From: Burkholderiales bacterium Ga0077544
GTDB lineage: Bacteria; Pseudomonadota; Gammaproteobacteria; Burkholderiales; Burkholderiaceae_D
Direction of reading: 5' to 3'
Assembly (NCBI GenBank): GCA_001464355.1
Contig: LNEU01000033.1
Span: 248,001 to 312,000, forward strand
DNA length: 64,000 nt
The notes under the pieces were generated by a model. The model made no database searches, was not told where the DNA came from, and saw only the letters and a program-made list of their open reading frames with translations. Shown in pieces: positions 1 through 64,000 of this stretch. A program made the position numbers and the translations under genes. The stretch's first letter is position 1. Every line of letters begins with the position of its first letter.

Positions 1-320
1 TTCAGGCTGGCCGTGGTGGCGGGCCCTTTTTTCGTATTGACGGACTGCGACAGGCGAACGATGCAATCGATGGACGGCAATGCCGTTTGTCGAAACAGTT
101 CACGCGTCACGCGTTTGATCGTATTGCGTGTCACGGCGCGGGGCGCTAGGCGTTTCGCGGCGACCACACCCAAACGGGCATGCGGCAGATCGGTAGCACG
201 CGTATAAAGGACAAAATGCGCGGTACGATACACGGGTCGCAAACGAAAAACGGATGAAAATTCATCCGTTTTAACGATCCGCCGATCGCGTGCAAAGTCG
301 AGCGAACGATCGCCGGTCAC
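1..320 (-). CDS. rnpA: RNase P protein component (partial, 3' end outside window)
   Basis: The minus strand reads an RNase P protein from a GTG at 320 to the window edge. RnpA is the basic protein subunit that helps the M1 RNA ribozyme trim the 5' leader of pre-tRNAs. The family's RNR signature is visible around residues 62-71 (AVTRNTIKR), preceded by RLGVVAAKR, and the N-terminus carries the usual F..VF pattern. The only nearby ATG (in front of GCG TGA) meets a stop at once, so GTG at 320 is the best start; it lies 9 bp after the rpmH stop, as expected for the rpmH-rnpA operon next to the origin. The last part of the protein is missing because the window begins inside the gene. Confidence 0.93.
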   Translation of the reverse strand, partial: MTGDRSLDFARDRRIVKTDEFSSVFRLRPVYRTAHFVLYTRATDLPHARLGVVAAKRLAPRAVTRNTIKRVTRELFRQTALPSIDCIVRLSQSVNTKKGPATTASL

Positions 321-329
321 GCCATTCGC

Positions 330-464
330 TTAAGCAGCGAGGCGTTTGCGGCCTTTGGCGCGACGTGCATTAAGCACAGCGCGGCCACCGCGGGTTGCCA
401 TACGGACACGGAAGCCATGAGTGCGCTTGCGGCGTACGACGGAAGGTTGGTAAGTACGTTTCAT
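330..464 (-). CDS. rpmH: 50S ribosomal protein L34
   Basis: A 44-residue, very basic protein beginning [18 protein letters not shown] and ending GRKRLAA is unmistakably L34, a structural protein of the large ribosomal subunit. The length equals the family standard. It is transcribed away from dnaA and is followed 9 bp later by rnpA, the standard bacterial origin-proximal operon. Confidence 0.97.
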
Positions 465-807
465 TGTGGTCTCGCTAATCGGCAAATAATAAATCGGAAG
501 TCACGCGCCCATCGCCAAATCTCTGGCAGCTGGTGCATGCTGATGCCGAACGGCGACAACACAAATACCAACACCCTGGGTAGTGAACCCTGAATTAGAC
601 AGCATTTTCCGCTTCCCTGTCAATCACTTAGCGTTATTGCGCTGCCTGGTTGCCGAATAGTTACTTGATGAAATAAGCGTCCAGCCTGTGGATAACTCTG
701 GCCGCTCGGGTTAGAATAGGCCAACGCGTGGCATGCCAACAGGCATATAAATAGACCACCCAAGGGCAGTAAAGCAGTATCCCCGTATCAATTCAAGTAG
801 ACGATTC
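465..807. promoter_or_regulatory. Divergent rpmH / dnaA control region with one DnaA box
   Basis: This 343-bp spacer separates rpmH (minus) from dnaA (plus). A perfect consensus DnaA box lies at 687-695 (tgtggataa, i.e. TTATCCACA on the minus strand), about 110 bp ahead of the dnaA start. DnaA binding here is the textbook arrangement for dnaA autoregulation. No ORF is credible in the spacer, and I could not fix promoter hexamers with confidence. Confidence 0.7.
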
Positions 808-2190
808 ATGGAAAATTTCTGGCAGAGCTGCTCCGCCCAGTTGGAGCAGGAGTTGACGCCTCAACAATATAGTGCGTGGATCAAACCGCTCGCCCCTCTC
901 GATTTCGAGGACGGCAGGTTGCGGATCGCCGCGCCGAATCGTTTCAAGCTGGATTGGGTAAAAACCCAGTTCGCCAGTCGCATCACCAGCCTCGCCTCCC
1001 AATTCTGGGAAGAGCCGATCGACGTCCAGTTCGTCCTCGATCCGCGTTTGAATGCGGCCAGGAAGCCGAGTGCGCAAGCCAGTGTTGCCCCAAGTCAATC
1101 CGACAACGTGCCATCGAATGTGCTGGAACCGATCCCGTCCAATGCCACCGATCACACGCCGCGTCGCGATCAAAGCCGTATTAATACAGCGCTGACATTT
1201 GACAGTTTCGTTACCGGTAAAGCTAACCAGCTGGCGCGCGCCGCCGCGATCCAGGTGGCCAATAATCCCGGCAGTTCATACAACCCGCTGTTCTTGTATG
1301 GCGGCGTAGGCCTCGGCAAAACCCATTTGATCCACGCCATCGGCAACCAGATCCTGGCCGAGAATCCGGATACAAAAATCCGCTACATCCATGCTGAACA
1401 GTACGTTAGAGACGTAGTGACTGCTTACCAGCGCAAGGGTTTTGACGATTTCAAGCGTTACTACCACTCACTCGACCTGTTGCTGATTGACGACATCCAA
1501 TTCTTTGGTGGCAAGAGTCGCACGCAGGAAGAATTCTTCTATGCGTTCGAAGCATTGATTGCAGCCAAGAAACAAATCATCATCACCAGCGACACCTATC
1601 CGAAAGAGATTTCGGGCATGGATGACCGCCTGATTTCACGTTTCGACTCGGGTTTGACGGTCGCCGTCGAGCCGCCGGAGCTGGAAATGCGCGTTGCCAT
1701 TTTGCTCAAAAAAGCCGTCCAGGAAGGCGTGACCTTCTCCGATGATGTTGCTTTTTTTGTTGCCAAACATCTACGTTCTAACGTCCGTGAGCTGGAAGGC
1801 GCCTTGCGCAAAATCCTCGCTTACTCGCGTTTTCATGGCAAAGACATCACGATTGAGGTGGTCAAAGACGCACTGAAAGATCTGCTGTCGGTACAAAATC
1901 GCCAGATCTCGGTCGAGAATATTCAAAAGACAGTGGCTGACTTTTTCAATATCAAGGTCGCCGATATGTACTCCAAGAAGCGCCCGGCCAACATTGCGCG
2001 GCCACGCCAGATTGCGATGTACCTTGCCAAAGAATTAACGCAAAAGAGCTTGCCGGAAATCGGCGAACTGTTCGGCGGGCGTGACCACACGACCGTCTTG
2101 CACGCGGTCCGCAAGATCGCCGCCGACCGTGGCAAGAGCCCGGAATGCAATCACGAATTGCATGTGCTGGAACAAACCTTGAAGGGTTGA
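808..2190 (+). CDS. dnaA: Chromosomal replication initiator protein DnaA
   Basis: This 460-residue protein has the full DnaA layout: an N-terminal DnaB-interaction domain ([20 protein letters not shown]), a variable linker near residues 90-125, an AAA+ domain with Walker A GGVGLGKT at residues 165-172 and Walker [10 protein letters not shown], and a C-terminal DNA-binding domain containing [11 protein letters not shown]. It opens the origin by binding DnaA boxes and loading DnaB. Consensus boxes lie on both sides of the gene (687-695 and 2218-2226), consistent with autoregulation and with an origin just downstream. dnaN follows after 485 bp. Confidence 0.98.
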
Positions 2191-2217
2191 TGACGCAAAA
2201 CTTGCTGCCTATCAGCC

Positions 2218-2260
2218 TGTGGATAACTTTGTGGATATCCTCGGTATAAGTTGTGAATAG
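2218..2260 (-). promoter_or_regulatory. DnaA-box cluster
   Basis: Three DnaA-type 9-mers lie in the same orientation. The box at 2218-2226 is perfect (TTATCCACA on the minus strand). The ones at 2230-2238 (ATATCCACA) and 2252-2260 (CTATTCACA) each differ at one core position. The first two are 12 bp apart and the third is 22 bp further on, so all lie roughly on one helical face. This is the densest box cluster in the window. Confidence 0.75.
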
Positions 2261-2587
2261 TAGGTGAATAAGTAAGAAGAGTGAAAGAAGCCGCACAAAA
2301 TAGCGCTGAAGCGGCCTTTAAGCGGGTGTTTCTGTCAAAATACGGTTTGTTATTTATCAGCGCCGCATCAGTAAAAAGAGCCTCATTTTCACACTGCCCA
2401 TTACGGGTGATGCATCGAAGAAAACGTCGCAAAAAGAAAGCTGCTCACCCGTTGATAAAACCAGCGCTTGTTTATGAAATTTTGTATATGAACGCTTATA
2501 TATAAAAGCTTATAAATACTGCGCACGTAATAACAAGCAAGTTGCAGCAAGCCTGCTTCGCGTATGACAAGCGTAGGCAAGTGTTTG

Positions 2588-2634
2588 AAGCGCTTGGTAA
2601 GCGCTGGATAGGTGCTTGATAAGCGCTTGGTAAG
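2588..2634 (+). repeat. Direct repeat AAGCGCTTGGTAAG in oriC spacer
   Basis: The 14-mer aagcgcttggtaag occurs at 2588-2601 and again at 2621-2634, 33 bp apart (about three helical turns), with degenerate copies between them (taagcgctgg, gtgcttgata). It lies just ahead of dnaN, so it could be an origin-associated protein site or a dnaN promoter element. Confidence 0.6.
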
Positions 2635-2675
2635 AATGAGTACCGCACCGTTTAACCATCGATAAGGATCTAACT

Positions 2676-3782
2676 ATGCAATTGGTCAAAACCCAACGTG
2701 ACGCGCTACTACGTCCGCTGCAGATTGTGAGTGGTATTGTCGAGCGTCGGCACACATTGCCGATTCTGGCCAATATCCTCATACGCAAGGATGGCGAGCG
2801 TGTTTCATTCCTGTCGACTGATATCGAAGTGCAGATCACCACGCACGCACAAGTCGGCAGCGGCAACGACATCGCTTCGACGACCGTCGCCGCACGCAAG
2901 TTGCTCGACATTTTGCGCGCACTGCCGGATTCCGGCGACGTCTCATTGACACTCGCCAACAAGCGTATGACCGTGCAATCGGGCAAGTCGCGTTTCGCTT
3001 TGCAAACACTGGCTGCGGAAGAATTCCCTACCGTTGCACAAGCCGAGCAATACAACGCCAAAGTCACGCTGCCGCAAAAGACATTGAAGCACCTTTTCAA
3101 CATGGTGCACTTCTCGATGGCGCAGCAAGACATTCGTTATTACCTGAACGGTCTGTTGCTCGTCGTTGATGGCAAGAACGTCATCGCAGTAGCAACCGAT
3201 GGTCACCGTCTTGCATTCTGCCAAGTCGCCACCGAGCAAGAGTTCGCGCGTCAAGAAGTCATCATCCCGCGCAAAACGATTATCGAATTGCAGCGCCTGC
3301 TGGAAGACACCGATCAGCCTGTCGATCTTGAGATCGCCAACAACCAGGTCAAGCTGACCTTCGGCGATATCGAACTGATCTCCAAGCTGGTCGAAGGCAA
3401 GTTCCCGGATTACACCCGCGTCGTGCCTAAGGGTTACAAGAACAACTTCACGATCGGCCGCGATGCCTTGCTGCGTTCGCTGCAACGCGCTGCGATCATG
3501 ACGTCCGACAAGTTCAAGGGTGTGCGCTGCATCATGAGCCCGGGCAGCATGAAGATCAGCTCGACGAATGCCGACCAGGAAGAAGCCGTCGAAGAAATCG
3601 AAATCGATTACGGCGGCGATAGCGTCGATATCGGCTTCAACGTGACCTACCTGCTCGATGTATTGAACAACCTTAAGGGCGACAGCATCAACATCGCTCT
3701 GGGCGACGCCAATTCATCCGCATTGATCACCGTGCCGGACAACCCAGACTTCAAATACGTCGTCATGCCGATGCGTATTTGA
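2676..3782 (+). CDS. dnaN: DNA polymerase III subunit beta (sliding clamp)
   Basis: This 368-residue protein starts MQLVKTQRDALLRPLQIVSGIVE at an ATG behind a clear GGAT-type ribosome site and ends with the conserved VVMPMRI tail typical of beta clamps. The clamp is a homodimeric ring that tethers DNA polymerase III to DNA and recruits other repair and replication proteins through its C-terminal pocket. Length and position between dnaA and gyrB are standard. No defects were seen. Confidence 0.98.
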   Translation: MQLVKTQRDALLRPLQIVSGIVERRHTLPILANILIRKDGERVSFLSTDIEVQITTHAQVGSGNDIASTTVAARKLLDILRALPDSGDVSLTLANKRMTVQSGKSRFALQTLAAEEFPTVAQAEQYNAKVTLPQKTLKHLFNMVHFSMAQQDIRYYLNGLLLVVDGKNVIAVATDGHRLAFCQVATEQEFARQEVIIPRKTIIELQRLLEDTDQPVDLEIANNQVKLTFGDIELISKLVEGKFPDYTRVVPKGYKNNFTIGRDALLRSLQRAAIMTSDKFKGVRCIMSPGSMKISSTNADQEEAVEEIEIDYGGDSVDIGFNVTYLLDVLNNLKGDSINIALGDANSSALITVPDNPDFKYVVMPMRI

Positions 3783-3832
3783 TTCTAAAAAAGCAGCTCA
3801 TACTGCAGCTAAACAGCAACTGAACCGGCAGG

Positions 3833-3860
3833 TTTCAACTAGTGGGAAAACTAGTTGAAA
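3833..3860. repeat. Perfect inverted repeat, 10-bp arms
   Basis: The arms TTTCAACTAG (3833-3842) and CTAGTTGAAA (3851-3860) match exactly around an 8-nt loop, 51 bp after the dnaN stop. There is no T-run on either side, so it is not a classical terminator. It could be a protein operator or an RNA hairpin at the dnaN 3' end. Confidence 0.6.
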
Positions 3861-3968
3861 AGCCAGCCAAAAAATCTAGCCAGAGCAGCAGCAGAATGAG
3901 ATGCAAAAATGGGGAAAAACGCTTTAAAAACAGCAGTTTGCCCCCATCTGGTTTAAAGTAGTAAGCAC

Positions 3969-4006
3969 GCCCGCAGCGCAGTTGGCAAACCCTCTGCGCT
4001 GCGGGC
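3969..4006. repeat. Perfect GC-rich inverted repeat, 13-bp arms
   Basis: The arms GCCCGCAGCGCAG (3969-3981) and CTGCGCTGCGGGC (3994-4006) pair perfectly with a 12-nt loop. As RNA this is a very stable hairpin in the leader between dnaN and gyrB. No T-tract follows, so an intrinsic terminator is unlikely; transcript processing, attenuation or protein binding are possible. Confidence 0.65.
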
Positions 4007-4236
4007 AGGCAAGTAGCCAGTGAATTGCAGGCTTGTTGGCAGTTCACTCAATCGTTTCAAGTATTTGCGGTCAAGGCGGCACTTTCCGAGTGACGCCATC
4101 ATCGTGAATTAAGTAGCAGTTATGTCGCAACATGAGTAAGAGGCCAAGCCAGCGCAGTGTTCCGCGCAAGCCAGTTTGTTCTCCGCCGCCACAAGCCGGA
4201 ACAGCAACGTCCCACTCCCCTCGTTTTGCGCAATAA

Positions 4237-6771
<2,535 letters not shown>

Positions 6772-6790
6772 ATATTCAAGTAGATAGTAT

Positions 6791-6819
6791 AAAAAGCCAA
6801 CCGGCTCGGTTGGCTTTTT
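6791..6819 (+). terminator. Intrinsic terminator of gyrB
   Basis: A perfect 13-bp stem (AAAAAGCCAACCG / CGGTTGGCTTTTT) with a 3-nt loop and a T-run lies 20 bp after the gyrB stop. It separates gyrB from the AT-richer operon that follows. Confidence 0.9.
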
Positions 6820-6918
6820 ATTTGGGATTTCAATTTGTAATGTTGATAGCGGCTTTAATAGAGTTACTAAAGTACAATCTTCGGATCTAAAAGAGACAAT
6901 AAACTGATAAGGGAAGTT

Positions 6919-8433
6919 ATGAGTGCGCCAATTTCCGTAAAAGCAGTTAAGTGCAAGCAATGGTTGGCCGATTGGGATGCGTTTCCTTATCCTGCGGATA
7001 ATCAAAGAAAAAAGCCTGAACCCACAATTTTCCTATTTACGTTATCAGCCAAACAGCTACGAAAGCTGAGTGGAGTATTTGATCGCCGTCGAGATGGAGG
7101 AGATGCTTCGGGAATTCAGCGTGCGCATGAAAAAGGACGCTCTGAAAGCATTAGTAAATACGTGCGTAATGGGTACCCTTTCTGTGATTTATCCTCAAAA
7201 ATGCAGCAAGACCCCGAGAACGATTCGTTAAAAAAACCTGGCTGGCTTCCTACAGCGATCGTGGTTAATTTGTTGGGGCCAGCACAAGAACGCCGCGGGA
7301 AAAAAGTGGCGGGTGATGAGATTGTTGGTGTAAAAAACATTGACGATAATTTGGCAGAGCTTTTATTGCCTGCCGGAAGTGACTCTGCCGAGTGGGAGCC
7401 AGCCGGTATTCCACCGATTGAGATTATTGACGGACAGCATCGACTCTTTGCATTCGATAGCACATCGAGTTTGCCGGATGATTTCCAATTGCCAGTGGTT
7501 GCATTTCATGAACTTGATATCGGGTGGCAAGCTTACCTGTTCTGGTCGATCAATGTTTCGCCGAAAAAGATTAATCCTAGTCATGCATATGATTTGTTCC
7601 CTTTATTGAGAACGCAGGATTGGCTAGAGAAAAGCCCCGCTTCCCATATTTATCGGGAAGCTCGTGCTCAAGAACTTACTGAAATTTTATATCGACATCC
7701 AAATAGCCCTTGGTACAAAAGAATAAATATGCTCGGAGATCGTCGTTCAGGATGGGTCTCTCAGGCGGGATGGGTTCAAGCAATCTTTAATTCTTTTTTA
7801 AGCGCAGGTACAAGTCCGCGAAGCCGAAAAGGTTTGTTTGCCACAAATCTAACTCAAGTTACAGGTCCTTTGCAGTGGAACCGTCCGCAGCAAGCAGCAA
7901 CGCTAATCTTTTTCTGGTCGGAATTAAAGCTGGCGATCAAAAATACTAAAGCTTCATGGGCTCAGGCTTTGCGAGAACAAGAAAAAGTTATTGAACTTGG
8001 CGATGATTTTGATCCGGCTTTTCATAGTTCGTTGTCGCTTCTAAATCAAGAGCAAGGTGTTCGAGCCATCGGTTTAACCATTAACGATATTTTGTTTCCT
8101 CTGGCTGAAAAGCTTGGTCTTGATGAATGGAATTTCACAGATGTTGATGTTGGTGAAACGAAAGATGAGGATGTAGAGGCCAGTCTCCAAAATTTAGCTA
8201 GTCAGCCATTTGCGGAAACGCTTCAAAAAATTGCTCAGACACTTGCGGAATTTGATTGGCGTTCTGCGAATGCTCCCAATTTAACTCCGGAGCAGCAATT
8301 AGAAAGAGCTAGTTACCGAGGTACTGGCGGTTATAGTCGCCTGAGGGCCGCGCTGTTAGCGCACCTCTCTAGTGCTAATGGTGAATATGCGCAGGTCGCA
8401 GGAAATCTTCTATCCGCTAGTAAAGCCAACTGA
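6919..8433 (+). CDS. DGQHR-domain (DndB-like) protein, first gene of putative DNA-modification operon
   Basis: This 504-residue protein starts at ATG 6919 behind an AAGGGAAG ribosome site. The diagnostic motif is IEIIDGQHRLFAF, with DGQHR at residues 171-175. Ahead of it is a segment with the IQRAHEKGRSESISKYV and LPTAIVVNLLGP patterns seen in DGQHR/DndB proteins (an R...I..Yv helix followed by a beta strand). DndB regulates DNA phosphorothioation operons, and related DGQHR proteins occur in varied modification and defence loci, but the biochemical role of the domain is not established. No dndCDE partners are present. The next gene follows after 8 bp and a D12 methyltransferase ends the operon. 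Base composition is visibly richer in A and T than the flanking gyrB, suggesting horizontal acquisition. Confidence 0.8.
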   Translation: MSAPISVKAVKCKQWLADWDAFPYPADNQRKKPEPTIFLFTLSAKQLRKLSGVFDRRRDGGDASGIQRAHEKGRSESISKYVRNGYPFCDLSSKMQQDPENDSLKKPGWLPTAIVVNLLGPAQERRGKKVAGDEIVGVKNIDDNLAELLLPAGSDSAEWEPAGIPPIEIIDGQHRLFAFDSTSSLPDDFQLPVVAFHELDIGWQAYLFWSINVSPKKINPSHAYDLFPLLRTQDWLEKSPASHIYREARAQELTEILYRHPNSPWYKRINMLGDRRSGWVSQAGWVQAIFNSFLSAGTSPRSRKGLFATNLTQVTGPLQWNRPQQAATLIFFWSELKLAIKNTKASWAQALREQEKVIELGDDFDPAFHSSLSLLNQEQGVRAIGLTINDILFPLAEKLGLDEWNFTDVDVGETKDEDVEASLQNLASQPFAETLQKIAQTLAEFDWRSANAPNLTPEQQLERASYRGTGGYSRLRAALLAHLSSANGEYAQVAGNLLSASKAN

Positions 8434-8441
8434 GGACTCTG

Positions 8442-9794
8442 ATGCGACCTCGGAACCTTTCTCCTTATGAAAAAGGAGTGATATTGCAGGCGGATAGAAG
8501 CGCAGTAGTTGATGCCTTGCAGACTTTTTTTTCGGATGGTCACGATAGCTGGGCTCCTTTAATAACCCGTACCAGCGATGGAATTAAATTCAATAACAAG
8601 CCGGGCCAAAGGGATTCACTAAGCTCTATTGAAATTGCTCAATTTTTAGGAATGGCTGGACCAACTCATTGCGCGAACGGATGGGCGTTTTTTTCTAGAG
8701 CTTTGAATAGTGCGCTTTCAGGGGATTCTCACGCAGCATGGCATTTTGCATACTATGCAGAGCTTAGAGCTGCGCAGTCTATTTTGGCAGCGAGTGGAGT
8801 TGGTGTATTTGATAGTTGGAATTGCGTATTAAATGCAGCAGGGTCTTGCAAAGTAATAGATGATCCCAATCAAAATAGGGCTTTGCCAACTCATGTAATG
8901 ACCTGGCAAGGTATGCGTGCATTGTTGGATCCCTTAAATCCATCGGCCGAAAGCATTTCAAACGCAATTACCTTTCATGGAAATAAATTAGGAGAAATTG
9001 TCTCGAAGGCTTTCCCAGGTACTCCAAGTTGGAGAAATACTTTTACCTGGATTACTTCATGGCTGTTTGACCTGGAGCAAGGCCTGAAAGATAAAGCAAT
9101 GAGAAATCGTTGCAGTTATCAGCCCCATGAATTGACAGAGCATGTTCTGTCTCCGAATGAAGGCATTGATTTCCTAGACCATTTTTGGCTTCTTTTCGAG
9201 CCGGAGCCTGGCGCTACGTTCATAGGTATTGATAAGTATTTGCTGCGCGATGCTCTTACAACAGAGGCTACAAATAAGCTACGAGTAGCAGGGGTCTTGA
9301 ATGCAACTCGTGCGGATATCAAAGAAGAATTGGAAGTCGCATATGAACGTTTGGAAGCATCGTTTCCAAACTTACATTTGTCTCAAGATTTCATTGTCAG
9401 AAACGTAAATAAGGCGGAGCCCAGAATTCTCGTGGAGGCAAGAGATAGAACCGCTTTGCCGACCACACCTTTGCCCATTTTGGCGAGAGCGAGTTTGTTT
9501 TTAAGACTGGCAACTGGTATATCAAAAAATCTTTTAATTGATGCTGGCGTGCGACAACCTGAACAATTAGATTTTTGGCTTCAAGGATTAGCCCGCGAGA
9601 GGGGCTTTGTTAGCTCGACTATTGATATTGATAGTTGGGGGGATTTGTTCTACGAATTGCAAGTTGCAACCGAAGACCTCGTTAGTTTGAAAAAGGACGG
9701 CGAGAAAATTGAGCGTGCTGAACTTTTGATGAATATAAGTACTCATCGGGCTTGTGAGGCCGAGAGAGCGGTATTTTGGGGGCTGGCAGTATGA
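8442..9794 (+). CDS. Unrecognised 450-aa protein of the DGQHR-methyltransferase operon
   Basis: I do not recognise a family. The protein is soluble-looking, with no signal peptide or membrane segment, and rich in aromatic residues. Residues about 98-120 (HAAWHFAYYAELRAAQSILA) form an amphipathic helix of the type seen in helical-bundle proteins, and a second helix block around residues 345-365 (ILARASLFLRLATGISKN) is hydrophobic. No PD-(D/E)xK, HNH or Walker motif was found by eye. A GAGG ribosome site overlaps the stop of the upstream gene (8 bp gap), and the stop overlaps the start of the methyltransferase in an ATGA arrangement. The three genes must therefore be co-translated. It is the likely effector or specificity partner of the system, but that is inference from position only. 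Confidence 0.75.
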   Translation: MRPRNLSPYEKGVILQADRSAVVDALQTFFSDGHDSWAPLITRTSDGIKFNNKPGQRDSLSSIEIAQFLGMAGPTHCANGWAFFSRALNSALSGDSHAAWHFAYYAELRAAQSILAASGVGVFDSWNCVLNAAGSCKVIDDPNQNRALPTHVMTWQGMRALLDPLNPSAESISNAITFHGNKLGEIVSKAFPGTPSWRNTFTWITSWLFDLEQGLKDKAMRNRCSYQPHELTEHVLSPNEGIDFLDHFWLLFEPEPGATFIGIDKYLLRDALTTEATNKLRVAGVLNATRADIKEELEVAYERLEASFPNLHLSQDFIVRNVNKAEPRILVEARDRTALPTTPLPILARASLFLRLATGISKNLLIDAGVRQPEQLDFWLQGLARERGFVSSTIDIDSWGDLFYELQVATEDLVSLKKDGEKIERAELLMNISTHRACEAERAVFWGLAV

Positions 9795-10936
9795 AGTACA
9801 TGGGTTCGAAAAGGTCCATGCTGGGGAATGGCTTAGGAGAGCTTTTGGCGGGTGTTTTGCCTGACAAGCAGCGTTTCGTAGATCTTTTTTGTGGGTCCGG
9901 AGCGGTGTCTGCTCATGTTGCTGAGAACATGCAGATTGAAACGGCAGCGTTTGATTTGCAACAGTACGCAGTTACTCTTGCTCAATCGTCACTTGGGAAA
10001 ATACATGAAATTAAATCGAAGGATTTATGGTCTCGTTGGGTAGCAAGAGCAGTAGAGTGGATAGACGAATTTGATGTCTTTGGTGATGCAGTGATGTTAT
10101 CAAACGAAGCTATTGTAGTTAATCATAAGAACGCCGTTGCTGCAGTTAAAAGAGCGAGAATTTTCTGCGAAGATCTTCCAGACAAGTTTGTGATTTCGAG
10201 AGCTTATGGTGGCTATTATTTTAGCCCGCTTCAAGCTTTGACCATTGACGCTTTACGTGCAAGTGTTCCTAGAGGCGTTTCACGGACGTCTGCCATTGCC
10301 GCATTGATTCGTTCTGCAAGTCGTTGTTCAGCGTCGCCCGGGCATACGGCACAACCATTTTCCTTAACATCTACCGCGACTCCCCATCTAATTTCTGCTT
10401 GGAAAAAAGATATAGCGCAGCACACGCAAAATGAATTTAAGAATGCATGTGAATCATTTGCGCTTGTCTTAGGAGAGGCAAATGTGGCTGATGCTGTAGA
10501 TGCGACTGCGACATTGCGAGAAGGAGACTTAGTATTTCTAGACCCTCCATATTCTGAAGTACAGTACAGCCGGTTTTATCATGTACTTGAGGCTATTGCT
10601 CAAGGATATATAGGCGATGTTTCGGGAACTGGTCGCTATCCAGCCATTGAGGAAAGGCCGCAATCGCGTTTTTGCCGCACTACGCAATCTTTAGAAGAGT
10701 TGGATCGTTTAATGATTGGTGTTGCTGCCTCTGGTGCAGAAGCAATAGTAACTTTTCCTGCGGACCAAGCTTCAAATGGGCTTAGTGGGATTTTAGTAGA
10801 GGCAATTTCTAGCCAATATTTTCATATTCAAAAAAGAAAAATTTCATCTAGTTTTAGTACTTTAGGTGGAAACACGCGCAGCAGAGCTGCGAGAAAACAG
10901 GCTACAGAATTATTGCTGCATTTGACGCCGAGATAA
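9791..10936 (+). CDS. D12-class DNA adenine-N6 methyltransferase-like protein
   Basis: This 381-residue protein begins MKYMGSKRSML, the start typical of D12-class adenine methyltransferases. The SAM-binding motif is DLFCGSGAV (residues 31-39), and the catalytic motif is DPPY at 251-254 within VFLDPPYSEVQYSRFYHVLE. That last pattern resembles the COG3392-type adenine-specific methylases. SAM motif first and DPPY later is the expected order. The ATG at 9791 overlaps the upstream stop (ATGA), which fixes the start; an upstream TTG at 9776 is unlikely. No restriction endonuclease follows. Its role is probably to mark host DNA, with the two upstream genes acting on unmarked DNA or controlling modification. 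Confidence 0.85.
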   Translation: MKYMGSKRSMLGNGLGELLAGVLPDKQRFVDLFCGSGAVSAHVAENMQIETAAFDLQQYAVTLAQSSLGKIHEIKSKDLWSRWVARAVEWIDEFDVFGDAVMLSNEAIVVNHKNAVAAVKRARIFCEDLPDKFVISRAYGGYYFSPLQALTIDALRASVPRGVSRTSAIAALIRSASRCSASPGHTAQPFSLTSTATPHLISAWKKDIAQHTQNEFKNACESFALVLGEANVADAVDATATLREGDLVFLDPPYSEVQYSRFYHVLEAIAQGYIGDVSGTGRYPAIEERPQSRFCRTTQSLEELDRLMIGVAASGAEAIVTFPADQASNGLSGILVEAISSQYFHIQKRKISSSFSTLGGNTRSRAARKQATELLLHLTPR

Positions 10937-11339
10937 CCTTTGCGCGTAAATATTGATTCTATGGGAACCCTCTGATCTGATATCGGTTTGTGCTTCTTAC
11001 GTTTTTGTTTGATGACATTGCCGTTATGGTCTTCAGCACGCCATTGTACTGACACGCAGTACCCAAGCTAGTCGCCTTTGTCAGTCCGGACAATTAGCCA
11101 CTTGACTGAACACAAAACTACCGCGATTGTCACGTTTTCTATTGTCGAAAATTGTCGTTGTTGTGGACCTTTCTAATGAGTTAACGGAGAAAAGTAATAC
11201 ATCGTGCCCCAGATGTAAAAGGCCACTCCGATCAGCTGCCATTAAGTCGTTCTAAATCATGAACTTTCCCCGCCTAGATCATCTCTACCAGAGGTAGTTT
11301 CGCCGCTGTGCGGCGACAATAGAAGTATGAAAGCTATGT
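10937..11339. other. Non-coding, decayed stretch behind the methyltransferase operon
   Basis: No intact gene is present in these 403 bp. One part (about 10981-11100) is a degraded copy of the histidine/lysine-rich protein gene found at 15879-16151, listed separately. The next segment includes a 30-codon GTG frame (11163-11255) with a CPRCK motif that I do not accept as a gene. The stretch leads into a decayed zinc-ribbon gene, so the whole 10.94-11.71 kb block looks like degraded coding sequence. Confidence 0.5.
10981..11100 (-). pseudogene. Fragment of a histidine/lysine-rich exported-protein paralogue
   Basis: On the minus strand this reads QWRAEDHNGNVIKQKRKKHK, close to the C-terminal part of the protein encoded at 15879-16151 (QWRAEDHHDHGNNKSHKKHK). 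The DNA also aligns: both contain tgtgcttctt, then a T-rich stretch, then a variant of cttctgcgcgccattg and further on agtcg. The signal-peptide end is gone and an in-frame stop lies just upstream of the matching part. I read it as the remnant of a duplicated gene. A chance match of low-complexity K/H codons is possible for the tail but not for QWRAEDH. Confidence 0.55.
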
Positions 11340-11710
11340 ATGAAAACGTTCCACTGCAACAAGAGTTATCAGCAGATATTTTTTGAGAACGTCCATTGTG
11401 AGAAGTGCGGCAGCATGCTCGGCTATCAGCCTGAGCACCAGACCGTAAGTGCATTTGAGCCTGCCGGACCGGATCGTTGGGCCAGCCTCAGCCCTGTGAA
11501 TGCGGGCATGCATTACAAGTAGTGCGCGAACTATTCTGGGGAGCATGTCTGTAACTGGATGCTGCCTGCTGATTCGAAGACGTCGCTATGTGCGTCCTAC
11601 CGGTTAACCAGAATTATCCCCGCGCTGTCGTATGGCAAAAACCGCCTGTTTTGGAATCGGCCAAGCGGCGATTGCTTTATACGCTTTGGGATTTGCACTT
11701 GCAGCCGACC
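11340..11710 (+). pseudogene. Decayed N-terminus of a zinc-ribbon / putative metallopeptidase (COG4307-like) gene
   Basis: The frame begins MKTFHCNKSYQQIFFENV and continues CEKCGSMLGY and SAFEPAGPDRWASLSP, matching the zinc-ribbon start of the family with a C-terminal peptidase-like domain. A TAG at 11520-11522 interrupts it. Straight after, the same frame continues CANYSGEHVCNWMLPAD and YRLTRIIPALS, all family-typical. Around 11645-11655 the reading frame shifts and the match resumes as ESAKRRLLYTLWDLHLQP until about 11710, where it ends; the roughly 200-residue catalytic part is missing. Two zinc ligands also appear lost (CNKSY and CASY where CxxC is expected). So there is one stop, one frameshift and a truncation. 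Family assignment is from memory of its motifs. Confidence 0.75.
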
Positions 11711-11741
11711 AGATCCTGCACCTTTGCATTCCCATAAAAAG

Positions 11742-11765
11742 AAAGGTCCGCATATGCGGACCTTT
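11742..11765 (-). terminator. Palindromic terminator, probably for the 58-aa gene
   Basis: A perfect 24-bp palindrome (AAAGGTCCGCAT and its complement) is flanked by T-rich sequence on both strands. On the minus strand it begins 27 bp after the stop of the gene at 11792-11968 and is followed by TTTCTTTTT, so it most likely ends that transcript. Confidence 0.8.
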
Positions 11766-11791
11766 TCTTTGTCATGAGCTGATCGTGCTGC

Positions 11792-11968
11792 TTATGACTT
11801 ATCGTCGTTTTCTTTTTCTTTCTCTTCTTCGACTTCAGGCGTGTCGACTATATGCGGCTTCTTGCCTGGTTGTGGTGCGTGTTCTGCGCCGGGAAAAGCT
11901 TCTTCTCCATTATGCTTTTTCTCTTGCAGGACTTTTTTGTCGTGGGCGACGTTGCGTGGGTCTGTCAT
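11792..11968 (-). CDS. 58-aa highly charged hydrophilic protein
   Basis: This small gene starts MTDPRNVAHDKKVLQEKKHN and ends with an acidic/lysine run (EVEEEKEKENDDKS). It has a good ribosome site (AGAGGAAAAACC before ATG 11968) and a strong terminator after the stop. It has no hydrophobic segment and looks intrinsically disordered. I do not recognise the family and cannot assign a function; signals at both ends make it a real gene. Confidence 0.7.
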   Translation of the reverse strand: MTDPRNVAHDKKVLQEKKHNGEEAFPGAEHAPQPGKKPHIVDTPEVEEEKEKENDDKS

Positions 11969-12077
11969 GGTTTTTCCTCTTAAGTGTTTGCTGTCGAATA
12001 AACCGGTACTCGATCGTTATCTGTAATTGCGATTGACGATCTCTAGCGGATATACAGCGAGGGGATAACCGTAACAC

Positions 12078-12111
12078 CTCACGCAGTGCAACAGTGCGTT
12101 GCCTGCGTGAG
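12078..12111. repeat. Strong hairpin in spacer
   Basis: The arms CTCACGCAG (12078-12086) and CTGCGTGAG (12103-12111) pair, and inside them GCAAC pairs with GTTGC, giving a 14-bp stem with a single T bulge. It lies 82 bp beyond the stop of the minus-strand phosphoesterase gene. There is no T-run, so this may be an RNA 3'-end stabiliser or weak terminator. Confidence 0.5.
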
Positions 12112-12192
12112 TGGACTTCTCATTTGATCGTAGGACAAGCTGCGCTTCCAGGCATTGTGCCGCCCAGAGGCGTCAGCATCGATCAGCGTCGA

Positions 12193-12996
12193 TCAGCGTC
12201 GTTGCATGTCGACGCTATTGGCCAGCACAAAATCACCTGCGTCTTCGTTGTAGTCCCAGCGCTCGACCACACACTGCAGCGGCGCATTCTCTACACCGTA
12301 ACGAATCAGATTGATCGAGTTGTTGGAGTCGTGGCGTATGCGTGACGATACCGCCGTCCCTGCCTGCACTGCCCACACGCGTCGCGGCAGATCCGCATGC
12401 TCATGCAATGCAGCGATGAAGGGTCGATGAATATGGCCGCCGAGTATCAGATCGACGCCCGCTTCTGCCCATCTGTTGATAGCTTGTTGATGCCCGCGCA
12501 GCAGATGTTCTTCATCGATGGCATGCGTGACGTGCACAGGCTGATGCGTGACGACGATGCGCAATTGTTTGTCGCCGGCTTGCTCTAGTCGTTGCGCAAC
12601 GCGTGTGATCTGCGCGCTGGATACTTCGCCTTCGATGTGGCGGTAGCGACGCGTGGTGCGCACGGTGATTACCAGCAGTTCGGGCGAGTCGTGGATGGGT
12701 TCCAGCTCGGAGCCAAACGCGCGGCAGTAACGTGAGTAGGGCAGAAAGATGCGGGTCGCCAGATCGAACAGGGGAATGTCATGGTTGCCGGCGATGGCGA
12801 CTCTGGCGGGAGTCGCAAGACGCTCGACAAAAGCATGAGCCGCTTTAAACTCGATGGCGCGTGCGCGTTGCGTGATGTCGCCTGACAGGATGAGCAGATC
12901 GGGTGTCTGCGCATGTGCCAGCCGCTCCAGTGCGGTGACGACGTGTGGCCGTTCGGTGCCGAAATGGGTATCGGAAATGTGCAGTACCGTCTTCAC
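12193..12996 (-). CDS. Calcineurin-like metallophosphoesterase
   Basis: This 267-residue soluble enzyme has the classic dinuclear-metal phosphoesterase motifs in order: DTHFG near the N-terminus, SGDITQ, GNHD, HQPVH and GGHIHRPF. It should hydrolyse a phosphomonoester or phosphodiester; family members include CpdA-like cAMP phosphodiesterases and lipid-related phosphatases, and the substrate cannot be told here. The start is GTG 12996, which overlaps the stop of the upstream lipid-kinase reading frame by 4 bp (GTGA), so translation is coupled. That pairing suggests a shared lipid or envelope-phosphate role. Confidence 0.85.
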   Translation of the reverse strand: MKTVLHISDTHFGTERPHVVTALERLAHAQTPDLLILSGDITQRARAIEFKAAHAFVERLATPARVAIAGNHDIPLFDLATRIFLPYSRYCRAFGSELEPIHDSPELLVITVRTTRRYRHIEGEVSSAQITRVAQRLEQAGDKQLRIVVTHQPVHVTHAIDEEHLLRGHQQAINRWAEAGVDLILGGHIHRPFIAALHEHADLPRRVWAVQAGTAVSSRIRHDSNNSINLIRYGVENAPLQCVVERWDYNEDAGDFVLANSVDMQRR

Positions 12997-14095
12997 GCGG
13001 CATTGCCTCCGGATGCAATGTTATCTTCCGCGCTGTTGTCGCTGATGGTCTTGCTCGCTGCTGTCGCGTTACTCTGTTCGCCGCTTGCCTCGGATGTGTG
13101 GCGGCGCTTGATCAGCATAAGCGGCTCGGCGGCTACGCGAAATTCCAGCGGTGTGCGCAACCACATGATTTCACCATCGGCGGCGACCTTGATCTGGTTT
13201 TTGTGCGACTTCTTGCTTGTGCTGTTAGGTGATGTGGCGGTCGGGGTTTTTGTGCCGCGCAGCTTTCTGCGCGGTGCAATAGTCAGTTCGCGAAAACTGA
13301 AGCCGATGACATTCTCGGCATCGCCCAACTTACCCAATGCGCCGCGTGCACCCAGCCATAGCATCGCGAGCTTGCCGACCGGGCGCACGGCAATCGCTGC
13401 CAATTGTCCTTGCACAACCGCGTCTGCCTGCGGCATGCCGACTTGTTCAAGCTGCAGCCGATTATTGCCGACGAATAGTGTGGTGGTGCGCATCACTACG
13501 CGCTTGCCGTCTTGCTCTAGCGTGATGTGCAAGTGCCGGTGACGGCCGAACACGGTGGCGATTGCTGACCAGATCGCGACCAGTCGGCTGCGACCATATT
13601 TTTGTTTGAAGGCTTCTCTGTCTTCCAGCAGTTCCGGATACAAACCCACACTCGCATTGACCAGAAAAATGTGGTCATTCACTTGCCCGACTTGTACCGG
13701 CACCGGTGCGCCTTGCAGCAGATCCTGCAGCGAGTCGGCGATCTCTTCAGGGATGCCGTGCGTACGGCCGAAATAATTGAAAGTGCCTTGCGGTATCGCA
13801 CCGAACAGGCAGCCACTACCCAGTACGGTATTTGCCACTGCGTTGATCGTGCCGTCGCCACCGACGGCGACAACCACCGCGCCCTGCTCCTTTGCGGCAT
13901 CAACCGCCTGTTGACGGTTGTCTGGATCTGGCTCACGTCTTCAATCACAAATATGCGATGCGCACGTGCGGCCGCTTGCATGGCCGCGGCTATCGTATCG
14001 CGCGTCTCGTCGGCGTCATGACGACCCGAACCACCGTTCATTACAAAGAATAACGGCGGTTCGGAATTGTGCGGTTGGGGCAGATGTGGATTCAA
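12993..14095 (-). pseudogene. Diacylglycerol/lipid kinase-family gene with an apparent frameshift
   Basis: Two frames together encode one DAGK-catalytic-domain protein. The first frame (TTG start at 14095) gives the N-terminal beta strand and glycine loop, FFVMNGGSGRHDADETRDTI, up to HRIFVIED. The second continues EPDPDNRQQAVDAAKEQGAV and then VVAVGGDGTINAVANTVLGS with the ATP-binding GGDGT motif, running to 12993. The junction lies at about 13934-13943, where one base appears to be missing. The family phosphorylates diacylglycerol, sphingoid or similar lipids. The downstream frame has no good start, so the protein is probably not made in full. A sequencing error is possible, since the rest is well conserved and the GTGA coupling to the phosphoesterase is kept. 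Confidence 0.8.
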
Positions 14096-14381
14096 TTTGC
14101 TTCAAAAATTGTGTGGAACGTCAGTGGACGGTGGTCTTACACGTCATGCAGGCAAGTATTACGGTCCGCGCTTCTGTGCCGCCTGAACGTTGAAGGACGA
14201 ACGTATCATTTCGCATCATTCTGGAATGTACGTTTTCGTACATGACAGATGCAATCAACAGGTTGCGTCGACGTCTTGAATACCGTTGCATGCGTGCGCA
14301 TGTGATCTTGCGTACGGAATAAAACGCTATTTATTGTTCAACTGGTCAACATTCCAGTTTATGAATAGATGAGGTCACACC

Positions 14382-15671
14382 ATGAGCACCCCGCCCGCGC
14401 CACCAGACAGGCTGCCGCTACCCGCGTCAGTCAGCGAAATCGACCGCGTGGCCAGAGTGCCACGCGAGTCGAACGGCATCTCGCCGAAAGAGATAGGCAT
14501 CGGCATTGCGTGTGCCGTTGGGGTGGGCTACGCCCTCAAGCAAACCTTCAAGAACAAGCCCCCCACACCACAGCAGCCTGAAAAGCCGCAGCCGCGTCAT
14601 TTAAAAAGCCCGGATAAAGACGACATCAGTTTGCCGCATCAAGTCATTCTGTTTTTAAAACTACTGCTGCCGGTCGTGCTGGCGTCGGACCCGCCGCCCA
14701 AAGCGCAAGCCACTATCGATGCGAGCGGCAACGCAACCGAATTGCCGGAGCAATATCAAAAGGATGCAGCGCCGCAGATCGTGCATGCCGCAAGGGGCAG
14801 CCGCTTTCAGCAGGCATGGCAACTCGTCAAGGCCGCCGTCAATGCGTGGATAGATGATTTTGCGCCTAGCATGGGTGCCGCGATTGCCTACTACACGATG
14901 TTTTCCATCGCACCGATGCTGGTCATCGCGATCGCGGTGGCGGGCGCGGGCGCAATTTTTGGTCAGGAGGCCGCGCAAGGCGAGATCGTTGCGCAACTGC
15001 GCGGCATCATCGGCGAAGATGGTGCGGTCGCCATTCAAGCGTTGCTGCAATCGGCCAGCCAACCGACTGAAGGCATTATCGCCACCGGCATCAGCATCGT
15101 CACACTCGCGATCGGTTCCACCGCCGTCTTTGCGGAACTGCAAAGCGCCCTCGACCGCATCTGGCGCATGCCGGTCGCGGTAAAGGAAGGCGGCATATGG
15201 AACCTGATTCGCACCCGCCTGCTGTCCTTCGGCCTGATTCTCGGCCTGGGCTTCATGCTGATGGTGTCGCTGGTCGTCAGTGCCGGGCTGGCAGCCCTCG
15301 GCAATTGGTGGGGCAGCTGGTTTGAAGGGTGGGGCATCGTTCTGCAAATCCTCAACCTGGTCATCTCCTTCTTTGTCTTCGCCGGCATGTTCTCTGTCAT
15401 CTACAAATTCATGCCGCGCGTGCGGCTGTCCTGGCGCGACGTCTGGATAGGTGCCGTCGCTACCACGGTTCTTTTCATCATTGGCAAATACCTGATCGGC
15501 CTTTATCTCGGCACTACAGGCATGAGCACCGGCTTCGGTGCAGCGGGATCATTTGCGCTCTTGCTGGCGTGGATTTACTACTCGGCGCAAATCTTTCTGC
15601 TGGGCGCAGAGTTCACGTGGATTTATGCGAATAACTATGGATCGAAGGCGAAGGGTGCGTTACCCGCTTGA
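14382..15671 (+). CDS. YihY/BrkB-family inner-membrane protein with long N-terminal extension
   Basis: This is a 429-residue protein. From about residue 140 it matches the YihY/UPF0761 family: AWIDDFAPSMGAAIAYYTMFSIAPMLVI (helix 1 region, split here between residues 160-190), then AIGSTAVFAELQSALDRIW, and several membrane helices to AWIYYSAQIFLLGAEF near the end. About six transmembrane segments are visible. The first 140 residues are not part of the usual family: a proline-rich stretch, one glycine/alanine-rich hydrophobic segment (GIGIACAVGVGYALKQ) and another short hydrophobic run (ILFLKLLLPVVL-like). The molecular function of YihY proteins is not settled. A long terminator hairpin follows. 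Confidence 0.85.
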   Translation: MSTPPAPPDRLPLPASVSEIDRVARVPRESNGISPKEIGIGIACAVGVGYALKQTFKNKPPTPQQPEKPQPRHLKSPDKDDISLPHQVILFLKLLLPVVLASDPPPKAQATIDASGNATELPEQYQKDAAPQIVHAARGSRFQQAWQLVKAAVNAWIDDFAPSMGAAIAYYTMFSIAPMLVIAIAVAGAGAIFGQEAAQGEIVAQLRGIIGEDGAVAIQALLQSASQPTEGIIATGISIVTLAIGSTAVFAELQSALDRIWRMPVAVKEGGIWNLIRTRLLSFGLILGLGFMLMVSLVVSAGLAALGNWWGSWFEGWGIVLQILNLVISFFVFAGMFSVIYKFMPRVRLSWRDVWIGAVATTVLFIIGKYLIGLYLGTTGMSTGFGAAGSFALLLAWIYYSAQIFLLGAEFTWIYANNYGSKAKGALPA

Positions 15672-15805
15672 GGTGCGGCAGTCACTTAAGTAGATGCGGC
15701 TATGCCAATCCTCACTAGGGCAGCTTGCGCTACCCAGGCATTCGGGGAATGCGGCGTCATGACGCTTGGATTCAATAGCTGGCATCGATTGATGCTACAC
15801 ACGGC

Positions 15806-15851
15806 AAAAGGGCCGTACTGCTTGATCATGATTAAGCAGTACGGCCCTTTT
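15806..15851. terminator. Bidirectional terminator between convergent genes
   Basis: A perfect 18-bp stem (AAAAGGGCCGTACTGCTT with its complement) encloses a 10-nt loop and has A- and T-runs at the two ends. It sits between the YihY gene (plus) and the histidine-rich gene (minus) and can end both transcripts. Confidence 0.92.
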
Positions 15852-15878
15852 GGTTCAGGCATTTAAGCCTGCGGCAGA

Positions 15879-16151
15879 TTAGTGGTGCTTGTTGTGATGC
15901 TTGTGCTTCTTGTGTTTTTTGTGTGACTTGTTGTTGCCATGATCATGATGATCTTCTGCGCGCCATTGACTTGCGCGTACGCGGCGTTCACGCCAGTCGT
16001 TTTCATATTGGGGCTGGACATATACGGGACGTGGCTCAACATAGGCACCGGGCAGGCCGATATGGACGTCCACGTTTGCGGCCATGCCAGAGCTGGCTGC
16101 CATCAATGCGAGTCCTGCGAGCAGTCCGCTGACGATTTTGATTGTTTTCAT
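15879..16151 (-). CDS. Exported protein with histidine/lysine-rich C-terminus
   Basis: This 90-residue protein starts at ATG 16151 behind a GGGAAC ribosome site. It has a clear signal peptide (MKTIKIVSGLLAGLALMAAS, cleavage after SGMA) and a middle rich in P, Y and V. The C-terminus is made almost only of His, Lys, Asn and Asp (HHDHGNNKSHKKHKKHKHH). Short periplasmic proteins of this type are common in Burkholderiales and their role is unknown; the tail could bind metal ions such as Zn, Ni or Cu. A longer upstream frame exists but would hide the signal peptide. A degraded paralogue lies at 10981-11100. Confidence 0.75.
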   Translation of the reverse strand: MKTIKIVSGLLAGLALMAASSGMAANVDVHIGLPGAYVEPRPVYVQPQYENDWRERRVRASQWRAEDHHDHGNNKSHKKHKKHKHHNKHH

Positions 16152-16498
16152 TATTGTTCCCTTTAGATGACCGATCGGGCAAGCCGGTGTTGAGACACCA
16201 GCCGTATGTAATCCAGATAAGCGGCGCTTATGTGTATTGCCTTCAGTCCGACGGGCATGTGCTTGCATCAACACGCTGACGTGATTGATAAAAGACTATT
16301 CCGTGCAGCGATTATGACTTGTTTGGCGCGGCAGCACTGTACGCTGACCAACATAGGGAAGTATGGTGGGATGCGAGGGACGTAAGGCGATCCCTGTGAC
16401 AAATTCATATGCGGGCTTGTATGTGCTTGCCTAGCTGCATGCAGCATCTGCAGCAAGTGCGTGTGTCTGCTACTCAGCAAAAGGGGTTTGCATTGCTC
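16152..16498. other. Spacer with left copy of the fic-flanking repeat
   Basis: This 347-bp region separates the histidine-rich gene from the 3' end of fic. It contains the promoter region of the histidine-rich gene and, at 16401-16475, a direct repeat shared with 17817-17882. No other gene-like structure was seen. Confidence 0.55.
16401..16475 (+). repeat. Direct repeat flanking fic, left copy
   Basis: These 75 bp match 17817-17882 with few substitutions and one 8-bp gap. A 27-bp core is identical (16425-16451 equals 17841-17867; it begins gcttgcctagctgcatgcag). The left copy has an additional agcaagtg-like 8-mer. The copy ends 23 bp before the fic stop codon. Confidence 0.85.
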
Positions 16499-17569
16499 TC
16501 ATTCTTTGCCCATCAAGATCGCATTCAACGCAACATTAACGTAGTAGTTGGCCCGACCGATTTTTTGTTTCTGTACAAAGCCACCTGCAATCAGTCCATC
16601 CAGATATTTTGTTGCGGTAAGACGCGACACCTGCAGATCACGTTGTATAAACTCGATCTTGGTGTATGGGTGCATGAACAGGTTGTTGATCAAATCCTGA
16701 CTATAGAATTTGTAGTCACTGCGTATGCGATGTTTGTAATCCTGTAGCGCACTCTTGATTGCCTGGATCGTGACGATGGTTTGCATGGCTGTTTGTTCTA
16801 CCGCCTCCAACATGTAGAGCACCCAATCCTCCCAGCGGTCTTCTACTCGCACTGTCTGGAGTAATTGGTAATAGGCGTCCTTGCTGTGCACGATATGGCT
16901 CGACAGGTAGAGCACGGGAATATCCAGCAAACCTTCGCGTACCAGATACAGTACGTTCAAAATCCGGCCTGTACGCCCATTGCCATCGTAGAACGGGTGA
17001 ATGCTTTCAAATTGATGATGGATGAGCGCCATCTTGATCAAGGGATCAACAGCATACAAATCCGTATCGTTGATAAATCGTTCCAGATCGCTCATCAAGG
17101 CGATGATTTCTGCTGGCTCTTGCGGCGGCGTGTAGACGATATTGCCTGCACCATCTTTTAAGGCCGTGCCCGGCAACTTGCGAAATCCTGCATTGTTGCG
17201 CTCCAGTTCTGCCTGGATCTGGATGATATGGTTGGCAGTCAGCAAACCGCTGTGTTTGACTTGCTCGAAGCCTACGCGCAAGGCTTGCCGGTAGCGCAAT
17301 ACTTCTTTCGCTGCGGGATTGGCAAAGGCCTCCGGCAGTACGTCGTCCTTGAATAATTCGTCATGCGTGGTGACGATGTTTTCAATCTCCGAGCTGTCTT
17401 TGGCTTCCTGCAATCCGAGTGTGTTGATCAGGATGCCCTGATTGGGAATAGAGCTGGCAATGCCTTTTAACTCCGCCAGGCGGCGGCTTGCCGCTGCCAG
17501 TTTTTTAAGAATGACTGGAGAATCAAAACGGGCAGGGTCTAATTCTTCAAGGGGAGCAATGGATGCCAT
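16499..17569 (-). CDS. fic: Fic-domain AMP-transferase with N-terminal inhibitory motif and C-terminal winged helix
   Basis: This is a 356-residue Fic protein. The active-site loop HPFYDGNGR is complete (residues 191-199), predicting transfer of AMP from ATP to a protein hydroxyl. The inhibitory helix motif [S/T]xxxE[G/N] is present in the N-terminal part (S59 to E63-N64 in DSSEIENI), so it belongs to the class with the inhibitory helix inside the same chain. The C-terminus looks like a winged helix (IQRDLQVSRLTATKYLDGL...KIGRANYYVN), as in many Fic proteins that bind DNA or regulate themselves. Three spaced palindromes lie upstream of its start. The gene and these palindromes are bracketed by direct repeats, which suggests the unit was inserted or moved as a cassette. 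Confidence 0.92.
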   Translation of the reverse strand: MASIAPLEELDPARFDSPVILKKLAAASRRLAELKGIASSIPNQGILINTLGLQEAKDSSEIENIVTTHDELFKDDVLPEAFANPAAKEVLRYRQALRVGFEQVKHSGLLTANHIIQIQAELERNNAGFRKLPGTALKDGAGNIVYTPPQEPAEIIALMSDLERFINDTDLYAVDPLIKMALIHHQFESIHPFYDGNGRTGRILNVLYLVREGLLDIPVLYLSSHIVHSKDAYYQLLQTVRVEDRWEDWVLYMLEAVEQTAMQTIVTIQAIKSALQDYKHRIRSDYKFYSQDLINNLFMHPYTKIEFIQRDLQVSRLTATKYLDGLIAGGFVQKQKIGRANYYVNVALNAILMGKE

Positions 17570-17590
17570 TAGATGAATTCCTAATCAGTC

Positions 17591-17702
17591 ATGTATAGAA
17601 AATTGAGATTTCTATACATATTAATCCAAACGTGTATAGAAAAAGGCGATTTTCTATACGTATATAGATCGATATGTATAGAAAATGCAAAAATCTATAC
17701 AT
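17591..17702. promoter_or_regulatory. Three evenly spaced palindromes upstream of fic (putative operator array)
   Basis: Three inverted repeats share the half-site TGTATAGAAA. The first is 17591-17619 (perfect 11-bp arms ATGTATAGAAA, 7-bp spacer). The second is 17634-17659 (10-bp arms GTATAGAAAA, 6-bp spacer). The third is 17674-17702 (9-bp arms ATGTATAGA, 11-bp spacer). Their centres are 41.5 bp apart each time, about four helical turns, placing all sites on one face of the DNA. They lie 22-133 bp upstream of the fic start. The likely ligand is a dimeric regulator, perhaps the Fic protein itself through its winged helix. Confidence 0.75.
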
Positions 17703-17816
17703 GTGTTTGACGGCAATTAATAAAAAAAGCGCTCGCTGGCGATGCTGCTGTCGTATCGATTGATGATGTAGGCGTTGCCGGATTCCTTTTGCGCGAACCA
17801 GCGAAGCCATTAAATG

Positions 17817-17882
17817 AAATCCATATGTGGGCTTGAACGCGCTTGCCTAGCTGCATGCAGCATCTGCGTGGGTCTGCTACTC
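17817..17882 (+). repeat. Direct repeat flanking fic, right copy
   Basis: Right partner of 16401-16475. It lies 31 bp ahead of the ene-reductase start and probably belonged to the upstream region of that gene before the fic cassette arrived. The 27-bp identical core is 17841-17867. Confidence 0.85.
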
Positions 17883-17912
17883 TGATTCGTCCATCCATCA
17901 ATCGGATCAATC

Positions 17913-19025
17913 ATGAGCCAACTGTTTTCTCCTTACACTCTTCGCAGCCTTACTGTTCCCAACCGCATCGTTGTGTCCCCCATGTGCCAGTACTCGGCCG
18001 ACAACGGCAAGGCGACGGCATGGCACATGATTCATCTCGGCCATCTTGCCTTGTCGGGTGCCGGCATGTTGATGATAGAGGCGACGGCAGTGGAACCGGC
18101 GGGGCGCATCACCAGGATGGATCTGGGTTTGTGGGATGACGCCAGCGAGGCAGCTCTGGTGCCTGTGTTGGCTGCGATCCATCAGCATTCCGACATTGCC
18201 GTGGTCATGCAGCTCAGTCACGCGGGGCGCAAGGGCTCAAGCAAAGTGCCATGGGAAGGCGGACAACAGTTGTCGGTTGCAGATGGCGGCTGGATAACAT
18301 CTGCGCCATCGGCTGTGCCGCAAAAGGATGGCGAAGTCGAACCGCTGGCGCTGGATGCAGCGGGTTTGCGTCGCGTGCGCGATGCGTTCGTGCTGGCGGC
18401 CAAGCGCGCGCATCGGCTAGGTATCGATGGCCTTGAACTGCATGGCGCGCATGGCTATTTGCTGCATCAGTTTTTGTCGCCGATTGCCAATCAGCGCACA
18501 GATGAATACGGTGGCTCGTTGGAAAATCGCATGCGCTTTCCGCTGGAAGTGTTCGATGCGGTGCGTGCGGTGTTCCCGGCCGAGAAGCCGGTTGGCATAC
18601 GCGTGTCGGCCAGCGACTGGATGGACGGTGGCTGGGATCTGCAGCAAACCATCGCCTTTGCCGCCGAGTTGAAGAAGCGCGATGTCGACTGGATCGATGT
18701 ATCGTCAGGCGGGATTTCGCCTCTGCAGAAAATTGCGCTAGGGCCGGGTTATCAAGTGGCTTTTGCGCAAGGCGTGAAACAAGCGACCGGCGTCAACACG
18801 ATGGCAGTGGGCTTGATCACCGAGCCGCAACAGGCGGAAGACATTATCGCCAGCGGCAAGGCCGATTTTGTCGCGATGGCGCGTGGCCTCTTGTACGACC
18901 CGCGCTGGCCGTGGCATGCGGCGGTTGAGTTTGGTGCAACCATCACAGCGCCGCCGCAATACTGGCGCTCGGCTCCGCATGGCCAGAACAAGATATTCGG
19001 CGATACAGTGTTTGGCGGGCGTTGA
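17913..19025 (+). CDS. Old Yellow Enzyme-family NADH:flavin oxidoreductase (XenA/YqjM type)
   Basis: This 370-residue FMN-dependent ene-reductase reduces activated C=C bonds or nitro groups with NAD(P)H. The N-terminus LFSPYTLRSLTVPNRIVVSPMCQYSA includes the Cys25 that marks the YqjM/XenA subgroup and tunes the flavin. HGAHGYLLHQFLSP and the phosphate-binding VAMARGLLYDPRWPWHAA segment are present. Length is normal. It stands alone, with one copy of the fic-flanking repeat in its upstream region. The physiological substrate cannot be told. Confidence 0.93.
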   Translation: MSQLFSPYTLRSLTVPNRIVVSPMCQYSADNGKATAWHMIHLGHLALSGAGMLMIEATAVEPAGRITRMDLGLWDDASEAALVPVLAAIHQHSDIAVVMQLSHAGRKGSSKVPWEGGQQLSVADGGWITSAPSAVPQKDGEVEPLALDAAGLRRVRDAFVLAAKRAHRLGIDGLELHGAHGYLLHQFLSPIANQRTDEYGGSLENRMRFPLEVFDAVRAVFPAEKPVGIRVSASDWMDGGWDLQQTIAFAAELKKRDVDWIDVSSGGISPLQKIALGPGYQVAFAQGVKQATGVNTMAVGLITEPQQAEDIIASGKADFVAMARGLLYDPRWPWHAAVEFGATITAPPQYWRSAPHGQNKIFGDTVFGGR

Positions 19026-19130
19026 TTGGCAGTCGATACTGCAGCGCAAGCGATAGCCGCGTCTAAGAACGGTCAATCTGATGACTGCAAATATGGAAAG
19101 CGCGGATTGACGTGGCGTTAACTAGCGGGC

Positions 19131-21803
19131 TCACGATAGCGTGGGTCCATCGCTGCCCGACAGGCATTTTCCTTCTTCAAGCATGAGCAGAAACTGGCTG
19201 GCTTCGACCGGCCGGCTGAAGTAGTAGCCTTGAATTTCATCGCAGCGTTGTTGCCGCAGGTAGTCAAGTTGTATGGCGGTTTCCACACCCTCTGCGACTA
19301 CCTGCAACTGCAGGTTGTGCGCCAGACCGATGATGGATGCGATGATCAGACGATCATCTTTGTCATCGGCGATGCCGCGTACAAAGGATTGGTCTATCTT
19401 TAGCACGCTGATCGGGAAGCGCTTCAGATAGGCCAGACTCGAATAGCCGGTGCCGAAGTCATCGATCGACAGCCTCACACCCAGATCGCGTAATGCATTG
19501 AGGATGGAAATCGCCTGATCGACGTCGTTCATGATCATGCTTTCGGTTAGCTCGATTTCCAGCCCTTCGGCGGGCAGGCCGGTCTCTTGCAGTATCGCCG
19601 CTACGCTGTCAACGAAATCGGGCTCGACGAATTGTCGTGCCGATACGTTGACGGCGATCCGCATGGATTTCAAACCATTGCGCCGCCACGCGGCATTTTG
19701 TACGCATGCGGTACGGATCACCCACGACCCTAGCGGCACGATCAGTCCGGTTTCTTCTGCGAGGCTGATAAAGCGCGCGGGCGGAATAAGGCCCTGCGTC
19801 GGATGCGCCCAACGTACCAGCGCTTCTGCGCCGACTATTGCACCGGTTTCCAGGTTTACCTTGGGCTGGTAGTGCAACAGTAATTCATTGCGTTTCAATG
19901 CCAGACGCAGGTCAGCCTCCAGCTCCTGCCGCCAGTAATTTTCGACACTCATGCTCTCGCTGTAAAAACGGTAACCGTCGCGCCCGCTTTCTTTTGCGCG
20001 GTACATCGCGATGTCGGCGCGTTCAATCAGCGTCAGGCCGTCGTTCGCCACGCCGGGATGCAAGGCGATGCCGATACTGCATGTCATCAAGAATTGCTGA
20101 GAGCCGATGGTGAATGGTTTGGTCAGCGTATCCATCAACGCGCGCGCCTGTATTGCCACACTATCCGGACAACCTTCTTCCGGTAGCAGGAGAATGAATT
20201 CGTCGCCGCCGAGTCGTCCTGCGACGCCGGTTTTTGCCGACTCGACCAGCCGCGCTGCGATTGCCTGCAGCAGCAGATCGCCAGTCTTGTGGCCGAAGTT
20301 GTCGTTGACTAATTTGAAGCGGTCGATATCGACGAACAGCACCGCTGCAGAGGCATCTTGCTGCATGATTTGTGCAATGCGTTCTTCCAGCCCACGCCGG
20401 TTGAGCAGTCCTGTCAAACTATCAAACATGGCCTGGTACAGCAGACGTTGTTCGCGGTCTTGCATCTGGATTGCGACGGCGATGCGGTTGGCCAGCTCCG
20501 TCAGTTCGGCAATCGATTGTTCACTTAGCGCGGGGCCACACCATATCAGCGTCAGCATGCCGTACCCGTCGCCTTGCGATTGCAGCGCAATGCTCCAGCT
20601 CTTTTGATCCGGACCCGGGCGTGGAAATGGCAATGGCGGATTATTCAAAACGCCGTTGCTCTGTTGCGTCAGCCATTCTGTTTCAGTGGCTGAAATTCGA
20701 ATTGCACGTTCGGTCGCCGGTGCGATGCCATCCGCATGAGTAAACAGGCTGCCGGTTTCAGATTCTTCGCTAGAGTGTCGCGCCACATAAAGGACGGCAT
20801 CCGGCACAATGCGCCGCATGGCAGTGGCAACCATTGCGATCAAATGGTTCAGATCGAGCCGTTCGCGCATTTCCTTGTCGATGGCCGACAATGTTTGCAG
20901 CGTTGTTAACTGCTGCTCGATGCGACTCGACATGGTATTGACGGCGGAGGTGAGTTCGCCAAACTCATCCTCGGAATGCACGACGATTTCGCGATAGTCA
21001 CCGCTTGCGATTCTTTTTGCACCATCGATTAATTTTTCCAGCGGCACCATGCTGCGGCGGATTTGAATCAGGCTCAACAGCATGATCAACAGTACGCTCG
21101 ATACCGCGACCAGAATATACACGCTGAAAAAATCTGATAGCGCAGCACCGGGTGGTGGGAAGCGGCGGGTAGCAACCACGGTCCAGATGCCGGCACCAAA
21201 CTCGGGTTTTAAAAACAGATCCCAACGGCCTTCCTGCGCCGAGGCAGAGGCAGGCATCTCTTCCGGATATTCACAATGCAGGCGTGTTGCTTCGCTAAAC
21301 ACACAAATATTGTATGCAGCACTGGCGTTGTCGCGCTCACCCCATAAATAGTTTGGATTTAATTTTCCCTGCAGGATTGCGCCACCGGGCACGCTTGAGG
21401 GCTCTGCAATAAAAACCGTGGTGCGCTCCTGGGTTGTCGTCAGCAGTTGTATGGTGAGTAAAGGGATATGTGTAGAACTCACCGCGTTGCGGCCAGCGGT
21501 ATCGAGCCGTTCTATCGATTCAAATATGGGGAGGTAAGCCGATGGCAACGATTGCCCGGTCTCGGTATCTTGTGTCACGTTTTCAATCACTGTGTGTGCA
21601 AGAACCAGTCTGCCAAAAATCGCGAGCGCGTAGGCACGGCTGGTTTCAACCAGCTCGCTTTGCTGCTGCTCTTGCATGACGCGCGTGATATTGCCATAGG
21701 TAAGTATGGCGAGCAGAGAAGTGGGTATCAGCGCGGCGATCAGGAACAGGATCGCAATCCGTCTCGCTACACGACTACGCAGAAATTTTCCGTCTATGCG
21801 CAT
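19131..21803 (-). CDS. Membrane-bound GGDEF-EAL protein (c-di-GMP turnover)
   Basis: This is an 890-residue protein. A first membrane helix (residues about 15-35) and a second around 260-280 enclose a periplasmic sensor of roughly 220 residues. They are followed by a HAMP linker, a GAF-like segment, a GGDEF domain (intact GGDEF at 532-536 in GRLGGDEF) and an EAL domain (EAL at 660-662; DDFGTGYSSLAYLKRFP also intact). Both catalytic signatures are complete, so it may make and break c-di-GMP. I chose ATG 21803 because it lies 4 bp after the stop of the upstream pseudopilin gene; a longer form from 21863 would overlap that gene. The close coupling suggests joint expression with the pseudopilin. 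Confidence 0.88.
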   Translation of the reverse strand: MRIDGKFLRSRVARRIAILFLIAALIPTSLLAILTYGNITRVMQEQQQSELVETSRAYALAIFGRLVLAHTVIENVTQDTETGQSLPSAYLPIFESIERLDTAGRNAVSSTHIPLLTIQLLTTTQERTTVFIAEPSSVPGGAILQGKLNPNYLWGERDNASAAYNICVFSEATRLHCEYPEEMPASASAQEGRWDLFLKPEFGAGIWTVVATRRFPPPGAALSDFFSVYILVAVSSVLLIMLLSLIQIRRSMVPLEKLIDGAKRIASGDYREIVVHSEDEFGELTSAVNTMSSRIEQQLTTLQTLSAIDKEMRERLDLNHLIAMVATAMRRIVPDAVLYVARHSSEESETGSLFTHADGIAPATERAIRISATETEWLTQQSNGVLNNPPLPFPRPGPDQKSWSIALQSQGDGYGMLTLIWCGPALSEQSIAELTELANRIAVAIQMQDREQRLLYQAMFDSLTGLLNRRGLEERIAQIMQQDASAAVLFVDIDRFKLVNDNFGHKTGDLLLQAIAARLVESAKTGVAGRLGGDEFILLLPEEGCPDSVAIQARALMDTLTKPFTIGSQQFLMTCSIGIALHPGVANDGLTLIERADIAMYRAKESGRDGYRFYSESMSVENYWRQELEADLRLALKRNELLLHYQPKVNLETGAIVGAEALVRWAHPTQGLIPPARFISLAEETGLIVPLGSWVIRTACVQNAAWRRNGLKSMRIAVNVSARQFVEPDFVDSVAAILQETGLPAEGLEIELTESMIMNDVDQAISILNALRDLGVRLSIDDFGTGYSSLAYLKRFPISVLKIDQSFVRGIADDKDDRLIIASIIGLAHNLQLQVVAEGVETAIQLDYLRQQRCDEIQGYYFSRPVEASQFLLMLEEGKCLSGSDGPTLS

Positions 21804-21807
21804 GAAA

Positions 21808-22299
21808 TCAGAATTTGGATGCAAGGTCGATAAAAGCGCCATCATTGGCGCGCAATACATCATCCAGACTGTCGCGGTTTGTGATCTGTGGCTTGGTTAC
21901 GCCATCCTTGCCTAGGCTATAGAGATCGTAATCCGAATTCAATGGATTGAGCTTGCGGTCTTTGCGCGCTTTGCCGTGGCCGTTGATGCCTGTCAGGTTT
22001 ACATACACGTAGGGTTTGCCCCACGGGTCGATCGCATTACCGGCAACTGCAGCAAGCGTGGCTGGATAGTCGCGTGCATCCAGAAAGTAGTGCCCGATCT
22101 TGCCCGAGATGACTGCAATATCCGTTTTCGCCTGATTGACGCGCACGCGTTCCCGATAGTTGCTGTATTGCGAAATGGCGACGGCAGCCAGTATGCCGAT
22201 AATCGCAATCGCCATCATCAATTCGATGAGGGTCAAGCCGCGTGAACATCGTTGTATGTGGATGAATGGCTGGTCTCTGCCTTGGGAGTTGCGATTCAT
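21808..22299 (-). CDS. Type II secretion / type IV pilus-like pseudopilin (GspG-like)
   Basis: This protein carries a prepilin leader ending RCSRG followed by LTLIELMMAIAIIGILAAVAI, a slight variant of the canonical G-FTLIE processing site. The later region has the GspG-like pattern DPWGKPYVYVN and SDYDLYSLGKDG. GspG is the major pseudopilin of type II secretion, with a calcium-binding C-terminal loop. It stands alone, without other gsp or pil genes nearby, and is followed by a GGDEF-EAL gene after 4 bp. The start is uncertain: ATG 22299 gives a 21-residue leader and 163 aa, while ATG 22389 gives 193 aa with an unusually long leader and more AT-rich codons. Confidence 0.75.
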   Translation of the reverse strand: MNRNSQGRDQPFIHIQRCSRGLTLIELMMAIAIIGILAAVAISQYSNYRERVRVNQAKTDIAVISGKIGHYFLDARDYPATLAAVAGNAIDPWGKPYVYVNLTGINGHGKARKDRKLNPLNSDYDLYSLGKDGVTKPQITNRDSLDDVLRANDGAFIDLASKF

Positions 22300-22667
22300 C
22301 TGTGCAGTCGGTAAATGGTCATCAAAAAATTGCAGCATATCAAGATCATGACCAAGATCAGTAATTAACTGGGTGATTTGGTGCGCCATCTAACACTAAA
22401 TAACAAATAGTTGGCACGAATGCATCGCGTATTAACTAAACGTCTATACATTGCACGTTGCCATATCGGAAATGTGTAATGTCGGCGACGTCGTGTATGC
22501 GAGGATAGGATGGTGGACTGACCGCGACGCGAAGGTGTGGTGTTTTATTCGAATCGTGTAATCGTGTAGATAAAATTGCAGTCGCTGGATGTCAAATGTG
22601 ATGCTTAAGGTTTGCAGTGCCGCGGTATTTTCTTTGCAATGGCGGCACGAAATCGGAAAGGAAGGAA
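22300..22667. other. Spacer between pseudopilin and small lipoprotein genes
   Basis: These 368 bp lie between divergent genes and should hold both promoters. If the pseudopilin starts at 22389 the first 90 bp are coding. Nothing else definite was seen apart from the ribosome site aaggaagg before ATG 22668. Confidence 0.45.
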
Positions 22668-22829
22668 ATGAAAATATCTGCTCAATATTTCATCAGTCGC
22701 TTGACCTTGTTATTGCTGGCATCGTCAATGCTTGGCGGTTGTGGTGGATATGCACGCGCACCCAACAGCAGTTCGGGCGTGGAAATGTATGGCGTGATTG
22801 ATGTGGGCGTGCAGCATGACAGTCGTTAG
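22668..22829 (+). CDS. Small putative lipoprotein (53 aa)
   Basis: The gene has an excellent ribosome site (AAGGAAGG, then ATG 22668). The product begins MKISAQYFISRLTLLLLASS and has a lipobox MLGGC, so Cys24 should be lipidated after signal peptidase II cleavage. The mature part is only about 30 residues, with VEMYGVIDVGV, a pattern that resembles the first beta strand of Burkholderiales porins. It could be a genuine mini-lipoprotein or the remnant of a porin gene fused to a lipoprotein signal. Function unknown. Confidence 0.6.
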   Translation: MKISAQYFISRLTLLLLASSMLGGCGGYARAPNSSSGVEMYGVIDVGVQHDSR

Positions 22830-22907
22830 TTGCTGGTCGCTACCGCTACTTGCTAATCCTTGCGGCTGGTGCGTGCTGCAGTCAGCGCATATCAAGTCTG
22901 GACTAAA

Positions 22908-24587
22908 TCAAGTCTCGGCTAAAAATTGATGCAGCGCCTGGATCGCCGCCGAGCCTTCTCCCACTGCGGCTGCCACGCGCTTGACCGAACCACTACGCAC
23001 ATCGCCGACGGCAAAGATGCCGGGGTTGCTGGTTTCCAGATAATGCGGCGGTCGTTCTAGCGGCCAATCGGCGCCCTGCACTTGCGGACCGGTCAACACA
23101 AATTGTTTGTCGTCGAGCTTGACGCAGTGATTGAGCCAGCCGGTGTTGGGTTCGGCACCGAGAAATAAAAAGACGTGTTCGATTTGGTAGGCCGTGGGCG
23201 TTTCATCTCGTGTCTGGCACATCACGCATTGCAGTTTGTCTTCGCCTTGCAGATCGACGATTTGCGTGTTCGTATGCAGCGTGATGTTGGGCGCGGCTTC
23301 TATCCGTTGTATCAAATACTGCGACATGCTGGCGGCGAGACCGCTGGCGCGCACCATGATGTGGACGTGACGCGCATGACCGGAAAGGAACACCGCAGCC
23401 TGCCCGGCCGAGTTGCCGCCGCCGACCAGAATCACGTCTTCCCTGGTGCAAAAGGTTGCTTCCATAAACGACGCGTTGTAATAGATGCCGCGTCCTTCGT
23501 AGTGTTCCAGATTGTGTATCGATGGTTTGCGATAACGTGCGCCGGTGGCGATCACGACCGAGCGCGCCTGAATGTGATCGCCATTGTCGAGCGCGATGTC
23601 GAAGCGCTTGCCGGCGCGGCAATCGAGTGAGGTGACTTCTATCGGTACCGCGACTTCTGCGCCGAACTTGCGCGCCTGCGACAAGCCGCGCCCTGCCAGT
23701 GCCACGCCGGAAATCCCGGTTGGGAAGCCGAAGTAGTTTTCAATCTTGGAGCTGGTCCCTGCCTGCCCGCCGGCGGCCTTGGTGTCGAGCACGACGACGC
23801 TCAATCCTTCCGACGCGCCATACACGGCTGCTGCCAATCCGGCCGGGCCGGCGCCGACCACGGCCAGATCGAATTGCTTGCCGTTGAGATTGTCGGGACT
23901 CATGCCTAGGGCATCGGCCAGTGCGCGATTGGTCGGTCGCTTCAATACGACGCTGCCGGGTGTGACGACGGCGGGAATGTCGTCCGGCGTGATGTCGAAG
24001 CGCGCCATCAACGCAGCTGCAGATTCGTGTTGATCAATATCGAAGTAGGCGGCCGGGTGTCCGTTGCGTGACAAGAACTCGCGCAGACTCAGCGAGTGCG
24101 CCGATTGGCGCGAGCCGAACACGATGACGCCGCTGCCTTCCTTGTCCTGGATGAAGGCGACGCGCCGCAAGATGTAGGCGCGCATGATTAGTTCGCTCAA
24201 ATCGGCTTCGGCCACTACCAGCGCACGCAAGCATTCTTCATCGACGACGATCATTTCGCATTCGGTTTGCGTGACGGCGGTCGCTACTGCAGCCCGCCCC
24301 GCCAGCGTGCCGATATCGCCGGTGAACATGCCGGCGCCAAAGGTGCCGAGCGAGCGCGAGCGCAACGCGGTGCCGCGTTCAATCTGTATCGTTCCACTGA
24401 CAATCACATAGGTGCTGATATGGCGTTCGCCTTGCGTGAACAGCACGTGATCGGCAGGAAAGCGCCGCCGCTCGCCATACTTGCCCATCAATTCAAGCTG
24501 CGCATCAGTCAACGCGGGAAAGAGTTGATGACGGCGTGCCTGGAAAAACGATTGCAGCGCGGCTTCTGGATCTGGCGTATCTGACAT
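22908..24587 (-). CDS. cNMP-binding domain / thioredoxin reductase-like flavoprotein
   Basis: This is a 559-residue two-part protein. Residues about 20-150 form a cyclic-nucleotide-binding-type beta roll (FPADHVLFTQGE, VIVSGTIQIERG). A thioredoxin-like linker follows (VIVFGSRQSAHSLSLREFL). From about 235 comes an FAD/NADPH module with VVGAGPAGLAAAVYGASEG, ATGARYRKP, LVGGGNSAGQAAVFLS and FAVGDVRSGSVKRVAAAVGEG. The redox CxxC of true thioredoxin reductases is absent at its usual place, between the two nucleotide-binding folds. Similar fusions are widespread in proteobacteria and lack the pair as well; their electron acceptor is unknown. ATG 24587 (MSDTPDPEA) with a GAGAG ribosome site is preferred to an upstream TTG at 24635. 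Confidence 0.87.
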   Translation of the reverse strand: MSDTPDPEAALQSFFQARRHQLFPALTDAQLELMGKYGERRRFPADHVLFTQGERHISTYVIVSGTIQIERGTALRSRSLGTFGAGMFTGDIGTLAGRAAVATAVTQTECEMIVVDEECLRALVVAEADLSELIMRAYILRRVAFIQDKEGSGVIVFGSRQSAHSLSLREFLSRNGHPAAYFDIDQHESAAALMARFDITPDDIPAVVTPGSVVLKRPTNRALADALGMSPDNLNGKQFDLAVVGAGPAGLAAAVYGASEGLSVVVLDTKAAGGQAGTSSKIENYFGFPTGISGVALAGRGLSQARKFGAEVAVPIEVTSLDCRAGKRFDIALDNGDHIQARSVVIATGARYRKPSIHNLEHYEGRGIYYNASFMEATFCTREDVILVGGGNSAGQAAVFLSGHARHVHIMVRASGLAASMSQYLIQRIEAAPNITLHTNTQIVDLQGEDKLQCVMCQTRDETPTAYQIEHVFLFLGAEPNTGWLNHCVKLDDKQFVLTGPQVQGADWPLERPPHYLETSNPGIFAVGDVRSGSVKRVAAAVGEGSAAIQALHQFLAET

Positions 24588-24951
24588 GCGGTTCTCTCTG
24601 CAGGACGATGGTGAATCGAAAGAGCGAGCGCTCAAGCGCTCCAGCGCGCGCCATCAGATGGCGATGCTGATGGCCTTCAATATGCCATGAATAATTGCAT
24701 TTTGTCTGGCGTATTACATGACTGAAAAATAACTTTCTGCGCACTCGATCAGTGCGTCAATTTTTGGCGGAGCTGATTTGTCGGTGCATTGTGGTGTTGG
24801 CGCTGCACTCGCTGATCAATCGTTGATTTATCTCGCCAGAATTACCTTATGGAAATACAAAATCGGTACACTTGCGGCTGTGCCATACCCGACAGTTGTT
24901 CAGGGGTGGGTCATTCAAAAAACACAATAATCACGTACCCAGGGCGCATTG
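24588..24951. other. Divergent spacer upstream of the two-partner secretion locus
   Basis: This 364-bp region separates the flavoprotein gene (minus) from tpsB (plus). It must carry both promoters; no operator, hairpin or small gene could be supported beyond a short GAGCGCT/AGCGCTC dyad near 24625. Confidence 0.4.
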
Positions 24952-26529
24952 ATGAAATACCGATTACTCCCTCTGCTGGTTGGCGCATTGCTGGGCGCTG
25001 CCGCCAGTACCGCGGCGATGGCCGCAGACGCTTCCCCCCATTTCGATATCAACCGTTTTGAAGTACGCGGCAATACCTTGCTGTCGGCACAAACCGTTGA
25101 TAACGCGGTTGCTCCGTACACAGGCAAGCAGCGCGATTTTGCAGATGTGATGGGCGCGCTGGAAGCGCTGGAGGCGGTGTATCAGGCACGCGGCTATCAA
25201 CTGGTGCGCATCGATCTGCCCGAGCAGGAATTGAATCAGGGCGTGGTGATTCTGAATGTGGTGCAAACCAAAATCGGCAATGTGGTGATTGAAGGTAATC
25301 AGCATTTTACCGATGCGAATATACGCAGCAGCCTGCCGGGTTTGCGCGAGGGCGAAGTGCCCGACCTGAGGGCGATTTCCAAAAGTCTGAAACTGGCGAA
25401 TGAAAATCCTGCCAAAAAAACCGTTATGAAAATGAAGTCCGGCGTCGTCGATGGCGAAGTCGATGCAACGCTGGCTGTGAGCGATGAATCGATTTGGTCC
25501 ACTACAGTCAATCTCGACAATACCGGCTCGGTCGCCACCGGCAGAACACTGGCCGGCGTCGTACTGCAGAACGCCAACCTGTTCGGGCGCGATCATGTAT
25601 TGAGTCTGCAGTACACGACGACGCTGGAAGAGCCGAGCAGCGTCGGTGTATATGGCATCGGTTATCACGTCCCCTTGTATGCGCTGGGCGACTCGATGGA
25701 TTTTTTCGCCAGTTATTCGGATGTGGATAGCGGCACGGTGACGGCGGGTATTTTTGATCTGGCGGTGAGCGGCAAGGGTTCGATGTATGGCGCGCGCTAC
25801 AACCAGAACTTGCCGACTGCCGGCAATTACGAATCCAAGCTGGTGTACGGCGTGGATTACAAGGAATACAAAAGCAGCATGCAATTGCTCGGTGTTGAAC
25901 TGGGTAATGACATTACCGTGCATCCGCTCAGTGCCGGTTATCAAGGCAGCTGGATATTGCCGAATGGCGATGCAAATTTCGGCGTGACGCTATTGCATAA
26001 CATTCCAGGCGGCACGCGCGGGCGTCAAGCGGATTTCGATCGCGCACGTTTCAATGCGACCGACAATTACACCGCATTGCGTTTTGCCGCGAGCGCCACG
26101 CAAGCCTTGCCGGCAGAGTGGCTGGCGCGCGTGATCGTCAACGGTCAATACACGAAGGATGCATTGATCGCGCCTGAGCAGTTTGGTGCCGGTGGTGCGA
26201 GTTCGGTACGCGGCTTTGCCGAACGCGAAGTGTCGAATGATTCTGGCGTGGCGGCTAACTTCGAAGTGTATTCATCGCCTTTGTGCGGGACCGCAAACTG
26301 GCAATGCCGCGTGTTGGCGTTTTACGACAGCGCCTATCTGACGCGCAATCATGCATTGGCGGGCGAGTTCCGCAACATTGCCATCAGCAGCGTGGGCGTG
26401 GGCCTGCGCATGCAGCTCGGTAACAAGGTCAACTTCCAGGTGGATGTCGGCCATGTGCTGCACGCCGAAGCGAGTGCGACGCAAAAAGGCGACGACCGCG
26501 TCCACGCGCGTCTCGGCCTGTCTTTCTGA
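24952..26529 (+). CDS. Two-partner secretion outer-membrane transporter TpsB (ShlB/FhaC family)
   Basis: This 525-residue Omp85-superfamily pore exports the TpsA protein encoded next. A signal peptide (ending STAAMA) is followed by a POTRA-1 segment (FDINRFEVRGNTLLSAQTVD), POTRA-2 (IGNVVIEGNQHFTDANIRSS) and a beta-barrel domain. The conserved L6-loop tetrad VRGF is at residues 419-422, and the chain ends VHARLGLSF with a terminal Phe recognised by the BAM complex. ATG 24952 is preferred to the TTG directly before it. tpsA follows after 7 bp, so both are co-transcribed. Confidence 0.93.
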   Translation: MKYRLLPLLVGALLGAAASTAAMAADASPHFDINRFEVRGNTLLSAQTVDNAVAPYTGKQRDFADVMGALEALEAVYQARGYQLVRIDLPEQELNQGVVILNVVQTKIGNVVIEGNQHFTDANIRSSLPGLREGEVPDLRAISKSLKLANENPAKKTVMKMKSGVVDGEVDATLAVSDESIWSTTVNLDNTGSVATGRTLAGVVLQNANLFGRDHVLSLQYTTTLEEPSSVGVYGIGYHVPLYALGDSMDFFASYSDVDSGTVTAGIFDLAVSGKGSMYGARYNQNLPTAGNYESKLVYGVDYKEYKSSMQLLGVELGNDITVHPLSAGYQGSWILPNGDANFGVTLLHNIPGGTRGRQADFDRARFNATDNYTALRFAASATQALPAEWLARVIVNGQYTKDALIAPEQFGAGGASSVRGFAEREVSNDSGVAANFEVYSSPLCGTANWQCRVLAFYDSAYLTRNHALAGEFRNIAISSVGVGLRMQLGNKVNFQVDVGHVLHAEASATQKGDDRVHARLGLSF

Positions 26530-26536
26530 GGACATC

Positions 26537-28801
26537 ATGAAAATCACTCCTATGACTATGACGCGCACATTGATGACGCCTTATTCCTTACCGCTGTCTA
26601 TGCGGCCCAAACTGTTGCCGCTGTTGCTGGCTGCCTGCATGGGGATCAGTGGCGTTGCGCACGCTGCACCGAGCGACCCGACGGTGGTGAATGGGCAGGT
26701 GACGTTTTCGCAGCAGGGCAATGTGTTCTCGATCACGAATAGCCCGAATGCGATCATCAACTGGGGCAGCTTCTCGATCGCACAAGGCGAGATCGTGCGC
26801 TTCCTGCAGCAGAGCGGTAATAGCGCCGTGCTCAACCGCATCACCGGACAAGACCCCAGCAGCATCATGGGCGCTTTGCAATCGAATGGTCGCGTGTATC
26901 TGATCAACCCGAACGGCATCCTGTTCGGTGGCGGTGCGCAAATCAATGTAAATGGCCTGGTCGCATCGACGCTGGATATCGGCAACGCGGATTTTATCGC
27001 TGGTAAAAACAAATTCTTTTCCGGTGCGACCGCGGGCAGCGTGGTCAACGAAGGCGCGATCACGACGCCATCCGGCGGCAAGGTTTTTCTGATTGCGCCT
27101 GACGTCACCAACAGCGGCCTCATCACTTCACCGCAGGGTGAAGTTGTGCTGGCCGCAGGACATAGCGTGCAACTGGCAGACTCATCCAATCCCGGCATGC
27201 ACGTGGTGGTCTCGGCCCCCGAAAATCAGGCGATCAATATCGGCGAAGTGATTGCACAAGGCGGCAAGATAGGTATCTATGGCGCACTCGTTAATCAGCG
27301 CGGCACGCTGAATGCGAACAGCGCAGTGGTCGGCGAGAACGGCAAGATCATCCTGAAAGCGACGCGCACGACTTTGCTGGAAGCCGGCAGTGTCACAACA
27401 GCGACCGGTGCCGGCAGCGGCGGCGAAGTTCAGGTGCTCGGTGAACAAGTTGGCCTGATGGGCAATGCGCTGGTCGATGTCAGCGGCCAGAATGGCGGCG
27501 GCACCGCGCTGATCGGCGGCGACTATCAAGGCAAGAACGTTGCGGTGATGAATGCGGAACAAGTGTTTGTCGGCAAGGATGCCGTTATCAAGGCCGATGC
27601 GATTGCCAGCGGCGATGGCGGCAAGATCATCGTCTGGGGTAACCAGACTGCGCAGGTGTATGGCTCCATATTTGCGCGCGGTGGAGCTCAGTCGGGTAAC
27701 GGTGGCTTCATTGAAACCTCGAGCCATCATCTGGACGTGGCGGGGATACGCGTGAATGCCGGTGCGGCAAATGGAAAAAATGGGCAGTGGCTGCTTGATC
27801 CTGAAAATATTCGTATTTCAGTCGGTGATAGCGTCACGCTCGATGACGTCGCTGCCTTTGACAATCCCACGCCTAACAGCAGCGATACATCTTTCATTAA
27901 TGCGTCCGTCATCTCTGGCGCGACTGCCAACGTCACGCTGCAAGCGCGCAATGATATTACCTTCTCGAGTGAGATCAATATTGCAGCGGTCGGTGTTGGT
28001 TTGACTGCGCAGGCAGGGAATAACATCAATGTCGACGCGTCGATCACGACAAATGGCGGGGACTTGGTCTTGTCGGCGAATGACAATGGCGGAGGAACAG
28101 CTACCGGTAGTGGCAAGGTGATAAAGATGTCGGGTGTTGTACTCGAAACCACCGAAGGTACGCTAACTATAAGAGATTCCACCACATCGACGCAGCCAAT
28201 AGCCGCCACTATCAATCAATGCGTGGCCAATCCAACTCTGCGTGGATGCACGGTCATCTTGCCGCCAACCCAAAATAATCCGACCAATCCGGTGGGGCAA
28301 GCGCTTAATTCAACCGTCAATATCATCAATACAGTGACGACTAATGCGAATCCTGCCGTGCCCCGGCTAAACGCGATTCCTACAACAGGAAATCCAAACA
28401 CCAGCACTGTTCCAACCGCCGCTGATGCCGCCGCCAAGGCGAGTGCAGATGCCGCAGCGAAGGCTGCGTCTGATGCAGCAGCCAAGTCCGCCGCGGATGC
28501 TGCGGCCAAGGTTGCCGCCGATGCGGCCGCCAGAGCCGCGGCAGAATCTGCGGCCGCAGAAGCGGTAGCCAAGGCAATGCAGGCTGCAGCAAACCAGGCA
28601 GCGACAGACGCAGCGGCCAAGGCAGCAGCAGAGGCGGCGGCCAAGTCGGCGGCGGAAGCAGCCGCAGCCAAGGCGGCAGAGGAAGACGTCAAAAAAGCAG
28701 ATGAGAAAAAAGCCGCCGATAAATCCGACAGCAAAGAAGTCGCATCCAATGAAAAAACCGGAACAAAAAATGAACCAGTTAAAAAAATGTACTGTAATTA
28801 A
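26537..28801 (+). CDS. TpsA exoprotein (filamentous haemagglutinin-type) with TolA-like alanine-rich tail
   Basis: This is a 754-residue secreted protein. A signal region ends at GVAHAAPSDP. A TPS secretion domain follows with the family blocks NSPNAIINWGSFSIAQGE, NRITGQDPSSIMGALQSNG and VYLINPNGILFGGGAQINV (the NPNGI motif). A short beta-helix passenger runs to about residue 560 with a QC...GC cysteine pair near NQCVANPTLRGC. The remaining tail, about residues 630-740, is an Ala/Lys/Asp helix of AADAAAKA-type repeats resembling TolA domain II, ending in a charged segment. The protein is short for the family and lacks the long repeats of adhesins. It may be surface-bound. Its last codons overlap the FecR-domain gene. 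Confidence 0.9.
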   Translation: MKITPMTMTRTLMTPYSLPLSMRPKLLPLLLAACMGISGVAHAAPSDPTVVNGQVTFSQQGNVFSITNSPNAIINWGSFSIAQGEIVRFLQQSGNSAVLNRITGQDPSSIMGALQSNGRVYLINPNGILFGGGAQINVNGLVASTLDIGNADFIAGKNKFFSGATAGSVVNEGAITTPSGGKVFLIAPDVTNSGLITSPQGEVVLAAGHSVQLADSSNPGMHVVVSAPENQAINIGEVIAQGGKIGIYGALVNQRGTLNANSAVVGENGKIILKATRTTLLEAGSVTTATGAGSGGEVQVLGEQVGLMGNALVDVSGQNGGGTALIGGDYQGKNVAVMNAEQVFVGKDAVIKADAIASGDGGKIIVWGNQTAQVYGSIFARGGAQSGNGGFIETSSHHLDVAGIRVNAGAANGKNGQWLLDPENIRISVGDSVTLDDVAAFDNPTPNSSDTSFINASVISGATANVTLQARNDITFSSEINIAAVGVGLTAQAGNNINVDASITTNGGDLVLSANDNGGGTATGSGKVIKMSGVVLETTEGTLTIRDSTTSTQPIAATINQCVANPTLRGCTVILPPTQNNPTNPVGQALNSTVNIINTVTTNANPAVPRLNAIPTTGNPNTSTVPTAADAAAKASADAAAKAASDAAAKSAADAAAKVAADAAARAAAESAAAEAVAKAMQAAANQAATDAAAKAAAEAAAKSAAEAAAAKAAEEDVKKADEKKAADKSDSKEVASNEKTGTKNEPVKKMYCN

Positions 28802-29651
28802 ATCGCTGCTGGTATTGGCCGCATTGTGTGCAGGCGCGCTAACGCATGCAGCACCAGCGGTCGGTACTGTTACGCATTTGAGCGGGCCTTTGCTGGCGAA
28901 AAAAGCCGATGGCAAGATGCGCGTGCTGGGCGCCAAGTCTGCGGTCGAGAGTGGCGATACCTTGTCTACGCAAAACAGGGGTTATGCGCAAATCAAGTTC
29001 GGCGATGACAGCGTACTCATCTTGCAACCGGACACGATACTGACGATCGATAAATTTTCGTATGAAGCCGGCAAGCCGGCTGCCGACAGTATTGCGTTCA
29101 CGCTGGTGCAAGGTGGTGTGCGTTCAAATGCGGGTTTGATCGGCAAGCGCAGCAAAGATAGTGTGCAAATGGCGACGCCGTCTGCAAACATCAGCATGCA
29201 GGCAGCGAATGTCGTTGTTACATACATCAAGCCCAGTGCCGAAGAGATCGCGACTGCGCGAGAAGCTTATTTGCTGGCCAGTACTGCGGCGCTGGATGTT
29301 GCCATGCAAGTTACGCGCAGCGATATGCCTGTGCCTGCAGCGATCCAGCCCTTGATGCTGGCGCAAATTAATAAGGGAGGGCCGTCGGCGGTCAAGCCCG
29401 TGTCGGGATTGCCGCCGGGCCTGTATGTGTCGGTCCTCGATGGTGCAATTAATTTGACTAACAAGGGTGGAACACAGAGTTTTGTCGCGGGTCAGTTCGG
29501 TTTTACGCCAAACTTCTCGCAACCGCCTGCCCTCTTGCCGAAAAATCCGGGCCTGCTATTTACGCTACCAGCGGCATTTATGGCGCCGTCTCCTGTTTCG
29601 GGAGGCAGCACGGCGCCTAAATCGAATGCGGTTGATTGCGAAGTGCGATAA
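28749..29651 (+). CDS. Exported FecR-domain protein associated with the TPS locus
   Basis: This protein of about 300 residues has a signal peptide ending ALTHA and, at about residues 35-130, a FecR-type domain: VGTVTHLSGPLLAKK, VESGDTLSTQNRGYAQIKF and DSVLILQPDTILTIDKF. FecR proper is an inner-membrane anti-sigma partner. This protein has no cytoplasmic anti-sigma part and no sigma factor beside it, so it is more like the periplasmic FecR proteins found with large exoproteins. It overlaps the tpsA end by 53 bp in another frame. ATG 28749 has AAAGAAG upstream; ATG 28770, seven codons later, is an alternative. Confidence 0.82.
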   Translation: MKKPEQKMNQLKKCTVIKSLLVLAALCAGALTHAAPAVGTVTHLSGPLLAKKADGKMRVLGAKSAVESGDTLSTQNRGYAQIKFGDDSVLILQPDTILTIDKFSYEAGKPAADSIAFTLVQGGVRSNAGLIGKRSKDSVQMATPSANISMQAANVVVTYIKPSAEEIATAREAYLLASTAALDVAMQVTRSDMPVPAAIQPLMLAQINKGGPSAVKPVSGLPPGLYVSVLDGAINLTNKGGTQSFVAGQFGFTPNFSQPPALLPKNPGLLFTLPAAFMAPSPVSGGSTAPKSNAVDCEVR

Positions 29652-29720
29652 GTCTGGTAGCGCAAGCCAGTCCTTCAATATAGAGGGACGGCTTGCGGTA
29701 ACACGGCATTGTGCTTTACA

Positions 29721-30350
29721 TCAAGCTGGACTTGCCATCCACCAATAACCAATTTCACTATCGCTGCGCAACACGTAGCGCACATTGTTGATGAAGCGCT
29801 GCGGGAATTTCCCTGCTTCGTGATTGCTGCCGGATTCCTGCATCATGTCACTGGCTAATGCTGATGCCTTGCTTCGACTCAAATCGGGATTCGTCGCTTC
29901 AGCAATGACTTCCGATATCGCCAGTACGGCCGGGCGATTGATTGCATCCGGATTGCCGGCGACGACGGCTGTGACGCTAATAATGTGTCCGGTCTCTTTT
30001 GAAACGCTCACGGTAAGCGAGGTTTTATCCGTAAAACCCTGTTTGAAATAGTCACGCACCGTGCCGTGCTTGACGTCGAATGTGCCGATGCGAAATGACT
30101 GGTGGGATGATTTTGCCGCAGCATTGAATGCCGCAACGAATTGTTCCGCATTGAATGCAAATTCGAGTTTCCTGGTGATGCTGACCACGGGTACGGGCAC
30201 CGCCATCTCCTCAAACGACGCGGTCCCGACCTCACTACTTTTGCTGCATGCAAGCAGACAAATCGTCAATGCAGCGCACGCCCACTTCTTTATGTTTGCT
30301 CCATAAACCGTTCCATCTATTGCGTACTGACTGCGTTTGCGCTTGTGCAT
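29721..30350 (-). CDS. Putative lipoprotein of unknown function
   Basis: The mature sequence begins after a lipobox, IKKWACAALTICLLAC, so this should be a lipoprotein of about 180 mature residues; the rest is soluble (FAFNAEQFVAAFNAAAKSS, VSKETGHIISVTAVVAGNP, and FINNVRYVLRSDSEIGYWW near the end). I do not recognise the family. The start is a problem. The natural N-terminus of the signal peptide falls on an ATA codon at 30293 that has GGAG at the right distance, while the nearest in-frame ATG (30350) adds 19 residues in front of the signal and has no ribosome site. The coordinates given use the ATG. Confidence 0.6.
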   Translation of the reverse strand: MHKRKRSQYAIDGTVYGANIKKWACAALTICLLACSKSSEVGTASFEEMAVPVPVVSITRKLEFAFNAEQFVAAFNAAAKSSHQSFRIGTFDVKHGTVRDYFKQGFTDKTSLTVSVSKETGHIISVTAVVAGNPDAINRPAVLAISEVIAEATNPDLSRSKASALASDMMQESGSNHEAGKFPQRFINNVRYVLRSDSEIGYWWMASPA

Positions 30351-30605
30351 GGCGCATGCCGCATGCCGCTTCGCTCGATGCGATTCATGAAAATTACACC
30401 AGACGTGCGAGCTTGTTGTTATCAACACCTGCGTATGCGTGCCAGATGCTGTGTGAGTGGCCAGACTGATAGATAGGAGTGGTAATTCAAGTGCTAGGAA
30501 AATCATGATTTTCCAATGCTTGATCGGGCTTGCGGATCGATGTACTGGCAGTGGAAGGCAAACGGCCATGCGCGCTGCATGGCCGTTTGATTTTACGTGC
30601 CGACG

Positions 30606-32255
30606 TTATCGCGGTGCGGCCAGGGCTCGTGCACCAGACGCTGCCACTTTGGAAGTCGCGGTGGATACTTGTCTATTCACCGATGCAGTCCTGCCTACCT
30701 TGAACACGGATACGGCTTGCGATAATTGCCCTGCCTGTTCGTCCAGACTTGCTGCAGCGGCGGCTGCCTGTTCGACCAAGGCGGCATTTTGTTGCGTGAC
30801 GTCATCCATGTCTGTGACAGCCTGATTGACTTGATCGATACCGATACTTTGTTCGCGGCTGGCGCCGGCGATTTCACTCATGATGGTGGCGACGCGCTGT
30901 ACCGATTCCAGTACCTCGGTCATGTTTTGTCCTGCTTCATCGACAATGCGATTGCCGAGTGCGACTTTGCTGACGGAGTCATCAATCAAGACCTTGATCT
31001 CTTTGGCTGCACCGGCAGACCGTTGCGCGAGGTTGCGCACTTCCGCTGCGACGACCGCAAAGCCCCGGCCCTGTTCGCCGGCGCGCGCCGCCTCTACTGC
31101 TGCGTTGAGTGCAAGGATATTGGTTTGGAAAGCGATGCCATCGATCAAGCTGATGATATCCACAATTTTATTGGCCGAATTGCTGATGTCGGTCATCGTC
31201 GCACCCACACGTGTGACCGAATCGCTGCCGCGGGTCGCAATCTCTGTGGTCGACACGACTAGCTTGCTGGCCTGCTGCGCATTCTCCGCATTTTGTTTCA
31301 CTGTCGAGGCGAACTCTTCCATGCTGGAAGCGGTTTGTTCCAGGCTTGATGCCTGCGATTCGGTACGTGAGGACAGATTCAGGTTGCCGGCCGCAATGTC
31401 TCTGGTGGCGGCCGTCATCGAATCCACATTCGAGCGTACGTCGCCGATCACGGCAACCAGATTCACGTTCATTTGCTGTAGCGCGCGCAGCAACTGGCCC
31501 ATGTCATCGCCGCGCTTGGTTTCGATGGTGCCGGTCAGATCACCGCCCGAGAGTGCGCGCGCCGCCTTGGTCGCGACGCGCAACGGTACGACGATTGATG
31601 AGTGCAATGAAAATCCCAGCATCAATGCGCTGAGTACACCGACGGCACCGGCGGCGGCAAACAAGGTTGCCGTGTTGCCGCTTAACTGGGTAAATCCGAC
31701 GGCCGCCATCGCAACAAACAAAGCGATCATGACGGACAGACCGATACCGAGACGGCCACTGGTTGACAGGTTTTTACGTGCAGCAAAAATGCCGGCAAGT
31801 CCAGTGCGCACGGCCTGTCCCTGCTTGATGGCGAAGCCCTTCGCCTGACCGGCCACTATCTTGCGGTAGAGGCCATCGGCCGCTTCGATCTGTGCGCGTG
31901 ACGGCTTGGTACGGATGGACATATAACCGTTGGCCTGGCCGCCTTCCATGACCGGAGTAACGTTGGCAACCACCCAGTAGTAATCGCCATTTTTGCGCCG
32001 GTTCTTGACCATGCCGGTCCACGACATGCCGGCCTTCAATGTGCCCCAGAGATCATCAAAGGCTTCTGGTGGCATATCGGGATGGCGTACCAGATTGTGC
32101 GGCGCGCCGATTAATTCTTGTTCTGTAAAGCCGCTGACTTCGATGAAATACGGATTGATGTAAGTGATCTTGCCTTTCAGGTCAGTCTTGGAAACGATAG
32201 GACGTCCCTCGTCCATGTGGTACTCGATATTGGTGATAGGCAGGTTCTTGCGCAT
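30606..32255 (-). CDS. Aer-like PAS-domain methyl-accepting chemotaxis protein
   Basis: This 549-residue receptor has an N-terminal cytoplasmic PAS domain (residues about 15-110) with the Aer-type segments HPDMPPEAFDDLW and VKNRRKNGDYYWV, suggesting FAD binding and redox or oxygen taxis. There are two adjacent membrane helices (about 175-215) without a periplasmic domain, then HAMP and a signalling domain with the hairpin tip GIAFQTNILALNAAVEAARAGE (split over residues 370-395). It signals to CheA/CheW. No che genes are near. ATG 32255 has an AGAGGAG ribosome site just upstream. Confidence 0.93.
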   Translation of the reverse strand: MRKNLPITNIEYHMDEGRPIVSKTDLKGKITYINPYFIEVSGFTEQELIGAPHNLVRHPDMPPEAFDDLWGTLKAGMSWTGMVKNRRKNGDYYWVVANVTPVMEGGQANGYMSIRTKPSRAQIEAADGLYRKIVAGQAKGFAIKQGQAVRTGLAGIFAARKNLSTSGRLGIGLSVMIALFVAMAAVGFTQLSGNTATLFAAAGAVGVLSALMLGFSLHSSIVVPLRVATKAARALSGGDLTGTIETKRGDDMGQLLRALQQMNVNLVAVIGDVRSNVDSMTAATRDIAAGNLNLSSRTESQASSLEQTASSMEEFASTVKQNAENAQQASKLVVSTTEIATRGSDSVTRVGATMTDISNSANKIVDIISLIDGIAFQTNILALNAAVEAARAGEQGRGFAVVAAEVRNLAQRSAGAAKEIKVLIDDSVSKVALGNRIVDEAGQNMTEVLESVQRVATIMSEIAGASREQSIGIDQVNQAVTDMDDVTQQNAALVEQAAAAAASLDEQAGQLSQAVSVFKVGRTASVNRQVSTATSKVAASGARALAAPR

Positions 32256-32672
32256 GGCGGACTCCTCTTGGAATAATTATTGTTTTTAATTGCATACCTG
32301 ATGCTAATTGTTGCGGACTGGCAGTTTGTTTCTGTGCGCGTAACGAGTATGTGGGGCGAGATTTTTGTGGAAGGGCAATTATTTTTTTATATCCACAATT
32401 TAATTTGTTATCGCAGCGAAAGATATTTATTTTTTGATGAAAATCAAAGAATGAGGAAAATTAATTCCGCAAAGCAATATCCCATATCTAAAAAAGATGG
32501 ATGACGCAGGATTGCTAAAGCATGGTGGTTCGTATTTAAACGAGAATGATTTCAAATTTGAGAATTGCATGGGGATGCAAATGTTTTGCACCCCTATGTG
32601 ACTTGCTTCTGTAGCAAAAGATGCCCTGTAACAGGGGTGTAGCGCAATACTTAAGTGATGGCTAGGTACGGA
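32256..32672. other. Spacer with a hairpin, no gene seen
   Basis: These 417 bp lie between the aerotaxis-like receptor and the M48 gene, both on the minus strand. A hairpin with GGGG-A-TGCAAA and TTTGCACCCC arms at 32571-32594 lies about 80 bp beyond the M48 stop; it has no T-run right behind it. The rest is AT-rich with no credible ORF. Confidence 0.4.
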
Positions 32673-34154
32673 TTATTTCTTGGCAGAAAAGCAGTTTTCA
32701 CGTTTTTCAGGGGAAATAAAGGCGCAGTCTGTTTTCATCCGATTGGCTTTGGCCGTGTCGCCCATGCGGTCATAAAATCCGATCATCGCGGGCCGCAGAC
32801 TTGGTGGTTCCTTAAAGTGCCGAAAACCCTTTTCCATGCTTTCTGTTGCCTGCGCTTTGCGCCCACGATTGAATTCATCGTTGGCCTTTAATTGAATCAA
32901 GAGCCAGCTTGGTTCAGGTGACTTTGCAGATCTGGCGAATGTGTCACTGAACGCTTTTTGATCACCAATTGCCAACTGGGTTTCTGCGAGTACGCGTAAA
33001 GGGAATGGATGATCAGCAGTCGGTGGGCTTGCAGCTTTGCGCGCAAGTTGCAGAGCCTTCGCATTTTGCCCGGCAATACGTAAGTCATCAGCTTCATATG
33101 CCAGTTTGTAGTTGGCAATGGTCTGTGCCACGCTTTTGTTCTTCAGAATTTGCACCCATTCTGCTTTATGGACACGGGTTTTTGGTGCCGAGTCTGCATA
33201 AAATTTTTCGTAGTATTCGGCAGTAGTTGCAATTCGCGAGACCGCCGCATCATGTTTGCTTGATAGCTGCGACTTCATGGTGTCCCACATATTGGCGAAG
33301 ACCTTGTCCAGCTTCAGATTGCCGGTTTCCCTTAAATCTCTTTCAAACTGCGCATGGAGCAACGCGTTTTTTTCTGCGTTTTTTTTGTCGACGCGCTCTT
33401 CTTCAGTAGAGAGCAGTTCCAGCATCGATTTCATGCCGCGGCTGTAGGAATAGCCCATTTTTGTAGTCAGGTCTATCGATAGCGCATCGGCTTCATCTTC
33501 CTGCTTTCTGGACCATGCCGGTAGCAGTGCAATATCAGTTACCTCTATCAACAATTGCATTTGCTGCAGGTATTTAACGGAATTTTTACCTAGTACTGCG
33601 GTGCCCGCACCATGAGAAGTCAAATTGGCATGTGCTTGCGCACCTATCGCAGCGGCTTGCTGCACTTGCTTTTGAAGATTGCTGACCATATCCGAATCAT
33701 GATGGCCATAAATGATGTGTGCCAGTTCGTGCGCAAGAATGGCGGCGATCTGGTCTTCGGTCTCAATATTTTTCAAAAAACCGATGCCAAGAAAAATATT
33801 TCCATCCGGTGTGGCAAAAGCATCCAGACCTTCGTTTGATGTGACGTATACCGTACCGGGTAAATTTGCGATGCCGGTTTCCTTTTTGATTTTAGCCAGT
33901 AGATCATTCAAATATTTTGTCAACGCAGGAATAGGTACCAGCCCTTCTCCCTGGACCCGATAGTCATTGACATCGCGTTCCTTGCCGATTGCGACCAAGG
34001 ATGGTTTGTATTCATTTGGCAGTGCCTGAATGACAGGTTGTGACGATCGGGACGCCAGCGAAGTAAAGTTGTTAGTCAGATCTTTGGTGGCCTGACATCC
34101 GCACAATATCAACAAGAGCGAGAGGATGCCGCAGTGGTTTAGCGTTATTTTCAT
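32673..34154 (-). CDS. M48-family metalloprotease lipoprotein
   Basis: This 493-residue zinc protease has an HExxH site at residues 142-146 (HELAH) and the third ligand in QEDEADALSIDL (E219 likely). The N-terminus is a lipoprotein signal (MKITLNHCGILSLLLILCGC, Cys20), so it should sit in the periplasm or outer membrane, as does LoiP/YcaL. The C-terminal 200 residues are helical and TPR-like (KALQLARKAAS, FNRGRKAQATESMEKGFRH), as in BepA. BepA-type enzymes take part in outer-membrane protein quality control. The start ATG overlaps the stop of the upstream gene (ATGA at 34151-34154), showing an operon with the SH3-like and CHASE2 genes. Confidence 0.9.
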   Translation of the reverse strand: MKITLNHCGILSLLLILCGCQATKDLTNNFTSLASRSSQPVIQALPNEYKPSLVAIGKERDVNDYRVQGEGLVPIPALTKYLNDLLAKIKKETGIANLPGTVYVTSNEGLDAFATPDGNIFLGIGFLKNIETEDQIAAILAHELAHIIYGHHDSDMVSNLQKQVQQAAAIGAQAHANLTSHGAGTAVLGKNSVKYLQQMQLLIEVTDIALLPAWSRKQEDEADALSIDLTTKMGYSYSRGMKSMLELLSTEEERVDKKNAEKNALLHAQFERDLRETGNLKLDKVFANMWDTMKSQLSSKHDAAVSRIATTAEYYEKFYADSAPKTRVHKAEWVQILKNKSVAQTIANYKLAYEADDLRIAGQNAKALQLARKAASPPTADHPFPLRVLAETQLAIGDQKAFSDTFARSAKSPEPSWLLIQLKANDEFNRGRKAQATESMEKGFRHFKEPPSLRPAMIGFYDRMGDTAKANRMKTDCAFISPEKRENCFSAKK

Positions 34155-34504
34155 TTTGTGCAACCACCTTCATTGCCCACGCCGCGAATCGCTGCGGTAT
34201 CTCGCGTATTTTTCGTGGTGACGCGCGCAATCGTTTTGCATTCGCGATTGATTTTGAATCCAATGCTAGAGGCCCAGACCGGCTTTTGCTCGATGCTTAA
34301 TTTAATGCGCTCACCCTCTTCTGCCATGACGGGCAGCGGTAATGCTTTGGTCAAATCTTCAGGTGCAATTTCTCGCAATGGGGTGGTGTCTTCTGAAGTG
34401 GCATACAGACGAATGGGTTTTTTGCTGATGACTGTGCTGATCGTATCGGCATAGACATGGAGGCAGAAGCTGCTGACCAATAGGGCGAGAAACAATTTCT
34501 TCAT
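34151..34504 (-). CDS. Small exported SH3-like protein
   Basis: This is a 117-residue protein with a signal peptide (MKKLFLALLVSSFCLHVYA). The mature part is about 98 residues and contains KKPIRLYATSEDTTPLREIAP and ERIKLSIEQKPVWASSIGFKI, the strand pattern of bacterial SH3-like domains that often bind peptides or cell wall; the assignment is tentative. It ends in a cysteine near the C-terminus (GNEGGCTK). It lies between the CHASE2 gene (49 bp gap) and the M48 gene (ATGA overlap). Confidence 0.7.
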   Translation of the reverse strand: MKKLFLALLVSSFCLHVYADTISTVISKKPIRLYATSEDTTPLREIAPEDLTKALPLPVMAEEGERIKLSIEQKPVWASSIGFKINRECKTIARVTTKNTRDTAAIRGVGNEGGCTK

Positions 34505-34553
34505 TCTTTAACTCTCCTTGTGAGTGTCTGTAAATTATGGGTATTTGTTGTTA

Positions 34554-36464
34554 TCAAAGACTGGGCGTGACGGGTTTCTTGAACACGTTCACTAGATCTA
34601 GCCATTTGGGATGCACGTAGTGAGCAAGCTTCTGCCCCACATGCAGGAATTCCATTGCAATGGGCGAAATGGCGTATTCCATCCAGGATAATGGCCCAAG
34701 ATGAAAGTAATGCAGTCCGATCCATGCCATCAAGAACAGCATGCCGATGGTGATGATGATGCGTACACACCATGACCATGACCAGCTTAATAGGGTGGGT
34801 AAGCCTAGATAGATAACCGCATATTTCAATCTGGAATAAATGCCAGCAAGCAGTGTCATTACTAACGTAAAGAATTTTCTATTACGGCTGGCGGCGTGGC
34901 GTGAGCGGCGTGCGGTGGCCGTGCAGCTGCGTGCGAGTCGGCGCGCCTTTACTCGCGTCCATCGCAAGCCGTAGGGAATACGTGTTGGATTTTCGGGTAG
35001 TGGGCTGCCTGCCCATTGAACAAATATCGTCAACAACGCAAAGACAGACACGACGGCAAAAGGAAATATGGTCCCTGCGCTCAAGGGTTTTTCGAGATCG
35101 AACTCCTCCGCTCTCGGATAGTCAGGCCCAAAGTGCAGCAGATTGTCCAGAGCCATCGCATGCATATGCAATCCTGCCAAGCGGCCGTGTACTGGTGAAT
35201 ACAGAGCGTCATCCATGCTTTGCAAATTCCCACCGTAGACGATCAAGTGATCTTCGATTAAAGGTTGCAAAGCTTCGCCAGACATCTTGCGTAGTGCGCT
35301 CAAGGGCAGGGTCGGATGATAGGCGCAGAATGGCTTGTGGATATCGGGTTCCGACGCGAATAATTTATGCTTGAGTGCGGTCGGCATGGGAATGGCTTCG
35401 ACCTTGAACCAGATATTTCTGCAACCGGCATCTTCAGTTGAGCCATAGCCTGGTGGCCGGCGATTAATTTCTGCGCCCTTGACACCCCATATCAGCGCTA
35501 ATGGCGATGCAGACAATGAAACAGGCGCATGTCCAAGTAAATCATTATAGATTTGTGCTGCGGCCGAAAATATCCGTTGATCTGGCGTGCCGCTGACCAG
35601 ATCGTAGCGCCATGATTGGCGATCAATGACATCCACTGCCTTGTCAACTGCAACTTCGACAGCGCAAGCCCCCGGCTTGTTTGTCAGACTGTGCGGTCCT
35701 GTAGCGGGAACGGTGATCGCACTGAGCTCCGGTCGGAGAGTGGCTGTGTTGATGCCATTTGGTGAAAGCGTTGCCAGATATACGTGAGTGCCATCTCTGT
35801 GCAGGCGGCAAATTGCATCGACTAATTCTGTAATTGTGGGATCGTCACGCTGATCGTGAAACCAGATGTCTATGAATATCGCTGCGGGGGATAGCGTGCC
35901 CATAGTGTTCAGCATTTGCGCATGAAACGAATATGGCAAGGGGTAGGTTTTGTGGAAAAATTTTAGGTCATCGTCATCAATGGCAAAAACGGAAATTTTT
36001 GGTTCAGAGCGCGGATCATCAGCCGCCGGATAAAAATTTGCCCCGATTAATGGGCTGGTTAGTTGCGCTGAAACCCGCTTGATTGATTCATCAAAAACAA
36101 GGAATTGCGATACCCATGCCAGCGCCATGCCAGCCAGTAGATAACAAACAAAATAGATGGCGTAATAACTAGCTTTGGCTTTGAAGCCTAAATGACGCTG
36201 CAAGATTTCAAACAGTTTCGTGTCGTTGTCAGGGAGTGGTGCCCATGCTGCCGTATCGCTTTCAAGATAAGCTGCGCCAGCAGTGGTCGGTCTGTTTGCC
36301 GAGTGCTGAATTTCATGTGTGGCTGCGGAATGAGCATGCCAGGCTTTGGCAGCTTCGATCTTTGTCGCGCTGAATTTTCTGTCGCGCAGGCAACGCTGAA
36401 TGCGGGTAATGTCTTTTGAATGATTGAATAAAAGCGGATCAATGCTTTGACGCGATATTGCCAT
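34554..36464 (-). CDS. CHASE2-domain membrane protein without recognisable output domain
   Basis: This is a 636-residue protein. A cytoplasmic N-terminal part of about 115 residues is followed by a membrane helix (ASYYAIYFVCYLLAGMAL) and then a large extracytoplasmic CHASE2 sensor: ISVFAIDDDDLKFF, SPAAIFIDIWFHDQ and HLIVYGGNLQSMDD. Several C-terminal membrane helices follow (FPFAVVSVFALLTIFV, then a pair near residues 520-590). CHASE2 usually precedes kinase or cyclase domains, but no catalytic domain is visible here. The ATG has AAGGAATGGGG upstream. It leads an operon with the SH3-like and M48 genes, suggesting an envelope-sensing module. Confidence 0.82.
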   Translation of the reverse strand: MAISRQSIDPLLFNHSKDITRIQRCLRDRKFSATKIEAAKAWHAHSAATHEIQHSANRPTTAGAAYLESDTAAWAPLPDNDTKLFEILQRHLGFKAKASYYAIYFVCYLLAGMALAWVSQFLVFDESIKRVSAQLTSPLIGANFYPAADDPRSEPKISVFAIDDDDLKFFHKTYPLPYSFHAQMLNTMGTLSPAAIFIDIWFHDQRDDPTITELVDAICRLHRDGTHVYLATLSPNGINTATLRPELSAITVPATGPHSLTNKPGACAVEVAVDKAVDVIDRQSWRYDLVSGTPDQRIFSAAAQIYNDLLGHAPVSLSASPLALIWGVKGAEINRRPPGYGSTEDAGCRNIWFKVEAIPMPTALKHKLFASEPDIHKPFCAYHPTLPLSALRKMSGEALQPLIEDHLIVYGGNLQSMDDALYSPVHGRLAGLHMHAMALDNLLHFGPDYPRAEEFDLEKPLSAGTIFPFAVVSVFALLTIFVQWAGSPLPENPTRIPYGLRWTRVKARRLARSCTATARRSRHAASRNRKFFTLVMTLLAGIYSRLKYAVIYLGLPTLLSWSWSWCVRIIITIGMLFLMAWIGLHYFHLGPLSWMEYAISPIAMEFLHVGQKLAHYVHPKWLDLVNVFKKPVTPSL

Positions 36465-36735
36465 TCCCCATTCCTTAAAACGCGTAAGTAATTCAATGTT
36501 CGACTAAGTAAGTCGAATCTTATTGAGATAAAACGGTTGAGACTTTTTTGAAAATGGATATTGATCCATCTGTATGGAGAGTACACCAAGAATACCTGAC
36601 TTGCGATACGGAAATAGTTAAATCGCGGTCATCTACAGACGAAAACTCTTCACGAATATCGCATGCATGTTACTGGCTTAACTTGCCCGTAAACCCACGT
36701 AAAATAATTGCATTAAATTTGCGTAAGGAATCAAC

Positions 36736-36954
36736 ATGAAACCAATCCCGGTAGATCAAATACAGATCGTCTGGTACCAGGATTCCATTTCAGGCGAAAC
36801 GATGTCATCCGGCATGGGTGGCAAGACGCTGAACTTCTGGATACATATGGAATTCTTCCCGCGGGAAGTGACGGAGGCTTACCTGATGGATGAAGGTGAG
36901 CCACGACCGCATCCCAAGGATGGCTGGTCATATGCGCGCGGGATGTTGCGTTAA
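36736..36954 (+). CDS. Hypothetical 72-aa protein
   Basis: This is a compact, soluble-looking protein (starting MKPIPVDQIQIVWYQDSISG) with a good ribosome site (AAGGAATCAAC then ATG). No family recognised. Its charge and aromatic content look like a real folded domain and it does not overlap another gene. Confidence 0.6.
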   Translation: MKPIPVDQIQIVWYQDSISGETMSSGMGGKTLNFWIHMEFFPREVTEAYLMDEGEPRPHPKDGWSYARGMLR

Positions 36955-37070
36955 GTGATGGCGTAGCTGATGAAGTAAGCGCGCCGATTTTCGGGCGCGC
37001 TCAATTGATAAGAATGGAATGACGAAGTGCTTGGTGTTGGCGGGATAGTGGAAATCCCTGGCGCTTTGTT

Positions 37071-37292
37071 TTACTTCGGAAACATATCGAATGCTTCGCC
37101 GACTTTCAATGCAACCAGGTCATATAGTGAGTGGCGAGGTTGCGGGCCGGCACGTTCAAATCCTTCTACCGTATCCGGTTCTACGCCTTCAGGCGGCGGT
37201 ACAAACTGCATCCACTCTTCGTAGCCTGGATGATCTTTCAGGTTGCGATTGAGTTCATCCAAGAATTCTTGCGGTGTTAACTTTCCAGCCAT
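37071..37292 (-). CDS. Hypothetical 73-aa protein
   Basis: This soluble protein (MAGKLTPQEFLDELNRNL start) has a strong ribosome site (AGAGGAGG before ATG 37292). It contains a proline-rich middle (FVPPPEGVEPDTVEGFER). No signal peptide and no recognised family. It sits next to a chemoreceptor gene on the same strand but 88 bp upstream of its 3' end, so they are separate units. Confidence 0.6.
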   Translation of the reverse strand: MAGKLTPQEFLDELNRNLKDHPGYEEWMQFVPPPEGVEPDTVEGFERAGPQPRHSLYDLVALKVGEAFDMFPK

Positions 37293-37379
37293 GATGACCT
37301 CCTCTAAGAATAATTTATCTTAGCACGCTGCCATATTCTGTTCGAGCGCAGACGCTGGTCGGCGGCCATCTTGTTCAGG

Positions 37380-39281
37380 CTATTCCTTGTAGACGCCGCA
37401 ACCGATAATCAGATTTTGATAGCGATCCAGGTACATGGATTTGGCTTCTACCTGTTTGGAAATCGGGTTGAGGAACATATAGTCTTGCCAGCCCTTGCCG
37501 GTGTTCTGGATGATGGCGATGCGTTCTCTGACAAAAGGATTGCCGGCGCCATCCTTGGCGTCGATCAGGTCCTTGCCTATCAACGCCGGATTGGCACCAT
37601 GTGCCAGATTGCGGCCGCTCATGTCATATACGACGACGTACAGATCACGGTCGCAGAATTTACCGAGTTTGTTGCTGATTTCTGCAAATGTTTTTTCCGG
37701 GCCGATGTCATGCATGGATTCGATGGCTTTACTGACCATCTCTTTTGCTTCGGCTGTCGAGCCGTGGCTGCCGCTCTTGATCGTGAAAATACTGACCACA
37801 TTGATCAACTCGGTCGTCTGGCCCTGCAGTGATTCGGCCGATGCCGCTGCTTGTTCCACCAGCGCCGCATTTTGCTGTGTGACCTGGTCCATCTGGGCGA
37901 TGGCTTTGTTGACTTGCTCGATGCCTATGCTTTGTTCACGGCTGGCGGTGCTGATTTCGGTCATGATGTCGTCGACGCGCTTGATGCTGGAAACGACTTC
38001 ATCCATCGTGGTGCCTGCGTGTGCCACCAGCTTGCTGCCGCTTTGTACCTTGTTGACGGAATCTTCGATCAACGATTTGATCTCACGCGCGGCAGCCGAG
38101 CTGCGCTGTGCGAGGTTGCGCACTTCGCTTGCAACAACCGCAAATCCGCGTCCCTGTTCACCTGCGCGTGCCGCTTCTACCGCCGCATTCAATGCGAGGA
38201 TGTTGGTCTGGAACGCAATGCTGTCGATGACGCTGATGATGTCTACAATTTTCTTGGACGATTGATTGATCGAGTCCATCGTGTTGACGACTTCTGACAC
38301 TACGCCGCCGCCTTTGATGGCGACTTGGGATGCGGTTCTGGCCAACTCGTTTGCCTGGACTGCATTGGCGGCATTTTCCTTGACGGTCGAAGTCATTTCT
38401 TCCATCGCAGAAGCGGTTTCTTCCAGTGAGCTGGCTTGCTGTTCGGTGCGCGATGACAGGTCAAGATTGCCGGCGGCGATTTCGCGCGTGGCCGTGGACA
38501 AGGTTTCGGTGCCGTGACGAATGGTCCATACGACGTTCGCCAAACCCTGGCCGATGCCGTTGATGGCTGACAGCAAATGACCGATTTCATCGACGCGTTT
38601 TGTTTCGAGGCGCGTGGTGAGATCGCCGCTGGCAATTTGTTTTGCAACTTGCGTTGCCTGGTCAAGCGGGCCGGTGACAGTTTTACGTATTACTGCATAT
38701 AACAAGGCCGCCAGTATCAGTAATGCAACGAGTGCGGCGGCGCCCGATATATTGCGCAAGGCAGTCGCTTCGCGGGTGAATTCGCCGGCACCAGTGTCAC
38801 CGACGATGACCCAGTTTTTATCCTGCACGTAAGTGAATGCGGCGACGCGCTCAGGTGTGACTGTATCGGTAGCGGAGCGATAATGAATCACACCTTCTTT
38901 TTTGCTGAGGATTTCCTTGATGTATTCACGGCCGTTTGTTGCCTTGTCGGCCAGGATATTTTGACCTTCCCTTTTCGCGGCGATGATGAGCTTGCCGTAG
39001 TCGGGGCCTGTGTTTGCATCGAGTACGTAATAGCCGCCGGTAGTACCGACTTTGAGCGACAACAGTTTGTTTTTGATCAGTGCGACATCGTTACTCATGC
39101 CGACGACCAGCTTGCTCTTTGCGGTGACTTCTTCCGCCGCACGCTGTTCCAGCATGTTGGAAGTCGCTTTGCCGGTCGCCCATACAAAGAGGCCAAAGAC
39201 GACGGCGATCAATATAAATGAGATGGCGGCTAATTTGATTCCGACCCCAAGTCTTGCTAGATAACGCTTAACGCTGTTCAT
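37380..39281 (-). CDS. Methyl-accepting chemotaxis protein with N-terminal and C-terminal Cache domains
   Basis: This is a 633-residue receptor. After an N-terminal membrane helix comes a periplasmic Cache-type sensor (GGYYVLDANTGPDYGKLI, VAAFTYVQDKNWVIVGDT), a second helix (about residues 195-215), HAMP, and an MCP signalling domain with the hairpin IAFQTNILALNAAVEAARAG. Unusually, another Cache-like domain of about 125 residues follows the signalling domain, in the cytoplasm (LYVVVYDMSGRNLAHGANPA, GKGWQDYMFLNPISKQVEAK, ending IIGCGVYKE). It probably binds a small ligand inside the cell. Isolated gene. Confidence 0.92.
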   Translation of the reverse strand: MNSVKRYLARLGVGIKLAAISFILIAVVFGLFVWATGKATSNMLEQRAAEEVTAKSKLVVGMSNDVALIKNKLLSLKVGTTGGYYVLDANTGPDYGKLIIAAKREGQNILADKATNGREYIKEILSKKEGVIHYRSATDTVTPERVAAFTYVQDKNWVIVGDTGAGEFTREATALRNISGAAALVALLILAALLYAVIRKTVTGPLDQATQVAKQIASGDLTTRLETKRVDEIGHLLSAINGIGQGLANVVWTIRHGTETLSTATREIAAGNLDLSSRTEQQASSLEETASAMEEMTSTVKENAANAVQANELARTASQVAIKGGGVVSEVVNTMDSINQSSKKIVDIISVIDSIAFQTNILALNAAVEAARAGEQGRGFAVVASEVRNLAQRSSAAAREIKSLIEDSVNKVQSGSKLVAHAGTTMDEVVSSIKRVDDIMTEISTASREQSIGIEQVNKAIAQMDQVTQQNAALVEQAAASAESLQGQTTELINVVSIFTIKSGSHGSTAEAKEMVSKAIESMHDIGPEKTFAEISNKLGKFCDRDLYVVVYDMSGRNLAHGANPALIGKDLIDAKDGAGNPFVRERIAIIQNTGKGWQDYMFLNPISKQVEAKSMYLDRYQNLIIGCGVYKE

Positions 39282-39771
39282 CGCTTACTTCCATTCGTGA
39301 ATGTGGTGATCGAAAGATTGCCAGCGGCGATCATTCCTTATGGAAACATAATAACTGCATATGGGCGACTTTTGCCGGAACCAGCCGCTGGAGAAAGTGA
39401 ACTGTTGTGTACTCGCACCAAGCTGGGGCGCTCTGTTAAAAGCTCGCTGAAATTAATTTTTTAAGTGTTTAACAATTGCTGTCTCTGTCTTTTGTATCGA
39501 CCGGTTTTTGGAAAGCAATAGTTTTTACACGCAGGTGTTCAGCAGGAGCATGACGTGCTGCGGTGCAGCAGCAACGATGCGGCAAATGACTGGCGTTGAT
39601 CGAGCCAGGTTTTGTGACAGCGTATGCGCGACGGCTCATTCAGATGACACATGGTTGTTGATGACAGTCGAATCGGGGCAGGCATGATTTCGAAAAACCA
39701 TGAAGGAATTCATGAGTCAACAGGCTGCGCTAAGAGGCAGTATGCAATCGCCGCACGTCGAAAATTGATAT
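39282..39771. other. Spacer between chemoreceptor and OmpW genes
   Basis: This gene-free stretch of 490 bp precedes the OmpW terminator. It contains the promoter region of the chemoreceptor. I see no ORF with a ribosome site and no clear sigma-28 consensus. Confidence 0.4.
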
Positions 39772-39809
39772 AAAAAACGGCTGACCTGAGATCAGGTCAG
39801 CCGTTTTTT
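39772..39809 (-). terminator. Intrinsic terminator of the OmpW gene
   Basis: An 18-bp perfect dyad (AAAAAACGGCTGACCTGA and its complement) with A/T runs on both sides lies 19 bp after the ompW-like stop on the minus strand. Confidence 0.92.
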
Positions 39810-39827
39810 CCCAGCTACAAAATACTT

Positions 39828-40571
39828 TTAGAACTTGTAGCCCAGTGACAAAAAAGTTACATAGGGATCAAGAGTGAGATTGGTTTTATGTCTGGAAATC
39901 ACAGTGCCTGCTGCGTTTCTACCGGTGATGTCGGCATCGGTATCCAGCGGGATATAGGCAACGGAGAAGCCCAGCGACCATTTCTCATCAATGTTGTAAG
40001 TCAGGCCCACATTGTAGACAGGTGCCCAGGATGAACTGAGGTCGGCAGTTGCTGTTCCAGCAACGCCCAAGTTATGTGGCGCTGTAACGGCTCTTTGCAG
40101 TGACGACGATAACTCTACATCGGAATACCAGACGCGTGTCGCACCCAGGCCGACGAAGGGGCGCAGCTTAGACGTCTTGTCGCCGAAATACCATTTTGCT
40201 ATCAGAGCTGGGCTCCATTGCCTGGCCGTGCCGATCTCGCCCAAGCCGGCCAGCGTACCGCCACCGTCTAGATGAAATTTGGGCGGAATGCCCAAATCGG
40301 CTGTCAGTGCAAAGTTATCCGTAAAGAAGTGCGTGAATGCAATGCCTAGCGTGTCTGCATCGCCAACGCTGGCACTACTGCCCGCAACCGGCCCCGGTGA
40401 CGGCGATGTGCGCATCAGTGTCTGGCTGGAATCATCCGTGTACAAATGGAACCAGCCTACGTTGACGATATTATCGCCAGCGCTTTGTGCGGCAGCAGGC
40501 AAAGAAAAAGCCGCGACTACGGATAGGGCGGCTACTTTTGACCAAACATGGAAAGGCAAGAGCATTTTCAT
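39828..40571 (-). CDS. OmpW-family outer-membrane protein
   Basis: This 247-residue protein has a signal peptide ending LPAAAQS and OmpW features: NIVNVGWFHLYTDDS near the mature start, DADTLGIAFTHFFTDNFAL, LRPFVGLGATRVWYSD, WSLGFSVAYIPLDTDADI and a terminal ...FLSLGYKF with a final Phe. It should form a narrow eight-stranded beta barrel used for small hydrophobic molecules. Standalone gene with its own terminator and a GGAGA ribosome site. Confidence 0.93.
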   Translation of the reverse strand: MKMLLPFHVWSKVAALSVVAAFSLPAAAQSAGDNIVNVGWFHLYTDDSSQTLMRTSPSPGPVAGSSASVGDADTLGIAFTHFFTDNFALTADLGIPPKFHLDGGGTLAGLGEIGTARQWSPALIAKWYFGDKTSKLRPFVGLGATRVWYSDVELSSSLQRAVTAPHNLGVAGTATADLSSSWAPVYNVGLTYNIDEKWSLGFSVAYIPLDTDADITGRNAAGTVISRHKTNLTLDPYVTFLSLGYKF

Positions 40572-40819
40572 TCACTAGTCTCCTTTTTGGGGGCAAGCTG
40601 ATACATCGTTTCTTGGAACGATGCAGCTTCGTATTTAACAGCCTTGTTAAAAGCTTATTGCAGCTAAATATCATGTGTAGTGCAGGTCTTTCTCACGCTG
40701 CATGTTGCAGTGTGTGCCGAAATAATAGTCTGATTCTTTGCGCTTGAAAGTGGTGTATCGCACGGATTGGTAAGCACGCAACATGTTTTGATATTGGGTA
40801 CTTACAAAAGGAGAATCAA

Positions 40820-40879
40820 ATGTATATTGGCGTAGGAACCCTACTGGTCATTATCGTGCTGTTTTTATTGCTGCGTTAA
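40820..40879 (+). CDS. 19-aa membrane micro-protein
   Basis: A very short frame, MYIGVGTLLVIIVL and so on to LLLR-stop, has a near-ideal ribosome site (AAAGGAG, 6 bp before ATG) and is followed 15 bp later by a perfect terminator. One continuous hydrophobic helix is ended by an arginine. Similar tiny membrane peptides exist in many proteobacteria without known function. The full set of signals supports expression. Confidence 0.65.
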   Translation: MYIGVGTLLVIIVLFLLLR

Positions 40880-40894
40880 ATCTTGCCTTCAAGA

Positions 40895-40922
40895 AAAAAT
40901 ACCGTCTATAGACGGTATTTTT
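40895..40922 (+). terminator. Intrinsic terminator behind the 19-aa gene
   Basis: A perfect 12-bp stem AAAAATACCGTC / GACGGTATTTTT with a TATA loop ends in a T-run. It can also end the acyl-CoA synthetase transcript arriving on the minus strand (stop at 40964). Confidence 0.9.
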
Positions 40923-40963
40923 GCATCTGCTTCAAGAGTTGCGACCTACGGTTAGGGACAACT

Positions 40964-42838
40964 TTAGGCGGTACTTGTATTTAGCTCGTTCGTCACTTCA
41001 TCTTTCTCCACATTTTTCGTCATCGTTTGTATCGTCCGGCGCAAAACCTTTCCAGAGCGCGTGCGCGGTAGTGCGTCCACAAAAACTATTTTTTTGGGGC
41101 GTGCAAGTGAGCCAAGCTTCGCTCCAACCAGCTGAATTAAATCTTTTTCCAGGCGCAGGCGGGATACAGGATGTTGGACTATTTCTGACTTTGCGACGAC
41201 AAACGCCATTGGCACTTGACCCCGTAAATCATTTGCAACACCGATGACAGCAACTTCAGAGATGGCCGGATGCGCGAGCATCACTTCCTCTATCTCGCGT
41301 GTGCCCAAACGTCTTCCTGCAACGATGATGATGTCATCACTGCGGCCCAGTACCCTGATGTAACCATCTTCATCCGCCACTGCATAATCGAAGGTGGAGT
41401 AGCGCCATTGGTCGTGATGGTCAGACCAATAACTATGCAAAAAATCTTCATCTTTTTCCCACAAGGTGCGCAGGCACCCAGGCGGCAGCGGACCTTCGGC
41501 CGTGAGTATGCCGCGTCCGCCAGCAGCGCATTCCAAACCGGTTTGCTGATCCACAATCTTGAGTTTGAAACCGAAAGCCGGCAAGCCCGGCGAACCAATC
41601 TTGCGTGGCAAATGATCTTCGCTTGATGTCGTTACACGCGGCAGTGCAAGCATCGGCGAACCTGATTCGGTTTGCCAGTAATGATCGATAACGGGTTTTC
41701 CCAGCGATGCCTCAGCCCAGGCTGCAGTTGGTTCATCCAGCGGTTCGCCGGCGAGGAATAATGCATGTAGCGATGACAGATCGGCTTGTGCAGAAAACTG
41801 TGTGCCGTGCCGCTTCAACAGCCGAATCGCAGTCGGTGCCGTCAGCATCAGATTGACGCGATGCTGTTCGACCAGGCGCCACCAGTGGCCGCTATCCGGC
41901 AACAGCGGCGTGCCTTCTACCATCAGCGTAGTCATGCCCATGATGAGCGGGCCATACACGCCGTAGCTGTGGCCGACGACCCAGCCGATGTCGGACGTGG
42001 TGAACATGGTGTCGCCGGCTTTCGCACCGAACAATAGCGCCATCGAAGTTGCCAGCATCACCGCGTGACCGCCGATATCGCGCTGCACACCTTTCGGATG
42101 GCCGGTAGTGCCGGAGGTATACAGGATGTACGACGTTTCGTTCGATTCCAGCCATACACATGGCACCAGCGCATCGACATGTTGAGCAGCAAGGTGTTGA
42201 TAGATGCAATCGCGTTGCGCTGTTTGTTCAAAAGACAGAATGCCGCGATCAATCATCATGACGTGTGGCGGTGCAAATGTCGCCAATGCCAGCGCTTCAT
42301 CCAGCATTGGCTTGTATGCGACGGCGCGACCATTTTGAAAACCGGCATCTGCGCTGACAATCAAGGTTGGCCGTGCATCGTCTATGCGCGAAGCCAGGCT
42401 GCTTGAGACAAAGCCACCAAACACTACTGAATGAATCGCACCTATACGCGCGCAAGCCAGCATCGCAAATGCCGCTTCCGCAATCATCGGCAAATAAATC
42501 AATACGCGATCGCCACGTTTAACGCCCAGCGATACAAACACGGCTGCCATCTGATTTACTTCTCTATGCAGTTCGGCATAACTGTAGCTGCGCATGCTGC
42601 CGGTTTCCGCCGAAATATTCAGCAGTGCCGGTTGTTCCGCGCGTTCAATCAAATGTCGATCGAGCGCGTTGTAGCAAAGATTGGTGGTGCCGCCGACAAA
42701 CCATTTGGTAAATGGCGCACGCGAGGTGTCGAGCACGCGCGCATACGGCGTGTGCCATTCAATACGACGCGCCTGCTCTGCCCAAAAGCATTCCGGATTT
42801 TCGACCGACAATTTGAGAAGACCCTTGTGAGTACGCAT
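40964..42838 (-). CDS. AMP-forming acyl-CoA synthetase (PrpE-like), last gene of the Nit1C cluster
   Basis: This 624-residue ANL-superfamily enzyme activates a short carboxylate with ATP and CoA. It has the phosphate-binding loop YTSGTTGHPKG, LPMIAEAAFAMLACARIGA and GRSDDIIIVAGRRLGTREIEE, and ends with the catalytic-lysine motif RTRSGKVLRR. The N-terminal segment resembles propionyl-CoA synthetase PrpE. It lies 48 bp behind the flavoprotein gene on the same strand. Known Nit1C clusters do not always carry such an enzyme; it could take care of the carboxylic acid produced by the nitrilase, which is inference. Confidence 0.9.
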   Translation of the reverse strand: MRTHKGLLKLSVENPECFWAEQARRIEWHTPYARVLDTSRAPFTKWFVGGTTNLCYNALDRHLIERAEQPALLNISAETGSMRSYSYAELHREVNQMAAVFVSLGVKRGDRVLIYLPMIAEAAFAMLACARIGAIHSVVFGGFVSSSLASRIDDARPTLIVSADAGFQNGRAVAYKPMLDEALALATFAPPHVMMIDRGILSFEQTAQRDCIYQHLAAQHVDALVPCVWLESNETSYILYTSGTTGHPKGVQRDIGGHAVMLATSMALLFGAKAGDTMFTTSDIGWVVGHSYGVYGPLIMGMTTLMVEGTPLLPDSGHWWRLVEQHRVNLMLTAPTAIRLLKRHGTQFSAQADLSSLHALFLAGEPLDEPTAAWAEASLGKPVIDHYWQTESGSPMLALPRVTTSSEDHLPRKIGSPGLPAFGFKLKIVDQQTGLECAAGGRGILTAEGPLPPGCLRTLWEKDEDFLHSYWSDHHDQWRYSTFDYAVADEDGYIRVLGRSDDIIIVAGRRLGTREIEEVMLAHPAISEVAVIGVANDLRGQVPMAFVVAKSEIVQHPVSRLRLEKDLIQLVGAKLGSLARPKKIVFVDALPRTRSGKVLRRTIQTMTKNVEKDEVTNELNTSTA

Positions 42839-42887
42839 GGCAATATCTCCGTGTACGTGAGCGCTGGGCAGCTAATTATTCAAAAAG

Positions 42888-44174
42888 TCAGGCAACTTGC
42901 TGCAAGGATTCGCTCCCGATCTTTTGTTTCGCTTCGATATGTTCGAGCAGATAAGCTGCGTCGCGCGCAATGCCGGAGAAGCGACCCGAGCCCCAGGTGT
43001 ATTGCCACGGCAAACCGAGAAAGTACAAGCCGGGTACCGTGGTCACGCCTCTATCGTGCCCCGGATAACCGCGCTCGTCGAAGATGTCTTCCTTGATCCA
43101 GGTGAAGTCGGTGCGGAATCCTATACACCAAATCACTACAGAAATTTTCGACAGGTCGAGACTGGTTGGTGCATCGTCGCCCGGAACCCACAGTGGTACA
43201 TAGCGTGCTTCAAGCGGCGCATTGATCTGATTGGCTGCTATGAATTTGTCGATGCTGTCCTTGATTTTTTCCGAAGTCGCATCTGCGCTATCGAGATTAA
43301 TTTTCAGATCGGAACCAAAGTGCGCGACGCCGTTGGCGATGTCATTGAAGCGTCCATACAATTGCATGCCTTCCAGTGCGAATTTGCGCAGATCGATATC
43401 GCGTCCGCCGTCACGTCCGGTGACATAGTGATTGGTCTTTTCGCGCACGCCAGTGCCAAGCGGATGCTTGTCGACCGGCAGATCGTAGTACTTCATCTTG
43501 TCCAGCCATTCGACCACATCCTTGCCGCGATATGCACGCGCCACACGCGGTGCATCGCCAACGCACAGATGTACTTTGCGTCCCACCAGATGCATGTCTT
43601 CTGCAATCTGGCAGCCGGACTGGCCAGTGCCGACCACCAGTACTTCGCCTTCGGGTAGCGATTCCGGATTGACGTAATCGCAGGAATGGATTTGTGTGAT
43701 GTGCGCCGGAAGATTTTTTGCTGCGGATGGAATGATAGGCAAGTGATAACCGCCGACGGCGGAGACAACTTGATCGGCGGTCAGCATGCCTTGCGAGGTA
43801 TGCACTTCAAACTGGTCTGCCCCATTGCGTCGGATCTGCGTGACGGCGACGCCTTCTGCGGCTGGTGGATTGAACGACGCGATATACTCATCCATGTATT
43901 CGACGATTTCATCTTTTTTCATGAACCCATACGGATCATCGCCGCTATACGGGAAACCCGGCAGCGTGCACTGCCAGTTCGGCGTGACCAGACAAAACGT
44001 ATCCCAGCGCTCGTTGCGCCATGCGTGCGCCAGCTGATTTTTTTCTATGATCAGATGCGCGATGTATTTTTCTTTTAACAGATAGCTCATCGACAAGCCG
44101 GCCTGGCCGCCACCGATGATGAGTACGGGATAATGGCCGCTAAGCGATTTTGTTACGAGTGGCGATGAATTCAT
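42888..44174 (-). CDS. MSMEG_0569-family flavin-dependent oxidoreductase (Nit1C cluster)
   Basis: This 428-residue FAD/NADPH monooxygenase-like protein has the FAD motif VLIIGGGQAGLSMSYLL near residue 17 and NADPH motif VLVVGTGQSGCQIAEDM in the middle, plus VIWCIGFRTDF and GLYFLGLPWQYTWGSGRF near the end. It belongs to the flavoproteins of the Nit1C cluster. Such enzymes oxygenate N- or C-centres; the real substrate is unknown. The start is ATG 44174 with AGGAGCAC upstream; the longer frame upstream has no signals. Confidence 0.92.
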   Translation of the reverse strand: MNSSPLVTKSLSGHYPVLIIGGGQAGLSMSYLLKEKYIAHLIIEKNQLAHAWRNERWDTFCLVTPNWQCTLPGFPYSGDDPYGFMKKDEIVEYMDEYIASFNPPAAEGVAVTQIRRNGADQFEVHTSQGMLTADQVVSAVGGYHLPIIPSAAKNLPAHITQIHSCDYVNPESLPEGEVLVVGTGQSGCQIAEDMHLVGRKVHLCVGDAPRVARAYRGKDVVEWLDKMKYYDLPVDKHPLGTGVREKTNHYVTGRDGGRDIDLRKFALEGMQLYGRFNDIANGVAHFGSDLKINLDSADATSEKIKDSIDKFIAANQINAPLEARYVPLWVPGDDAPTSLDLSKISVVIWCIGFRTDFTWIKEDIFDERGYPGHDRGVTTVPGLYFLGLPWQYTWGSGRFSGIARDAAYLLEHIEAKQKIGSESLQQVA

Positions 44175-44199
44175 GGTGTGCTCCTGATTGCTGAGTTTG

Positions 44200-44487
44200 T
44201 TAGGGAAGGAAAGATTCGACCGTGACGTGGGCGTCGGCGGTATCGCTAAATGTTTCGGCGGTCGTTTCGATTTGCTGCAACTGGTCCATCGCGGATGAGC
44301 ATGCATAGCCGTATTTCATGCGGACTCTATCGCTGGCCTTGCTCAATGCGGTATGGCTGATGGCGACAAATTCTGCAAGCGGATAACTTTTTCCTGCTTC
44401 AAAAAATTCGGTAATCGTTGACGATGGCGAATAGCATTTGCTGGTCGAGTTGTCCGGCCAGCGGACGTTGAAATACATGGCGGGCAT
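44200..44487 (-). CDS. MSMEG_0570-family nitrogen-starvation response protein (Nit1C cluster)
   Basis: This 95-residue protein begins MPAMYFNVRWPDNSTSKCYS and continues FFEAGKSYPLAEFVAISHTA, diagnostic of the small conserved protein of Nit1C clusters. Function unknown. The ribosome site AAGGAGCT before ATG 44487 fixes the start. It lies between the AIR-synthase-like gene (64 bp) and the flavoprotein gene (25 bp). Confidence 0.9.
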   Translation of the reverse strand: MPAMYFNVRWPDNSTSKCYSPSSTITEFFEAGKSYPLAEFVAISHTALSKASDRVRMKYGYACSSAMDQLQQIETTAETFSDTADAHVTVESFLP

Positions 44488-44551
44488 CAGAAAGCTCCTT
44501 TGATTGCGCACGCTACAAACGCGTGTGTGAATGATTGAGTGGCGCGACGCA

Positions 44552-45583
44552 TCAGTTGTCCGCGACCAGTTGCGGGCCGCAGCCGATCAGCGACTCGTGG
44601 TTGAAATCCCATACTGTTTCGACGTGCGCGCCGCGTTGCAGCTTGACGATGTGCGATGCATCGGTGCGGCCTATGGATGCGCAAGCAATATCGCGTGCGG
44701 CAAATCGTGCAAGTACTTCATCCAGTTTGTCGTCGGCTACGCTCAGCAAGAAACCGAAGCTGGGAAACGCGGTAAGCCAGCGTTGCAAGGGCACACCGGA
44801 TGGACGAGGAATCGCATCAACATCGATGGTCGCGCCCAGTGCAGAGCATTCAAGTAGCATCAGCGTAGTGCCAACTATGCCGGCCATGCTGATGTCCTTG
44901 CCGGCTGCAGACAATCCGTCTTCCGCAATCGACGGTAACAAATCGAGGTCGCCACGCAAGCGTTCGGCCGGCGAGCCGATGCTGGCATTCCAGTACGCGT
45001 ATGGTTCGTGAAAACGTCCGCGCAAATCGATGGCGGCGACGATGTGTTCGCCGGGTTTGGCGTCGAAACTGGTCAACAGTTTTTTCGCACGGCCGAGTAT
45101 CGCGACTGACAATTGTTCTCTATCGTTGCGGCTGTTGCTGTGGCCGCCCACCACCGGCACGTTATAAACGCGTGATGCTTCGGCCAGGCCGTCGAGTATT
45201 GGTTGCGCGGCGTTGCCATCGCGACTCCACAAGGCATCGACTATCGCGATCGGGCGCCCGCCCATGGCGTAGATATCACTGACGTTGACCATCACTCCGC
45301 AGTACCCGGCGAACCACGGTTCTTTCTCGACGAATTCGTTGATGAAGCCTTCAATCGCGAATAATAAAAAGCCATCACCATCGGGAATTGCTGCACAGTC
45401 GTCACCAACCGCAATGACGTTGGTGGCCTTAGTTGTATTCGTCAGCATCGGATGATTGCCCAGCGTGCGCATCACCGCATCGATGTCGCGCTTGTGCGCC
45501 ACACCGCGCGATTCACGGATGGACGTCGCCAGTTCAGCCAGCGTCGCTTCGGTGTCGATGTCCATGGCGGCGTGCGCGTTCAT
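44552..45583 (-). CDS. AIR-synthase-related protein, Sll0787 family (Nit1C cluster)
   Basis: This is a 343-residue ATP-binding protein of the PurM/AIR-synthase fold: VIAVGDDCAAIPDGDGFLLF (metal/ATP loop), VMVNVSDIYAMGGRPIAIVD, GGHSNSR and KDISMAGIVGTTLMLLECS. It is not PurM, which makes purine precursors; this subfamily occurs in Nit1C clusters. It overlaps the GNAT gene by 4 bp (ATGA), whereas in some bacteria the two are one fused protein, which supports a shared function. The substrate is unknown. Confidence 0.9.
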   Translation of the reverse strand: MNAHAAMDIDTEATLAELATSIRESRGVAHKRDIDAVMRTLGNHPMLTNTTKATNVIAVGDDCAAIPDGDGFLLFAIEGFINEFVEKEPWFAGYCGVMVNVSDIYAMGGRPIAIVDALWSRDGNAAQPILDGLAEASRVYNVPVVGGHSNSRNDREQLSVAILGRAKKLLTSFDAKPGEHIVAAIDLRGRFHEPYAYWNASIGSPAERLRGDLDLLPSIAEDGLSAAGKDISMAGIVGTTLMLLECSALGATIDVDAIPRPSGVPLQRWLTAFPSFGFLLSVADDKLDEVLARFAARDIACASIGRTDASHIVKLQRGAHVETVWDFNHESLIGCGPQLVADN

Positions 45584-46152
45584 GCTGCGTTTCTACCCAA
45601 TACGAAACCGACGTCGCCATCTTGGATAGGCGGATAGTGCGCGAGATCGGCTTGCATCAAATGATGCGGACGTCCGTGAATATCCATCTGTTGCAGCGAA
45701 GTCCAGTGCAGGCGTTCAAACAGGGGAACGTTCTGCGCTTGCACTTGTGCGAGGAAGGTATGGCAGCCGTGCGCATTAGCTGTCGACACAGCAAGCTTGA
45801 TCAAGCCGCTACCCACCGAACCGATGCGGCGCGCATGACGTGCAACTGCCAGGCGCGAGCCGTACCATATTCCGGCTTCCGTTTGATGGATGCGCACAGT
45901 GCCAACCACTTCATCGCCATTTGCCGATTGCAGCAGCGCCGCAATCGGCAGCGCAATCGCATCAATCGCATCTGTATCATCGTGTTCAAAAATACCTTGC
46001 TCACTGCAAAACACGGCGCGTCGAATCGCGCGGGTTGCTTCCACTTCCTGCTGCGTCGTCGCCAGCTTGATGCGTACGCTTGCATCGATGCGGCGCACCT
46101 TGATGGAGGCGGACGCAATGCCGAGATCGGTTTGTTCGCTGACGCTGCTCAT
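45580..46152 (-). CDS. GNAT-family acetyltransferase, MSMEG_0567/Sll0786-type (Nit1C cluster)
   Basis: This 190-residue protein has the GNAT fold: AVFCSEQGIFEHDD, VVGTVRIHQTEAGIWYGSRL, and the acetyl-CoA loop region HARRIGSVGSGLIKLAVSTA. It should transfer an acyl group to an amine. ATG 46152 overlaps the radical SAM stop by 4 bp, and its stop overlaps the AIR-synthase-like gene by 4 bp, so three genes are translationally coupled. Confidence 0.88.
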   Translation of the reverse strand: MSSVSEQTDLGIASASIKVRRIDASVRIKLATTQQEVEATRAIRRAVFCSEQGIFEHDDTDAIDAIALPIAALLQSANGDEVVGTVRIHQTEAGIWYGSRLAVARHARRIGSVGSGLIKLAVSTANAHGCHTFLAQVQAQNVPLFERLHWTSLQQMDIHGRPHHLMQADLAHYPPIQDGDVGFVLGRNAA

Positions 46153-47285
46153 GATGTTTTCTTTTCGAAAGTCGACAAGGAAGAACACGCACCACAGCGG
46201 CCGCAACCAGCCTTGATGTCGGATGAACGCAAACCACCTTCACCCAGCATCGCACCGAGTGGTGCCAGTAATTCGCGCATGAATTCGGAAGAAGGCGAGG
46301 GACGATCTTCCAGTGGCGTGCCGGCGATAGGTACGAACGGCACGACAAATGGATACACGCCTATCGCGATCAGTTTTTCGCAAGTGCGCAAGATCGCTTC
46401 CTGCGTATCGCCGAGTCCGGCCAGGATGTAAGTGCTGACCTGGCCGTGACCGAATACGCCGACGGCTTTTTCAAAAGCGTCGAAATAACGTTCTACCGAA
46501 ACGTCGGCCTTGCCCGGCATGATGCGTGCGCGTACTTCCGGCGTGACGGCTTCCAGATGCATGCCGAGTGCATCGATGCCGGCGTCCTTCATGCGCTGAA
46601 ACCACATGTCGTCGTTCGGCGGTTCACACTGGCCCTGAATTGGCAGGTCAACTGCACTCTTCACGGCGAATGCGCTTTCGCACAGCATAGCGGCGCCGCG
46701 ATCGGTGGCGTTCGGCGTACCGGTGGTCATCACCATATGCTTGATGCCATCCAGCAGAACCGCGGCACGTGCGACTTCGGCGAGTTGTTCCGGCGTCTTG
46801 CGCAGGATCGTGCGTTTGGCTGCCAGCGATTGACCGATCGCGCAGAACTGACACGACTTTTTGCGGCTTTCGTAACGGATGCAGCTTTGCAAAATCGTCG
46901 TCGCCAGTACATCGGAGCCATGCAGCGTCGCTATTTGCGAATACGGAATGCCATCCATCGTTTGCATCTTGTAAAAGCGCGGCGGCTTCGGAAATGAAAT
47001 CACGCCAACCGGGAAGCCATTGCGTGTCACCGTGCTGTTGCCGCTCAGATCCAGCGGTGCCGCAACGTAAGGCGATGACCACGAACTGGCGGTATGTACC
47101 GGAATCATCACGGTGTGGCCATTGACGGTCACTGCCTTGTGATCCGATGGCCCGGCGCCGCCGCGACGACTCGCCGCGCCCTCGGTTGGATCAGTCAAGC
47201 GCAAGCCCATCGATTGCAGCTCGGTGATCAATTGCTGATCAGGCTTCAACTCAAGTTTTAAGTCAGGCTTTAACAATGTTTGCAT
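46149..47285 (-). CDS. MSMEG_0568-family radical SAM protein (Nit1C cluster)
   Basis: This is a 378-residue radical SAM enzyme. The cluster cysteines have a wide spacing, C135-x9-C145-x2-C148 ([14 protein letters not shown]), in place of the usual Cx3Cx2C. The barrel segments [33 protein letters not shown] and [12 protein letters not shown] are typical. A second cysteine group, CGRCGAC, closes the chain and may bind another Fe-S cluster. The start is taken at ATG 47285 (RBS CGAGG), overlapping the nitrilase 3' end by 23 bp. The reaction is unknown; the cluster is linked to nitrogen starvation and cyanide use. Confidence 0.92.
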
Positions 47286-48324
47286 GAGCGGACCTCGCTG
47301 GAATGGATGAATCAGTCGGGAAAAGCGCGACGTTGTTATTCGTCGCATTTGCCGCATTGGCTGTTGCATTGTCTTGTTCCGTTTGAGGAAACAACGAACG
47401 CATCGGTGCAGTCGGCCGGTCATCAATCACCAGGCTCAACAATTCAGGCCGGGCATAATGGCCGACCGAATCCATCATGCGTTTGCGCTTTGTCACCAGT
47501 GCCATATCGAGATCGGCGATCAGGATGCCCTCGCCGCTGCGCAATGGTTCGGCCAGCAACGCGCCTTCCGGTGAAACGATCGCGGTGCAGCAACCGCCGC
47601 GTAACGCTTTTTGAATTTTTTGATCGGGTGTGATCGCGATGATTTGTTCATCGGTCAGCCAGCCGGTCGCATTGACGACGAAGCAGCCGGCTTCCAGTGC
47701 GTGATGACGGATCGTGACTTCCATCTGGTCGGCGAAAATTTGTCCAACCATCGAACCGGGGAATTGTGCGCAGTGAATTTCTTCATGTTGCGCCATCAGC
47801 GCATAGCGTGCGAGCGGGTTGTAATGTTCCCAGCAGGCGAGTGCGCCAAGACGGCCGACAGCGGTATCGACGACTTTCAAACCGCTGGCATCTCCCTGGC
47901 CCCAGATCATGCGTTCGTGATACGTCGGTGTGATCTTGCGACGTTTTAAAACCAGTTCACCATTTGCATCGAACACCAGTTGCGTGTTGTACAGCGAACC
48001 ATGATCGCGTTCATTGACGCCGAGCACGACCACCACGCCGTGACTGCGCGCAGCGGCCGACACCGCGTCGGTAATCGGACCCGGCACCGTCACTGCACGT
48101 TCGTACAGAAGAAGATGCTCGGGGCCGGCAGCAAAGGGCGGCCGCACAAACGAAAAGTACGGGTAATAAGGCACGAAGGTTTCGGGAAAAACCACCAGTT
48201 CCGCGCCCTGCTTTGCGGCATCGACGATGGCCTGGCATACCTTGGCCAGCGTACCGGTGGCGCTTTCCATATCCGGCGCAATTTGCACTGCCGCCGCGCG
48301 TACTTTTCTATTTGCTGTTGTCAT
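47263..48324 (-). CDS. Nitrilase, Nit1C (Sll0784) type
   Basis: This 353-residue carbon-nitrogen hydrolase has the triad E48 (VVFPETF), K130 ([11 protein letters not shown]) and C164 ([11 protein letters not shown]). It turns a nitrile into acid and ammonia. Nitrilases of this cluster type have been linked to growth on cyanide or nitriles as nitrogen source. A low-complexity N/A-rich tail ([15 protein letters not shown]) extends past the usual end of the domain. The upstream DsrE-like gene is 24 bp away and the radical SAM gene overlaps its end. Confidence 0.95.
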
Positions 48325-48348
48325 GATCCGCTCTCTGCTGTGTTGCTG

Positions 48349-48831
48349 TTACATGGTCCAGGTGTCGATAACAAATGCGTTGTCGCGTGCGTGTATCAGT
48401 TTCAGATCCAGCACATCCAGCGGGCTGATCGGGCGGATGCCAGGAATCAGTGCGCGCTCGCCATGACCGTACAAACCTTGCAATGCGAAGCGACAGGCGT
48501 AGACCTTGCCGCCTTCGGCCATGAACTTGGTGATCTGGTTATTGAAGTTTTGATGACCGGGGAAAGCTTCATCACCAATCGTTGGAAAGCCGCGTTGCAC
48601 GCCCAGCATCACGCCTGGGCCGTACAGCAGGATGGAGGTTTCATAACCCTTGCGTTGCAGGCGCGTCGCTTGCAATAAATTGACGAAACCGATCGAACCT
48701 TCGAAGGCGACGGTATGAAAAGTCACCAGTGCTTTTTCGCCCGGTTTGGCTTTGACGTCCTCGAATACTTTTTCTTCGTAGTCGACAAAGAAGTCGCCCT
48801 TGACGTGCGCTGCATGAGTAACTGTTGGCAT
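48349..48831 (-). CDS. MSMEG_0572-family nitrogen-starvation response protein (first gene of Nit1C operon)
   Basis: This 160-residue protein ([20 protein letters not shown] start) belongs to the conserved leading gene of these clusters and looks like a DsrE/sulfur-relay type alpha-beta fold ([50 protein letters not shown]). Function unknown. Start ATG 48831 has CAGGAAAAA upstream. A -24/-12 promoter lies about 100 bp ahead, making this the first gene of the operon. Confidence 0.9.
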
Positions 48832-49282
48832 GATGTTTTTCCTGAAAAAAGTAAATGAATGTTTGCGAAGTGCGCCGCAATACTTGATAGCTGCGCCGGC
48901 AAGACGCGTTGTCTTGACGCATCGAATGAATGCATTAGGTGTGCCAGTCAATCACGTGAATGGTGTGAATTGACTGCATAAAAATGCATGCAATTGATTT
49001 TAAAAATGGGTGGAAATCGGATTTGTGTGGCTTGCCGGACAGGCGCAGAAAGCGCAAATTTTCGACGGAAATTCGCCATGCATACAATCGATCCATTCAA
49101 TTGCGCGGGCGGTGTGGGATGTGTGATTGATTGAGGTGCGTCAAATGCGTGCGAACGATGCCCGATTTGATCGTTAACAGTGCAATCAAAGTGGCTTTGA
49201 TGTGCATGCAAGGCATGAATTGTATGGAACGAAATGTGCATACATTTCCCGCATTGAAAGACCCTCACAAAGGAAATGCATC
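48832..49282. other. Divergent spacer between Nit1C operon and MocR-type regulator
   Basis: This 451-bp control region holds a sigma-54-type promoter facing the Nit1C operon (48931-48946) and the ribosome site of the regulator. CATACAAT (49081-49088) and ATTGTATG (49219-49226) form a widely spaced inverted pair that could serve a regulator, which is weak evidence. No small gene is convincing. Confidence 0.5.
48931..48946 (-). promoter_or_regulatory. Sigma-54 (-24/-12) promoter of the Nit1C operon
   Basis: The minus strand reads TGGCACACCTAATGCA against consensus TGGCACRN4TTGCW, with one mismatch (A for the first T of TTGC) and exact GG-N10-GC spacing. Transcription should start near 48920, about 90 nt before the start codon. 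Sigma-54 control through NtrC is the usual route for nitrogen-scavenging genes and fits the cluster's function. No NtrC site was identified. Confidence 0.7.
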
Positions 49283-50677
49283 ATGCCGAAATCAATTGAT
49301 GGCTGGATTCCCAAGCTGAAAAAGAATTCCGGACCCGTCTATCTGGCAATCGCGAATGCGATTGCAGAAGACATCGCGATCGGGCAACTTGCAGCTGAAC
49401 AGCGCTTGCCGCCGCAACGCAAGCTGGCTGAATTATTAGGCATCGATTTCACGACAGTGGCACGTGCGTATACAGAAGCACATAGACGTGGACTGATTGA
49501 TTCGGTGGTTGGTCGCGGTACTTTTGTATGCGGTAAACGTAGACCAAAAATTCCACGCGTGTTTGAAGGCCGGCCGAATGTTGATATGTCGATGAACATG
49601 GCGCCTGAAGTGGATACGCCCGAACTGCTGGAGTTGATGCAGGTCGGTTATGCCGGCGTCGGCAACAAGATGCGTGATTTATTACGCTATCAAAACTTCG
49701 GCGGCTCGACCGACGATCGCGAAGCCGGTGCTTTGTGGTTGCGCCGACGTGGCTTGGTGGTGGAACCGGATCGCCTGCTGGTAGTAGCGGGCGCTCAATG
49801 CGCTTTGCTGGCTGTCTTGACGACGATTGCGTCTGCCGGCTCGGTAATTTGCTGCGAAGAACTGACTTATCCAGGCTTGCGCGCATTGGCCGGATTGCTG
49901 GGTATCAAACTGGTTGGCTTGCCTATGGATGCGGAAGGTATAGACGCGGTCGCATTCGCGGCGGCGTGCGCGCAGTATGCGCCCAAGGCGCTGTATTGCA
50001 ATCCGACCTTGCTGAATCCGACCACGGCAACCATTTCCCCTGCGCGTCGCCAGGCACTGGTCGAAGTCGCGCGTCATTATGGCGTCGCGATTATCGAAGA
50101 TGATGCCTACGGCTTTTTGCCACGGAATGGTCCGGCGGCGATGGCCAGCATGGGCGCCGACATTACATTTTATATAGCGGGCATGGCGAAATGCGTGGGC
50201 GCGGGCTTGCGCATTGCCTATATGGTGGCACCGGATGCGCATCTGGCTTCACGCCTGGCATCATCAGTGCGCGCGACCACTGTAATGGCTTCGCCGTTTA
50301 CATCGGGGCTGGCGACGCGTTGGGTGCGCGATGGCACCGCTGATTTGATGTTGAATGCCATTCGCAAGGAAGCGATGGCGCGGCAGAAACTGGCAGCGCG
50401 TATTTTGCCAGCCGGTTGCTACGAATCCAAGCCAGAATCGTTTCATCTGTGGATCAATTTGCCGGCACCGTGGGAGCAAAAAGCGTTTGCCGCGCACCTT
50501 GCCGAATCGGGTGTTGGCGTAGTGCCTAGCGATGCGTTTTGTGTCACCGGGCCTGCCCCTGCTGCGGTGCGTGTTTGCATAGGCGGCATTGCAACACGCG
50601 ACGATATTCAGCACGGACTGGAGCTGATTGCGCAAGCCTTGCGACGTCCGCCATCGATTGCTGCTGCCGTGGTGTAG
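49283..50677 (+). CDS. MocR-type (GntR + aminotransferase) transcriptional regulator
   Basis: This is a 464-residue fusion. An N-terminal winged helix (residues about 15-80; AEQRLPPQRKLAELLGIDFT, RGLIDSVVGRGTFV) is followed by a fold-type I PLP aminotransferase domain with CNPTLLNPTTATISPARRQA, IIEDDAYG and the PLP lysine in GMAKCVGAGLRIAY. MocR proteins use PLP or an aldimine as effector. It is transcribed away from the Nit1C operon, so control of that operon or of itself is likely. ATG 49283 has AAAGGAAATG upstream; the longer frame from 49202 is unlikely. Confidence 0.92.
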   Translation: MPKSIDGWIPKLKKNSGPVYLAIANAIAEDIAIGQLAAEQRLPPQRKLAELLGIDFTTVARAYTEAHRRGLIDSVVGRGTFVCGKRRPKIPRVFEGRPNVDMSMNMAPEVDTPELLELMQVGYAGVGNKMRDLLRYQNFGGSTDDREAGALWLRRRGLVVEPDRLLVVAGAQCALLAVLTTIASAGSVICCEELTYPGLRALAGLLGIKLVGLPMDAEGIDAVAFAAACAQYAPKALYCNPTLLNPTTATISPARRQALVEVARHYGVAIIEDDAYGFLPRNGPAAMASMGADITFYIAGMAKCVGAGLRIAYMVAPDAHLASRLASSVRATTVMASPFTSGLATRWVRDGTADLMLNAIRKEAMARQKLAARILPAGCYESKPESFHLWINLPAPWEQKAFAAHLAESGVGVVPSDAFCVTGPAPAAVRVCIGGIATRDDIQHGLELIAQALRRPPSIAAAVV

Positions 50678-50798
50678 GCGGCAATTTGTATGCAGTGGAT
50701 ATGCAATCAAGGTAGAAATCGCAAGCATCACGCCCGATTTTGATTTACCCTGCGCATTCCAGACAGCACGCGCTGTCACTGCATTTCGAAAGAATGGT

Positions 50799-51164
50799 AT
50801 GAACAAGATAGACGCAATCAAGCTGGTCAATCAAGACTTGCACGCCAACCTGCTTACCGAGCGCAACACGCTTTTTTCGACGGTTGTACCGTATGCCGGC
50901 GATGAAGGCTGGTGGCTGAATATTCCGCTGTCCGGCTTTCGCCAAGAACAGCATTTTTTGCTTTGCAGCGAAAGAAACAAGCTGATCCGGCATATCCGTA
51001 TCAAGGCGAATACTATTTTGAGTCCGGCGACCCGGTTTCGCTGCAAGGATCAAACGGCAGATGTTTTTATCTCGGCAAAGAATACAAAGCGAGTAGTCGA
51101 TACGTTGCCGGGCGGTAGCAAGTTCAGTTTCGACAAATATCTATTCGGCGAATACAGTTTCTAA
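50799..51164 (+). CDS. Hypothetical 121-aa protein
   Basis: This soluble protein (MNKIDAIKLVNQDLHANLLT start) lies downstream of the MocR gene on the same strand, 121 bp away. Its second half is basic, with FSFDKYLFGEYSF at the end. No family recognised. The chosen start has GAAAGAATGGT upstream; a longer in-frame extension to 50628 overlaps the regulator and is not credible. Confidence 0.6.
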   Translation: MNKIDAIKLVNQDLHANLLTERNTLFSTVVPYAGDEGWWLNIPLSGFRQEQHFLLCSERNKLIRHIRIKANTILSPATRFRCKDQTADVFISAKNTKRVVDTLPGGSKFSFDKYLFGEYSF

Positions 51165-51212
51165 ACAAGCAGCGGGCGCTTGGTTTGTAGTTAGTCCGTC
51201 ACGCCCGCTTGT
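51165..51212. terminator. Possible bidirectional terminator hairpin
   Basis: ACAA-(GCA)-GCGGGCG at 51165-51178 can pair with CGCCCGCTTGT at 51202-51212, leaving a 3-nt bulge and a 23-nt loop. It lies between convergent genes with the TTGTGCAATTAA tail; the long loop and missing T-run make this uncertain. Confidence 0.4.
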
Positions 51213-51216
51213 GCAA

Positions 51217-52449
51217 TTAAGCCAATAGTTCGACCAGACTCCACGCGATCGCCTTGGTTGCAACCGATAAAGTAAACAAGGGGACTTTTTCATCTGCGCG
51301 ATGACCGTTCGCTTCCAATAATGTGCGCGGTCCTGCGCCATACATCACGGTGGCAACGTCAGCTTCCGCATACAGGCGCGCATCTGAATACAGCGGCACG
51401 CCTATCGGTGTGACTGCTTCGCCAAGCGCAGTCGATGCTTCGGCGCAAACGATATCGCGCAAGCGTGCTGCATCGCCGACCGGCTTGAATGGACTCGCTA
51501 ACAGAATGCGTTCCACATCGCAGCTGATACCCGGCATGTCTTGTAAAGCCTGGGCGATCACGGCACGCAATTCTGCTTCGACCTCGTTAGGGACTTCTTC
51601 TGGAATGATGCGTCTATCGAGACGCAAGGTGACTTCATCAGGCACTACATTTGTGTTGATGCCGCCGACGATGGTCCCTACCACCAGTGTTGGTGATGTA
51701 ATACCGGCGGTGGCTGAAGTGCGACTGTGCAAAGTGTCGCGATAGCTGTACAGCGCATTGAGTAAACGTGTTGCGGCTTCCAGCGCATCGTGGCCGGTAT
51801 CGGGCCGCGCCGCATGTGCGGATGTGCCGCGCACTTTCATTTCCAGATGCAGACAACCGTTGTGCGCAGTGGTGACGTTGTAGGAAAAACCTGCGCAGAT
51901 TGCGTAGTCGGGTTTGGTCAAACCTTGTTGCAGTAACCAGCCGGGACCAGCCAGGCCGCCGGTTTCTTCATCATAGGTAAAGTGCAATTCAACGTTGCCG
52001 CGCAAAGGTACAGACAATTCTTTCAATGCGCGCAGGGCAAATGCGTAAGTGGCGAAATCTGATTTCGATACGGCTGAGCCGCGACCTATCATCCAGCCAT
52101 CGCGCACCGTAGCGGAGTAAGGATCAACGCTCCAGCCTGCACCCGGTGGTACGACGTCGCCGTGCGCATTCAGTGCAACTGTCGGTCCATCGGCAAATCG
52201 TTCACGCACGATCAAATTGATCGCGCTTTCAAGGCCAGTGCTGCGGGCAAATTCATTTGGTACCGCATGTTGTTCAACCGTGAACTGCATCTCTTCCAGC
52301 AAGGCGGCAGTCATCAGTGCATGTGGCGCGCAATTGCCGGGTGGATTGTCGGATGGACATTGCACGACCTTCGCCAGAAAATCGATTTGTTCAGCGGCGT
52401 GTTGATCGACCCATGCGGCGATCTTTTCTTTGAGTAATTTTTTATCCAT
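51217..52449 (-). CDS. M20-family peptidase/deacylase (ArgE/DapE type)
   Basis: This 410-residue di-zinc hydrolase has the metal motif LNAHGDVVPPGAGWSVDP, the catalytic TYDEETGG, a dimerisation domain (HLEMKVRGTSAHAARPDTGH) and PLYSDARLYAEADVATVMYG near the end. Members remove acyl or succinyl groups from amino acids. As the last gene of the GntR-ABC transporter-carbamoylase run (95-bp gap), it probably acts on the same imported compound or on its breakdown product; exact substrate unknown. Confidence 0.88.
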   Translation of the reverse strand: MDKKLLKEKIAAWVDQHAAEQIDFLAKVVQCPSDNPPGNCAPHALMTAALLEEMQFTVEQHAVPNEFARSTGLESAINLIVRERFADGPTVALNAHGDVVPPGAGWSVDPYSATVRDGWMIGRGSAVSKSDFATYAFALRALKELSVPLRGNVELHFTYDEETGGLAGPGWLLQQGLTKPDYAICAGFSYNVTTAHNGCLHLEMKVRGTSAHAARPDTGHDALEAATRLLNALYSYRDTLHSRTSATAGITSPTLVVGTIVGGINTNVVPDEVTLRLDRRIIPEEVPNEVEAELRAVIAQALQDMPGISCDVERILLASPFKPVGDAARLRDIVCAEASTALGEAVTPIGVPLYSDARLYAEADVATVMYGAGPRTLLEANGHRADEKVPLFTLSVATKAIAWSLVELLA

Positions 52450-52544
52450 CTTGTCGATTCAGTTTTGAAAATATTCAGTAGGCAAATGTCATCGTCTCGC
52501 GATGTATGCCGTCGTTATAAAAGTAGTCGTCTTCAATCGCAAGA

Positions 52545-53819
52545 CTATTCAGTCTTGCTGCTCGTCGATAACGCATCGAAATGCTCGACAAAATCCATGA
52601 ACACATCAGCTGCCAATGCAGCATCTTGCATCTCCATCGTTTCCAGTGGATTGTGACTGATGCCGCCATTGCCGCAGCGTACGAACAACATTGCGATCGG
52701 TGCGATTGCTGCAATCGCCATCGCATCATGACCTGCGCCTGATGGCAGGCTGCGTACCTCGCAGCCTATGCGTTCCAGTGCTGCATGCCAGCCTTGTTGC
52801 AACCAGTCGGCGCAGACGGCGCTGGATGTTTCGTAGGTTTTTTTCATGGTGCTGCGCACATCACGTTGGACGCAGATGCGTTCGAGCTCTGCCGTGATAT
52901 CAGTCGTCGCCGCAAGGCGTTCAGCATCGTCGCCGGCCCGTACATCGAGCGACAAAACGACGTGCCCTGGTATGACATTAGTTGCGCCGTTCGGTACATT
53001 CCATTGACCGATGGTGCCAACCAGATTCGGGATGCGGCTGCAGCGTTGTTCAACATATAGTGCAAATTCTGCTGCTGCCATCGCGGCGTCGTGGCGCATC
53101 GTCATCGGTACGGTGCCGGCGTGGCCGGCGACGCCTTTGAATTCCAGCATGTAGCGCGTGGCGCCAGCGATTGCGGTGACGACGCCTAGCGGCAATTCTT
53201 CATTCAGCAACACCGGCCCTTGTTCAATATGGATTTCGACAAATGCTGCGATGCTGCCACGTGCCGCTGCCGCCGCGGGGATTTGTGAAGGATCAAGATC
53301 GGCGGCCTTCATCGCATCGAGCATCGTCAACCCTTGATCGTCGGTGTGCTTCAACACGCGTTGTTCGAAGGTGCCGGCAATTGCGCGACTGCCCAGCATA
53401 GGTGCTTTGAAGCGCACGCCTTCTTCTTCGCTAAAGGCCACGACTTCAATTGGGAAAGGAAAACGCTTGCCTGCTTGATGCCAGCTCGCGATACAACTGA
53501 TGGGCAGCAAAATTCCCAGCAAGCCGTCATAGATGCCGCCATTGCGCACGGTGTCGAAATGCGAGCCAGTCATCAACACCGGTGCTTTTTCGTTGGTGCC
53601 TTCATAGCGGCCGATGACATTGCCGACTGCATCGCGTCGTACTGACATGCCGGCATCGCGCATCCATGCCGCGATCTGCCCGGCAGCGCCGCGATGGGCG
53701 GGCGTCAGGTAAGTGCGCGTCATCATGCCATCCTGCTCGGTATGTTGCGCCAGCAAGTGCAGACGCTCCATGATTTCAGTGGCTATGGCTGACTTGGCTT
53801 GGTTAAAATTGATGCTCAT
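52545..53819 (-). CDS. N-carbamoyl-L-amino acid amidohydrolase / allantoate amidohydrolase family
   Basis: This 424-residue M20-clan amidase has MTGSHFDTVRNGGIYDG (metal ligand His/Asp), AFSEEEGVRF (Glu pair), FVEIHIEQGPVL and the C-terminal MLFVRCGNGGISHNPLE. The family cleaves N-carbamoyl-amino acids, allantoate or beta-ureidopropionate with release of NH3 and CO2. It lies 73 bp after the ABC-transporter ATPase on the same strand, pointing to uptake and hydrolysis of an N-carbamoyl or ureido compound as a nitrogen source; the substrate is inferred. Confidence 0.9.
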   Translation of the reverse strand: MSINFNQAKSAIATEIMERLHLLAQHTEQDGMMTRTYLTPAHRGAAGQIAAWMRDAGMSVRRDAVGNVIGRYEGTNEKAPVLMTGSHFDTVRNGGIYDGLLGILLPISCIASWHQAGKRFPFPIEVVAFSEEEGVRFKAPMLGSRAIAGTFEQRVLKHTDDQGLTMLDAMKAADLDPSQIPAAAAARGSIAAFVEIHIEQGPVLLNEELPLGVVTAIAGATRYMLEFKGVAGHAGTVPMTMRHDAAMAAAEFALYVEQRCSRIPNLVGTIGQWNVPNGATNVIPGHVVLSLDVRAGDDAERLAATTDITAELERICVQRDVRSTMKKTYETSSAVCADWLQQGWHAALERIGCEVRSLPSGAGHDAMAIAAIAPIAMLFVRCGNGGISHNPLETMEMQDAALAADVFMDFVEHFDALSTSSKTE

Positions 53820-53892
53820 TTTTTCAAATCGCTTACTGATTTTTGACTCGTTGAAAGTTTGCTTATGTGATTACTGTATCGCTGAATATTAC

Positions 53893-54621
53893 TCAGGCTG
53901 CTACGCCTAAAAATTGTTTCAGTTCAGGTGTTTGTGGATTTGCAAAGATGTCTTCCGGCGCACCTATCTCGTGTACTTTGCCTTGATGCATGAAGACCAC
54001 CCGATCGCAGACTTCGCGTGCGAAGCGCATCTCGTGCGTGACCATGATCAGCGTCATGCCTTCATCGGCCAAACTGCGCACCACGCTCAAAACTTCATTC
54101 ACCAATTCCGGATCGAGCGCCGAGGTGACTTCGTCGCATAACAAGGCTTGTGGTTGCATGCTGAGTGCGCGTGCGATGGCGACACGTTGTTGCTGGCCGC
54201 CGGAAAGTTGTTCCGGGAAGCTGTCGAATTTTTCACCCAAGCCCACGCGTTCCAGATTCTTGATCGCCAATGCGCGCGCATCTTTTTCCGACACGCCTTT
54301 GACGATCATCGGAGATATCATCACATTGCGCCCCACCGTCAAATGCGGGAAGAGATTGAACTGCTGAAAGATCATGCCAACCTTCAGACGCAGATTGCGC
54401 AACTCCAGTTCGCTTTTGCCGAGGTGCGCACCAGCGACACTGATCGCGCCTTCGTCTATGCTTTCCAGCCCGTTGATACAACGCAGCAAGGTACTTTTGC
54501 CGGAGCCGCTTTTGCCTATGATGGCAATCACTTCACCCGGATCGACATCCAGCCGGATGCCTTTCAGTACCTGATTGCTGCCGTAGCTTTTCTTGACGTT
54601 GTCAATGGCGATGAGCGGCAT
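53893..54621 (-). CDS. Polar amino-acid ABC transporter ATPase
   Basis: This 242-residue ABC ATPase (GlnQ/HisP class) has Walker A GKSGSGKST, Q-loop FQQFNLFPHLTV, signature LSGGQQQRVAIARAL, Walker B LLCDEVTSALDPE and the H-loop MVTHEM. It drives uptake with the two permeases and the binding protein upstream. ATG 54621 (MPLIAIDNVKKSYG) overlaps the permease stop by 20 bp; the longer frame from 54759 lies inside the permease. Confidence 0.95.
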   Translation of the reverse strand: MPLIAIDNVKKSYGSNQVLKGIRLDVDPGEVIAIIGKSGSGKSTLLRCINGLESIDEGAISVAGAHLGKSELELRNLRLKVGMIFQQFNLFPHLTVGRNVMISPMIVKGVSEKDARALAIKNLERVGLGEKFDSFPEQLSGGQQQRVAIARALSMQPQALLCDEVTSALDPELVNEVLSVVRSLADEGMTLIMVTHEMRFAREVCDRVVFMHQGKVHEIGAPEDIFANPQTPELKQFLGVAA

Positions 54622-55258
54622 GGAATTTCCTTTCCAGAAATTGGCTGTACTTGGACAAAGGCCAGCAGAGTATGAAATAGAAGAAGCCCGCCGCTGCATA
54701 AACGGTGAATGGCATGAAGGTCGCGTTGGTAATGACGGTTGCTGCTTTTGACAATTCAACGAAGCCGATGATTGAAGTTACTGCCGTGCCTTTGATGATC
54801 TGCACGCTGAACCCGATGGTCGGTGGAATCGCTATGCGCAATGCCTGCGGCAAAATCACGTAACGCATTTGCTGTACGTAATTCATTGCCAGCACCGACG
54901 ATGCTTCCCACTGCCCTTTTGGAATCGCCTCTACGCAGCCGCGCCAGATTTCTGCAAGAAACGATGCGCTCCACAAGGTCAGCGTCAAGCCTGCAGCCAG
55001 CCACGCCGGTACTTCGATACCGAATAAGGCAACGCCGAAGAATACGAGGAACAATTGCATCAGCAAGGGTGTGCCTTGAAACACTTCGATATAAACACGC
55101 GCGAAATTACGCAAGGCTTTGTGCTTCGACGAGCGTATGAATAAAATCAGCAAGCCCAGCATGCCACCCAAGACGAAGGTTGCGAGCGACAATACGATAG
55201 TCCAGCGTCCGGCCAGCAATAGATTGCGCAGGATGTCCCACAGTGAAAAGGAAATCAT
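54602..55258 (-). CDS. Amino-acid ABC transporter permease (second)
   Basis: This 218-residue inner-membrane protein of the HisM/GlnP type has about five helices and the EAA loop ...SFLAEIWRGCVEAIPKGQWE, where the ATPase docks. Its start overlaps the stop of the other permease by 4 bp (ATGA), a mark of tight coupling. Confidence 0.93.
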   Translation of the reverse strand: MISFSLWDILRNLLLAGRWTIVLSLATFVLGGMLGLLILFIRSSKHKALRNFARVYIEVFQGTPLLMQLFLVFFGVALFGIEVPAWLAAGLTLTLWSASFLAEIWRGCVEAIPKGQWEASSVLAMNYVQQMRYVILPQALRIAIPPTIGFSVQIIKGTAVTSIIGFVELSKAATVITNATFMPFTVYAAAGFFYFILCWPLSKYSQFLERKFHAAHRH

Positions 55259-55926
55259 GATGGCTTCCTCCCTACGATGAAGTGGGTGCCTATCAATCGC
55301 AATATCTGCCGCAGAATAATTGCCAGCACCAGATAGATTGCTGTCGCCACCAGATATGCTTCAAACGCGCGGAAGTTACGGCCCTGTATAAAGTTTGCTG
55401 CGAACGATAATTCTTCGACAGCGATTTGCGAACACACGGCAGAACCCAACATCACGATCACAATTTGACTGGATAAAGCCGGCCAGATTTTTTGCAGCGC
55501 GGGCCGCAAGATGATGTGCCGAAATATCTGTACGCGTGTCATCGACAAGCTGAGCGCTGCTTCAATTTGTCCACGTGCGACGGCGACCACGCCAGCGCGA
55601 ATGATCTCGGTGCTGTAGGCGCCCAGATTGATGATCATGGTCAGCAGCGCCGCCTGCATTTCCGTGATTTGCACACCTATGCTGGGCAGGCCAAAGAATA
55701 TAAAAAATAGCTGGATCAGAAATGGTGTGTTGCGTATCAACTCAACGTAGGCGCTAACGATGGGCCGCAGCCAGCGCGGCCCCTGGGTACGCGCCCACGC
55801 GCCGAAGATGCCGACTGCGACACCAAGCACGCCGCCGACTGCAATCAATTCCACCGTAGTGATCACGCCCTTGATGAGGACGCCGGTGTAATCGAAGGTC
55901 GACAGAAAATCAAATTGGTAAGCCAT
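55255..55926 (-). CDS. Amino-acid ABC transporter permease (first)
   Basis: This 223-residue permease of the HisQ/GlnP type has an EAA motif (YSTEIIRAGVVAVARGQIEA). It forms the heterodimeric channel with the adjacent permease. It lies 84 bp downstream of the binding-protein gene. Confidence 0.93.
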   Translation of the reverse strand: MAYQFDFLSTFDYTGVLIKGVITTVELIAVGGVLGVAVGIFGAWARTQGPRWLRPIVSAYVELIRNTPFLIQLFFIFFGLPSIGVQITEMQAALLTMIINLGAYSTEIIRAGVVAVARGQIEAALSLSMTRVQIFRHIILRPALQKIWPALSSQIVIVMLGSAVCSQIAVEELSFAANFIQGRNFRAFEAYLVATAIYLVLAIILRQILRLIGTHFIVGRKPS

Positions 55927-56010
55927 GATGTGCCCACTTCCTGCTAGGTATGTGCATTCCAGACCAGCTTTATTTATGCATCCGCAGCCGTGGCTACGGA
56001 TGCGCCTTCT

Positions 56011-56790
56011 TTACAGATTGGCCGGCAATGGCAGACCCAGCCATTTTTCAGTCAATGCGCTGAGTGAACCGTCTTTCTTCGCTTGCGCGATGATAGCGTT
56101 CACTTTTTCCTGCAATTTTTCTTCGCCTTTATTCATGCCGATCGAGCATGGCGAATCCTTGATCAGGAATTTTGTTTCTGGCTTCTTCGGTGGATTTTTC
56201 GCGATGATGGCAGCAGCGATCACGTTGCCGGTTGCAACCAGTTGTACCTGGTTAGACAAGAAGGAACTGATAGTGCCGTTGTTGTCTTCATAGCGTTTGA
56301 TGGTTGCTGTCGCTGGAGCGATCTTCGACAGTTCCAGATCTTCAACCGAGCCACGCGTAACGCCAATAGTTTTGCCCGCCAGATCTGCTGGGCTCGCGAC
56401 TTTTTGATCAGCCGGACCGAAGACGCCGTTGAAGAATGGTGCGTAGGCAGCGCTGAAGTCGATGACTTTTTCACGCTCTGGATTTTTACCCATGCTGGAA
56501 ATCACCAAATCAACTTTTTTCGTTTGCAGATATGGAATGCGATTGGCGCTGGTGACGGGAATCAATTCAACTTTGACGCCGAGTTTTTTCGCGATCAATG
56601 CTGCGACATCGATATCCAGGCCTTGCGGTTTCATGTCGGTGGTGACAGAGCCGAATGGTGGGAAATCTTGCGGTACGGCGACGCGCAGTACGCCTTTTTT
56701 CTGAATATCGTCGAGCGCATCGGCGCGGGCAAAGCTGGCGAACAAAAGAGCGCCGGCCATCAGGCCGATCAGGATTTTAGAGAGCTTCAT
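56011..56790 (-). CDS. Periplasmic amino-acid-type solute-binding protein
   Basis: This is a 259-residue family 3 binding protein with a signal peptide (MKLSKILIGLMAGALLFASF..ARA). KKGVLRVAVPQDFPPFGSVT, GLDIDVAALIAKKLGVKVEL and LQTKKVDLVISSMGKNPERE are typical of the polar amino acid class. It delivers substrate to the permeases. Its start overlaps the GntR gene stop by 4 bp, so the regulator and transporter are one transcript. Confidence 0.94.
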   Translation of the reverse strand: MKLSKILIGLMAGALLFASFARADALDDIQKKGVLRVAVPQDFPPFGSVTTDMKPQGLDIDVAALIAKKLGVKVELIPVTSANRIPYLQTKKVDLVISSMGKNPEREKVIDFSAAYAPFFNGVFGPADQKVASPADLAGKTIGVTRGSVEDLELSKIAPATATIKRYEDNNGTISSFLSNQVQLVATGNVIAAAIIAKNPPKKPETKFLIKDSPCSIGMNKGEEKLQEKVNAIIAQAKKDGSLSALTEKWLGLPLPANL

Positions 56791-57632
56791 TTTTTCATTT
56801 CCTTTCCAGGTGAATACGAAGAGATGTGCGACAGGGATGACGAGATGTTTGCTGCAGCGGCCGCTCGGCTCGTCTTTATCCGTGCGGTGGTTTTGTTTGC
56901 TACTGGTTTTCTGGTGGCGCTGGATGCCGACTTCGATTTCTTGGCTGCAGAAACCGGCGTCAATGCAGTGCGCAATGCGTTGAGCGGATCGCTGGGTGCG
57001 ACCTCGTACAAGGTGCTTTCGACAATTTGCAAATGGTCCAGCATCAGTCGTTCGGCTTCGTCGATGTCGCCGCTTTCCAGTGCGGCGACGATGTGTACGT
57101 GGTCTTCGCAGGAATCCACGGCTTGCGACGATGACTGGCGCAACATCGCGGTCAGCGTGGTGCGTGCGGTGAGGTCACGCAGGGTTTCGGATAACAGGTT
57201 GTTGCCCAGGCATTCGCACAGGCAAACATGGAAATCGCCCAGCAAATAACTGCGTGCGCCTACGTCGTCACCGGCAATCGCCGCCTGCTCGCGGGCGATG
57301 TGGTCACGCAACTGAGCGATCGCATCTTTGCTTAACGGCTTGGCATGACGCAACAGACCGAGTTCGATCACGCGACGTGCTTCAAATGCTTCGCGCGCTT
57401 CGCTGGCGGTCGGTTCGATGACGAACCAGCCGCGTCGTGCACTGACCATCACGATGCCGCGTGTTGCCAGACGCATCAATGCTTCGCGGATTAATGTGCG
57501 CGAGACGCCAAACAGATCAGCCAGCTGCTGCTCGCCGAGCCTGGTGCCGGGCGCGAGTTGTTTGGCCAGAATCGCTTCCGTAATGCGGGCCGCGATCTGG
57601 ATCGATGATTTGAGGGATTGTTCTGAAGTCAT
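56787..57632 (-). CDS. GntR-family (FCD) transcriptional regulator with basic C-terminal tail
   Basis: This is a 281-residue regulator. The GntR winged helix is at residues about 12-75 (LAPGTRLGEQQLADLFGVSR, RLATRGIVMVSARRGWFVIE), and an FCD ligand domain follows (FEARRVIELGLLRHA, DFHVCLCECLGNNLL, DHVHIVAALESGDIDEAERL). Residues about 225-281 form a non-family Lys/Ser/Ala tail (AAKKSKSASSATRKPVANKT), similar to histone-H1-like tails. It leads the operon and overlaps the binding-protein gene. Two FCD-type operators lie right upstream, so it probably represses itself and the transporter until a ligand (possibly the imported compound) binds. Confidence 0.9.
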   Translation of the reverse strand: MTSEQSLKSSIQIAARITEAILAKQLAPGTRLGEQQLADLFGVSRTLIREALMRLATRGIVMVSARRGWFVIEPTASEAREAFEARRVIELGLLRHAKPLSKDAIAQLRDHIAREQAAIAGDDVGARSYLLGDFHVCLCECLGNNLLSETLRDLTARTTLTAMLRQSSSQAVDSCEDHVHIVAALESGDIDEAERLMLDHLQIVESTLYEVAPSDPLNALRTALTPVSAAKKSKSASSATRKPVANKTTARIKTSRAAAAANISSSLSHISSYSPGKEMKK

Positions 57633-57644
57633 GCCCGAGCTTCA

Positions 57645-57659
57645 GCAAATTACATGCCA
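57645..57659 (-). promoter_or_regulatory. Possible sigma-54 promoter of the transporter operon
   Basis: The minus strand reads TGGCATGTAATTTGC, differing from TGGCACGN4TTGC by one base and with the required GG-N10-GC spacing. However, the start site would fall at about 57633, one base before the ATG at 57632, giving an almost leaderless mRNA. Either the operon is leaderless, translation begins later, or the match is by chance. Confidence 0.35.
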
Positions 57660-57690
57660 ATCTTGTGGACAAGTCTGGTATACAAGATTG
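57658..57690. promoter_or_regulatory. Tandem FCD/FadR-type operators in front of the GntR gene
   Basis: Two 12-bp sites, CTTGTGGACAAG (57662-57673) and CTGGTATACAAG (57675-57686), both fit the FadR-subfamily TNGTNxACNA pattern and start 13 bp apart. They lie inside a larger perfect dyad CAATCTTGT...ACAAGATTG (57658-57666 and 57682-57690). The sites cover the region 26-58 bp before the gntR start and overlap the possible -24 element, as expected for an autorepressor. Confidence 0.75.
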
Positions 57691-58011
57691 AAAGTACGAC
57701 ATTTCTCTATGAAGTCGCTGCAAAAAACATGACGGAAATGGCGTGGTCAGTGGGTCGATTATTCAGTATTCAGGATCACCATACGGGTGCAATGACGGGT
57801 TTTGGTGCGGTCTTCATTATTTGCCGACATCTTTAGTGCACGCGTCTTGATTGCAGAAGCGCTACGAGGTTGCCGTCTTGATCAGGTCGTTTGCGCGAAG
57901 AGTTTCAACATGCGATGGACACGAAGATGCCCTTAAGTTTCCTTAATAGAACTTGTAGGCGGTTTAACGGACTAATTGATGCAAGTAAACTTCTTACATG
58001 AGGGAATGACA
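57691..58011. other. Divergent spacer upstream of the BOF protein gene
   Basis: The remaining 321 bp between the operators and the BOF-protein start contain no convincing gene or hairpin; the promoter of the BOF gene must lie here. Confidence 0.4.
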
Positions 58012-58374
58012 ATGAAACAAACAACCATCGCGGCCTGCGTGATTGCTTTTGCTGCTGCTGGCTATGCATCAATTGCATCGGCACAGTATGTCGGCCCTAC
58101 GACGCAAGTGACGATGACTTCCATCGCCGAGATTCTCAAACAGCCGGTGGACGATCAGCCGGTGGTGCTGCGCGGTTTTCTCGTCAAAAAAGTAGGAAAT
58201 GAAAAATACCTGTTTTCTGACGGGAAATCAGAAATCAGGGTGGATATTGATGACAAGATTTTCGTCAATACCAAGGTCGATGCAAAAACCAAAGTCGAAA
58301 TACGGGGCGAGGTTGAAAAGGATTTTCTGGAAACTCCAGAAATCGATGTGGATGTCCTGACGTTGGTGAAGTAG
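58012..58374 (+). CDS. Periplasmic BOF-fold stress-tolerance protein (YgiW/YdeI family)
   Basis: This 120-residue exported protein has a signal peptide (MKQTTIAACVIAFAAAGYAS, cleaved near SIASA). The OB-fold domain has the pattern TSIAEILKQPVDDQPVVLRG, KYLFSDGKSEIRVDID and ETPEIDVDVLTLVK. The family is exported and tied to tolerance of oxidative, acid or antimicrobial stress in enterics; exact activity unknown. ATG 58012 has a GAGGGAATG ribosome region. Confidence 0.88.
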   Translation: MKQTTIAACVIAFAAAGYASIASAQYVGPTTQVTMTSIAEILKQPVDDQPVVLRGFLVKKVGNEKYLFSDGKSEIRVDIDDKIFVNTKVDAKTKVEIRGEVEKDFLETPEIDVDVLTLVK

Positions 58375-58583
58375 TACTGTCGTCGCAAAAAGTAGCTGCC
58401 TGCAGGCGTGGCCGATGCCGCACTTGCGAGGCGTGCATTAAAGATTGCAGTTAAACGTTGGCAGAACATTACCGCATCGGCAGTCACCACTCGCAGGTAT
58501 GTTCCTTCGCCTGAAGCTTGGGTATACTGTCGATTCAAATACTGAAGGCGATGAGGCACGCTACGATGCCTGTAGGAGAATTT

Positions 58584-58661
58584 ATGAACACAAAGTGGAG
58601 AATCATCGTGTCGATAGCTGTGATCGCTATATCGGCAATCACTTTATATGCAAATCCGTAA
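58584..58661 (+). CDS. 25-aa membrane micro-protein
   Basis: The frame starts MNTKWRIIVSIAVIAISAIT and ends with YANP. It has a good ribosome site (GTAGGAG, then ATG 58584) and one hydrophobic helix with basic residues in front. A strong terminator lies about 90 bp further on. The function is unknown. Support is weaker than for the 19-aa gene at 40820 because the terminator is shared with ahpF. Confidence 0.5.
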   Translation: MNTKWRIIVSIAVIAISAITLYANP

Positions 58662-58752
58662 GGACTGCGGCTCTTCCATTTGTTGGAGCGTAGACCCTTG
58701 ATAAGGCACTCTCCGCGCGAGAAAATGGTAGGGATGTTTTATCAAGCGCAAT

Positions 58753-58780
58753 AAAAAAGCCGCATTGCTGCGGCTTTTTT
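58753..58780. terminator. Bidirectional terminator between the micro-ORF and ahpF
   Basis: A perfect 12-bp stem AAAAAAGCCGCA / TGCGGCTTTTTT with a TTGC loop lies 16 bp after the ahpF stop (minus strand) and can also end plus-strand transcripts. Confidence 0.9.
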
Positions 58781-58796
58781 ATTTGGTGCTGAGCAC

Positions 58797-60392
58797 TCAG
58801 GCAGTAACGGCTTCATCCTTGACGGCAACGACTTCATCTTCCGTATCCGAACTGCGGATCAGATGATCGAAGGCGCTCAACGCTGCTTTTGCTCCTTCGC
58901 CGACAGCAATCACGATCTGCTTGTACGGCACAGTCGTGACATCGCCTGCAGCAAAGACGCCAGGCACTGAAGTCTGACCACGGGCATCGACTTCGATTTC
59001 ACCGTGACGCGACAAGGCAACTGTACCTTTTAACCATTCCGTGTTGGGTACCAGGCCGATCTGGATGAAGACGCCTTCCAGTTCCACTGTCTTGAGCTCT
59101 TCGGATTTTCTATCCTTGTAGACCAAAGCATTGACCTTTTTGCCGTCGCCGGTGATTTCCGTCGTTTGTGCCGACGTGATCACGGTCACGTTGGGCAGGC
59201 TGTGCAACTTGCGTTGCAACACGGCGTCTGCCCGCAATGCCGCATCGTATTCGATCAATGTGACGTGACCGACGATACCGGCCAGATCGATTGCCGCTTC
59301 GACACCGGAGTTGCCGCCGCCAACGACCGCTACCCGTTTACCCTTGAACAGCGGACCGTCGCAATGCGGGCAATAGGCCACACCGTGGTTACGGTATTCG
59401 GCTTCGCCCGGCACGTTGATGGTTCTCCAGCGTGCGCCGGTGGCGAGGATCACGGTCTTGCTTTTCAGCGAGCCGCCATCTTTCAGCTTGATCTCGATTA
59501 ACTTGCCCGGCACCAGCTCGGCAGCCATTTGCACATTCATGATGTCAACTTCATAGCTGCGTACATGCTGTTCCAGCGCGACGGCAAATTTAGGGCCATC
59601 GGTTTCCTGCACCGAGACGAAGTTCTCGATCGCCAGCGTATCCAGCGTCTGACCGCCGAAGCGTTCGGACACGACGCCGGTGCGTATGCCTTTGCGTGCT
59701 GCGTAGATCGCTGCTGCTGCGCCCGCAGGTCCGCCGCCGATGATCAAGACATCGTACGGTGCTTTTGCGCTCAGCTCTGCTTGCTTGCGCTTGTTACCGC
59801 CGGTGTCGAGCTTGGCGAGTATCTGTTCGATGCTGACGCGACCGGACTCGAACGGTTGCCCGTTCATGAACGTGGTCGGCACGGCCATGATTTCGCGTTC
59901 CTTGACTTCGTCCTGGAACAAACCGCCATCGATCGTGACAGCACGAATGCGTGGGTTGATCAAGGCCATGACGTTAAACGCTTGCACGACTTCCGGGCAG
60001 TTATGGCACGACAAGGACATATAGGTTTCGAAGGTGTAGTCGCCGTCCAGATTACGGATCTGTTCGATGACCGAGTCTTCGAGCTTCAATGGATGGCCGC
60101 CGGTTTGCAGCAATGCCAGTACCAGTGAAGTGAATTCATGGCCCATTGGAATTGCGGCGAACTGTATGCCGGCGTGTTCATTTGGACGTTTGATAACGAA
60201 AGAAGGTTTGCGCTCGTCGTCCTCGGTGCGCTCGACCAGAGTGATCTTGTCGGTCAACACAACGATTTCTTGCAGCAACTCCTGCAACTCACGAGATTTG
60301 TCGCTGCCATCTAGTGACGCGACGATCTCGATCGGTTGCACGATCTTTTCCAAATAAGCGGTTAATTGGGTTTTGAGATTGGCATCCAACAT
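58797..60392 (-). CDS. ahpF: Alkyl hydroperoxide reductase subunit F
   Basis: This 531-residue NADH-dependent flavoprotein reduces AhpC. The N-terminal double thioredoxin-like domain carries C129HNC132 ([11 protein letters not shown]). The FAD motif is [20 protein letters not shown], the redox pair CPHC lies in [15 protein letters not shown], the NADH motif is [17 protein letters not shown], and the end has [21 protein letters not shown]. Slightly longer than the 521-aa E. coli protein. ATG 60392 ([10 protein letters not shown]) with GCAGGGACC upstream is preferred to the upstream frame from 60575. Forms an operon with ahpC (125-bp gap with a hairpin). Confidence 0.97.
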
Positions 60393-60433
60393 GATGGTCC
60401 CTGCTTTCTTTACAGTTTGATAGAGGTCTTGCA

Positions 60434-60457
60434 CGTCCGGACCACATGGTCCGGACG
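60434..60457 (-). repeat. Perfect hairpin between ahpC and ahpF
   Basis: CGTCCGGACCA (60434-60444) pairs with TGGTCCGGACG (60447-60457). It is GC-rich with no T-run, so full termination is unlikely. It could slow or process the transcript, which would suit the need for more AhpC than AhpF. Confidence 0.6.
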
Positions 60458-60517
60458 GTACTGCAGTTACAGAATGATTACTGAACGACTGCTTATTACT
60501 GCAACTTGGACTACAAC

Positions 60518-61081
60518 TTAGATTTTGCCGACCAGATCCAGCGATGGAGCGATGGTTTTTTCGCCTTCTTTCCATTTAGCTGGGCAGACTTCGTTTGGAT
60601 GCTCGGCAACATATTTCGCTGCCTTCAGCTTGCGCAGTGTTTCGGACACGTCACGAGCGATTGCATTGTCGTGAACTTCCATGGTCTTGATCACGCCTTC
60701 CGGATTGATGACGAAGGTGCCGCGCAATGCCAGACCAGCTTCAGGGATGTGCACGCCGAATGCGTTGGTCAGGGCATGGGTTGGATCGCCAACCAATGGG
60801 AACTTGGCTTTGCCAACTGCTGGCGATGTTTCATGCCAGACTTTGTGCGAGAAGTGGGTGTCGGTGGTGACGATGTAAACTTCTGCGCCCAGTTTCTGGA
60901 ATTCTGCATAGCTGTCAGCTGCATCTTCAACTTCGGTTGGGCAGTTAAAGGTAAAAGCGGCTGGCATGAAAATCAGTACCGACCATTTGCCTTTCAACGA
61001 TTGCTCGGTGACTTCAATGAACTTGCCGTTATGGAAAGCTTGGGTCTTAAAGGGTTGGACTTGGGTGTTGATAAGGGACAT
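60518..61081 (-). CDS. ahpC: Alkyl hydroperoxide reductase subunit C (peroxiredoxin)
   Basis: This 187-residue typical 2-Cys peroxiredoxin reduces H2O2 and organic peroxides. The peroxidatic Cys47 is in [14 protein letters not shown] and the resolving Cys in [12 protein letters not shown] near the C-terminus. Length matches the E. coli AhpC. ahpF follows 125 bp later. Confidence 0.97.
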
Positions 61082-61449
61082 GTCGTGTTTCCTTTAGGGG
61101 TTAAAAATTGGTGTGAGTACGAATAATAGAGGGTCATCCATTATTTGTATAATTGATTTACTTTAGTCTTTCGATTTGTTTTCGCTATCGACTTGGCTGT
61201 TAGCTAGTCAAATTTGATAACGAACTGGCTATTATGCAGGCTTACGGCTTTTGGTGTTGCCGCGCCGAGTAAGCGTACGCGGAATCCTCGGGATAGTGCG
61301 CATTTGCTTCGCTATGCTCTAGTTACACTGGGCCAGTAGCACCCAACTTCAATAGGTTGGTGATGATTTGCATATACGCATAAGCTTGCCAGCCCTTGCT
61401 TTAAGCGGCGTCAGACCGCATGTATATGACTAAGCGAAAGGACAGTTTC
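61082..61449. other. Divergent ahpC / pirin spacer
   Basis: This 368-bp region should hold the peroxide-responsive ahpC promoter and that of the pirin gene. I looked for an OxyR site and found only fragments of the ATAG/CTAT pattern (near 61190-61240), too weak to call. No gene was seen. Confidence 0.45.
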
Positions 61450-62316
61450 ATGAAAAAAGTCATCAATGTATCCGACGCGCCACGCCCACATTGGGTCGGT
61501 GACGGCTTCCCGGTGCGCTCACTGTTTTCGTATCACAGCCACGGCAAACAACTCAGTCCCTTCCTGTTGCTCGACTATGCCGGGCCGGCTGAATTTGGGG
61601 CCTCCGATCATCCGCCCGGCGTCGGTTCGCACCCGCATCGCGGCTTTGAAACGGTCACTATCGTCTACAAGGGCGAAGTCGAACATCGCGATTCCACAGG
61701 CAAAGGTGGCGTGATTGGTCCCGGTGATGTGCAATGGATGACGGCTGGCTCCGGCATCCTGCATCAGGAATTTCATTCCGAAGCATTCACGCGTTCGGGC
61801 GGTGCGCTGGAGATGGTGCAGCTATGGGTCAATTTACCGGCCAAGGATAAAATGGCGCCGCCCGGCTACCAGGCTATCGTCAATAACGATATTCCTGTCG
61901 TGGCTTTGCAGAATGATGCAGGCAGCTTGCGTGTTATCGCCGGCGAATACGACGGTCATGCCGGGCCAGCGCATACTTTCACACCTATGCAAGTGTGGGA
62001 TGTGAATCTCAAGCAAGGCAGCGCGACAGAGTTCTCGCTGACCGAAGGCTGGAACTCGGCATTGATCGTGTTGCACGGCACGGTCTTGGTCAATGGCGCA
62101 AGCGTCGCGCGCGAGGCGCAAATGGTCTTGCTGGATAGCGCAGGCAGCAAGGTTGCTATAGAAGCGAATAGTGATGCGGTTTTCTTGATACTCAGTGGCG
62201 AAGCGATTAACGAAGAAATCGTTGGTCACGGCCCCTTCGTGATGAATAGCCAGGCTGAAATCATTCAGGCTATTGATGATTTCAATAACGGTCGCTTTGC
62301 ACAGATACCTGCTTAA
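61450..62316 (+). CDS. Pirin-family protein
   Basis: This 288-residue bicupin protein has the pirin metal-binding block GVGSHPHRGFETVTIVYKGE with His ligands, followed by QWMTAGSGILHQEFHSEAF and LEMVQLWVNLPAKDK. Family members bind Fe and some act as quercetin 2,3-dioxygenases or redox-linked regulators. ATG 61450 with AAAGGACAG upstream is the best start; ATG 61426 is possible. It stands opposite the ahpC operon. Confidence 0.92.
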   Translation: MKKVINVSDAPRPHWVGDGFPVRSLFSYHSHGKQLSPFLLLDYAGPAEFGASDHPPGVGSHPHRGFETVTIVYKGEVEHRDSTGKGGVIGPGDVQWMTAGSGILHQEFHSEAFTRSGGALEMVQLWVNLPAKDKMAPPGYQAIVNNDIPVVALQNDAGSLRVIAGEYDGHAGPAHTFTPMQVWDVNLKQGSATEFSLTEGWNSALIVLHGTVLVNGASVAREAQMVLLDSAGSKVAIEANSDAVFLILSGEAINEEIVGHGPFVMNSQAEIIQAIDDFNNGRFAQIPA

Positions 62317-62522
62317 GCCTGTGTAAAAGAAAAATCGTGCACGTTCTGTCCGTATGATTTTCTTTTGCCGAAGCGCCTCTTCGTGTGTCTCGATGCAGGT
62401 GGTCACACGAATCTCTTAGACTCAAGCCGGACATAGCGCAGCTTATGACTTTATAATTTGCGCCACTATTTACACGGCGACGTGCGAAGCGCATCCAATT
62501 TCAGATTTCATTGCAAGGCAAT

Positions 62523-63287
62523 ATGAATACTCCGTCTAACAAAGTTACTCATTCAGGTATCAGCGCCGCCGAATGGCAAGTGCGCGTTGATCTCGCAGCT
62601 TGCTATCACCTCTGCGCGTTGAAAAACTGGGACGACCTGATCTATACGCATATTTCCGCGACTGTGCCAGGCGAAGACAATCACTTTTTGATCAATCCAT
62701 TTGGTTTGCGCTTTGAAGAAATCACCGCATCCAATCTGGTCAAGATCGATTTGCAAGGCAAAATCATCGGCGATCAAAACGTGCGTGTGAACGTGACCGG
62801 TTTTGCGATTCATGGCGCAGTACACAGTGCACGCAAGGATGCGATGTGCGTCATGCATTTGCATAATGAAAATGGCGTCGCGGTTGGCATGCAGCAAGGC
62901 GGCTTGCTGCCTTTGTCGCAACATGCGATGCGCTTTTACCAGCAGATGGGATATCACGATTACGAAGGTTTGGCCTTATCTCTCGTCGAACAGACGCGAC
63001 TGATTGAACGTCTGGGTGATTATCCGGCGATGCTGTTGCGCAATCACGGCACGCTGATCAGCGGTCGCACGATTGCTGAAGCTTATGTGTTGATGGATAC
63101 ACTGGACAAGGCGTGTGCCTTCCAGTTGAAGGCGCAGTCCGGCGGCGGCCTATTGAATATTCCATCGCCCGCAGTCTGTGCAAAAACCTACAAGGAATTG
63201 CTGGGCGACGGTTCGCCCGAAGGCATACTCGAATGGCCTGCATTGTTGCGCAAGCTGGACGCAGTATCGCCATCCTATCGACATTAA
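62523..63287 (+). CDS. Class II aldolase/adducin-family protein
   Basis: This 254-residue metal-dependent protein has HISATVPGEDNHFLINPFGL, CVMHLHNENGVAVGMQQGGL (metal His pair) and MLLRNHGTLISGRTIAEAYV, all hallmarks of the fuculose-aldolase/adducin domain. Enzymes of this group cleave or rearrange phosphorylated sugars, but many of this cytosolic subtype are uncharacterised. ATG 62523 is preferred over the TTG at 62511. Confidence 0.92.
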   Translation: MNTPSNKVTHSGISAAEWQVRVDLAACYHLCALKNWDDLIYTHISATVPGEDNHFLINPFGLRFEEITASNLVKIDLQGKIIGDQNVRVNVTGFAIHGAVHSARKDAMCVMHLHNENGVAVGMQQGGLLPLSQHAMRFYQQMGYHDYEGLALSLVEQTRLIERLGDYPAMLLRNHGTLISGRTIAEAYVLMDTLDKACAFQLKAQSGGGLLNIPSPAVCAKTYKELLGDGSPEGILEWPALLRKLDAVSPSYRH

Positions 63288-63353
63288 ATCGCTAGCAGCT
63301 CAACTCATTCGCCTTGTTTCAGAATTTTATTGATTAACCGAAAAGGAAAACCC

Positions 63354-63539
63354 ATGCCAACTATTAACGTTCAATTATTCGAAGGCCGCACGATCGAACA
63401 AAAACGCGCATTCGTCAAAGCAGTGACAGAAGCAACCGTCGCAACTCTTGGCTCCAGCGCTGAATCGGTCGATATTATTATCGAAGATGTGAAGCGCGAG
63501 AACTGGTCCACCGGCGGTAAATTGTGGTCCGACGTCTGA
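63354..63539 (+). CDS. 4-oxalocrotonate tautomerase-family protein
   Basis: This 61-residue tautomerase starts MPTINVQLFEGRTIEQKRAF, with the N-terminal Pro (after Met removal) as catalytic base and Arg at the family position. Members isomerise enol/keto acids in aromatic breakdown. The ribosome site AAAAGGAAAACCC fixes ATG 63354. It is close behind the aldolase-like gene (66 bp), so perhaps co-transcribed. Confidence 0.94.
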   Translation: MPTINVQLFEGRTIEQKRAFVKAVTEATVATLGSSAESVDIIIEDVKRENWSTGGKLWSDV

Positions 63540-63621
63540 TCCAAATAAACAATGCCAGTTGCGGTGATATACCGCAGCTGGTGGTGAACCCGCCGCCATA
63601 TTCGGCGTGTTTTGTCTAAGC

Positions 63622-64000
63622 ATGCAGATCACTGATTCACTTGCAATCGACGATTGCGAAATCGATCTGACCGCCATCCGTGCGCAAGGTCCAGGTGGAC
63701 AGAATGTGAATAAAGTCGCGACCGCGATTCACTTGCGCTTCGACATAGGCGCGTCCTCATTGCCGGATTATCTGAAAGAGCGTTTGCTTCTATTGAATGA
63801 CCAGCGCATCACCAAAGAAGGCGTGATAGTCATCAAGGCGCAGCAAGGCCGCAGCCAGGAACAAAGTCGCGAAGAAGCATTGCGACGGCTGCAGGAAATC
63901 ATTGCCGGCGTCACCATCCTGCCCAAGGCACGACGCGCCACCAAGCCTACCTACGGTTCGCAACGCAAACGCCTGGATGGCAAAAATGCGCGCGGCCAGA
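63622..64000 (+). CDS. arfB: Alternative ribosome-rescue factor ArfB (partial, 3' end outside window)
   Basis: The frame is open from ATG 63622 to the end of the window. The product begins MQITDSLAIDDCEIDLTAIR and has the release-factor GGQ motif AQGPGGQNVNKVA. The following basic tail (KARRATKPTYGSQRKRLDGK) threads into the mRNA channel of stalled ribosomes. It hydrolyses peptidyl-tRNA on non-stop complexes. About 126 codons are present; the family is near 135-140, so only a few are missing. Confidence 0.95.
   Translation, partial: MQITDSLAIDDCEIDLTAIRAQGPGGQNVNKVATAIHLRFDIGASSLPDYLKERLLLLNDQRITKEGVIVIKAQQGRSQEQSREEALRRLQEIIAGVTILPKARRATKPTYGSQRKRLDGKNARGQ

Follow-up and report, generated by a model that had tools for sequence, protein, structure and literature searches.

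Directly downstream of gyrB, the window (the whole stretch of 64,000 nucleotides analysed here, from Burkholderiales bacterium Ga0077544) carries three tightly coupled genes that probably make up an immune system related to restriction-modification and so far undescribed. They encode a DGQHR-domain protein, an uncharacterised protein that we call MID and a D12-class adenine DNA methyltransferase. It is on balance probable that the trio acts as a self-contained, mobile, restriction-modification-like defence, in which the methyltransferase would mark self DNA, the DGQHR protein would sense the mark and MID would attack unmarked DNA. The original prediction treated the trio as one unit: this stands for DGQHR and MID, which form a fixed core, but not for the D12 enzyme, which is an exchangeable part.

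Results

Organisation of the locus

The trio was found intact behind gyrB at the positions first proposed for it (Table 1), with a gap of 8 bp between genes 1 and 2 and an ATGA overlap (9791-9794) of the gene 2 stop and the gene 3 ATG. A mechanical ORF call starts gene 3 at TTG 9776 (386 aa); ATG 9791 is the likely start because the homologues of Rhizobium and of locus L002 align from MKYMGSKR. Base use is AT-richer than in the flanking gene, as had been noticed, with a GC content of 43-47% across 7001-11000 vs 53-61% across 4001-6500 (gyrB). Counts of promoter-like and terminator-like sequences showed no excess over chance. Reading of the ORF list between 4000 and 14500 agreed with the earlier remark that the trio is accompanied neither by a restriction endonuclease gene nor by dndCDE or BREX genes: DndC, DndD and DndE are absent there by this reading, and no restriction endonuclease or BREX gene (PglZ, BrxC, PglX) was noticed.

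Table 1. Features at the gyrB locus of the window and PADLOC matches at the post-gyrB site of congeners (L124-L134)
Feature	Assignment	Coordinates	Strand	Length	Source
gyrB	gyrB	4264..6771
Gene 1	DGQHR-domain protein, ParB/Srx superfamily	6919..8433	+	504 aa
Gene 2	"MID", uncharacterised mostly helical family	8442..9794	+	450 aa
Gene 3	D12-class adenine DNA methyltransferase, DPPY	9791..10936	+	381 aa from ATG 9791
Remnant	match to zinc-ribbon family PF10005	11340..11519	+	60 aa
L124 post-gyrB	type I methyltransferase and restriction enzyme				PADLOC
L125 post-gyrB	PD-Lambda-2 B and C				PADLOC
L126 post-gyrB	retron II-A RT and NDT				PADLOC
L127 post-gyrB	SIR2 and HerA				PADLOC
L129 post-gyrB	Drt3a and Drt3b				PADLOC
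L130 post-gyrB	Drt3b				PADLOC
L131 post-gyrB	retron VI RT				PADLOC
L133 post-gyrB	type I methyltransferase				PADLOC
L134 post-gyrB	LmuB (Lamassu-type)				PADLOC
L128, L132 post-gyrB	partial or weak matches, or none				PADLOC

The three proteins

Gene 1 matches the NCBIfam DGQHR domain TIGR03187 (E 2.7e-21) with 76.5 bits, above the curated cut-off of 58.85. Its initial description as DGQHR/DndB-like thus stands for DGQHR, and for DndB only at the level of the superfamily, the match to Pfam DndB (PF14072, E 2e-5, 24.3 bits) lying below the curated cut-off of 29.1; a PADLOC DpdB match (E 2.3e-8) covers the model partially. The motif D171-G172-Q173-H174-R175 is invariant in 75 sequences and reads DGQHR where GmrSD, SspE and DndI have DGQQR. 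In Foldseek searches with the structure model (pLDDT 90.6), the best matches with appreciable probability were ParB N-terminal domains (7bm8, probability 0.82, E 0.25), and these weak matches agree with a published study that assigns DGQHR/DndB and DUF262 to the ParB/Srx superfamily (PMC4619093). In another study (PMC12704722), both ATP and GTP are bound by a DndB-like protein, and the P-motif arginine of the fold is needed for nucleotide binding; R175 would be the counterpart of this arginine.

The 450-aa product of gene 2 had been called unrecognised, and it still is: searches of Pfam, PADLOC, NCBIfam and PHROGs down to a threshold of E 1 assigned it to no family, and among PDB sequences it gave a single, chance-level match (E 0.93). 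Its AlphaFold2 model is mostly helical (pLDDT 92.3, pTM 0.93), and Foldseek found no match with E < 0.2 in PDB or BFVD. No DUF1524/HNH nuclease was matched by Pfam in genes 1 and 2 or in 77 MID sequences, and neither the family libraries nor Foldseek revealed a nuclease motif or fold in MID. Residues H76, W81, H101, Y104, Y105, R109, T150, H151, R221, Y226 and R349 are kept in 77/77 MID sequences and D210 in 76/77; the invariant set, with its His, Tyr and Arg, looks catalytic or enzyme-like. Several leads were rejected: the best Foldseek hits (E 0.26 in PDB, 0.42 in BFVD) as noise, links to three Pfam families and one PADLOC family, each made by one member of the 77 sequences at E 0.003-0.008, as chance, and a duplication of gene 1 on an hhalign probability of 0.2%.

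Gene 3 is a D12 adenine methyltransferase with DPPY, as described at the outset: it matches Pfam MethyltransfD12 (PF02086) above the cut-off (E 5.1e-14), and DPPY is present in 53/53 D12 partners. The enzyme has no PDB relative at E 0.01.

A conserved two-gene core

A first plasmid search with MID returned 5 records; the plasmid relatives are a Rhizobium trio with the same gene order and Zymomonas plasmids with the same genes 1 and 2 and another methyltransferase. A DGQHR-anchored search (alignment A2, three sequences) located 75 loci among species genomes and another 9 among viral contigs, and a MID scan of viral contigs found 11 loci, 5 of them on new contigs. With the near-copy L087 and the short L002 left out and two plasmid loci added, the set comprises 90 loci besides the window (83 DGQHR-anchored, 7 MID-anchored). 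The contig ends at most 70 bases behind DGQHR in 3 of the 83; MID follows DGQHR in all 80 whose contig continues, and DGQHR precedes MID in 7/7 MID-anchored loci, giving 87 loci with both genes visible, a number that includes near-copies and multiple loci per genome or genus. Their titles name Bacteria in 69 cases and Archaea in one (a Methanoregula MAG), 17 being without assignment; counting that of the archaeon, they mention 15 phyla.

The check proposed for conservation of the same set in other genomes thus gave MID behind DGQHR in every one of the 87 loci; a modification gene stands beside the core or within the same cluster in 82/87, and this arrangement is therefore not due to chance. 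Where at least 1.5 kb is visible on each side, the modification gene is present in 65/67 loci. At L069, about 2 kb of other sequence separates DGQHR from MID. The DGQHR frame is split in two at L069, L076 and L077, which include both MT-A70-linked loci; these two-piece frames may be decayed or carry sequencing errors.

Exchangeable modification genes

By locus (n=87), the partner of the core is a large D12 enzyme in 52, a Dam-like enzyme in 20, an N6_N4 enzyme in 6, an MT-A70 enzyme in 2 and a Dnd cluster in 2; the modification gene is absent in 2 (L019, L049) and undecidable in 3 at contig ends (L026, L055, L071). The large D12 gene always lies behind MID on the same strand (52/52), 4/20 Dam-like partners are convergent and 6/6 N6_N4 partners are upstream. 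The methyltransferase frame opens within 71 bases of the pair in 79/80 methyltransferase loci, the exception being L076 (1.2 kb). Methyltransferase profiles, built from genes of the surveyed loci themselves, gave 76 adjacent matches across L003-L088 vs 3 elsewhere in 1.0 Mb of flanks, one of these at 21 bits. Pfam confirms N6_N4_Mtase at L043, L044, L050 and L051 and MT-A70 at L076 and L077; the N6_N4 assignment of L048 and L054 comes from a profile made from the surveyed loci, and the broken DGQHR frame of both MT-A70 loci makes these partners doubtful.

The Zymomonas plasmid methyltransferase is Dam-like and 20% identical to gene 3 of the window; its closest solved relatives are DpnM (E 2.5e-54) and E. 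coli Dam, and that of the L051 enzyme is M.RsrI (E 5e-37). DpnM and E. coli Dam target GATC and M.RsrI targets GAATTC, so the solved relatives hint that the partner enzymes may read different targets. Zymomonas mobilis strain ZM4 is methylated at CAGN4CTG, GAAGN7TCC and GANTC (PMC8432527); strain CP4 is predicted to have one more adenine motif, probably GATC, in view of these closest relatives of its enzyme.

Dnd genes occur in two loci only, both of one genus: L042 (DndC, DndD, DndE) and L040 (DndC, DndD). The order in L042 (Pseudanabaena) is dnd_assoc_4, DGQHR, MID, a small reverse ORF, DndC, DndD and DndE. In L040, a dnd_assoc_4 gene 99% identical to that of L042 precedes DGQHR, and DndC and DndD lie 3.7 kb behind MID.

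Partner switching and co-evolution

When the six partner states are mapped onto a tree of 91 DGQHR proteins, made by a quick method without bootstrap, 16 changes are required, a count that includes the two loci without partner, the two doubtful MT-A70 loci and L053, a contig end with an N6_N4 gene 2.7 kb away. With the four clear types only (81 rows), at least 11 changes are needed; the minimum possible is 3, and shuffling gives 25.8 on average. Dam-like accounts for 9 changes (7 forced by starred branches), D12 for 11 (8 forced), and N6_N4 and Dnd for 1 each. Most switches thus exchange a large D12 enzyme for a Dam-like one or the reverse, two types that are distantly related within one Pfam family, and N6_N4 and Dnd are single entries.

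The co-evolution of DGQHR with MID is tighter than that of either protein with D12. Across 53 D12 loci, the window included, the DGQHR-MID distance correlation is 0.89 (0.78 with D12 removed) and was reached by 0/2000 permutations; it is 0.69 for DGQHR-D12 (0.11 with MID removed) and 0.74 for MID-D12 (0.38 with DGQHR removed). Median identities in these loci are 41% for DGQHR, 25% for MID and 42% for D12.

A defence hotspot behind gyrB

MID is absent from 12/12 other genomes of the genus, and the core is rare: it occurs in 2/398 genomes of the phylum, its own included, and in 1/292 of the cyanobacterial phylum, which is the query genome itself. In the 12 congeners, DNA homology to the window goes no further than gyrB itself, except in one genome where it extends 54 bp beyond the gene (up to 1.5 kb compared). 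The post-gyrB site was fetched from 11 of the 12; among 20 proteins near gyrB searched against PADLOC, the first ten picked by eye as likely defence genes and the second ten covering the remaining sites, strong matches were obtained in 9/11 congeners (Table 1), which places the trio in a defence hotspot of the genus. The search for defence genes in the neighbourhood suggested with the original prediction thus strengthened the defence reading, and a defence role of the trio is well supported by context.

Around the core, the families present in at least 3 loci are recombinases/integrases, ABC and MFS transporters, regulators, housekeeping-type genes and type I restriction-modification, and no recurrent fourth partner gene was found among them. 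One-off neighbours include DUF4433 together with a macro-domain gene on the Zymomonas plasmid and RloB at L071; Pfam gave no match for the gene that follows the trio in Rhizobium. In a purely descriptive comparison with no control set, 141 immediate neighbours (147 chosen) matched 238 PADLOC models at 1e-10, with 1-2 members per model among the 25 models listed. Genes 1 and 2 had no match in phage records, nor the trio in E. coli genomes (megablast).

Discussion

Relation to known systems

The predicted self-contained, possibly undescribed modification or anti-phage system is supported by conservation, by the post-gyrB hotspot and by the failure to match an already named system, either in the libraries used or in the open-access literature searched, where we found no description of the trio (preprints and most subscription papers lay outside its scope). 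The nearest known systems are DndI and SspE of phosphorothioate defence, GmrSD, DndB and DpdB, and type II restriction-modification. According to PMC11662687, DndI consists of a ParB-like DGQQR ATPase and an HNH nickase, attacks unmarked DNA, releases marked self DNA and harms cells without the mark, and SspE is active only with the mark. The trio would likewise combine a putatively ParB-like DGQ(Q/H)R domain of NTPase type with a self-marking DNA modification, and in L042 the core even lies among Dnd genes. However, DndI and SspE have a DUF262 sensor and an HNH nuclease fused, whereas the trio has separate genes for sensor and putative effector, MID carries no recognised nuclease domain and the usual partner is a methyltransferase. 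GmrS has a ParB/Srx fold with DGQQR and can be encoded apart from GmrD (PMC4619093), and in this the type IV system GmrSD would resemble the trio; unlike MID, GmrD is recognised as HNH-like, and GmrSD is not bound to a methyltransferase of its own. DndB and DpdB belong to the same superfamily as gene 1, but gene 1 falls below the DndB cut-off, no dpd genes were seen and dnd genes appear in just two loci of one genus. Finally, the trio shares with type II restriction-modification a compact operon with an adenine methyltransferase, a patchy distribution and a defence-hotspot site, but it is without a recognisable endonuclease and its constant two-gene partner serves different methyltransferase classes. 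In our reading, the trio would provide modification-gated immunity with a new putative effector family, MID, and an exchangeable marking enzyme.

Possible mechanism

We propose that the methyltransferase would mark the cell's own DNA, that the DGQHR protein would bind DNA and NTP and sense the presence of the mark, and that MID would be the effector, damaging or blocking unmarked incoming DNA and restrained on self DNA. Two functions that are fused in DndI and SspE would be split, gene 1 encoding the sensor and gene 2 the effector, much as in the two-gene form of GmrSD, though with a different effector and a marking enzyme that was repeatedly replaced in evolution. We infer NTP use, mark sensing, DNA damage and phage protection; DNA damage by MID is suggested by its position, its co-evolution with DGQHR and its invariant residues. 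Several facts count against this explanation: (i) MID shows neither a recognisable nuclease motif nor such a fold, (ii) one core with differing marks is odd for an effector obliged to read the mark, (iii) N6_N4 and Dnd partners are single entries in the tree, Dnd in one genus, and (iv) two intact cores (L019, L049) are without a linked modification gene, although N6_N4 methyltransferase genes lie elsewhere in both genomes.

The variety of partners can also be taken at face value. Restriction effectors are normally bound to one mark or sequence, and one may ask how one effector respects such different marks. It is possible, if rather doubtful, that the core is plug-and-play, one two-protein effector with a DNA-damaging enzyme of new fold that would be licensed by different self marks; these might include adenine methylation (by several enzyme classes), phosphorothioate and perhaps N4-methylcytosine. 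If so, self-recognition would not be tied to one fixed methylated motif, but this extension is weakened by the single entry of N6_N4 and of Dnd into the tree. The gating could instead run the other way, as in SspE: without the mark the core would stay inactive, and marked self DNA would activate it against unmarked DNA. PMC11662687 describes SspE as needing phosphorothioate for activity and as not toxic alone, and that cores are seldom seen without a modification gene would be expected whether such a core is useless or toxic. The data do not separate mark-activated from mark-inhibited forms; activation by different marks would demand several recognition modes in one conserved protein. We hold activation by the mark to be unlikely.

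The trio might also serve epigenetic marking instead of restriction, with DGQHR regulating in the manner of DndB and MID helping to direct or adjust the methyltransferase. The Pseudanabaena pair just ahead of DndC would suit such control, but MID and DGQHR track each other and not D12, the partner classes vary and the site is a defence hotspot; we consider this reading improbable. We give very little credence to a role of DGQHR and MID in further altering the methylated base or DNA, as DpdB assists DpdA in 7-deazaguanine insertion: the partial DpdB match of gene 1 and the enzyme-like His, Tyr and Arg of MID would accord with it, but there is no DpdA-like gene among the families that recur in at least 3 loci around the core, and the partner chemistry varies.

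MID adds a conserved protein family whose invariant residues look enzyme-like and for which the searched libraries offer no counterpart. Surveys resting on models like PADLOC 2023, none of which matches MID, would miss the trio, which is compact and transferable whole into laboratory E. coli.

Additional observations

In the window, the zinc-ribbon remnant follows the trio within DNA that otherwise holds few genes, and it is probably what decay has left of the beginning of a longer gene. In L042 (3403-15582), the pair lies within the phosphorothioation cluster, with a second DndD-like ATPase upstream. In L019 (7974-10850, a Candidatus Binatus MAG), no modification gene was seen in the 7.9 kb before or the 6.6 kb behind the pair, and D12 and N6_N4 genes occur at other places in the genome. 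In L049 (790-6346, a Bacteroidetes MAG), a PRTase-CE protein and a reverse transcriptase directly precede the pair, which lacks a linked modification gene; N6_N4 methyltransferase genes lie elsewhere in this genome. In the Anaerolineaceae MAG that holds L053 (G386), MID stands beside D12 matches on a contig other than that of the contig-end DGQHR, perhaps as a second copy. The Zymomonas trio is 99-100% identical across four 30,952-bp plasmid records; L004 (NC_013788.1, pZZM405) is labelled Zymomonas mobilis ZM4, and pZZM401-405 derive, contrary to this label, from Zymomonas mobilis strain CP4, according to PMC5930841.
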